A stretch of 64,000 nt of DNA, from positions 132,548,047 through 132,612,046 of the forward strand of contig OZ023269.1 of the NCBI GenBank assembly GCA_964006375.1, in the 5' to 3' direction. This DNA is from Tillus elongatus. Lineage: Eukaryota > Arthropoda > Insecta > Coleoptera > Cleridae. The position numbers and the translations under genes were made by a program. The notes beneath the pieces are model-generated. The model saw only the letters and a program-made list of their open reading frames with translations, did not search any database and had not been told where the DNA came from. Shown in pieces: positions 1 through 64,000 of the stretch (positions are counted from its first letter, which is position 1; each line of letters opens with the position of its first letter).

Positions 1-44
1 TACTGTGACTTGAAAAGGCTTAAAAAAGTCACTTGTGCCTATGC

Positions 45-226
45 TTCTTAAATATCGTCCAATGGAGGACTGTCATGACCTTTATTTCAAGATTAGTGGT
101 TTGGTGACAAAACCCAGGAGTAGGGCATGGTTGCTGGATGCCGGGGTTGGGAAAAAGAGCCCGACCTGGCCTACTTGCCTGACGCTAGCCTCCCCACCAC
201 TGCTACTACTACTACTACTACTACTT
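45..226 (+). mobile_element. I-clade LINE 3' UTR fragment with (TAC)n tail
   Basis: This stretch ends in a run of TAC/ACT triplets and closely matches 1698-1861, the 3' end of the next LINE. Shared blocks include GTCCAATGGA, GCATGGTTGCTGG and CCTCCCCACCACTGCTACT. It is therefore the 3' untranslated end and tail of a first, otherwise missing, LINE copy. A second copy begins directly after the triplet tail. The family assignment rests on the coding part of the second copy. Confidence 0.6.
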
Positions 227-1861
227 CTTACTGTAGCATAATTGAAAGGTGGTGTGGTGAGCTGGGATTCTCCGTAAACCTGGCGAAGACGGAGATGATC
301 CTATTCACCAAGAAGAGGAATGTAGAGGGGTTTAGGGCGCCCGTGATGTTTAGAAAACCTTTAGCTTTAGTGCGGGAGATCAAATATCTGGGGGTGATCC
401 TGGACACCAAACTAACAAGGGGGTCGCAAATAGAAAGAGTAGTGAGGAAGGGAGTAGCGACCCTCTGGCAGCTGTGTCGAGTGATAGGGAGGACCTGGGG
501 ACTTAATCCTTGGATCCTTCATTGGATTTACATTCCGACCATCAGGCCGAGAATCCTCTGAGGCGTTGGTCTGGTGTGAACCAAACTACCAGTAGGAAGC
601 TGGCAATCGTGGGTATCACAGGCGCTATGAGGACGACACCCTCAGCCGTGCTAGAGGTCTTGATGATGCTGCCACCGCTTCCCATCTGTATCAGAAGGGA
701 GGTTATAGCGTCGCATCTTAGAATGCGAAACTCTGGAAACTGGTGCAGAGAGAGAGCAGTAATAGGGCATGCAAGAGTTGCCAAGGAGGTGGAAAAGGAA
801 ATTCCGATTTCCGCCATCAAGGTACGGGATGCAGAGGATATTAGGTTGACTAGGCCATATACCCTCAGGATCCCCAGTAGGCAACAGTGGGGGGGGGGGG
901 GGGGGGGTAGGGGGAGATGAGGTTGCATTCCAGCCCACAAGCCTGGTCTGTTTCACCGACGGATCGCGGCTGGAGGATCAACAATCCTCGGGCGGGAATA
1001 TACATCGAGTGCCTGGGGGTGCGCGAGAGTTATGCTCTTGGCGCATATACCACGGCATTCGAAACAGAGGTGTACGCTATCCTGTCTGTGGCCAATAGAC
1101 AGGATGTGAGGAAGAGCCCCGAGAAATGTGTGTACATTTGATCGGATAGTCAGGCGGTCCTCCGGGCAGCCTGAATCAGGTCAACACTGGTTCAGGAATG
1201 CGCTGACGCCCTCAAAGGACTAGCCAGGACAAAGGAGGTGCAACTGGTGTGGGTTCCGGGACACTGTGGCGTGGCGGGGAACGAGATGGCGAATAATCTC
1301 GCTAGGCTTGGTTCCCGGCGGCCGTACTGTGGCCCGGAGCCTGTGATAGGCATAAGTAGGAAGACGGCCCCTGTCGCATTAGACAGGTGGAGAGAGGAAG
1401 TAATGGAGAGGCGCTGAGGGTCGGTTGGTGGTTGTAGGCAGGCGAGGGACTTCGTGGAGGGGCCGAACAGAGATAAAGCTGTCTGGCTACTCGGTAGGAG
1501 TCGACCTACGGTTCGCCGCATCCTTGGGGTGCTGACAGGCCACTGCACCCTCAGAAGACAGCTCACATTGATAGGGATAGAGAATTTGCCAGAAATGCGG
1601 CGAGGATGAAGAAACATCCTACCACTACCTGTTTGAATGTGAGGCTTTTGGGAGTCTTCGACCAGAATTGTTCGGATAGAGGAATCAGGTAAGTACCGTC
1701 CAATGGAAGACCGTCACGGCCTTCATTTTGAGGTCGAGACGGTTTGGCGACGGAACCGAGGAAGTGTAGAGCATGGTTGCTGGGGTTGGCAAAAAGGGCC
1801 TATTGTGGCCTATTTGCTTGGCGTTGGCCTCCCCACCACTGCTACTACTACTACTACTACT
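227..1861 (+). mobile_element. 5'-truncated I-clade non-LTR retrotransposon (RT end, RNase H, 3' UTR)
   Basis: At 228-561 the plus strand encodes the C-terminal part of a reverse transcriptase, with the motifs GFSVNLAKTEM and KYLGVILDTKLT. At about 936-1320 a broken RNase H follows (CFTDGS, an ETEVYAI-like block, and a weak SDSQA-like block after a stop). Several stops and frameshifts interrupt it, and a run of about 17 G lies at 890-907. The 3' UTR (about 1690-1861) ends in (ACT)n. An RT plus RNase H layout points to the I or R1 group of LINEs. The copy is 5' truncated and dead. Confidence 0.75.
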
Positions 1862-2734
1862 TAAATACACAAATGAATGAATAAATAAAATCAGGGTACT
1901 GGACCTTTCTATAATTAGGTTAAAAAAAAACAACAAAAATTATTATAATAATTTATTTAAAGTTAAAAGCTGTACCTAACAAGATAATAAGTTAGCTATC
2001 AAAATAATTCCACATGTTGCTATTGCACGAGAACAATTACTAAACTACACCAGTCGTATACGACATAAGGCTAGATGTCAAGGAATGTTTGACAATGAGA
2101 GTGGCAATATAATACACCACCTTTTCGTTTACCATCCACAATAATTAATGTATAAATTAAACTAAACTATTGCTTTGCTTATTGAAAACTACATGGTTTA
2201 CAGTTATTTGTAAAATGTTTTTTTTTTTCTCTAATTATAAACAACGTAAAACTTTTGGAACTTGTAGTATCACCACTAACGAATAGATCTTAGCTAAATC
2301 CTCACATATTAAATATAAGTATAACTGCTATAGATAAGATACAGTCGTAAAATATATAATATGCCAATAAAAAATTACCTAAAATACAGTTTTTTTTATA
2401 TTTCTATTCAGTGTAAATAAAATTAACTAAATTAGGTATAAAATGATTCATTTAGCAAATAAATATAAAAGTACATCTAGTATATTCTTATCACATTTTA
2501 AACAGAATTAATTATCTAAAATAATAATTAAAAATCACTATTTCTGGTTGATTTTATGTTTTGTGCACTGCTTATGTTTTGAAAGCTTCAATTAATTTAA
2601 GGGGGTTATTAACTCAATATTTGTAGATAGGGTCAAAGTCTTGTAGGTGAAATAATATTATATATGGCAATGATTTCCCCTACGCTACCCAGTGAAGAGT
2701 ATTTTTCTCTAATAATATATGTTAGTCTACTGTA
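1862..2734. other. AT-rich stretch without recognised gene
   Basis: AT-rich sequence with short homopolymers. No open frame, RNA gene or repeat boundary was recognised on either strand. Confidence 0.5.
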
Positions 2735-3750
2735 GAAATGTGCAAACCCATGTTTTGTTCGAACCGAACAATGAACGAACCTAAGCAAATATGTTGCCTC
2801 GAACTTCGAACCTCTGAAATAGTATGTCTAAGGTTCACAGTCGAACTTCGAACTTCTTAGAATGTTAAAATCGAACATCGAACTACCCAAAATTCTTCAG
2901 TGTTCATATATCATTTCCTTAAATACAAAATGTTGGAATACTGTAACATACAATATTTGATATGTAAAAGATTTCCACTATTTTTACAAAAAGGAAGGAT
3001 TCGACAAATTTGCAGGTTGATTGGGTGAAAATGCCTTCCGGTTCTGATCGTTGTGGAGATGGGTGAACGTTAAATCAAAAACACAAAATATTTGAAACTT
3101 TTTTAGATTTCTAGATCTAAAGATGAGCTCAATTATAAATATGTTGTTGTTTGGTATTGGCTAGGCACTTTTAGCAAACAGACTGGGAGAGTTCAAACTG
3201 AGCATGATAGGTATAAAATAACCACTTACAAGTTTGAACTGTCTCCTGATTGTGAATATTTAACTGTTTTGGCTCACTGTGTAATAAAGCATGTTCAAAC
3301 CAGTGTTTTCCAAAGATAATCTACAATTATCCTCAAATTCTGAAAAGTTACGTTACCGATCGCTTTCGAACACCGTCATCATAATGTTGTTACTGAAATA
3401 GGTGTTGGGAGGCTAGGATATACAAGAAAAATAATTCTATGACTACTAAATGGCTCCGTCGTGTCTCAATGTGTCCCATCTACTGTCAAATATATGCATG
3501 AGTGAAATCTCCTGAAACTACGCTATCGACTCAATGAGTTTAAAGCGCCGCTAGCGAGTTGAAGGCACCGCAACTTCGCTACTTTTAGCAACATTCAATG
3601 TCTGTAAAGTTAAATTTCGAAGTATTTTTGAACAACGAACTTTGAAGAATTACATATTTCGAACTATTTCAACATCGCTAGTGCGAACATATTTTCGAAC
3701 TGAAGGTTCGGTTCGGAATTTTGAAGCTTCGCACACCGCTAGTTTACTGT
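2735..3750 (+). mobile_element. hAT-like non-autonomous element, copy A
   Basis: About 1 kb bounded by related inverted ends: near the left a TGTGCAAACC / TTCGAACCGAAC block, at the right GGTTCGG ... CTTCGCACACC. It contains many scattered TTCGAA/TTCGAAC motifs and no coding potential. The reverse complement of the same sequence starts about 25 bp downstream (copy B). Termini of the AGAGGTGTGCGAA type resemble those of hAT elements; that assignment is inference. Confidence 0.55.
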
Positions 3751-4327
3751 AGTATCAATGTATTAAAAATAGAGGTGTGCGAAGCTTGATATTTCGAACC
3801 GAACCTACTGTTCGAAAAATTGTACGCGCCGATGATGTGAAAGTAGTTCGAAATACGTAATTCTCCAAAGTAGTTCGAAGTTCATTGTCCAAAAATACTT
3901 CAAAATTGAACATTGCAGGCATTGAGAGTTGCCAAAGATAGCGAAGTTGTAACCCTGTAGCGGCGCTTTAAATTCTGTGTCGGCCCCATTGAGTTGGTAG
4001 CATAATTTGAGTAGATTTCACTAATGCGTGTTTTTGACAGTTGGTGGGACACATTGCGAGACCTGACAGCCATTCAACAATCACAATCACATATTTTTTT
4101 ATATATCCTAGCATCCCAGCACCTTCTTTGGTTACAACATTATGATGGCAATGTTCAAAGCAATTGGTAATGTAATTTTCCAGAATTTATGACCATAATT
4201 GCATATTGCCTTCCGGAAATACTATGTTGAACATGCTTTATTTCACAATGAGCCAAAACAAAATTAAATATTCTCAATCAATACACATTAAAATTTCAAA
4301 TGGTTATTATATTACTTAGTGTCATAG

Positions 4328-4372
4328 AACCGCAGGCGGGTTTCAATCTAATTAGAGCTCATCAGTACGGTA
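4328..4372 (-). ncRNA. Decayed hammerhead motif (minus strand)
   Basis: On the minus strand the order CUGAUGA (4359-4365), stem II with AAUU loop, then GAAAC is kept. Stem III reads ACCCGC, losing the U that precedes the cleavage base, and stem II has mismatches. Probably inactive. Confidence 0.5.
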
Positions 4373-4569
4373 TACTCATTAAATCGAGAACACACCTATA
4401 AAGTAATATGCCTATGGTAGCCAGCCTAGAATATTGTGAGATGTACGACAGGGTCTCGGTGCAGATCCAGGTAGTATATTGTCATGACAGCTCCAAATAA
4501 CACAAAATAAAATAAAAAATAGAAACTGTGTAAAACCAAGTAACAATGTTGTAAATTGTCAGCGCTAGT

Positions 4570-4614
4570 AACCGTACTGATGAGTTCTAATTAGAACGAA
4601 ACCGGTCTGTGGTT
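4570..4614 (+). ncRNA. Type I hammerhead ribozyme motif, intact core
   Basis: Stem I pairs 4570-4576 (AACCGUA) with 4608-4614 (UGUGGUU), seven pairs including two G-U. The core CUGAUGA is 4577-4583. Stem II is GUUCU / AGAAC around an AAUU loop (4584-4597), perfectly paired. GAAA is 4598-4601. Stem III is the self-complementary ACCGGU (4601-4606), and the predicted cleavage follows C4607 of GUC. All invariant core bases are present. The extremely short stem III suggests activity as a dimer or in a tandem transcript, as described for Penelope-like elements and retrozymes. Self-cleavage is inferred, not shown. Confidence 0.75.
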
Positions 4615-4706
4615 CTAATTATGGTGAAAATACATCTAGCCTTACATACATTGTCCCTATATTCAGGAAGAAATGGGCTAGGGCTGACAATTTACAAAAT
4701 TGTTAC

Positions 4707-5135
4707 AGGGTTCCCACTAAAAGCAGTATATCAACTTCCCTGACTTTTCCCGAATTTCCCCGACATGCCAAAACATATTTCCCTGACTTTGTATTCTACA
4801 ATCTAACCCCAACATGTGTAACACACCACTACAGGTTACAGTAGATCTTTGCCTCATGGCGTAAAACACTTCCCCAAAATTACATGTATAAAATATACAC
4901 AATTTTCCTGACAAATAAACGAAAACGTTTCTTATACAAATATGCACCAATCATTGTGTTTTAATTATTTATCATAAAACGGAAATAAATAATTTTTCCC
5001 TTACACAGACAAAAATTCCCTGACTCTTGGTCTTTTTTCACAATTTTCCCCTGATTTCCCTGACAAAATTTTACCTTCCACAAATTCTATAACTTTTTCC
5101 GGTTTTCCCTGTTTTCCAGACGAGTGGGAACCCTG
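4707..5135. mobile_element. 429-bp MITE nested in the ribozyme repeat, 5-bp target duplication
   Basis: The ends are perfect inverted repeats, CAGGGTTCCCACT and AGTGGGAACCCTG. The interior repeats short TTCCCTGACTTT-like blocks and has no coding frame. TGTTA occurs on both sides (4702-4706 and 5136-5140). The uninterrupted homologue near 39735 reads through with one copy of this pentamer, so the insertion boundary is directly visible. The ends look hAT-like, but a 5-bp duplication is short for hAT. Confidence 0.75.
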
Positions 5136-5312
5136 TGTTAGTTGGTTGTACAGTCTTATTTTATAACATTTTGTGTTATTTGGAGCTGTCGTGAAAACAT
5201 ACTACCTGTTTCCGCACCAAGATGGTGACCCTGTCGTACATTTCCCAATGTTCTAGGAGGCTGGCTACCACAGCTGTATTACTTTATAGGTGTGTTCTCG
5301 CTGTAATTAGTA

Positions 5313-5357
5313 TACTGTACTGATGAGCTTTAATTAGAGCGAAACCGGTTTGTGTTT
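5313..5357 (+). ncRNA. Type I hammerhead ribozyme motif, second copy
   Basis: CUGAUGA at 5320-5326, stem II GCUUU/AGAGC with an AAUU loop (5327-5340), GAAA at 5341-5344, and stem III ACCGGU at 5344-5349. The cleavage triplet is GUU rather than GUC. Stem I is weaker than in the first copy (one C-U mismatch, several G-U pairs). The core is complete, but activity should be lower. Confidence 0.6.
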
Positions 5358-5877
5358 CTAATTAAGGTGAGAATACATTTAGCCTTACTATCATACTCAA
5401 GTTTAACCCTGTCGATCTATAAGACTGTTAAAACTACCTAGATAATACCAAACGACAGAAAGTATATATAACTGAGCTTAGGTATAGATATAGAAATCTA
5501 AAATGATTTTCAATACACCTTTTTGTGTTTTTGATTCAATGTTGACCCATCTTCACAAGTAACATCAGCACCGGAAGGCATTTTCATCCAGTCAAACTGC
5601 AAATTTTGTCAAACCTTTGCTTTTTGCAAAAAGAATAGATATCTTCTACATACTAAATATCGTATCCTATAATATACCTAAATTTTCTATTTAAGGAAAT
5701 GATATATGAACACTGAAGAATTTCGGTTAATTTGGTATATGGTTTTGAATTTTTAGGAAGTTCGAGTGTGAACCTTAGACATGCTATTTCAAAGGTTCGA
5801 AATTTAAAGCAACATATTTGCTTCGGTTTGTGCAAAAGTCACTTCGAGAAAAACATGGATTCGCACACCTCTGATTA

Positions 5878-7205
5878 AAAGAAACATACTGTATGTAGCT
5901 TCACAATGGAACAAGTTTATTACATTAAAATGAGACATACCATATGCAACTTCACAGTGATACAAGTTAATTACACTGTAAAGCTTTGTTTCTCTTAGTT
6001 TACTCTGGTATTGATGTATTAAAAGAAACATACTGTACATAGCTTCACAATGGAACAAGTTTATTATATTAAAATGAAACATGCCCTATGAAACTTCACA
6101 GTGATACAAGTTAATTACACTATAAAGCTTTGTTTCTGTTAGTTTACTGTGGTATCGATGTATTAAAAGGGACATACCGTATGTAGCTTCACAATGAAAC
6201 AAGTTTATTATATTAAAATGGAACATACCATACGCAACTTCACAGTGAAACAAGTTTATTATGTTAAAATGAAACATACCATACGCAACTTCACAGTGAA
6301 ACTAGTTAATTACACTATAAAGCTTTATTTTTGTTAGTTTACTGTGGTATCGATGTATTAAAAGAAACATACCCTATGTAGCTTCACAATGAACCGAGTT
6401 TATTATATTAAAATGAAACATGCCCTATGCAACTTCACAGTGATACAAGCTAATTGCACTATTACGGTTTGTTTCTGTTAGTTTGATGTGTTATCGATGT
6501 ATTAAAAGAAACATACCATATGTAGCTTCACAATGGAACAAGTTTATTACATTAAAATGAAACATACCATATGCAACTCCATAGTGATACAAGTTAATTA
6601 CACTATAAAGCTTTGTTTCTGTTAGTTGGTATTGATGTATTAAAAGAAACATACCCTATGCAACTTCACAGTGATACAAGTTAATTACACTATAAAGCTT
6701 TGTTTCTGTTAGTTTACTGTGGTATCGATGTATTAAAAGAAACATACCATATATAGTAGCTTCACATTGGAACAAGCTTATTACGTTAAAATGAAACATA
6801 CCATATGCAACTTCATAGTGAAAAAAGTTAATTGTGCTATCAAGCTTTGTTTCTGTTAGTGTACTGTGGTATCGATGTATTAAAAGAAACATAACATATG
6901 TAGCTTCACAATGGAACAAGCTTATTACGTTAAAATGAAACATATATGCAACTTCATAGTGAAACAAGTTAATTGCGCTATCCAGCTTTGTTTCTGTTAG
7001 TGTACTGTGGTATCGATGTATTAAAAGAAACATAACATATGTAGCTTCACAAAGGAACAAGCTTATTACGTTAAAGTTGAAACATATCATATGCAACTTC
7101 ATAGTGAAACAAGTTAATTGCACTATCAAGCTTTGTTTCTGTTAGTTTGCTGTGGTATCGATTTATTAAAAGAAACATACCCTATGTAACTTCACAATGG
7201 AACAA
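5878..7205. repeat. Tandem repeat array (about 140-190 bp units)
   Basis: About nine copies of a unit containing GGTATCGATGTATTAAAAG, AAACATACC, TAGCTTCACAATGGAACAAG, CAACTTCACAGTGATACAAG and CTTTGTTTCTGTTAGT. Starts of the ATGTATTAAAAG block fall near 6012, 6152, 6342, 6494, 6630, 6726, 6870, 7010 and 7154, so unit length varies. Open frames here on the minus strand are by-products of the repeat. The CTTCACAATGGAACAAGTTA block at the right end recurs in the 351-bp satellite at 10.4-11.1 kb. Confidence 0.85.
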
Positions 7206-7444
7206 GTTAATCGTTAACAGATTAACTCACTAACAAAGCCTGTTTTCAAGGGACCAGATGGCATACAGATTAGTCCGTTATTATTATAGATCATCGCTTA
7301 CAGCACCAACTTTTGTTTAAATATCGTTTATAGGTTTTACCTCACATAGAAGAAATAGGTGCATTTTTGCAAATACCCTAGCTTATGTGAGACTCGTGGT
7401 AACATCATCATAGTCTGTGTGCTCATCAAACATTATTTTCTGCG

Positions 7445-8506
7445 AAAAAAAAAATTACTCAAACCAAGGCTAAGCTTGATAAATACTATGGGGACTCTGC
7501 ACCATCAGTTTCCACGGTAAAAAAGTGGTTATTGAATTTCGTTGCAGTCATACAAGCACAAAAGACGCGGAACGTCCTGGATGCCCAGTTGAGGTCGCTA
7601 CACCCGAAATAATTGAAAAAATTCACGATATGGTGTTAGCCGATCGAAGATTGAAAGTGTGGGAGATTGTAGAAGCCATAGGCATATCACATGGCTCAGT
7701 TGTTTCGATTTTGCATGATCACTTGAGTATGAGAAAGCTATCCGCAAGATGGGTGCCACGTTTGCTCACAATCGACCACAAACGCAATCGTGTCACAACT
7801 TCGAAGGAGTGTTTGGCGTTGTTCAACTGCAATAGGGACGAGTTTTTGCGCCATTTCGTAACCGTGGACAAAACGTGGATTCACCACAACACACCAGAGA
7901 CCAAGCAGTAATCAAAACAGTGGGTTTCTCCGTGCGAATCGGTGCCGAAGAAGGCCAAGGTGGGTTTGTCAGCCAATAAAGTCATGGCGACCGTTTTTTG
8001 GAATGCACATGGTATAATCCACATTGATTACGTTTAAAAGGGAAGAACAATCAATGGCGAATGTTATACCAACTAATTAGACCGATTCTATGACGATTTG
8101 AAGAAAAAACGACCACATTTGGCCAAGAAAAAAGTTCTTTTTCACCAAGACAATGCAAGCGTGCACACGTGTGTAGTCTCCATGGCGAAATTGCATAAAT
8201 TGGGCTACGAATTGCTCCCTCATCCGCCGTATCCTCCGGATTTAGCCCCGAGTGACTATTTCTTGTTTCCAAACTTAATAAAATGGCTCAGCGGAAAGAG
8301 ATTTTTACTCGAATGATGAAATCATCTCATAAACAAATACCTATTTTGAGGACCTCGACAAATCTTATTTTTTAGAAGGGATAAAAAATTGGAGAAACGT
8401 TGGAGGAAGTTATAGAGCTTAAAGGAGACTATGTTGAGAAATAAAATTATTTTTTGCCAAAAAACCTGTGTTTCATTCAAAAAGCCACGGTCTTATTGAC
8501 CCGCCC

Positions 8507-8510
<4 letters not shown>
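7445..8510 (+). pseudogene. Broken mariner-family transposase
   Basis: Plus-strand frames together encode a mariner (Tc1/mariner superfamily) transposase. They begin with a DKYYGDSAPSVSTVKKW block near 7470-7530, change frame, then continue at 7525-7911 with an HTH-type region (WEIVEAIGISHGSV) and the first catalytic aspartate in VDKTWIHH. Stop codons follow. At 8098-8316 lie the second aspartate (HQDNA) and the third (PPDLAPSDYFLF), the D,D34D arrangement. At least one frameshift and three stops make it inactive. The right end, with TTATTGACCCGCCCTCC just before the (TA)n tract at 8513, is a plausible mariner terminus. It sits between two related satellite arrays. Confidence 0.85.
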
Positions 8511-8605
<95 letters not shown>

Positions 8606-8730
8606 AAAATTGAAACTTACCCCGGATATGTGTTCTAGGGGGCCTAATTAGCGCTAATTTGAAGATATTTTTTCAAAAGTGATCTCCTCATTAGTGAATT
8701 TTTTTAAAGAAAATTCACTAATAACAATTC
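8511..8730 (-). mobile_element. (TA)n-containing Helentron-like element, one arm
   Basis: About 88 bp of (TA)n is followed by TTGAAACTTACCCCGGATAT, TGTTCTAGGGGGCCTAAT and a terminal hairpin GTGAATTT...AAATTCAC at about 8693-8725. The same blocks flank (TA)n tracts near 29.7, 35.5 and 36.1 kb in either orientation. Only one arm is present. A microsatellite between short conserved arms with an end hairpin resembles Helentron-associated non-autonomous elements; the class is inference. Confidence 0.55.
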
Positions 8731-8844
8731 CAAGTAAATACTGGAAGGTTATGTTAAATTTTAATTAAATTCCCTTTTTTTTTGCAACATTCAGTATCAG
8801 GTGGTAACAAAAAACATATTAATATACAAAATAGTTCAGTGAGT

Positions 8845-8965
8845 GAAGGTTGTAACCTGTGATGAACACTGATTAGTACAATTTGGAGAACCCAATTCAC
8901 CACAATACAGTTTTCAGATTTGACAATCGTTTCGCTAACAAAGTCAGCATCATCAGATAGTAAGT
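8845..8965 (+). repeat. Dispersed repeat with CACCACAA and TTTCGCTAAC blocks
   Basis: AACCTGTGATGAACACTGAT, TTGGAGAACCCAATTCACCA and ATCGTTTCGCTAACAAAG recur at 36480-36515 and 36900-36975 and, in part, at the 23264-23370 palindrome. It is a short interspersed family of unknown class. Confidence 0.45.
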
Positions 8966-10070
8966 TTATTTATCCCTCTGACAATGCTTTGTTAATACAA
9001 ACCAATTTAAAAAAACAGTTTTTAAATATTGGTGTTTGAGTGGTAATGTTTTGTTTATCAGGTAATTAATAAATAAAAAGTAATAATAATTAATAATGCA
9101 TTTCATAGTCAGACTTTTAAGCAGTTTTATCACAAATTTGAGAAAGACGAAAGAGTGTTACAGAAATTAATTTTCAAATCAACCAAGAAAAGCTTGATTC
9201 TTTTATCTGTAGGGAAAATTATTTTTTTCTGTTAACACATTTATTTTCATTTAATTTGCCCTTGTTTAAAAAATTAATTAGTCTATTTAAATAAGAATAG
9301 CCATTGTTATGAAATGTTTTTTTTGCGTTTCAATAATCCTTAGTACTCCCCTTAATACTCTTATTAATTTAAACTGTACTAGGAATGAGTTTGAAGATAA
9401 CAATAAACGGCATTATACAACGACTGATAGTTGCGTAAAAATAATAAAAGTAATAGTTAATTAAGCAATATGTAAAATATAAATAAAATTAAAGCAAACA
9501 TTAATAAATAATGATATTTTAACATGCCAGCAATGTTGAGGGATCTTAAAGAAAAACACTGCTAGGTGTAAACAAGAAATACAAGATGGTTGAGCATAAG
9601 TCATGCATTTGTTTAAATAATTTATAAATTTGGTATTTTTACAACTTTCTTTTCTTGTTTTCAGGCTCCTAGATGACACTGAGTATCTATTATGGAAAAA
9701 GTGAGCACCAGAAAGCATTATATTTTGAAAATCATCAATCAACAATTTTGAGTCAATGAGGACCCTATCATGTTTGAAAAGCCACTAGTCAGACAACAAT
9801 CGACCATCCAGGCACCCATAATTGAACCTGAACATTTTGCAAGTTCAGGATGCTCATTTTGCTCAAGAAAACATGATCAGAAATCAATGATTTCATATCT
9901 CCACAAGTGACAAAACAGTTTGCAATATCCATAGATAGGAAATAAATGAATATTTTTGCCCTGAGTGTAAAAAATCAGATTTAATAATTCTATCATTAAT
10001 TTTGCTATTTTATTTTAAAATCATACCAATTCTTGTAATCTGCATTATCAACAAATAAAACACCTATGAA
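8966..10070. other. AT-rich stretch without recognised gene
   Basis: No coding sequence resembling a known family was found. A 94-codon minus-strand frame (9461-9745) looks like chance in low-complexity DNA. Confidence 0.4.
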
Positions 10071-10124
10071 AAGTATTCCGTTGTGTTTGTTTTGGACTAA
10101 TATCGTCGAAATAAATACGAAACC

Positions 10125-11240
10125 GAATAGAGTACCAGAAATTGAAAAAAGCATGATGTAACTGAAATATGCCGCACAGTCTAAGGATTATATTTCACTA
10201 GCACGGTCACAGTATTTCTGTACAAGGTAAAATTGGTCCAATTTTTAAAGGTCTGGGATAAGCTTTCCTGTCTCGCTTATGCCCTTCAATTCGAAGCATG
10301 GGCTGTAGAACATTATGATCACATTCATTATCTGGTAATGAGTAACGAATCATTATCATCTGACTGGATTTGAAAGAAACATACCGTATGGAGCTTCACA
10401 ATGGAACAAGTTAATCATTAACAGATTAACTGACTAACAAAGCCTGTTTTTCAGAGACCATATGGCATACAGGTTAGTCCGAATGGAGTACCAGAAATTG
10501 AAAAAAGCATGATGTAACTGAAATATGCCGCACAGTCTAAGGATCATATTCCACTAGCACGGTCACTGTATTTCAAGGTAAAAGTGGTCCAATTTTTAAA
10601 GGTCTGGGATAAGCTTTCCTGTCTCGCTTATGCCCTTCAATTCGAAGCATGGGCTGTAGAACATTATGATCACATTCATTATCTGGTAATGAGTAACGAA
10701 TCATTATCATCTGACTGGATTTGAAAGAAACATACCGTATGGAGCTTCACAATGGAACAAGTTAATCATTAACAGATTAACTCACTAACAAAGCCTGTTT
10801 TCCAGAGACCATATGGCATACAGGTTAGTCCGAATGGAGTACCAGAAATTGAAAAAAGCATGATGTAACTGAAATATGCCGCACAGTCTAAGGATCATAT
10901 TTCACTAGCACGGTCACTGTATTTCAAGGTAAAAGTGGTCCAATTTTTAAAGGTCTGGGATAAGCTTTCCTGTCTCGCTTATGCCCTTCAATTCGAAGCA
11001 TGGGCTGTAGAACATTATGATCACATTCATTATCTGGTAATGAGTAACGAATCATTATCATCTGACTGGATTTGAAAGAAACATACCGTATGGAGCTTCA
11101 CAATGGAACAAGTTAATCATTAACAGATTAACTGACTAACAAAGCCTGTTTTTCAGAGACCATATGGCATACAGGTTAGTCCGAATGGAGTACCAGAAAT
11201 TGAAAAAAGCATGATGTAACTGAAATAATGCAGCACAGTC
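10125..11240. repeat. 351-bp satellite, three copies
   Basis: The block AGTACCAGAAATTGAAAAAA starts at 10131, 10487, 10838 and 11189, giving periods of 356, 351 and 351 bp with nearly identical units. Each unit carries GGAGCTTCACAATGGAACAA, which also closes the array at 5.9-7.2 kb, so the two arrays are related. No coding content. Confidence 0.9.
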
Positions 11241-11387
11241 TAAGGATTATTTTCCACTATCAGGGTCACACGTTGGTTGTTGCGTTTATTTCTTTTTTGT
11301 ATGGATTTTTCGTTTTCACTGGCGATTTAAGAATATTTATTTATTGAAAATATTAATTAACTGGACTGTCAGAGTGGTGTTATGAAA

Positions 11388-12170
11388 GCAGATACCACAG
11401 AATGCACAATATCAAACAAGATCTTCAAAACTTCAAAATTTTACACCACTTTTTCCCACCTCTGAAAGATTTAATTGTAATTCTCATATTTTCCTGGTTG
11501 TGATTACTTGGTTTGTCTTAAATTCTGCACATAATGCCCAAAGTGTTTTCAAAGCTTTTGCTTCTATCATTCCATAATAGAAGCAAAAGCAGCCTTGAAA
11601 ACACTATGGGAATTATGTGCAGAATTTAAGACAAACGAAGTAATCACAACCTGGTTGTGATTACTTGGTTTGTCTTAAATTCTGCACATAATGCCCAAAG
11701 TGTTTTCAAGGCTTTTGCTTCTATCATTCCATGATAGAAGCAAAAGCAGCCTTGAATACACTGTGGGAATTATGTGCAGAATTTAAGACAAACGAAGTAA
11801 TCACAACCTGGTTTTAATTTAATTCTGCACATAATGCCCAAAGTGTTTTCAAGGCTTTTGCTTCTATCATTCCATAATAGAAGCAAAAGCAGCCTTAAAG
11901 TCACTATGGGAATTATGTGCAGAATTTAAAACAAACGAAGTAATCACAACCTGGTTGTGATTACTTCGTTTGCTTAAATTCTGCACATAATGCCCATAGC
12001 CACTTCAAGGCTGCTTTTGCTTTTATCACTCTGGGAATTATATGCAGAATTTAAGACAAAGTAATCACAACCAGGAAAATATCAGAATTACTATTAAATC
12101 TTTCAGAGGTAGGAAAAAGTGGTGTATACGTTTTGAAGATCTTATTTGATATGATGCATTCTGTGGTGTC
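11388..12170. mobile_element. Foldback element built of serial hairpins
   Basis: The outer arms are inverted: AGATCTTCAAAA and ACCACTTTTTCCCACC on the left match TTTTGAAGATCTTA and GGAAAAAGTGGTGT on the right. Inside, at about 11490-12075, a palindromic module repeats about three and a half times. Each module reads TGGTTGTGATTACTT, TTCTGCACATAATGCCCA and GCTTTTGCTTCTATCATTCC, then its own complement. No coding frame. A foldback-type mobile element is the simplest explanation. Confidence 0.7.
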
Positions 12171-12369
12171 TGACATGTTTTGTTGAATTGAAGATAGTGT
12201 TGGAGCTAGTAAGTGCATTTTAAATTGAAGTGAAAACTAGTGAGAAAGAGGGAGATAAGAAACCTGTGGCTCTTATCTTAGTGGGCCTTTATGATAACAA
12301 TATTAAAAACAGTGAACGAGTGCCGTAGAATTAAAAGGGTTTTGATGTTGGCACATAAAGTGATGCAGA

Positions 12370-13630
12370 ATGGAATGTTCACATTGCAAAATTATTAAAC
12401 AGCCTTCGAAAGATGGTAAAAGCCCTACAGTTTTTCCATGTGATGCATGTAAAAATCTAATTCGTATTGAATGCAGTGAATTAACCGCATCAGAGCTAAG
12501 ATGCATTCCTCTTCTCAAGAGGACATTGAAGTTCCACCATAGGAAGTGTAGAAATTTTGAATTGGAGCTTTTGCAGAATACGGTTGCTGATAAGGAGAAA
12601 ATAGTAAATGATCAGGAAATTATAATCTCTTTACTGAGGGAGAAGATTTAAAGTTTGGAGAATATAAATAAACTGTCTTATGCTACGGCAGTTCAGCAGC
12701 CGGTTTCTGTTTCTGGATCTGTGAAGGCCAATGTTCCAGCTATAATTGTTAAACCAAAGCATCAGCAATCAACTGACCAGACTAAAAAGGATATTAGTTC
12801 GAAAATTAATCCTGCAGAGCTCAAGATTGGTGTTAGTAATATGAAGTCAACAATGACTGGTAATGTAGTGCTCAAGTGTCAATCAAAGGAAGAAGTTGAA
12901 ACACTAAAACAGGCGATAGACAATAGATTAGGAGAGAGTTACAATGTTGAGCTGAGTAAGATGAGACAGCCAAGAATTAGGATTGTCAATGTGACCCAAG
13001 ACATGACCCAGGAAGAAATTCGAAAGATGGTAAAAGCCCTACAGTTTTTCCATGTGATGCATGTAAAAATCTAATTCGTATTGAATGCAGTGAATTAACC
13101 GCATCAGAGCTAAGATGCATTCCTCTTCTCAAGAGGACATTGAAGTTCCACCATAGGAAGTGTAGAAATTTTGAATTGGAGCTTTTGCAGAATACGGTTG
13201 CTGATAAGGAGAAAATAGTAAATGATCAGGAAATTATAATCTCTTTACTGAGGGAGAAGATTGAAAGTTTGGAGAATGTAAATAAACTGTCTTATGCTAC
13301 GGCAGTTCAGCAGCCGGTTTCTGTTTCTGGATCTGTGAAGGCCAATGTTCCAGCTATAATTGTTAAACCAAAGCATCAGCAATCAACTGACCAGACTAAA
13401 AAGGATATTAGTTCGAAAATTAATCCTGCAGAGCTCAATATTGGTGTTAGTAATATGAAGTCAACAATGACTGGTAATGTAGTGCTCAAGTGTCAATCAA
13501 AGGAAGAAGTTGAAACACTAAAGCAGGCGATAGACAATAGATTAGGAGAGAGTTACAATGTTGAGCTGAGTAAGATGAGACAGCCAAGAATTAGGATTGT
13601 CAATGTGACCCCAGACATGACTCAGGAATA
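12370..13630 (+). pseudogene. LINE ORF1 (PHD-like, coiled-coil) with 614-bp internal duplication
   Basis: The frame at 12370 starts with CSHC, then CDAC and a later C, a PHD-type zinc-binding pattern common in ORF1 of CR1/I-like LINEs. A charged, probably coiled segment follows (LQNTVADKEKIVNDQEIIIS). A stop (TAA) interrupts at about 12649. The sequence from TTCGAAAGATGG at 12405 onward repeats 614 bp later at 13019, with only a handful of differences. The second copy (13140-13631) has GAA in place of that stop and reads through. The duplicate ends with a stop shortly after 13620. Confidence 0.75.
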
Positions 13631-13813
13631 AATTGAAGACTGCTTAAAGGAACAGAATAATTGATGGGTGAAATTAAGGTAACTTATGTTCACAGTAATA
13701 AGAATGGAACAGAAACCATTATATGTGAAGCGCTCCTAATACTTTTCATCAAATTTTAAACTTGAAGAAAGTATACCCGGGCTGGCCAAGATATATGGTT
13801 GATGAAGATCTGA

Positions 13814-14344
13814 ATGTACCAAGATGCTACAAGTGTCAGGAATATTATCATACAAGCCGTGTCTGCAAGAATAAAGTTTAGAAACTCAATTTCTTTTCAA
13901 GGAGTTATTTTTGATGAACCAGTAAATGAACAGACAGAGTTTATCTTAGTTAAAATCAGACAGGGTAGGAAGATCATCACTGTGGCTAACTTTTATAGAC
14001 CACCAAATGCTCATCTAGGTACTTTTATTAGTGACGTTGATAATATTATTTCATTTATATATCCAATATGTGACGAGATTCTTTGTCTGGGCGACATGAA
14101 TGTATGTTTCTTCAATCCGTATAACCCTCTTGTCTCTTGTTTTAAAACATACGGCTTAAAACAGTATTTGAGTGAACCTACAAGGGTAACAAAGACAACC
14201 TGTACACTTCTAGATCCTATATTATCTACGAATGCTGACTTTGTGCAGAATGTTCGAACATTAAATGCAGACAGTATCAGATCATTGTATGGTTTTTGTC
14301 ACACTGAAAATAGAAGTCAAGAAAATGATACCATAACTCGTTAA
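13814..14344 (+). pseudogene. LINE apurinic endonuclease domain, C-terminal half
   Basis: 176 codons with the endonuclease signatures ITVANFYRPPN, LCLGDMN (the G-D-x-N metal and catalytic block) and TRVTKTTCTLLDPIL. The N-terminal catalytic part is absent, and a frame break at about 13800 separates it from ORF1. A final serine-histidine block is not clear. Found in CR1/Jockey-type LINEs; non-functional here. Confidence 0.75.
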
Positions 14345-15013
14345 GTTCCGTAGCTTTAAAAATTTCAAATTAAATAATTTTTTACGTGACATGGATCAGT
14401 TAGCTTGATACGAGAGTTTGACATTGACAACAAGCTGCACCATTTTTAATGCATTCATTTTGAGTATGTTTGACAAACATGCACCACTTTTGAAGTGTAG
14501 AGTGACGAAGCCCCCGGCTCCATGGCTAATAGATAATCTCAAGCTGTTAATGAGGTAGAGGAATGACGCGTTACAGAAGTTTAAATTAACACGTATAAAT
14601 TCAGACTGGGAAGCCTATAAACACCTTCATAATTATACCCTCATGATGGTTAGAAATGAAAAGAAAGATCAAGAATTGTGGTTTCAAAAAAATGCTGCTC
14701 ATACTACCCAATCATCCATGGCACTTTTGAGAAACATAATGAGGAACGTTTGTTATCAAGCTTTGCTGTCTTTTTCACGTAAGCAAGATTTAACTGCCCG
14801 GGATTTTTTCTTTGGGGATATTTGAAGAAATAGTATATAAACACCCCAGGAACTATTCGGGAGATTACTATTAACACCTGCTCACAAATCCGATCGCTAC
14901 ACCCAGTAATGCCTAGGAATGTTATGGAGAATGCTCTCGAACTAGCTCATTTGTGAGGTTTAAAATGGCGGTCATTTGAAATTAACCTAAGTTTACAAAT
15001 GCAAAACTTACGA

Positions 15014-15019
15014 TTTATT
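15014..15019 (-). terminator. Candidate poly(A) signal of the epimerase gene
   Basis: AATAAA on the minus strand, about 290 bp past the stop codon at 15310. The position is plausible, but other weak matches exist in this AT-rich DNA. Confidence 0.3.
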
Positions 15020-15309
15020 TAAACCAATGCATGACTTATGCACCACCTTGTATAATGAAGTCAGGAAGATTTTAGATGACTATAAATAAACTGGAAACAT
15101 TCGACAAACAAGTGACATTTTACAGATATAAGTAAACCATGTTGTGACTTATCACAAATCTTGTACTACTTCAGTCAATAAATTCATTATTAAAAATACA
15201 AACCTAAATTAAATCCTAAATAAGAATGAACCTAAACGAGTACAAGATAGTAATAAGCTTTCATTGTATCAGCCTTACTTGGACGGCTGTCTTCCGTTAC
15301 AACCAAAGT

Positions 15310-15808
15310 TCACATAACCTGTAAAATTTGACTTGCTTCGAAAGCTGTTCCAGGCAGTAGAATAACAGGACTTGAAACATGTCCTGCTTCAACACAAACC
15401 ATATTTGGAAATTCATCATCTCCAAAATCAGACATTTCCTTAGCTTGTTCAATCCAAGGATTCCAAATCACAGTATCAGGAAAATTGTACTTCTGAATAC
15501 GCATCTTCCTACCAGAAACGACATTAGTGATGATGTGTTCTTGGGGAGTGTTTTGGTATACACGATCAGTCCATTCGGTTACAGTCACGATGTCTCTACC
15601 ATCCTGGTAGACGGCACCATCTCTTGTTTTGTCCATGAAGGTGCAACCTTGGAGACCAGTTATTTGACAACGTCTTACATCAGGAACTTTGAAGTAAGTA
15701 TGTAAAAGTAAATGAAAGCTGAATGTTAAGTCTTTACTTGGATTGTAAACAGCTATGTTAAAATGCAGCTCTTTCTCTCTTAGGATTAATCTGTATGTTA
15801 ACCGAAAC
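15310..15808 (-). CDS. Epimerase exon 5 (stop codon)
   Basis: 499 nt encoding residues 112-277, from FRLTYRLILREKELHF to EASQILQVM and TGA. It contains the catalytic His148 (HTYF) and Glu252 (CVEAGH). The acceptor is TTTTTCAG at 15809 onward. The internal ATG of the 108-codon open frame is not a start. Confidence 0.95.
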
Positions 15809-18800
15809 CTGAAAAATAACCATAATTTAAAATATACTAACCAAACAAATTTTGATACAATGGTAACAAGAACTTCGCGGTGCTATCGGGGCGGCAAGGC
15901 CGCGGACGAGCCCTGAGGGAACAAAAAAAAACAAGAATTTTTCTGTAATTTGGAAAGGTCATTCTATTGTATAAGCCAGTGATTCCCAAAGTGTGCGCCG
16001 CAGCCTCTTATCAGAGGCTCCGCAAAATATTGCAAAAGCTTCAATTAATTAATTAGACATTCTAGACATTAGACCAAGACATAGGTTCCCTTAAAACATC
16101 CACCGGAGGCTTTAAAAGCTCAGGGGAGGAAACTATGAAAGTTTTACTACAGACGCATTTCCCTGGATGCAACATAATAAACCAATCACCTCCAAGCTGG
16201 GGACACTCAGAAATAAAGGCGCTGTATAGGCGGACATCTAGAGTAGACTGGACAGTTCCTAAAGAGGTGGTTACTTGGAGCAATTCAGATGGGCCATTAA
16301 CAGCTTCAAGCAATTCAAATCCCCGGGATTAGATGGAATAATGCCCATCATGCTCCAACAGGGTATACACCTACTGGCGGTGGCGCTTACCCTCATTATG
16401 AGCGCCAGCCTGGCTCTGGGGTACATTCCGATGGCATAAAGACTGGCCAGGGTTGTATTCATTCCTAAACCTGGGCGTCCAATAGACCAGGCAAAGTCCC
16501 TGAGGCCAATATGTCTTATGTCCTTCTTGCTAAAAACAATGGAAAAACTGCTAGACCGGCACATTAGGGGCAGTGTACTGGAAGCTAATCCTCTACACTG
16601 CGGACAATTCGCATACAAAGCAGGAGTCTCAATAGAAACAGCACTTCAGCAACTGGTGCTGAAACTGGAGAATACGCTGGAAAACAGGGAGGTAGCGCTG
16701 GGGGCCTTCCTAGACATAGAAGGGACCTTCAGCAACACCTCATTCGGATCGGTACTGGCAGCTGCCATGGAGCGGGGAATAGGGAAGACCTGTCGCAGGT
16801 GGATGTGTTCCATGCTCAGGGACAGGGCGGTGTTTAGCTCACTCGCGGGGGGGACTCTGCTGGCAGGGGTCGCGGCTGGGTGCCCGCAGGGGAGCGTTTT
16901 GTGGGTGGTCGCGAGAAAGCCACCGTTATACCATTTACGAGGAGGAAGTGGGAGGGCCACTGAACTCACTCTATATGGTAGAAACATCCCGATGGCCACG
17001 GAGGTGAAATATCTTGTGGTCGTATTGGACTCTAAGCTAACCTGGAATAGCCGCGTTGAAAAAATACTGTGCAAGGCAGTTATGACCCTAGCCATCACTA
17101 GGCAGCTATATGGAAAAACGTGGGGACTATGACCTAGTATGGCCCATTGGCTGTACACAAGGGTGGTCAGACCATCGTTAACATACGTGGCACTGGTTTG
17201 GTGCCCTAAGGTGACACAATCCAGTGCCAAACAAAAACTGAGCAAGATCTAAAGGATGGCTTGCCTAGGCATCACAGGGGCCATGTCTTCAACCCCAACA
17301 GCCGCCATGGAGGTGTTGCTGGATCTACCCCCCCTACACTTAGTTATTATGGGAGAGGCCAGGCTAGGACTATACAGACTAGCCTGCAATGATAGATTGA
17401 AGGCCAACCCAGGCTGCAGGGGCCACTTCAAGATTCAGGAGATCGTGAAGGAGCCCATGCTTGAAATAAGGCCAGACTTCTTGAGCCCGCGAATCTGTAG
17501 GGAAAATAAGTTTACAGTGGTAGTCCCCGACCGCGAGTCATGGCGGGGGGAGATGCCGGGTCTACCACGGGACGCGCTCGTCTGGTTCACGGACGGATCC
17601 GGCGAGGAGCGTGGGACGGGGGCAGGTGTTTATTCGTAAGGACCGAGGGTAAGTCACAGTGTTTCCCTCGGGGCTCATGCAACGGTCTTCCAGGCTGAAA
17701 TGTACGCAATCTTGCACCGTGTGCGAGAGAACAAGAGGAGGGGCTACACCAACAAGCGGATCCTCATAGCCACAGACAGCCCTTAAGGTATTAAGTAGCC
17801 CAAGGGTAAATTCCTGGCTGGTAAGTGAGTGCCAAGACGAGATGAGCGCCCTAGCTGGGAAGAATGAGGTCATCCTCATCTGGGTGCCGGGTTACTCGGG
17901 GGCCAAAGGCAATGAAGAAGCTGTCTCGCAAAGAAAGGGTCAGCAGAACCATTTATGGGACCAGAACTGGCTCTGGGCGTGACAAAGAGCACTGCCAGGG
18001 GAGTCAATAAGTCCTGGGTCAGAAACCAACACAAGGTGTAGTGGGCAGACTGTCCAGGGCTCCGACATGGGAAGTCGGTAATTGACGAACCCAGTTCAAA
18101 GAGAGCTGTGAAGCTGCTAAATCTTAGCAAAGGACAGCTCAGAAACATAACAGGTCTCTTGACGGGACACATTGCTGTCAAGAACCACCTGGCATGCAGA
18201 CTCTGCGGCGAGGGGGGAGGAATCAGCCCAGCACATCTTGTGCGAGTGTATAGCTCTGGACCGGAAAAGACAACTGATCTACGGTCAGTCTAGACCGGAG
18301 ACAGAGCAATATAAAACTTCACCCTACCAATTGCTGTGCAGACTAGTACAAGGCACTGCGGTGCTATCGGGGCGGCAAGGCCGCGGACGAGCCCTGAGGG
18401 AACAAAAAAAAAAAAAAAAAGTACAAGGCACAGTGATTTTGGAATGGTTGGAGTGTAAAAGACTAAGGGCATGCACAATAAGCCAAAGGCTGCAGTGCTA
18501 TCGGGGCGGCAAAGACGCGGACAAGCCCTAAGGGAAAAAAAAAAGTCTGAGTCAGTTTTTTTCAGACAATGGCATCATATTATATGCATTACCTACCTGC
18601 AAACACTACACATATAATGCAGCCGGCTGATGTCAACGCATTCAAGCCATTTAAGTCCCAATGGAAAGAAACTATGCGAGAGTAGCAAACTGGCACTGAG
18701 AATACAAATGAAGTTTTGACAAGGGCAAAAATTTTTCCACTAGTAAAGCAGGTTTCGGAAAACCACGATATGTCTGTAAGTATAATAAACAGATTCAGAA

Positions 18801-21800
18801 AATGTGATATTTATCCCTTTATTCCAAATGCCATTGACTATAGTAAGTGCATACAGAATACATTAGAGAAATTAGCGGAAAATCGACCACAATCCACGCC
18901 ATTGCTAGAACAACCCTCAGAACATGACTATCAGATTGCACAGCAAGTAATTGAGTCCATTAGGACTCTACTGGAAAATAGGGGAATAGAAGTTAACATA
19001 GTCATTGAAGAAAATATAAAAGCAAAGGCTTCTTTTAATGGACGATCATCAAAACTCAACTAGTAATGAGTTAAGAATACCTCCTAATATCTACAATAGT
19101 AACAACCAGTGGCAGTTTGTGCAAAAGTGCTGCAGAACTGCCAAAAAAATCATTTACATTTCACACAAATTATTGTAGACATTGTAAAATTACGTAAAAC
19201 ATATTTTATCGATAATCCATTAATTGTAATATTAAAATACTATCCATAGGGCGCGACATAGCCTACTATGAATTAACGTTTATACGTGAGAATAAGCGGA
19301 GAGCGAACTAGTCAACCAGTCGAAGACTCCGCAAAATCTCACCGGGTCATCTTCATCTGGATTGCTTAAAAACTGTCTGTGCACTGCTTGGGACGCCCGC
19401 GCTCATCGTCTCGCATCCCGCGGCCCTCCATAAAATATCGCTGAGACACGTAGTAGTGGGCTGCATTATTTCCAGATCGGTGTGCTTTGTGCTTTGTCTG
19501 TTGTATGAGTAATTCGATTGCGGTTTTGCAGATTATTAGTTGTCTTAATTCGCCAGCGAGTGTTTTCATTATACATAAACGAAAAGAGATTTTTCAAATA
19601 TGCGTATGAGGAAAGATTGAAACTAAAAGCGTCAGGTCGGCCGTTACCAGACCTTATGATTAAAATGGCTGGTGTTAGTCGCAGCAAAACTTGTAAAAGA
19701 CAATTTAGTAAAGATATTTATGAAAAAAACAGTTGGATATGTGGGTGTATTAGGAAAAATGAATATATTGTTTTCCACGTTTGCTTTTTAGAGGAGATAA
19801 AGCTTGGACGGAAACAGGCGTAACAGATATAGTAAGCGAGAAAATGAAAAAACATGAAAATTCCAGAACCCATCTGTATAATTCTATGGAATTTGAGGTA
19901 TTAGGACGCACTAATATTAGAGTACAACTCGACTCCACATATTGAGTTAATTTACAACGACATACAACGCGGCGCTTTCCAGCTAGCACTGCGAGGACAT
20001 AATGAAACGGATAATTCTAAAAATCCAGGGATATTTCGAGGGTTCATAAATTTTTTGGCAGAACTTGACGCTACGTTAAGTAAACATTTAAATAATGCAT
20101 CAACATTTAAAGGCACTTCCAAAGAAATCCAGAAAGATATTTTGGAGTGCATGCCAGAGGTCTGTTACGAAGAAATAATTAGTGAAATTAATCGTGCTTC
20201 ATTTTTGGTCATGATTTTTAGGTATATTCATGGAGGTGAGCCGATTGAACGTTTTTGGAAGTATGTTAACCCAACAAAATGTGACACCCAAACTCTTGGT
20301 AAAACTATTTTACATATTGTGGATCCACTAATTAAGAATTGTCCTAATAAACTTATTGCACAAAGTTACGATGGCGCAGCAGTGATGAGCGGACAACACA
20401 CGGGTATATATAAAAGCGATTTCCGCTGGCGCATTTTGTGCATTGTTATTTATTTATTTATTTATTTATACATACACCATCCAACAGCTTAAAAGCCAAA
20501 TTAAGGATGGGCCTATACACAAAATATAATAACAAACAATAATCAAACAAATTACACAAAAGAGAGTCACAAATTACATCGCTTTGAAAAACATTTTTAT
20601 CTCTGATATATTACATGAGAAGATATCTAGGCGGTCCTGCATTACAGAGTAATCATTGCACATCTGGTAGATTGGAGACGATCGCAGAAATCGCTTACGA
20701 GCAGTCGGGAGATAGAATGTGCCTGGAAAACGTGCTGCAATACGAGGTACATTTGAATTAAGTTGCTGAAGCAGATTAGGGCAATCAAACACAGAATTAA
20801 CCAGTTTGTATAAAAATATAACGAAACTGCACTGCCTGCGCATCGACAAACTCTGCAGACTAAAGCGAAGAAGTAAACTTTCCTGAGGAAAACCAATAGA
20901 AGGATATTGACGATCCTCACGAAAGCTAAGAAATTTTAGAAATTTCCTTTGCACAGATTCTAGACTTGCCACATGTATCTTATTAGTAGGAGCCCACACA
21001 ACTGAGCCATATTCAAGTCGGGACCTAAGCAGACAACGAAAGAGCAGGGAGAGGGTGTCAGTCAGTGAGAAATTCTTGACGTTTTCTTGAGAGATTTGTA
21101 AGCAGAACTGACAGTCTGCTCATAGTGTGGTTTAAAAGATAGAGTACCATCAAAAACAATTCCAAGGTCCCTAACTGTCCTGTGGCGATCAAGCGAAAGC
21201 CCCCTTATATTGTATCTGAAAGTAATTGAGTGCTTATTTCGAGTAAAGGACATCACACAACACTTGGAAACATTCATAGAAAGACCATTCTGACAGCACC
21301 ATTCATCAAGCATCTGAAGACATTTCTAAAGCTGGAAACAGTCATAAACACTCGAAATATTTGCAAAAATCTTAATATCATCTGCATACATTAAAAAAGG
21401 AACATGGGTCAATACATATATTAAACAGTAGTGGACCGAGTATGGAACCCTGCGGCACTCCCGAAGTAATGTGATATGTGTTAGATATATTGATTGGATT
21501 ACACTGTGAATCGATTTTCTGGCACATTCGGGTGCGATGTTGTTAGACCTCTGGTACAATAAATATAAGCTTAGTTAATTTAAACTTTTTGGTGAACAAT
21601 GAAACCAAATTATTAAATAAAACACAGCTAGAAAACGACAATCTACCTCGGGGCATTAATATGTCTGGGAACGCAAAAACCAGTGACTTAAATGAAAGTA
21701 ATTCACGAATTACTGTTTTAAGTGATGTTACAATTTTGAGGGAAAGTAAATTGAATTCAGGAAATGTTAAGTTGTAATATTGAGAAACATCTCATCTATC

Positions 21801-24800
21801 CAAACCTTATACAGAAACCTGGAAAAAATCATCTATGGCAAAAGGACCATGTTGTATATCATCAATTGGTTGGCAAAATTTTGAGTTACAAAAAGAACCA
21901 GAAAAGCAAGCGAAATTAGATGAAAGAAAAAAGAAGAAAGATGAGCTAATAAAACAAAGAAAAACGAAAGCAAGTAGACGTTTTAAGGGCAAATAAGAAA
22001 AGAAAAGAAAGAAGTGCAGGCAACACAGAAGGTCGAAGAAAGAAATTCAAGGCAGGATATAAATTTGCGTCACTGTAATTAAGTTTGAGATAATAAAAAT
22101 AAGAATAAAATGTTCTGCATGTGAAGATGAATTGGTTACCGAAACAGAGGAAAATGACTTGAAGAGTATAGGTTGTAATAGTTGTCCTTCCTGGTATCAC
22201 TTAAAAATGTACAACTTTTCAAGGACAATTATATGAAAATATTATTAATTCCGAGTTTACTTGTTCCAAACGTGGTTAGATCCAGATTAGTTACATTTAA
22301 ATATTTTTTTGTTTTTTAACGTTTCTTTATGCTTGTAATACTATTGTCTATCCATATTTTACCTAATGGTTGGATAAGCCAAGAAAATCAGAGTCCGCTT
22401 TTTTACTTTTTGGCCAGCCAAGAACTGATATTTTTTCCCCTTAGGGTTCGTCCGTGTCTTTGTCGCCCCCGATAGCACCGCAGCCTTTGGCTTATTGTGC
22501 ATGGAGAACTGGTATACAAACGACTGAATACTAAATTTTAGTGGGCGACTTCTGGTGAAATTGACTAGGTTGTCATTTAAAGCGTTTTTCTAAGTAACGG
22601 GACTTGTGTGTTAATTCCGTACATTTTCATTCAAATTAAAGATGTAGCAACATCAAATACATTTCCCGATATTCTAAAAAATACAATAACTAGCAATAGG
22701 CAATTGTAATATAGAACTCTCCTAAAGTAGCCGACTACTAATATTTTTACCCCACATAGAACACTTCATTCCGCTGTGTAGTTTGCCTAAACATATTGAT
22801 AAAAAATAAATACTAAACATGTTGGAAACCCGTAAATAAACGTAAACTTACAACTAAAAATATAACTTACGGATAATTCCACATTGAGCGAGTAAATTCT
22901 GAATCCATTAATGAGAAAATTGCTTCGACGTCTCCACTAGCTAATCGTTCAGGAGCCTTCTCTAAGTTCCAACGGATGATACGAGCAAAACCATGCTGAG
23001 GACCAAATGCCCATGGTCCAAATTGAGCTAGAAAATAAACGCAAAATAAACAGATAAGTATATACAAGTATTATCCCAAAAAATACAACGGTTTTAAAAC
23101 TTCATGAGTACGATTGGGAGGGCGATTCTTTGCTGCTTTTTATAGTAGTCTATACCGAGAGCCACACTCTCCAGCTGAATCATCAAGGAGTCATTTCCAT
23201 TGTGAAAGAGACCCATACCGCACATCGTTGCAGAATTGAGATGTCGTGTATCGAAAGACAGCGATAAGTACACTTGGAGAACACCCAAATCACCACAACG
23301 TTGATTTGGGTGTTGTGGTGATTTGGGTGTTCTCCAAGTGTACTTATTAGTGCTCATCACAGGTTCCAGTTTTCACATAGTGAAAGACAGCGAATCAACC
23401 TTAAGTTTCTCCCGGAACTCTGAAAAAAAGGTGGGGGACTTTAGAGGATTTGCCATGAACGGTTGAAAAAGGTTTATGGAGATGATTCTCTGGAGGAACT
23501 GGCTGTCCGCAAGTGGTAAATGCAATTTCTAGAGGGCCTGGAGGGTGTGCTTCATGCTAAGGGTGCCCTTCCACTTTCTGTTATAGTGATAATGTGGAAC
23601 GAGTGCAATATTATTTTTTTCAAAGTCATCAGTTAACAGTTAAAATATTTGAAAATGAGCTGTATTTGAGCAAGAAAACAGCCAACAAAATTTTAACAAA
23701 AGATTTGGAGGTATTCAGAAATGTCATGTCGAGGGTTAAAAGCAAATAACCTAATAATGCCTAGTCGGGTTTACCCGGCGTCAACAGTTGAATAGTTTTG
23801 TCAACATTTGCTTTCACTGCTAAGTTTTTACTGGAACTCAAATGTTGTCAATTTGTCAAAGCGGAATGACAAACGTCAAAAAATAGTGCTTCAAGTCAAC
23901 AGTGCGTTCATCAGTCTCCAAGGAGTTAAATGTATTGGTAGTCAGCAGATAAGTGCTTAAACTCAGCTGTTGGCACCTGGTGAACTCAGCCAATGTCCAT
24001 AAATTTTAACTGCAGAAGTCAATTCGACAGATTGAAATACACAAGAAGGCAGTTTTTTTTATTATCCATTTATTAAAAGTAATTCAACTGAATCAAATCT
24101 TTGTCGATTCTTCACATAAATACTAATTTAAATTCCCTGTCAGTTATTGATTTAAAAAAATATATTTTTTTGTATTTCATAAACGTTTATTTACACCTGT
24201 GGCGTTATATTTGTTAAGTCCCCTGTGGGTCCGGAGACTAACTAAAAGAATAGGCCCAAGGTAACTCCTGCCTGTCGTAAAAGGCGACTAATTGGAATCA
24301 AACACTGGCGGGGTTCTTGTCCATGTGGGCCTGGAGGGAGGCGGATTTCTCTGGGGAGTGATGTACACCCGGATTTTTAGGCCTTCACTCTGGGCTTAGA
24401 AATGGATGGTTGCCCGCGCTTGGTTGTTACTCGGGAGTGGGGTTCCGGATGGGTGCCGCCTTGGGTTGAGTGCTGGCAGGTGTCGTGTGTCTAGACGACC
24501 CGGAGGGGGTTGACAACTCTGATGAGTGTTAAACACCCGGAGTTTGGGGCCCCCACTGTGTGCTACGGGATATCGCCTTGAGTCTAGCACTGGTGGGTGT
24601 CGGGTTTAGACGAACCCGGAGGAGAGCTGAGATCTTTAGGGGTGGAATAAAACTAAGGGTTGAGGCCTCTTCTGTGAGCTTCGAAACAGACAAACGACCT
24701 CACTTGGATGCTGCTCGGAGGCAGGACTTCATGATACTGCACCGAGTCAAACACTGACAGTACATCTGTCAAACAAAGTTTCACCTCGCAGGTGTCGTCT

Positions 24801-26394
24801 CCTGTCAGAAGCTGGATTTGTTGGGTGAAATATAAGCTAACGCTGACAGGTGTTGGACCTGGACGAACCCGGAGGTGACTGGGGTCTCTTGGGGTGGATT
24901 ACACCTGGAGACTTGGGCCTACTGTGAGCATCGATACAGGCTAACGACCCTGCCTGGATGCTGCTCGAGGGCGGGACTTCATGATCCCGCCTCGAGTCAA
25001 TGAAACACTGGCGAGGGTCTGGTGCAGGTGAGGCAGACATCTCTGTGGAGTGATATGCACCTGGAGTTTGACGCCTCCACTGTGGCCTCAGAGACTGACA
25101 ATTGGCCTCGCTTGGTTGTTACTCGGGAGCGGGGTTCCAGATGATACCGTCCTGGATTGAGCCCTTGCGTGTGTCGTATGTCCAGACTTCCCGGGGGGCT
25201 CTGATCTCTGATGAGTGGTAAACACCCAGAGTTTGGAGCCCATACTGTGTGCTACGAAACAGACGGACGGTCGCTGGGGTGATGCTCGGGAGCGGGACTC
25301 GATGGGATGTTGCCTTGAGTCTTAACACTGTTAGGTGTCAGGTTTGGAAGAGCCTGAGGGGAGCTGAGACCTTTAGGGGTGGATTACAACTGGAGATTAG
25401 ATGCTGCTCGAGAGCGGGACTTCATGATACCGCCTCGAGGCAAACACTGACGGATGTCGGGTCCAGACGAACTCGGAGAGAGGTTATCTCTGTTTGAGCT
25501 TCGAAACGGGCAAGCGACTTTACTCAGATGGCAGTGCACGTGCCAAACAAACTCTCACCCTCAAGAAAAGATCGACTCCCTCAGGGAGCTGAAATTGATG
25601 GGTGAAATTTAAATAATTAGATGTGAGCCACAACAGACCTAAGGTTGCGGTGGAGGGACTGAAATAGCCCACTCACAATAAAATCTAATCTAATCTCTAT
25701 ATTTGTTAAATGCATTCTGGCAAATTCTTAGCAATCTGCCAAATTAAATTTTAATAATCAAAAGTTGAGATTGACATTGAATTACATTTAAAATATTCAG
25801 TGTTTTTATTAATAGACATGCTGATAAAAGTTGCTGTTTTTCATACCACACATTTAAAATCACCTCTAAAAAAAAACACTCCTGGCATATCAATAAACAT
25901 TTCTTATCAAGCCTATCAGAAATAATATTTTATGTGGTGATAAATCATGAATTAAACCTTCAACATTTATGCACGTTTAGCCAATAAAGACTATAAAATA
26001 TAAAATCTTACTTACGAAACACAAATGGAATGCCTCCTCTAATTGGTTTTTTACCATCGAACACAGCTTGCTTACTGGAACAATAAAAACCAAATACTTG
26101 TAAAATTATGTTATTAGAAAGCACAAATTTCACATAAATACCTCACAAAAAGTTGTTCCTGATTATTGACTCTCCACGAAACAACAGTGGCCCCTAAAGA
26201 AGAAAAAAACAGGATTATAGGTTATGTTGATTTTTTATAAGTAAGGTTAGCAATTATGTTTTTATGAATGGGTGATATGGGTATAAGAAGTTAAGACAGA
26301 TAAAAGGGTTTCTGGATACAAGCTCACCGTGTAAATTGATAGTACAGGTCGTATTATTGCCTCTATCGAGGACAACAACACTTGTAGCGGCCAT
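15310..26394 (-). CDS. Glucose-6-phosphate 1-epimerase (GALM superfamily), complete, 5 exons
   Basis: It encodes a 277-residue D-hexose-6-phosphate mutarotase, a cytosolic enzyme that interconverts the alpha and beta anomers of glucose 6-phosphate and so feeds glycolysis and the pentose phosphate route. Exons are 26394-26328, 26193-26142, 26074-26016, 23027-22871 and 15808-15310. All have GT-AG borders and the phases close to 278 codons with TGA. Family blocks in order are RGGIPF (52-57), FGPQHGFAR (67-75), HTYF with the catalytic His148, and VCVEAGH with the catalytic Glu252. Length equals the family norm. The start is the first ATG of the first exon and gives a normal beta-sandwich N-terminus. 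Introns 1 and 2 are short. Intron 3 holds a SINE-like element and a MITE, and the 7-kb intron 4 holds nested transposons. No inactivating change is visible. Confidence 0.95.
15873..15930 (+). mobile_element. Isolated I-clade LINE 3' tail with poly(A)
   Basis: GCGGTGCTATCGGGGCGGCA, then CGGACGAGCCCTGAGGGAAC and an A-run, nearly identical to 18358-18420. It is a bare 3' end inserted only about 65 bp from the acceptor of epimerase exon 5. Confidence 0.7.
16055..18420 (+). mobile_element. 5'-truncated I-clade LINE (RT, RNase H, zinc knuckle, 3' tail)
   Basis: At 16518-17132 the plus strand encodes RT fingers and palm (FLLKTMEKLLDRHIRG, GAFLDIEGTF, AGCPQGSVLW) and then jumps straight to the thumb (VKYLVVVLDSKLTWN). 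The block with the catalytic YADD is therefore deleted. 17256-17639 continues with the connection and the start of RNase H (ALVWFTDGSGEERGTGAGVYS). Broken RNase H fragments follow to about 18080, and at about 18170-18240 a C/H-rich knuckle (HADSAARGEESAQHILCEC). The 3' end is GCGGTGCTATCGGGGCGGCA plus a poly(A) run of about 18. It lies in intron 4 of the epimerase gene, opposite to the gene strand. Confidence 0.85.
18421..18540 (+). mobile_element. Second I-clade LINE 3' tail
   Basis: ATGCACAATAAGCCAAAGGC, TGCAGTGCTATCGGGGCGGC and a short A-run. It follows directly on the tail of the preceding LINE, giving two tails in tandem. Reverse-oriented and further copies lie at 22437-22502 and 27739-27808. 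Confidence 0.65.
18550..19065 (+). pseudogene. pogo-like transposase, middle part (DDE_1)
   Basis: Fragments read as a pogo-group DDE_1 transposase: a QPADVNAFKPFKSQWKET-type block near 18620-18680, then LTRAKIFPLVKQV and FRKCDIYPFIPNAIDYSKC (18711-18850). An acidic tail continues to 19063. The N-terminal DNA-binding part is missing. The C-terminus resumes at about 21590-22240 after a hAT insertion. Confidence 0.65.
19107..20445 (+). mobile_element. hAT element (ZMYM-type transposase) fragment nested in pogo-like element
   Basis: The left end CAGTGGCAGTTTGTGCAAAA is a typical hAT terminus. 19518-19823 encodes the TTF-type zinc-finger region (KTCKRQFSKDIYEKNSWICG). 20055-20430 encodes the DUF4371-like transposase core with the catalytic-region block LIAQSYDGAAVMSGQHTG. 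Stops and a frame break near 19822 inactivate it. The element is cut at about 20445 by a minus-strand CR1-like LINE, and no right terminus was found. Confidence 0.75.
20446..21560 (-). mobile_element. CR1/Jockey-like LINE 3' half, nested in hAT element
   Basis: Minus-strand frames give RT palm FLMYADDIKIF (21326-21559 frame), then MNVSKCCVMSFTR and RTVRDLGIVFDGTLSF (21062-21313). The thumb and C-terminal domain follow (VQRKFLKFLSFRED, FVIFLYKLVNS; 20574-20999). At the 3' side is a TTTA repeat tail (20449-20472). Frame breaks separate the pieces. The copy is 5' truncated. Confidence 0.8.
21590..22250 (+). pseudogene. pogo-like transposase, C-terminal part with PHD-like finger
   Basis: After the nested insertion come a basic, lysine-rich stretch (about 21890-21980, KLDERKKKKDELIKQ) and then a zinc-finger-like CSACEDELVTETEENDLK followed by CNSCPSWYHLK (22110-22205). 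This tail is typical of insect pogo-like transposases. Frame breaks are present. It is probably the continuation of 18550-19065. Confidence 0.55.
22437..22502 (-). mobile_element. I-clade LINE 3' tail, reverse orientation
   Basis: Reverse complement of the 18471-18536 tail (ATGCACAATAAGCCAAAGGC, then CTATCGGGGGCGACAAAGAC on the minus strand), ending in a short T-run as seen on the plus strand. Confidence 0.65.
22871..23027 (-). CDS. Epimerase exon 4
   Basis: 157 nt starting in the codon for P60, continuing QFGPWAFGPQHGFAR and ending FTRSMWNY. Acceptor TTCTAG, donor CC|GTAAGT. The ATG-started frame seen upstream of the acceptor is intronic read-through. Confidence 0.95.
23264..23347. repeat. 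Perfect 36-bp inverted repeat
   Basis: 23264-23299 and 23312-23347 are exact reverse complements around a 12-bp spacer. The arms contain CTTGGAGAACACCCAAATCA. Part of the arm resembles the dispersed repeat at 8870-8900, so this may be an inverted dimer of its end. Located in epimerase intron 3. Confidence 0.85.
23768..23996 (-). mobile_element. Short MITE, family X, copy 1
   Basis: On the minus strand it starts GAGTTCACCAGGTGCCAACA and contains GCTGAGTTTAAGC and GATGAACGCACTGTTGACTT. 62187-62400 carries the same order of blocks in the other orientation. About 220 bp, non-coding. Confidence 0.6.
24218..25697 (+). mobile_element. Complete SINE-like non-coding retroelement, copy 1
   Basis: Flanked by the 12-bp duplication TATATTTGTTAA (24206-24217 and 25698-25709). 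It begins TCCCCTGTGGGTCCGGAGAC and CCTGCCTGTCGTAAAAGGCG, a head common to 5' regions of insect LINEs. The 3' end (GTGGAGGGACTG, CCCACTCACAAT, then TAATCTAATC) resembles the I-clade LINE end at 57100-57182. Internal modules repeat (CACCCGGAGTTTGG near 24535, a variant near 25230). No coding capacity. Likely mobilised in trans by that LINE. In epimerase intron 3. Confidence 0.8.
26016..26074 (-). CDS. Epimerase exon 3
   Basis: 59 nt encoding SKQAVFDGKKPIRGGIPFVF. It contains the family block RGGIP. Acceptor TTCCAG, donor C|GTAAGT. Confidence 0.93.
26142..26193 (-). CDS. Epimerase exon 2
   Basis: 52 nt encoding ATVVSWRVNNQEQLFV, the first beta strands. Acceptor TTTAG, donor AG|GTATTT. Phases 1 in and 2 out match both neighbours. 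Confidence 0.92.
26328..26394 (-). CDS. Epimerase exon 1 (start codon)
   Basis: 67 nt, 22 codons plus one base, beginning MAATSVVVLDRGNN. Donor is G|GTGAGC. A GC-richer stretch upstream (26400-26560) is the probable promoter and 5' UTR. Confidence 0.93.
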
Positions 26395-27738
26395 AACTGA
26401 ATATTATGCGGCCCGGTGGCCGGTCTTGTTTAATTTTGATGCTCCCGCGTTGTTTCAGTTCTCCCGCACTTGGTTTCGTTCACACTTTCAAGCGTTGCTA
26501 CCTGCGCGCTCGCACGGCAGGTGCAAGTCCCTCTGTCGCCCTCTAGTAAAAAAAAACAATCTACTTATCACAGAAGACACTGCTAAACCTGGATACTGGC
26601 TGGAATAAGCGATACGAAGGGAGTAACGCCAAAGCGCAATTCCCGGATCTTAATATGCAGCAAAACGGACGCGACTAGTTTTTCATGAATATACAAAAAA
26701 CAGAAACACTCCGACTAATGGCAATGGAGATGCGGTTATTTTACGTCACCTGGTGAGCAGTAGAAAACTTAAGACTCCAGCTCCAAGCTTATATGCCTGG
26801 AATCAAATATGTTACAGGAGTCTTCAAAATAGGGGTCAAATGACTAAATGACAGTTTAGAGCGAATTAGAAAACTATAATTTAAACATCTTATAATAATA
26901 AAGTTAATATGATATTTACATATTAAAAATTTATATTTATGACATTTTCTAGTAAGCTTGATAAAGATATCTGTACAGAAAATAAAAAATGCTTAATCCA
27001 TGCAGACACTTTCTCTATGGCCTAATTACCGAGCATCCTAAAGCAGAGGTTCTAAAACAGCATATCGTCACATAATAGGCAGAGTAACTAGAACTCTAGC
27101 AAGCCATTATTTTGATAATTTGAAGAGAAAATCGTCATGAATAGAAATTGGTCTTGCGTTGTATCTAGAAAATATTGGAAATAAACGTTTCTAAACAACA
27201 TTTCGTTTCAAATTGTTTTTAAGAATTAAAATAAACCAAAAAAAGGACCTGATAGTAACATCTCGAAACGTAAAGAAAAGGAATTGTCAATTTGTACTTA
27301 TCAGCAACCGAAAACCGTCAACATGTACTCAGTATAAAAATAATGCCATTAATAAATACATATCCATCAATGTACTGACGCTATTTTTACGTAATATTTT
27401 CGGAACATTGTATAGAACGCGTCCTAAAAATGACGACAAAAAAAAAATTTTTTTGTCCAGAAAAATCTGAGTCAGTTGAAAAAAAATACTAGGAGATTCA
27501 TTCAGTTCCAAAGAGACTCACTTGTATCCTACGGCTTAATTACCATTTATTACCAAAGTTGAAGCTCGAGTTGGAATATCCAGGTTATATATTTATCGGG
27601 ACAACACCAAAATTTCAAATCTAAGACCGTTTTCCAAAATTATTAAATCAAAGCCAGAAATTGGATCTCAAAACTCCAAAGTTAAAATTGAATGGCGAAA
27701 GGTTAGTAATTTAATTTGGCAACTAATGCCTGGCATCA

Positions 27739-27808
27739 TGCACAATAAGCCAAAGGCTGCAGTGCTATTGGGGCGGCTAAGCAGCGGACGAGCCATGAGG
27801 GAAAAATG
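27739..27808 (+). mobile_element. I-clade LINE 3' tail fragment
   Basis: ATGCACAATAAGCCAAAGGC and TGCAGTGCTATTGGGGCGGC, then GGACGAGCCATGAGGGAA. A diverged copy of the tail at 18471-18536. Confidence 0.6.
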
Positions 27809-27809
27809 C

Positions 27810-29080
27810 CTGGTATCTAATATCCAACAATTGTTTTATTCGTGAACACCTGCCCAATAATTTATTTGTCAGCACTTGCCTGATAACTTATTTTTCAGCA
27901 TTTGCCCGACACGCATACAATTAAGAAATAATAATACTCTAAAATTTTTAAAATTCATAAAAATCAACCTTCTATGACTTACCATCATCCCCGATGAGGC
28001 TTTATACAAAGTTAGCAAACACAAATTTATTAGCTTTTATTGCGACACTATTAGAACATAATGCTCGTTGATAGTAATTATATATAAGTTTAAAATAGCT
28101 GTGCAAAGAGAGCAGGAGCAGAGTCACACTAGATTCTCACCAGCTGACTAACGAAATCTTTCGATATCTTTGCCTGTTTGAACACACATCCCCGCACGTG
28201 CCTCTTTGGTCAAGGTTTTGCAGGTGACCATTTTCTCGCTTCTGATTGGCTGAATCTGAAATTCAAGCGGCTATGGAATATTACAGACCGACGTATTTCC
28301 TGATTTCGAGGAATTATCAATAAAATGTTAAACGTTGTAGTTGACAACATATTTTGGAGTAACAAAAACTGCCTCTTATTTTAAACCTTTAGCGATTGGA
28401 TTGTCAAATGCATGACTGATCAGCGAAGGGACGCCGGTTCAAACCTCAAGCTGACTGAATTTCTCTTTCAACTTTTTTTTATTACTTTTTTCGTCTGGTT
28501 CAATTTTAACGTTATCTGATCATATTGTCTAATTTTAATATGCTTTGGCTACTTTTTGTTAAAAATGAAAGATAAGCACTTTTGATTCAAGTCTAATAGC
28601 AGCCATTGTTGCCCTTAATTGATAAAACCGTTCCAGAGTTAACATAGATGTAGAGATTTGTGACATCAGAAGAAGTTGTTTTCTTCGCTAAAACCGGGTT
28701 AAATTTTTACTGCATCCCAACGCAAAAGAATTTTCTCTGTGAAGCCACAGAAAAAGTATCTCGTTCTGTATTTAGATCAGATTTTGAATATTTTTAAATT
28801 CATTTCTATTAGCTAATTTTCTTGTACAAAAGCTTCTTTTAATAGCGAATTTTTTTATAAATGAATTTAATGAATTTTCTGTGAAGAAACATTTGTTGAG
28901 AATTTTTGTACGAAAAATTATTCAATTGATGGAACATTTTTTAAACGAAATTCGTCGAAAATAAGGTTTTAATGGATTTTCGTGCAAACAAATTATTTTA
29001 TTTTCAATTTTATGCACGGATTAGGTATATAATTTGAATTTTATGTATTCTTTTGGCAAAATTTGTTTAAAAAATATTTA
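27810..29080. other. Gene-free AT-rich stretch
   Basis: No coding family recognised. The right part (from about 28860) resembles 35690-35960 and probably belongs to the (TA)n element family that follows. Confidence 0.4.
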
Positions 29081-29190
29081 GCTAAATGTGATGCCTGCTT
29101 TCGTTAAAAAAAACATATTTGCCATTAAAAACATTTTTATAAAAATTCACTACCGTAACGCACTTGCGGCGTCCAGACTTTTTACTCTTA
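29080..29190 (+). repeat. Repeat block with AACGCACTTG motif
   Basis: Contains GATGCCTGCTTTCGTTAAAA and ACCGTAACGCACTTGCGGCG. Homologous blocks lie at 30155-30210, 35855-35955 and, reversed, at 63460-63515, in three of four cases close to a (TA)n element. It may be an end of the same family. Confidence 0.5.
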
Positions 29191-29408
29191 GCTGGTAATA
29201 TTCCTCTTAAAAATTTGTAACAGAAGGCAGACGGTGTTTTACCAAGTAGCGAATTTTCATAACTCTGACGATATTTTGTTCGTTGATTTCCAATCGAAAA
29301 ATATAGCAGGCATTAAAAATATTCAACCAGTTGGCAAAGCATTTGTTTAGATTATTAAAATGTAAGCGGACTTAAAAAGTAGAGCGTAACAAGTTTCAGA
29401 AAGCTGAA

Positions 29409-29555
29409 TTAAATATTTGAGGGAAGGTTAGTTAATCATTGCTTGAGACGACCAATCACAGACTATGATTCCGGCTTTTGCCATGGCAACCGTATATTTA
29501 GAAACTGTGATTGGTTGTGTTAAGCAATGACTAACTTACCGTCCCTTAAATATTT
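29409..29555. mobile_element. 127-bp MITE with about 42-bp inverted arms
   Basis: 29419-29545 folds into two imperfect arms (ATCATTGCTT, ACCAATCACAG and complements). It is flanked by TTAAATATTT on both sides (29409-29418 and 29546-29555), an 8-10 bp target duplication. No coding content. Confidence 0.65.
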
Positions 29556-29639
29556 AATGGAGCTTTGTGAACCTGGGCATTTGTGTTTTGAGACATGCCC
29601 ACTTAGAGCTAGTGTATTGTATGATTGCTTCGCCTGTAC

Positions 29640-30220
<581 letters not shown>

Positions 30221-30903
30221 ATTTAATAATTTAATTAGGTAACCCTATAAAAGAATCACTTTTCCATGCCTTTTCAGAAAGTTACCTAAGTCGAGTGGCG
30301 CATACTTGGACGTAACACCGATTCCTTACGTATAAGTGATATAGAGGACGGAATTGTTTTTAGCGGCTTATCCCCCCTTCTAAATATAAGACTTCTTGTC
30401 TATTTTGAAGCAAATATAGACCTAAGTGATGGAGCAATAGTAAGGTCAACGGCTACTTTTAGCATGCATTGTATTTGGATTAAAGGGAAGTCTTAGATAA
30501 CTCTCCGGGTCCCGGTCTGTTGCTAGAAAGAGAAGACATGGCAAGACTATTACGTGCTGGTACCTTTAATATATGCTAATGGCTTTACGGCGGGGAAAAT
30601 AAAATGGCGACTTAATTTACCTGGTCATATCAATATATTTAGGTAACATTCAAAATACTGAAAATGAAAACAGTTTGATTGTTGACAAAATAAAGTTTAT
30701 AAATTAAATATATGCGGCAATTGATACGTAATGTTATATGTATTTAAAAGATAGTGCTTATCTATGTTATTATATACATAGTGATTGTCACAAGATTTTA
30801 CCACCTTTAACTTTTTTATTTTTCAATTTAGAAAAAATGATAGAAAATATGTAACTAACTAAATTTAATTTAAAGTTAATACACGTTTTATAAAAACAAT
30901 TAC

Positions 30904-30959
30904 CTAAGCATTACGTTTTTAAACACGACTATGGCCATGGCACAGACGCCAGAGAGCAT
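30904..30959 (-). CDS. Possible first coding exon of an unknown minus-strand gene
   Basis: ATG at 30959 in the context GAAAATG, 18 codons (MLSGVCAMAIVVFKNVML) and a usable donor AG|GTAATT. The upstream 150 bp is less AT-rich than its surroundings, like a 5' UTR. No matching downstream exon was found before 26394, and no family was recognised. It may be spurious or an untranslated leader. Confidence 0.22.
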
Positions 30960-31194
30960 TTTCACCTCACTATTCTGGAAATGTTGCCAAATCCCTTCAT
31001 TTCTGTAAGAAGGGTAGGGATTTTTAACGCGCTCAACCTCGCATGATACACAGGACCTACGGATTACGCCCCCTATGAAGGGCAGAAAGTGAGCATATTT
31101 ACCTTGCTCAAACACAATGCTACAAATTCGATTGATGTTAATTTACAGTACTATGTAAAACTAAGTGAGAAGTTAGACACGAAATAAGTGCCGC

Positions 31195-31422
31195 CATCTC
31201 ATTGCGGAACCAAGTAGTATGTTGTCACGGCAGCTCCAAATAACACAGAATGCTAAAAACAGAGACTGTATACAACCAACTAACAATTTAGTAAATTGTG
31301 AGCCCTGGCCCATTTCTACCCCAATATAGGGACAAAGTATGTAAGGCTAGATGCATTATCACCACAATTAGAACTGTAGACCGGTTTCGATCTAATTAGA
31401 GCTCGTCACTACGGCATACATA
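31195..31422 (-). repeat. Ribozyme-repeat fragment (single unit)
   Basis: A minus-strand partial unit matching the 39-kb array (AGCTCCAAATAACACA, GGGACAAAGTATGTAAGGCT). Its hammerhead (about 31368-31418) reads GUGACGA in place of CUGAUGA, so the core is broken, though GAAAC and CGGUC persist. Confidence 0.65.
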
Positions 31423-31439
31423 TATCTTCTATAATTTTT

Positions 31440-31775
31440 TATCAATAGTTTTTAAAAGCCCCACTGTTAATTTGTCTACACCCTCCACCAGTAGTTTCCC
31501 TTGTTTACTCAGATTCTTATCTTGGAATGGGCGGGCCCAGATCTCGTCTATATACCTATTCTTCTCCACAATAATTTATTTTCAGCGATACAACTCTTCT
31601 AGATCGCTTTTACAGTGTTTAGCAATGTCTTACTTTTCTAGTTTTAAATTTCCATCATTGTCCTTTATGACTTTACTTGTTTTTCGAGGCTTAGAGATAC
31701 TGCAGTCTTCCTATTTGTTTCTTTACTATTTCTTTATAATCATACTTCTTTTGCTTTGTCACATTCTTGTCTGAT
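31440..31775 (-). pseudogene. Possible RTE-type LINE linker remnant
   Basis: Minus-strand fragments such as IKDNDGNLKLEK, a DIAKH block and DLEELYR recall the segment between endonuclease and RT of RTE-like LINEs. Stops and frame breaks are frequent and no palm motif is seen. Weak assignment. Confidence 0.3.
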
Positions 31776-32514
31776 CATATTTTTAATTTATTTATATTTA
31801 CTTATACCTGCCCTTTCTTAGTTTTTTCTACCTGTTATTTTCTTGTGTTAGCTTTAGAATATCGAAAAGTTGTTTTCATCTTTAAATATCGGTAAACATA
31901 TATTTCTCGTAGGTTAAGATCTATAATTAATAATGTAAAGAGGAAAGATAGCTTAAAAATGGTTTTCTGAAGAATTAATACATTGTAAGAATTCTAATAA
32001 ACCATTGAGAAAATTTTACACACAATAAATCTCTAGGTGCTTTTGCTTTATCCTATATTTCATGACTAGTTAATTTATAAATGACTATGATTTAAAATTT
32101 AGATGTATAAACGTATATTTTTTAATAAAGACCAGCGGCAAACAAATTTACGTCTTGTAAGAATTATTTAATATTGAATATTTAAATATTATTTTATTTC
32201 CAATAGTCCCCAATGATCTCTTATTTTGTTTACAAAAAAGTTTTAATTAGTCAATTTTCCTATTCAGTCTATGAAACCACGTCCATAGGTATATTTCGCT
32301 ATCATAGAAAAACATTCGATTCAATGACATTTCTAACCATTTGGTCTTCTTTTCGCTTCACTTTAAATGTCACTTTTTTGCAATTGTGTCTTCGGATAGT
32401 AAACCCTTGTAGCCGAACCTAATGGCTAATCGACTCTTTACTCTTGTATAAAATCTGACTGGCTGATCTCTGACTGGCTGATCTCAACATCAACGAAAAC
32501 GGAAAACGTAGAAA

Positions 32515-33200
32515 ATTTCATTTTCCACCCTCTATCTTCATGTTCTAATTCGCGTTCCTCCGTTGAATTGTATGTGTGTTCGTGATAAGGTGCTCTAAAA
32601 CTTTAAATTAGTTTTTATTAATTATCTAACCATATAGTGATTTATCCGAACGTTTGCCTTAAAATAAAACCCTCTTACAAAATTTTGTGATAGATCGATA
32701 GCATTGATTGATTTTTTAAGGTAATTTGTAAAACGCGTAGCCAATGTCTCTTTATACACAAAGCTCATCGCTGCTCTCATATTTTATTTACCGATGCTTC
32801 TTTTAAATTATAATAAAAATGTATCCGCAGAATTAAAATCTTTAAGCGATCAATATGATCGATTTTTCTAGATCCGGAGTGTATTGTGCAATGACAACTA
32901 CAAAATATGGAGGTGAGAGTGAATCACGTTATCTTGTGTTTTAAGGTCTTCAATTTAAAAGTATAAGGTATCGTAGACCACAAATTAAGTACTTTTATCA
33001 ATTAGAGTGATTGTTTTTTAGTAATCATTTAATATATTTTGTGAACCAGAAAATTGGCGATTACCCCCGTGGTTTTCTTCGGATTTAGACGCAGCTGGCA
33101 TTTTTATTCTTTCTGCGCATGTTCTGTCATCTATTTTGACAATCGACAGTGACATTTCTATATTGTTGACTTCTTTAGATCTCGCTTTTTTTCGTGACAT
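32515..33200. repeat. Imperfect direct duplication, copy 1
   Basis: Matches 33243-33745 block by block: GTGATAAGGTGCTCTAAAAC, ATATAGTGATTTATCCG, AGCTCATCGCTGCTCTCATA, and a distal GACGCAGCTGGCATTTTTAT with TTCTGCGCAT. Not coding. It could be a duplicated promoter or untranslated first exon. Confidence 0.5.
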
Positions 33201-33242
33201 CATACCTCGTCGGATCTAATCGACCGAAATCGGTTAAAATTC

Positions 33243-33745
33243 TTCGATCGTCGGACACGGAAAACCGCGAAAAGCCCGCCTTCCATCTTTCTTTCGTGTT
33301 CGAACCTCCCGAGAGTAAGGTGCTGGTGATAAGTGCTCTTAAACTTTAACTAATTTTTTATTAATTACCTAATTATATAGTGATTTGTTCGGGTTTTAGT
33401 GTTCAAATAAAGTGTTTTTACAAAATTAAGCGGTAGATCGATATGATTGATTCATTTTTAACGATAAATGCGGTAATGTGTAAAACAAGTCGGTTACATG
33501 AAGCTCATCGCGATCATCTTCTCTCATCTTTTATGTAATGATGCTTCAAAATCATATTTAAAAAGCATTAAGCTTAAAATTCAGTGATTACTTAGATATT
33601 TTGTGATTGAGAAAAACGTGGGCCATCAGCGTCAGTCCTTGGCTCTTGTACGCAGACGCCATTTTTAATTTTTATCTTCTGCGCATCTATTCGGTCATCT
33701 ATTCAGATAGTGGTGATCGATATTATAGATCTTTAAGATTGACCC
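33243..33745. repeat. Imperfect direct duplication, copy 2
   Basis: Second copy of the block at 32515-33200 (GTGATAAGTGCTCTTAAAC, ATATAGTGATTTGTTCG, AAGCTCATCGCGATCATC, GTACGCAGACGCCATTTTTA). It is GC-richer at its left end and lies just upstream of the putative plus-strand start codon at 33923. Confidence 0.5.
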
Positions 33746-33922
33746 ACGGGCTGAATAATCAAACTGGCTTTCAAAACTACGGTAGTTATTCATATTTGTT
33801 TTAATTCCAAAATGTTTTTTTTTGCGATGTGTAATGCAAACAACTGATATTTAATACGGAATAACGGGCGATAGTAAATATTGTGACCAAGTTACAAACT
33901 CAAGTTGATCAAATCAAGATTT

Positions 33923-33968
33923 ATGGTTCATTTAGATCAAGGAGGTAGATTCGGCAGGATACATAATG
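33923..33968 (+). CDS. Putative first coding exon of unknown plus-strand gene
   Basis: ATG followed by 14 codons (MVHLDQGGRFGRIHN), then G|GTGAGT, a near-consensus donor. It follows two GC-richer, duplicated upstream blocks that could be promoter or leader. The phase fits the next candidate exon. The product is not recognised. Confidence 0.32.
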
Positions 33969-34507
33969 GTGAGTGATAGAGGTTAAGGATACAGTGATGT
34001 GCGCTTGTGCAACATTCTGTCAATATCTTACAGTGTTGCCAGATCGGACAATTTTGCTCTAGACTAGGTTGTAAAGTAGAATGTAATGTGATTATTAGAA
34101 CTTATACTGATTGCACACTCGTCTAGAATTACTTCTTTCAGCTGAAATGGAAATATCCGCCAGGAAATTCATCTAAAATTATCAAACTTGATTTGGCTTT
34201 TCTCGTGAAAACGGTGGCTGGTTCTGGGTGGTGGTATGGGGATGGCTCCATCACCAGGACCTCTTAAAGGGCGCAATGTTATGTGGTTTCCTTTTCACTG
34301 GTTTTTAATTGGGTGAACCGGGAGTCTATTAAAGATAAACGGGGTTGCGAGGTACGGTAGATGATAAGTGGATTAAGGGGTTGGTTAAGAGCCGGTCGGG
34401 AGGTTATTCCTTCCCCTGGATTTCTATAAGGTGCTTTTTTACACTTTGCATTTACAACTCTTTTTAGTCTTGTTCACTTTGGCTCATGTAATATTGTTTA
34501 GATTGAA

Positions 34508-35050
34508 AGCACAAGGGTGACGGTCGACTTTACCGCAACTAAATTTTAACGTGATTATAATAGAATATGGCCTAAAACAGTTGTACATACCTTAATAAAG
34601 TAAAACAGTGTGGTATATTTCGTTTTCAATAACCTTTCAATGATAAACGCAATTAAAACGTTTCGATTTGCAACAAAAACGTATATTTTTGTATGTGAGG
34701 TTATGACTGTTGTTTCGTTGACATGATCGGCGTTGTTGTCAGTTACGAAGCTATTTACTTGATACTGGGGGAATGTCAGGTCAGGTCAAGGTCAGGTCAG
34801 GCAGGCCGGTTGGTAAGTAAACACTGTCCGGCAGTGCATTCATTCAATGTGGCAACGCTGCTGAAAATTGACAGTTCCAAACGTGAAATTGGTGCATTTT
34901 TTGGAATTTCATTTCTCAATTATTCTGTTATTTCTGGTTTTTCCGTAAATTTTTTTCCGGATTATAAATCTACGTTACGTACTTTTTCTTGTGGTGTGCG
35001 CCGTTTTGCTAGATTCCAGTTGCGGTAAAGTCGACCGTAACCAGCACAAG
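34508..35050. mobile_element. 527-bp MITE with perfect terminal repeats and 8-bp target duplication
   Basis: The element 34516-35042 starts GGTGACGGTCGACTTTACCG and ends with the complement. At least 20 bp of the arms match perfectly (ACGGTCGACTTTACCGCAAC). AGCACAAG lies directly on both sides (34508-34515 and 35043-35050). A GGTCAGGTCAGG stretch is internal. A 101-codon frame inside has no family resemblance. An 8-bp duplication fits hAT or P-like elements. Confidence 0.85.
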
Positions 35051-35397
35051 TTTTCTCTTTCAGTTCTTACATGCAAGGGAGCTTATAAACATGATTCTGA
35101 AAAAAAATCGGGAAAAGCGGATATTGTGCTAATCTTCAAATCAACAAAAAAAATTGTTTAGGTTATTGCGTAGTCTTTGATTATTATCAGTAACAAGTAT
35201 CAATGGTGTATGCCAGGGAAACCATTTTGTGTTTGGCTTAACCAAATTTATTAGTACCAAAAATATATTCTGTAGTTTCTTATTTTGCTTATACAAAATA
35301 TTTGACTATAGACTCTTCAAAAAAGTCTGTACTAGCTTTTGGGTAAAAGCCAGTTAAAACTACTACTACTCTTCTGAAAATTTTACGTATGTTTTTT

Positions 35398-35690
<293 letters not shown>

Positions 35691-35960
35691 TAATAAATGT
35701 TTGGTGAGTTATTTTAAAAAAATGTTTTTGAATTTTCGTGCAAAAAAATATTTGTAAATTTTTAAGGAAAAAACCTTTTTGGGAGTTTTGTCGAAAAGCT
35801 TATTTGATGAAATATGGTACATTGTTTCTACTATATAGGTCATACAGTTAACCTAATTTGATACCTGCTTTCATTAAAAAAGACATATTTGCTATTAAAA
35901 ATATTTTAAAGAAACTTCACTACTATAACGCACTTGCTGCGTACAGACTATTTATCTAAT
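35691..35960 (+). repeat. Repeat block shared with 28860-29190
   Basis: Shares GATACCTGCTTTCATTAAAA and ACTATAACGCACTTGCTGCG with the 29-kb block. It lies between two (TA)n elements. Non-coding. Confidence 0.45.
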
Positions 35961-35994
35961 GTATTGGAACCGTTGGCCATTTAATTTGATTTCC

Positions 35995-36127
35995 ATTAAT
36001 GAATTTTTATTTAAAAAAATTCACTAATAGAGAGGAATCGATGGTGAGACTTTGAAAACAGTTTTTCAAATGAGCGCGAACTAGGACCGCTAGAACCCAA
36101 ATCCGGGGTCAGTTTCAATTTTTATAT

Positions 36128-36212
<85 letters not shown>
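35995..36212 (+). mobile_element. (TA)n-containing Helentron-like element, left arm
   Basis: A hairpin-like ATGAATTTTT ... AAATTCAC, then GAGCGCGAACTAGGACCGCT and CCGGGGTCAGTTTCAA, then about 80 bp of (TA)n. It closely resembles 29640-29862. Confidence 0.55.
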
Positions 36213-36215
<3 letters not shown>

Positions 36216-36379
36216 TATTAATTATTAATACTTTTTTAGAGAACCTTATTCAAATTGTATTACGATTTATATACAAGACAATGACTTTAGTTATTGTGTA
36301 ACAAACATTTTGTACAATAGTAACAATAATAATAACTGTCTTTTTTAATGCTATAATGATTTTGTCTTTATTTTTACAG

Positions 36380-36419
36380 GTAGGTCAAATAGTCAAGGAG
36401 AAGCCGATGATACGTCAAT
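36380..36419 (+). CDS. Putative second exon of unknown plus-strand gene
   Basis: 40 nt between a strong acceptor (TTTTTACAG) and donor (GTAAGT). In phase with 33923-33968 it reads RSNSQGEADDTS. The short acidic product has no recognised relatives. Confidence 0.3.
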
Positions 36420-36479
36420 GTAAGTAGATTTTATAATTTCTTTGAATAAGCCTAGATATATAGATTTCACTAGGGCATG

Positions 36480-36980
36480 CTGGGAACCTGTGATGAGCAC
36501 TGAAATGTATAGGTCATCTATACAAGATTTTACCCCCTCTTTACTGTTTTATTTTCCAGTTTAGATGCTAAATAACAGTAGTCGTGAATTTTTTTATTGT
36601 GGTTATTTTACATTTTAGAAAAACAATCGAGAATCCAGTTTATGAGATGAAAGTTGAACATTTGTTTTTAATAGAACATCCTGTATATTGTCCATTATTA
36701 TCACATTTATTCATTGAAAATTAAATTAATTTAAATTTTCCAAATTCTACAGCTCATTTCATTCCTTTTCATTCCAGCTAATGCTTCCAATAAAACCAAC
36801 ATTTTCACAAAAATTCTGTTTCTTTTGCATATTTATTCATTCCAAAAATTTTCAAATAAAACGATTTCTTTTTTTTTCTATGATATGGATTAAACCCAAA
36901 AGTAAATTCACTTTAGAAAACCCATTTCACCACAGCACATTTTTAGATTTGACAATTGTTTCGCTAACAAATTGGTGCTT
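36480..36980 (+). repeat. Dispersed repeat blocks shared with 8.85-8.96 kb
   Basis: AACCTGTGATGAGCACTGAA at 36487 and ATTTGACAATTGTTTCGCTA at 36946 match the repeat at 8845-8965, spread over a longer distance. No coding frame of known type. Confidence 0.4.
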
Positions 36981-37274
36981 TAGAGTATATAATCGTTTAT
37001 TTAATTTTATAATGAAGCTAAATTTGTTAGCGCAACAATTTCTCGCTATAAAAATATGTTGTGGTAAATTGTCAAAGTGTAAATATTTGTCAGTATCAGT
37101 GTTTACAATATTCAATATTATTTCATGTTTTAAAAGCGAAATTTGATGCAAGCTTAAATTAAAAACAATGGGAAATACAATTTTGCTAATTTTTCTCTAG
37201 ATTTTTAATTAGATTCTATTTACGGTTTCTAGAAGTTAATAGTTTTATAATAGCTACTTATTCGCTGATTTCAG

Positions 37275-37287
37275 ATCTATGTTTGAG
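37275..37287 (+). CDS. Putative micro-exon of unknown plus-strand gene
   Basis: A 13-nt segment between TTTCAG and GTACGC. Its phase fits the preceding candidate exon and adds SMFE. So short an exon cannot be supported by sequence alone, and no continuation was found further right. Confidence 0.18.
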
Positions 37288-37769
37288 GTACGCTGGTTTT
37301 GCATATGTATTTTTCCGGTTATTTATTTTCATACGTCAGTGATAGGATGTCAGACACACGAATATTTTCTATGGGATAATTATGATGTGCTATTAAAGGG
37401 ATCTTGTTTAGAGACTTTACAGGATTCTGTTTTGGTAACACAATTACGCCAAAAATGTTGCCGCCCGTCTCATTGACTAAAAACAGAACCACTGACATTG
37501 TATATCAATCGACTATGAACATGAACTAACAGACAACCTAACCTAACTTATGGGTTTGTCGGGCTTTCTTGTTTTTTCTGAATTAGAGTTTGCAGGATGT
37601 AATGTAAATAACTAACGAAGCTGGCTTTCAAGACACAAAATCAATGTTGTGTGTTAATAAAAACTACTTTAGTGTATGTATTGATCTTACCAGAGATGTG
37701 CTCTACGAAATTACATGAATAATAAACGAGTTGGAGCTGAACGACCAGGATGTTTCATAGTGTTGCATT

Positions 37770-37905
37770 TACTTTGGATAAATATTTAATTTCTGAATTT
37801 TATTTAACTTGAAATATATACTTATATAGGTGTGGGCGTTAGTTAAATATTTAATTTGTTGAATTTTATTTACCTGGAAATATATACTTATATAGCTGTG
37901 GGTTT
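37770..37905. repeat. Two-copy tandem repeat (about 67 bp)
   Basis: AAATATTTAATTTCTGAATT then GAAATATATACTTATATAGG occurs twice in a row with small differences. Minor. Confidence 0.7.
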
Positions 37906-39116
37906 TTGAGAGTTTAAAGTAAAATCGTTTTATAATAGGGTAATGACTGTTAAACATAATTTCCGGTCGTATTCGAAATATAAATCATTTTGCAGGTTAG
38001 ATTTAAGGTGATTTTTAGGACTAGTCAGTATATCAAATATTAAATATCATCCTCATAAATCATCACAGTCTTAAGTCAAGGCTGCATTGTCGTCACAACC
38101 CATGACTCAGTTTCAGGCAGTTCTATTCATTTTCTTGTAACTTCCGCACTACATCAAATTTTTAATTTAATTTGATTTTTTCTACTATATTTTGTTGATA
38201 AAATGTTGACTTTATATATGTTTTGGGGGATTTCTCGTTCTTTGTCAATTATTGCAATATTTTTGCTATGATTGTACTGATGGTTTGGTATGTTCTGTTG
38301 GGCAATAAATGCTAATATTATTAAAAGTTAACATAAGTCTTTACACTTATAGTTATGTGCTGGATGAGGGTTCGTGCTTTCACTGTGGTCCCAATAGGTT
38401 TTTAATTTTTCAACAGATTTTTGACAGTTTTCTGTGCAGCCTCGATGGTCCCAAAGTTATTGCGTTCGATTCTCAGCAGAAGCCTTAAATTATTTTTCAG
38501 TACATCTTGTAAATTAACATTAATCGATGTTGTAACAATTGTGTTTGAGCAAGTTGAGGGTCTGCACTTTCTGCCCTTCAGAAACTAGGCCGAGTTTTTC
38601 CTATTTTTAAGGCATCTAATTATTGCACCATAGTAATACCATGTTTCTTTCGTCATATTTTTGAGACCTGTCTCTTTCAAAGCATAATATTTCATATTAA
38701 GAACAAACTATTTGTAATTCAGCCTGTTTTTTCATCAGAAGGTCAACTATACTAACTTGCTCAGCTTAACACAATTTAATCTATGCTGACCATATCAAGA
38801 TTTTCTCGACAATTTTGGATGTCAATGATGTGCATTTGCAGAATAATCTAGAGGCTCTTGTGCGAGTGGTCTCTCACTAAATTTTGTGTAATGTCATTCA
38901 CAAGCAAGCATTTGCATTCAACTATAATTTATAGGGGAATGTGTTTACACCTCCTTCCATCATCAGGGGCCTCAAGCTTGTGTTCGATCCTATTTTTCTT
39001 TTTGGCCACATTATGAACACGTCACCTCATAAGAAACAGGAGTAATTTTTCTATGAAAAGGGTGTCAATTTTGTTACTATATCGCTGTAAGGCCAGATTT
39101 ATTCTCATCATAATTA

Positions 39117-39165
39117 AAATCGCAGAGCGGTTTCGCTCTAATTAGAGCTTGTCCGTATGGTATAC
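39117..39165 (-). ncRNA. Decayed hammerhead motif, array 2 unit 1
   Basis: Minus strand: CGGACAA replaces CUGAUGA; GAGCGAAACCGCUC follows. The core is damaged and it is probably inactive. Confidence 0.45.
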
Positions 39166-39427
39166 TAATTACAGCGAGAACACACCTATAAAGTAATACG
39201 GCTGTGGTAGCCAGTCTCCTAGAACATTGTGAGATGTAGGACAGGGTCACCATCTCGGTGCGGAACTATATAATATGTTGTCACAACAGCTCCAAATAAC
39301 ACAAAATGTTATGACATAGAGATCGTGTACAACTAACTAACAATTTTGTAAATTTTCTGCCCTGGCCCATTTCTTCCCTAATAAAGGGACAATGTATGTA
39401 AGGCTAGATGTATTCTCACCATAATTA

Positions 39428-39474
39428 GAACCGCAGGCCGGTTTACCTCTAATTAGAGCTCGTCAGTACGGTAT
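39428..39474 (-). ncRNA. Decayed hammerhead motif, array 2 unit 2
   Basis: Minus strand: CUGACGA (the variable core base is C, which is allowed), a perfect CUCU-AAUU-AGAG stem II, then UAAA in place of GAAA. One core base is lost; stem I (ACCGUA/UGCGGU) is intact. Confidence 0.55.
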
Positions 39475-39610
39475 ACTAATTACATCGAGAACACACCTAT
39501 AAAGTAATACTGCTATGGTAGCCTGCCTCTTAGGACATTGTGAGATGTGCGACATCGTAATCCTACTATAGCCGTATTACTTTATAGGTGTGTTCTCGCT
39601 TTAATTAGTA

Positions 39611-39656
39611 TACCGTACTGACGATCCCTAACTAGAGCAAAACCAGTCTGCGGTTC
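39611..39656 (+). ncRNA. Decayed hammerhead motif, array 2 unit 3
   Basis: Plus strand: stem I ACCGUA/UGCGGU is kept and CUGACGA is kept. Stem II is disrupted, AAAA replaces GAAA, and the cleavage triplet GUC is present. Likely inactive. Confidence 0.5.
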
Positions 39657-40199
39657 TAATTATGGTGATAATTTATCTAGCCTTACATATATTGTCCCTA
39701 TATTAGGGAAGAAAAAGGCCAGGGCTGACAATTTACTAAATTGTTAGTTGGTTGTACACAGTCTCTATTTTATAACATTTTGTGTTATTTGGAGCTGTTG
39801 TGACAACATATAAACTAGTTTCGCACCGAAATGGCGAACCTGTCGTATATCTCACAATGTTCTATATCGCTATCTTGTCAGATTCTATCTAGAATATGGT
39901 TCGGCTGTGTGGTTTCAAACTGATGGATCCATAATGCCAACCTTTGATCAGTTCGAGGGAAGTTTTTTAATTATCTTTGCAGCCATGAGAATGCTGGGTA
40001 CCCTTATGTGGAATTTCTGCAGGATAATATGCTGGATTGCTTCGACTTGCATCGCCTTGAGAGACATAGGAAGTGAAGTTCATTAATTCTTTTGTACAAA
40101 CTAATTAGCTCTATTTTGGATTACCCTACCTTGTAGATTGTTTAATGAGTCGTATAGGCCTTTGGCCGCTTAACACTGTTTTGTGCTTGACTCTATTTT

Positions 40200-42440
40200 C
40201 TAATAGTTGCCCAAAAATTTAAGACTTTTCATATAGTTATCTTTTTGGGGGCTACTTTACCTATTTCTTGAGTTGTTAGAGTCACCCCCCCAAGGTGTTT
40301 GAGCCTCTTGCAGAACTGCGCCCTGTAGTCACATAGTAAGTGTTCTGTTGCTTCAGTGCAGTATCTGCAGGTTTCATTGTCCGCCTTGCCCATCTTCACA
40401 AGACGATACCTTACTGGGGAGTGTCCTGTGGAAAGTCCTGTGATTATTCTCAAGTCGTTCCTGATCAGTTCAAGAAACAGTTCAGACCTCTCTGTTGATA
40501 TGGTGATGCACCATTTTGCCTGCCTTAAGCCTGGCGTTTTCCTGCTATAATTTGGTTCTTCTCCCAAATACCAGGTTCATTTCTTACATGGCTTTTTGTT
40601 AGTCCACAATAGTGGCCTGGACCATAGAATGGTGTTGTTGCTGCTTTTTTAAGGCTATCTGCTTCCTCATCTTCTTGAATGCCTCCCATTAAAGTTGCTT
40701 TGTTGTACGTAGCCAGTTGCCAAGGATTTTTTGCAGTCCCAGGTCAGTTTAGAATCGGTTTTGAAAGATCCCAGATTCTTTAGTACTGTCTGAGAAGATG
40801 TAGATCTCTCTACTTCTGAGTTTTCTTTGTATGCACTCCTGTGCACACATATTTATAGCAAGGATTTCTGCTTAGAAGATGGTGGAAGTTTTTCCTAGGG
40901 ACTTAGCGAGTCTAGAGTTACTGCTCCCTGCATTTGTGTAGATCCATCTGTATACCATACAAATGAGTTGTTTGTCAACCGTTTACTGTCTCTGTTCCAT
41001 GGTTGGCGGTCATTTATGACCACGTCAAATGCGATAATATCATCTGCTTATCCTTGGACTATAAATCCTGTCCCGCCCAATGTAGTCATAAGTTTATCAA
41101 CAACAAGCGACCACAGCAGAGGTGATAGAACTCCTCCTTGAGGACAACCTTTTACCGTAGTTACTGTTGTGTTGGTGTCATTTGTGGTAGCCGTGATTAC
41201 ACGGATTTTACAATAGGGACTTCCACTCCCCTTTCCTGTAGGGCCCGTTTGATGGACTGATATGAGGTGTTGTCAAAGGCACCCTCTATGTCAATGAATG
41301 CACTGAGTACTACTTCTTTGGCCACAAAAGTTTTTTTATACTCCTCACTTAACAGTGTAGAGGGCATACAATGTGGATTTGCCCGCCTGGTAGGCGAGTT
41401 GTTGTACACGGAGCAGTTTTCGCTTCTAAGTATTAATCTAATGCCTTTTCCATGGTCTTTAGAAGAAAGGATGCGAGGCTAATGGGGCGGTAGGATTTTG
41501 CTTCGTCCACAGGGCGACGTCCTGTTTTTGATATAAACACTACATTTGCTTCTCTCCATGCCTGCGAAATAATAATAATATTTATTTGGTCCATTAGTTA
41601 CAATTATTGTAAATCGGACAAGTCAAAAAACTTACAAGATAAAAACGTATCACAACTAATTACAAGCCCAAAAATCTAAAATATAACGAGCTTAACATCA
41701 CAACAAAAAACATACGTTAACAGTGCAGCTTCACAAAATTCACTCAAACTATATAAACTATGAGTAATCAAAGCAGCCTTCAGTTGCTTTCTAAATTTTT
41801 TTGCAGGTGAAAAGTATCTTTTTGACGACTGTTGTACCCATGAAAATCCGAGTTGATAACAAATTTTCTCTTGTTTTTATGAATGTAAGTTAACAGATGG
41901 AACAAGTAAACTGATGTTAACGTCATAATGTTATTTTGCTTAAAGGTGTCACGACAAGAGTGCCCTCAGGATTCGTTTCTGTAGCACAAATATTCTATGG
42001 TAGTCCAAGGATTGGCCCCAGATAACGATACAGTAACTCAGATGTAAATAGACAGTCGCGTAGTAGACTTTCAGCAGATGTTCTGAGCTTAAGGAATCTT
42101 TAAGCATCAACATTGCATAAAACGCGGAATTTAGTGTCTTGCACACGTGATCGATCTGCCTATATATAACAGGCTACTGTCAATTTTAACACCCAAAATA
42201 TAGCCTAGGATTAACCTAGCTTTGAATATTAGTTGTAGGTGGGGTTTTAATATGTCAAAACCCCTCTGTAGAAAGCCTGGAAATATGCCGTGCCTGCCAG
42301 GGGATTTCTAGGATTTAAAACTTTCTCATCCATTTAATTCTGTTAATATTGAAGATTTTATTTGCCAGTCTTTTCCCAACTCTCACTGGGTTTCTCAACC
42401 CTTGATCAGCTGGGCTGCTCTGGTGCAAATCATATGTGTT
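40200..42440 (-). mobile_element. I-clade LINE (RT, RNase H, zinc knuckle), minus strand, interrupted
   Basis: Reading down the minus strand: FKSPGRHGIFPGFLQRG (about 42330-42250); after an insertion, RT blocks KSYRPISLASFLLKTMEKA and LSAFIDIEGAFDNTSYQS (41197-41500); KGCPQGGVLSPLLWSL (41150-41100); a degenerate catalytic ADDIIAF preceded by a stop (about 41040); RNase H NSFVWYTDGST (about 40940); and the C-terminal knuckle CRYCTEATEHLLCDY (40229-40567). Many stops. Same family type as the elements at 0.2, 16-18 and 56-57 kb. Confidence 0.75.
41571..42168 (-). mobile_element. CR1/Jockey-like LINE 3' end nested in the I-clade LINE
   Basis: The 3' end carries an AATAATAATAATATTTATT tail (plus-strand view, 41570-41588). 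Upstream on the minus strand is the RT C-terminal region LLKVYYATVYLHLSYCIVIW and HRIFVLQKRILRALLS (41949-42146). It splits the surrounding I-clade RT between its fingers and palm blocks. Confidence 0.7.
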
Positions 42441-42577
42441 TTGTGAGCCTGGAAAGTAAGTCTGTAGGAGAACTCTACCTGCCCAGCTTACTATAGCAAA
42501 TTAACTTTAATGTGGCTCGATTTCCTAACCATTTTATCTGTCTTTAGCTCGTATACATTTGCTGCAATCATACACAT

Positions 42578-43632
42578 TACAGTAAGTCCCCGCTTAACGT
42601 CCTAGTTAGGGACCTACCAATCGCGACGTTATGAGAAATTACGTTTTTTTTTGGATACAGGAGAGGAGAATGCATCATGCAGACCTCATTCACAACACCG
42701 TAGTGTGTGGGATATCGAGGTACTGCGGGACTCGTACCCACTAAAACTCCTCTCCCTGGAGTACCGGACCTTAATCCATAGGTACCTTCCTCGAAAAGAT
42801 TTCACACAATGTCGTTTGGATTTGAATGTTTCCAATCTGTTTTTGCCGCGGGGGCGTTATCGGCATGGTTGTCTACATAGGATTGGCGGATTTTCCCATT
42901 TAGATTGATATTACGAGAATGCCAACTGGGGTGTTTGGAATTTAAATCGCTAGCCATTATTATGGATTGGTTGGTATCAGATAAGAGTTCTAGGTCGGCG
43001 TATAGAATTCTCTTTTGTGGAGGATTATAGGCAGAAATGAGCTTAATTGGGCCTGCAGAGGAAGTGTTGACTACGATTTGTGTAGCCTCTATCTTCTGCA
43101 GGGCTGGCGTACTGAGAGGGTGGTGGTCAACATTTGTTTTAACATACACTCCGTACCGCCACCTCTGGAAGTGGTGCGCTCATTGAGGTACAATGTGTAG
43201 TTGGGAAGTTTCGGATTGGTTGGGAGACGCATGTTGCTTTCCTGGACTAGAATAACGTCCAGTTTTAAGCGTTGGGCGAATTCTTAAATCTCATTTTTTC
43301 ACAGGCTAGTCCTGTTTGCATTCCAGGATGTAACCTGCAGGGATTGTGCCTTACTACGACGTAAAACGAATCATTGGGAATGGATATAATGTACATATTT
43401 GTGACTAAAAAGATTAAAAAAAAAACAATATTCATTTACGTATGTATCATGTACATGCCTACAGTCTACATTATATTATATATTCCTGTTTTACCTACAG
43501 TTTTAGATTTTTTTTACCATAGCAACATTATACCGATTCAGTTTCAACGTCAAACGATACATTTGCTTACAACAAACTGCGACGCTATAATGAAACGTTA
43601 AGTGAGACGACGTTATGCGAGGACTTACTGTA
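42578..43632. mobile_element. pogo-type TIR element with LINE endonuclease insert
   Basis: 42580-43630 begins CAGTAAGTCCCCGCTTAACG and ends with a near-complement, GTTATGCGAGGACTTACTG, with TA on both sides (42578-42579, 43631-43632). TA duplication and CAGT termini are typical of pogo/Tc1-mariner relatives. The middle (about 42650-43370) is not transposon-like but holds a LINE endonuclease fragment on the minus strand. No transposase frame remains. Confidence 0.75.
42650..43370 (-). pseudogene. LINE apurinic endonuclease fragment inside the TIR element
   Basis: Minus strand 43149-42802 reads IVVNTSSAGPIKLISAYNPP and SIIMASDLNSKHPSWHSR, the endonuclease core of I/Jockey-type LINEs (the D-L-N-x-K-H block). 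The upstream part in other frames (NASRTGL, a KLPTNP-like block) is also endonuclease. The last 160 bp is of unknown origin. Confidence 0.7.
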
Positions 43633-43918
43633 TATTAGATGAGCAATAATTATTTTAAGCTAGAGCCATAGTCTTGGTATTCTTTTTTGCTGTATGTCAG
43701 AAACTAGAACGTTAGTTATTTGTGATTTTGTCTTGTTTTTCTATGTATTCTTGTTCTATCTGCAAACCAGTCCATCTTTAATTTGGCTTGATAAGCTGTT
43801 GGTATATGTAAATAAATAAATGAGATAAGAGTTCATATACCATTGGTCAGATGTTACAGAAGCAATTTAAGCACTGCTTGTCCATACAGATTAAGATTTT
43901 GATCTGCATCATCCGAGT

Positions 43919-45550
43919 TTCCAGTCATCTGGTCCCCTGTGGGTCCGGGGACTAACTAAAAAAAAATAGGCCCAAGGCAACTCCTGCCTGTCGTAAAAGG
44001 CGACTAATTGGAATCAAACACTGGCGGGGGTCTTGTCCATGTGGGCCTGGAGGGAGGCGGATATCTCTGGAGAGTGATGTACACCCGGATTTTGAGGCCT
44101 CCACTCTGGGCTTAGAAATGGATGGTTGCCTGCGCTTGGTTGTTACTCGGGAGCTGGGTTCCGGATGGGTGCCGCCTTGGGTTGAGTGCTGGCGGGTGTC
44201 GTGTGTCTAGACGACCCGGAGGGGGTTGACAACTCTGATGAGTGGTAAACACCCGAAATTTGGGGCCCCCACTGTGTGCTTCGGAACGCACGGACGGCCT
44301 CGCTTGTGCGATGCTTGGGAGCGGGGCTCGATGGGATGTCGCCTTGAGTCTAGCACTGGTGGGTGTCGGGTCTAGACGAACCCGCAGGAGAGCTGAGATC
44401 TTTAGGGGTGAAATAAAACTGAGGGTTGAGGCCTCTTGTGTGAGCTTCGAAACGATCAAACGACCTAACTTGGATGCTTCTCGGATGCAGGACTTCATGA
44501 TACTGCACCTAGTCAAACACTGACGGATGTCTGGTCCAGACGAACTCGGAGAGAGGTTCTCTCTTTGAGCTTTGAGACGGGCAAGCGACTTCGCTCAGAT
44601 GGCAGTACATCTGTCAAACAAAGTTTCACATCGCAGATGTCGTCTCCTGTCGGAAGCACGATTTGTTGGGTGAAATTTAAGCTAACGCTGGCAGGTGTTG
44701 GACCTAGACGAACCCGGAGGTGGCAGGGGTCTCTAGGGGTGGATTACACCTGGAGACTTGGGCCTACTCTGTGAGCATCGATATAGGTTAACGACCCCGC
44801 CTGGATGCTGCTCGAGGGCGGGACTTCATGATACCGCCTCGAGTCAATGAAACACTGGCGGGGGTCTGGTGCAGGTGAGGCAGACATCTCTGGGGAGTGA
44901 TATGCACCCGGAGTTTGGCGCCACCACTGTGGCCTCAGAGACTGACAATTGGCCTCGCTTGGTTGTTACTCGGGAGTGGGGTTCCATATGATGCCGCCCT
45001 GGATTGAGCCCTGGCGTGTGTCCAGACGTCCCGGGGGGCTCTGATGAGTGGTAAACACCCGGAGTTTGGAGCCCATACTGTGTGCTACGAAACGGACGGA
45101 CGGCCTCGCTGGGATGATGCTCGAGAGCGGCACTCGATGGGATGTTGCCTTGAGTCTTAACACTGTTAGGTGTCAGGTTTGGAAGAGCCTGAGGGGAGCT
45201 GAGATCTCTAGGGGTGGATTACAACTGAAGATTAGATGCTGCTCGAGAGCGGGACTTTATGATACTGCCTCGAGGCAAACACTGACGGATGTCGGGTCCA
45301 GACGAACTCGGAAAGAGGTTATCTCTCTTTGAGCTTCGAAACGTGCAAGCGACTTCACTCAGATGGCAGTGCACCTGCCAAACAAACTTTCACCCTCAAG
45401 AAAAGATCGACTCTCTCAGGGAGCTGGAATTGATGGGTGAAATCTAAATAATTAGACGTGAGCCACAATAGAATTAAGGTCGCGGTGGAGGGACTGGAAT
45501 ACCCCACTCACAATAAAATGTAATCTAATCTAATCTCTTCCAGTCATCTG
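43919..45550 (+). mobile_element. Complete SINE-like non-coding retroelement, copy 2
   Basis: The element 43932-45537 is flanked by TTCCAGTCATCTG on both sides (43919-43931 and 45538-45550). It aligns with copy 1 (24218-25697) throughout: the same CCTGCCTGTCGTAAAAGGCG head, the same internal modules and a TAATCTAATCTAATCTC end. Being about 125 bp longer, it differs by internal indels. It is the cleanest target-site duplication in the window and evidence of target-primed retrotransposition. Confidence 0.85.
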
Positions 45551-47111
45551 ATGTACTTCTGGTCTTGTGTATTTCGGAACAATGAGACTCTAGTGTATTG
45601 TATTTGAAAACATCTAGATTGTAGTAGGTAATAATGAAAAACATATATATTATGTATAATTTTATTTAATGTTATTATAGCAGGTAATCATATAAAAGAC
45701 AGATTTACTATGTATAATTTTATTTCATGTTTTTATCCAATGAACACATTGTCAATAATGAGAAAAACAGATTGCGCCATTTACAATATTAACAATAATG
45801 AGTTAAGTACGTACATATAAACATATGGGTAAGACAAAGTTACAGATAAAACAGACGAGGTAGTACAAAGATTAGGTAAAAAGACAAAGATAGAGATAAA
45901 GAGGACAGTATGAGAGGTGGCATTAACCTGTTAGCGTTGGTAGTGCTATCTCAAGTTTACGTTCGCCATTTATCATCTGACAGGGGCACCAACAGTCATA
46001 AATGGTTGATGTGTATAATGGCGTAATCTGGCAGCGGGTAATGTAGTGACACATAGATATAAATAAATAGAATTTAATATATTCAAGGTACCTTTAAGGC
46101 TAGTTGAGATCACTAGTGCACTATATCTCTAAACACAGACCGAACACCAAGGACAGATAGTCAGTCGCGGGCATGCAGAGAGAAACGATCGTGAGTGAGC
46201 ACTGTCAACTGTTTACTGTAAACTGTCAAATATAACGGTCAAAGCTCGAAGAGCCCGCCTCTAGCAGTAATATACAGATTGTACACGTGAATTACCTATC
46301 ACTTCATAATTTGACATTTAATACAATAATTATTAAGTTAATATTGCTCAATAATGTTCTTCCTATATTTAGTAAATATCATAATCATAATTATAAATAC
46401 TTTTATTTACGATTTTACCATCTACTCTGAGATTTAACACGTATGCAATTGCAGATGTACGAACCGAGAGACGTATCGAAGTCAGTATGAAAACATTACA
46501 TTACATTACATAGAAATATAGTCTGAATGAAGAAACTAAAGCGTCGTTACAACACTATGTAATAACCTAAGGTAATGAAGTGTATAGAAGAATAACGTTA
46601 ACAGAACTAATATTACGATTACGATTACTGGTACATTGTGTTAGCAGTATTAGGCTACTCTACATATTATGCTAAATCCTATCATATTACTGCATGCACT
46701 CATAGAAAAGTGAGCACTTTACGGAACATTGTCTAATTGTAGTCGAAGTCGTTTTGATTTAATACAATATTACATAGGATAGAGAATCACTTGGCACTAG
46801 TGGTTACGTGAGTGGACAAATACAAATAAATACTCTATAAACTTTATCTAATCTAGCAACAAACAACCTTTATCTTTATATCTTTTATCTCTATCCACTC
46901 ACTCATCCCTTCATTTGCCTTATACAATCTATAACATTAAGAAGAATAAATAAGAATCTCTTTGGTATAATCACTATCCATCTTTTAACATACTATATTT
47001 AAAATACTGTTCGGCCAGTCGTGAACCTCTTACGACCGGCTAAAGTCCTTTGATTAACAGCTTGGCTAAGTACTGACACACCAGCACCATTAAACGTTTG
47101 GTGTCGCTGAA
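45551..47111. other. Downstream of kcc: probable 3' UTR and intergenic DNA
   Basis: No coding family recognised. The part next to 47112 should be the 3' UTR of kcc on the minus strand. AATAAA on that strand occurs near 46400, but the end of the transcript cannot be fixed. Confidence 0.4.
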
Positions 47112-63014
<15,903 letters not shown>

Positions 63015-64000
63015 CTGTATAAAAAAGGGAAAACAAACATTATAAGCGAAAATTAACACTAAGATTAACATTAAAGGCAAGGTACTAGGTCCTTTTTAGA
63101 CCCTCACTATTATGGGGACATCGCTTATCTTAGAAATTTCAAGTCTGTCAAATTGAGGCAATAATTCAAATTTTAAATAAGACTCGACATAACAATAAAA
63201 AAAACGTTTAAACACAACCTGATATAATAAATAAAAAAGCATTGTTTTAAAATAATTGCGACAAATCCGTCATCGGTTGTCATTACGAGACAGTGACGTT
63301 TTGTGACTTTTTAATGAATGAAATCGTAATTGCATTTCTTAAGTCAGTAAAATTGGTATGTTCCAAGGGTTATGACATTGTGCCACTTACTCAAAAACCT
63401 TGATGAATTCTACTCAATAATTATAAATTATTTATTCTTATCATTTTGTGGTCACCTACTACTAGAAAATATTAAAAAGTCTGAACGCAGCAAGTGCATT
63501 ATGATAGTGAATGTTCATAGAGATTGTTGTTATTGTAAAAATAGTTAAACGGTTATCAAATATAAAATGATAAACAAGGAAATTATAAACTTTGTTTTTC
63601 AGATAAATATTGTTCTTAGCCTCTTGAAAGAGTGAAAACACTGAATGCTTGACTGCTTAATGTTTAGTTCAAAAGCAGCAATTGAATAGATTAGTTCAAA
63701 AATAGTATAAAGTCCAAAAATGCCGTTTTTTAGTTGACATAGCTAAAGTATTTACAATTAATCTCTCTCTGGACTGCGCCAAAAAACAGTACTCTAAACC
63801 TTACCGTCATGTCGCTACGCATTACGTATTTATGGCGATCAGTTGAAGAACAGTACAAGTCCTGGACTTATACTGTTCTTAGGCTCAACGCCCAACTGTA
63901 TAGCTATGCGTGTATGCATTCGAGTTCCATAATATGAAAGATAATACTGGTATATTTTATACTTATCATGAAGGTCAAGCTCCGAAGGGTCCAGTTTCAA
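63015..64000 (-). other. kcc intron running off the window
   Basis: No upstream kcc exon was found in this 986 bp. A reversed repeat block (CTGAACGCAGCAAGTGCATT, 63480-63499) belongs to the AACGCACTTG family at 29 and 35.9 kb. Confidence 0.6.

Follow-up and report, generated by a model that had tools for sequence, protein, structure and literature searches.

The window, a 64,000-nucleotide stretch of the Tillus elongatus genome (contig OZ023269.1, positions 132,548,047 to 132,612,046), carries on its plus strand at 4571-4613 an intact-core type I hammerhead ribozyme with a GUC triplet and a predicted cut after 4607. Direct reading yields every element that the first-pass annotation had described at about 4570-4614: CUGAUGA, a stem II of GUUCU/AGAAC with an AAUU loop, GAAA, ACCGGU, GUC and a 7-bp stem I. 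A second hammerhead lies in the same insertion at 5314-5356 (+); its core is intact as had been claimed, although the triplet is GUU, not GUC, and thus still NUH. Both sites present the type I arrangement of CUGANGA, GAAA and NUH with stem I open. A loose core pattern, which recovers the 4571-4613 copy, matches at two sites in the 64-kb window (the other at 8922-8956 on the minus strand) where 0.09 are expected, and two matches were seen in 0 of 100 shuffles of the window. Comparison with the Rfam covariance models, proposed together with the annotation, gave a divided outcome: at gathering thresholds nothing in the whole window was matched, while a search of 3901-5900 in E-value mode hit both copies with Hammerhead_HH9 (25.7 bits, E 0.0014; 23.6 bits, E 0.0063), each below the gathering score of 52. 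Decayed copies do exist, though they number five rather than the four first counted, at 4329-4371 (-), 31373-31415 (-), 39119-39161 (-), 39430-39472 (-) and 39612-39654 (+).

The ACCGGU segment is self-complementary and loop-less; a single molecule is thus unable to close stem III, which can form only between two copies, and the ribozyme should therefore cut only as a dimer. Weak helix III is described, in the available text of a 2020 review, as blocking monomer but not dimer cleavage in many type I hammerheads, and the minimal type I hammerheads of Penelope-like elements (PLEs) are said there to be possible dimer cleavers as well (PMC7761336).

The two intact cores had been taken for a plain head-to-tail pair; they instead belong to a single insertion at 4325-5391, which consists of two diverging arms and is split by a 430-bp transposon. 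The left arm (4325-4566, minus strand) contains the decayed hammerhead at 4329-4371, which had been assigned the same layout as the others and is in fact on the minus strand as part of this arm. The right arm (plus strand) runs from 4566 to 4705 and resumes from 5136 to 5391, the foreign element at 4706-5135 having 13-bp inverted ends (CAGGGTTCCCACT) and TGTTA on either side. Portions of this element resemble window 61620-62119 at 66-76% identity. The proposed repeat of about 310 bp, with about 309 bp net between cores, comes close: the unit consensus is 312 nt, and the 743 spacing falls to about 308 once the 430-bp element and a 5-bp duplication are removed.

For description of the insertion ends, numbering of the unit begins (u1) just past the outer end seen most often, which places the hammerhead cut after u273. 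Site S is defined as within 4 columns of u312 and site L as within 5 columns of u177; S thus lies 37-39 nt after the cut, and L follows about 176 nt later round the unit. The 4325-5391 insertion ends on the right at S and on the left near u283, which is neither S nor L, and has no clear flanking duplication. The clearest copy in the window is at 39.1-39.9 kb; its left arm (39086-39554, minus strand, 1.5 units, two decayed hammerheads) ends at S, its right arm (39563-39864, plus strand, with the decayed hammerhead 39612-39654) ends at L, and the target-site duplication CTATATCGCT stands on each flank at 39077-39086 and 39862-39871. A single-armed copy resembling subfamily B (31157-31419, minus strand) contains the decayed hammerhead 31373-31415 and has its outer end at L.

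Searching the 1.72-Gb assembly with a 31-nt core and up to 3 mismatches returned 5454 places (2745 + 2709), and none for a reversed-pattern control. Loci were fetched through near-intact hammerhead matches in sets of 8, 40 and 26, so that the sample is hammerhead-selected; with L002 left out as a duplicate of the window, 73 loci and the window remained. The family comprises at least two subfamilies (A and B), and its tandem consensus has a G+C of 0.42 and a longest stop-free frame of 44 aa. As no frame exceeds this length, the unit does not encode the reverse transcriptase and GIY-YIG endonuclease of a PLE and is not classed as one. Arms longer than one unit account for 58 of 145 and reach three units and 1020 bp, which together with the core matches and the short frames upholds the earlier proposal of a non-coding retrozyme family of about 310 bp. 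A tandem unit of 150-450 bp (here 312 nt) with a type I hammerhead, low G+C, lack of coding capacity and target-site duplications that, where present, exceed 4 bp (here 10-14 bp, flanking 11 of the 20 insertions with one end at S and one at L) are all features of metazoan non-LTR retrozymes. The locus is thus supported as belonging to a non-LTR retrozyme family of metazoan type with a 312-nt non-coding unit; within this known class the family is new, and its two-armed S/L insertion structure is a variant.

Selection on the ribozyme core appears weak. Outside those hammerheads used to select loci the core is kept in 33 of 62, and divergence from the consensus is 8.9% of cells in the core (76/855) and 10.6% in the unit outside the hammerhead (1893/17815). 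The core thus seems hardly more conserved than the rest of the unit; conservation above the decay of the flanks, by which the first-pass annotation would be judged, goes in the favourable direction by a gap too small to be decisive. In 9 of 16 cases a unit has its nearest neighbour within its own arm, and some arms, though not all, accordingly look copied from a single template unit. Insertion flanks have an A+T of 0.678 compared with 0.644 in all fetched sequence, indicating no strong preference.

It is scarcely credible that the hammerhead merely sits within a satellite DNA or a DNA transposon. Some insect hammerheads do occur in satellites, such as pDo500 of Dolichopoda cave crickets (available sections of PMC2837043), and diverging arms resemble inverted ends; the copies here, however, are dispersed and short (median insertion span 491 bp, longest arm as above), their arms vary in length up to three units, and the outer ends usually fall at different unit positions rather than being inverted copies of one another.

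Mapping with eight reference units from both subfamilies resolved 86 insertions and 145 arms in 74 sources. Fifty of the 86 insertions are two-armed, and all 50 have the order minus, plus, so that the RNA-sense 3' ends face outward; the other 36 have arms on one strand only and no diverging pair. Outward ends are concentrated at two places, with 55 at S and 44 at L among 135 (99 in total, where 3.6 and 4.4, or 8 together, are expected), while inner ends show no clustering (3/135 at S and 8/135 at L). With the earlier windows, already set when the later loci were retrieved, the outward counts are 55 at S and 41 at L; the 26 later loci alone, scored in these pre-fixed windows, have 21 ends at S and 12 at L of 46, with 1.2 expected for each. 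This distribution, outward ends fixed and inner ends scattered, implies that copying starts at two fixed places within the RNA and stops at varied ones. An apparent third start site at u150-152 was an alignment artefact, since subfamily B differs at u150-180 and the cluster is gone with the eight reference units. At the cleavage site no end was found among 270 outward and inner ends, where 7.2 are expected; copying passes through the cut, which suggests that the template is not the linear monomer released by cleavage and is instead either circular or an uncleaved multimer.

The two start sites are paired within insertions. In 22 insertions both outer ends lie at S or L, and 20 of these combine S with L, with one SS and one LL (binomial 4.8e-5); the earlier windows give 19/21 unlike pairs, and the later loci alone 6/7 (P 0.042). 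In 27 of the 49 insertions with two outward ends, one end or both lie away from S and L. Flanking duplications with a score of at least 9 (10-14 bp, at most one mismatch) accompany 11 of the 20 S/L insertions, compared with 0.11 expected from mispaired flanks, and 9 of the 20 lack one; in the other 29 insertions, 3 have such a duplication (0.04 expected, likewise from mispaired flanks).

Inverted arms could also be produced if a single cDNA folded back and primed itself, as was proposed for inverted Penelope copies in rotifers in the available text of PMC3846280. Fold-back should join the arms at equal unit positions, and for the retrozyme it is very unlikely: arm junctions fall at the same unit position in 4 of 50 insertions (4.6 expected by chance), and self-priming is disfavoured because the other 46 join unrelated positions. 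Both outer ends are, moreover, start sites, and the duplication flanks the whole insertion.

PLEs are abundant in the same genome. A first look for GIY-YIG sequences gave 14,221 candidates, and all 150 that were scored matched; one locus (L049) carries RVT_1 (E 4.9e-13) and GIY-YIG (E 7.9e-07) in a single 637-aa frame, the combination that defines a PLE. A hammerhead-like motif lies 3' of this frame and recurs in a second copy (L050); Rfam recognised no hammerhead in these two copies at E up to 1, and the sequence that they have in common ends about 53 nt past the presumed cut of the motif. One 28-mer taken from the PLE tail has 240 exact matches in the genome (control 0). Within the window, an older PLE tail lies at 8843-8957 on the minus strand and includes a hammerhead-like motif of its own (8922-8956), and a pair of tails at 23263-23381 consists of a left arm with a short, S-type end (23263-23299, minus) and a right arm with a long, L-type end (23310-23381, plus), flanked by the 12-bp duplication GAAAGACAGCGA at 23253-23264 and 23382-23393.

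This two-armed arrangement is general among PLE tails. Among 100 places listed, at least 25 neighbouring tail pairs within 2.5 kb were counted by eye, and 25 of 25 diverge. Of these, 17 closely spaced pairs were read with a limit of 6 nt for a short end: 14 are short/long, two combine a long end with a 7-nt end that is just over the limit and are probably short/long, and one is long/long. Duplications with a score of at least 10 flank 15 of the 17 (0.19 expected), two of them in TA runs, where duplications carry little information. PLE insertions within long TA dinucleotide runs are seen at L087 and L090. Six further pairs come from the window and the retrozyme loci; five, including that at 23263-23381, are short/long with duplications, and in the sixth (L020) the long side continues beyond the L site and a duplication was not found.

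Retrozyme insertions therefore resemble resident PLEs in end structure and duplication length, two features expected of an element that is mobilised by PLE machinery. They differ in that L lies about 34 nt beyond S in PLEs and about 176 nt beyond it in the retrozyme. Overall similarity between the PLE tail and the retrozyme (Smith-Waterman) stays within that of shuffles and is not significant; short boxes common to PLE tails and subfamily-B units are TTGTGGTGAT, between the hammerhead and S (L038), and TCACTTAGT at L. The tie to PLEs that the first-pass annotation had drawn from the hammerhead is thus carried by the insertion signature common to both, whereas the PLE hammerhead differs in sequence.

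Mobilisation by a LINE-type enzyme, with the inverted arms arising through ordinary twin priming, was considered and is unlikely. Twin priming yields an inverted 5' part, and fragments of a LINE-type reverse transcriptase are present in the window (ORF 16440-17132, RVT_1); it should, however, start one arm at the RNA 3' end and the other at varied internal places, while here both outward ends lie at fixed sites and S is paired with L. The ends inspected have no common poly(A) tail, and a matching pattern is found in the PLEs of the same genome.

It is instead quite probable, judging from the ends and duplications, that a PLE protein copies retrozyme RNA from both target strands, once at S and once at L. 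Multimeric retrozyme transcripts would be cut by the hammerhead and closed into rings; the circular or multimeric RNA would then serve as template for a reverse transcriptase/endonuclease acting in trans, which we infer to be that of the resident PLEs. The enzyme would cut the two target strands at points offset by roughly 10-14 nt, and each 3' end so released would prime copying, one at S and the other at L, possibly within a single complex. The cDNAs would extend inward, sometimes through more than one round of the unit, halt at scattered places and be joined, leaving two diverging arms within a target-site duplication.

The PLE protein PAc of Anolis cuts both strands, extends both, and begins copying at internal positions (PMC11167929); the stretch between its two start sites corresponds to the genomic 'tail', and no start-site difference between strands was seen. 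For rotifer Penelopes, the available text of PMC3846280 describes inverted ends, one of which carries a 31-bp tail, together with duplications of 8-10 bp, and suggests self-priming. Neither of these two sources, in its available text, reports that unlike sites are paired in a single insertion; for PLE insertion, such pairing allows the inverted copies and the optional 'tail' to be read as two primed starts rather than as self-priming.

The circular fold of the retrozyme unit is predicted at -118.4 kcal/mol (z -9.4 against 100 mononucleotide shuffles). In the subfamily-A consensus, S and L are brought together by a predicted 5x5 loop with the ends on unpaired bases, an arrangement that 7 of 312 rotations do equally well; in the subfamily-B consensus a 5x5 loop uniting S and L is not predicted, and single copies are predicted to show the S/L loop in part (mean unpaired 0.57 and 0.55, compared with 0.35). 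Covariation across the whole fold is weak, with 12 pairs changing on both sides (11.6 in shuffles) and 27 cells changing on both sides (15.8 in shuffles; 1 of 500 shuffles); in the long outer stem I, one pair changes from U-A to C-G in 9 sequences. A broader model, to which we would give slightly less than an even chance, is that PLEs and their retrozyme parasites use two-ended target-primed reverse transcription in which a staggered cut exposes two 3' overhangs and a paired enzyme starts short on one cDNA and long on the other; since S and L are predicted to lie opposite each other in a single 5x5 internal loop of the subfamily-A circle, both halves of an enzyme dimer might work on one circle simultaneously.

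The family is most readily compared with the metazoan non-LTR retrozymes of Acropora, Mytilus and Ambystoma; in the available text of PMC7229834 these likewise have a type I hammerhead, a short non-coding tandem unit, low G+C, duplications of more than 4 bp and hammerhead-bearing PLEs in the same genome. In contrast to that description, the insertions here diverge in two arms that start at the fixed sites S and L, and stem III is loop-less; the word 'inverted' is absent from the main text of PMC7229834. Circles were demonstrated for those retrozymes and are predicted for the present family. With PLEs (Anolis PAc, PMC11167929; rotifer Penelopes, PMC3846280, both in their available text) it has in common inverted arms, short and long ('tail') ends, duplications of about 8-15 bp and a minimal type I hammerhead; unlike the retrozyme, PLEs encode a reverse transcriptase and a GIY-YIG endonuclease, and their hammerhead sequence and L distance also differ. 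The pDo500 satellite is similar in placing a hammerhead in an insect repeat but, from its description in the available text of PMC2837043, consists of roughly 500-bp satellite repeats making up about 5% of one species' genome, while the retrozyme family is dispersed. No description of the two-armed S/L structure was found in the open-licence literature searched. The 2020 review, in its available text, presents metazoan retrozymes as being without a conserved motif that would reveal an autonomous partner, and names PLEs as likely partners from shared hammerheads and co-occurrence (PMC7761336). The S/L end signature is evidence on that partner; any genome assembly can be scored for it, so that the question becomes directly testable.

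An apparent chimera of retrozyme and PLE is present as a single case (L032). Its minus arm runs from retrozyme S to u99 and continues into PLE coding sequence (aa 594 back to 553), where it meets a plus-strand PLE arm; on the far side of the retrozyme part there is no significant PLE match. Template switching from one of the two RNAs to the other within one insertion would be the simplest account of the junction, a less simple alternative being a nested insertion with a deletion. The fused region spans 2573-2907 of this locus. At another locus (L013) the retrozyme insertion adjoins a PLE end.

Other features of the window include an open frame at 7483-7911 (plus strand) with no Pfam match, which we take to resemble a piece of a mariner transposase, and two tandem arrays, one of about nine copies of ~144-bp units at 5874-7221 and one of 3.3 copies of 351-bp units with 97% matches at 10123-11269. 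On the minus strand, an aldose-1-epimerase-like exon lies at 15310-15882, its named homologues being from arthropods and mostly insects, and probable exons of an SLC12 cation-chloride cotransporter lie at 55434-55922 and 58216-58767.
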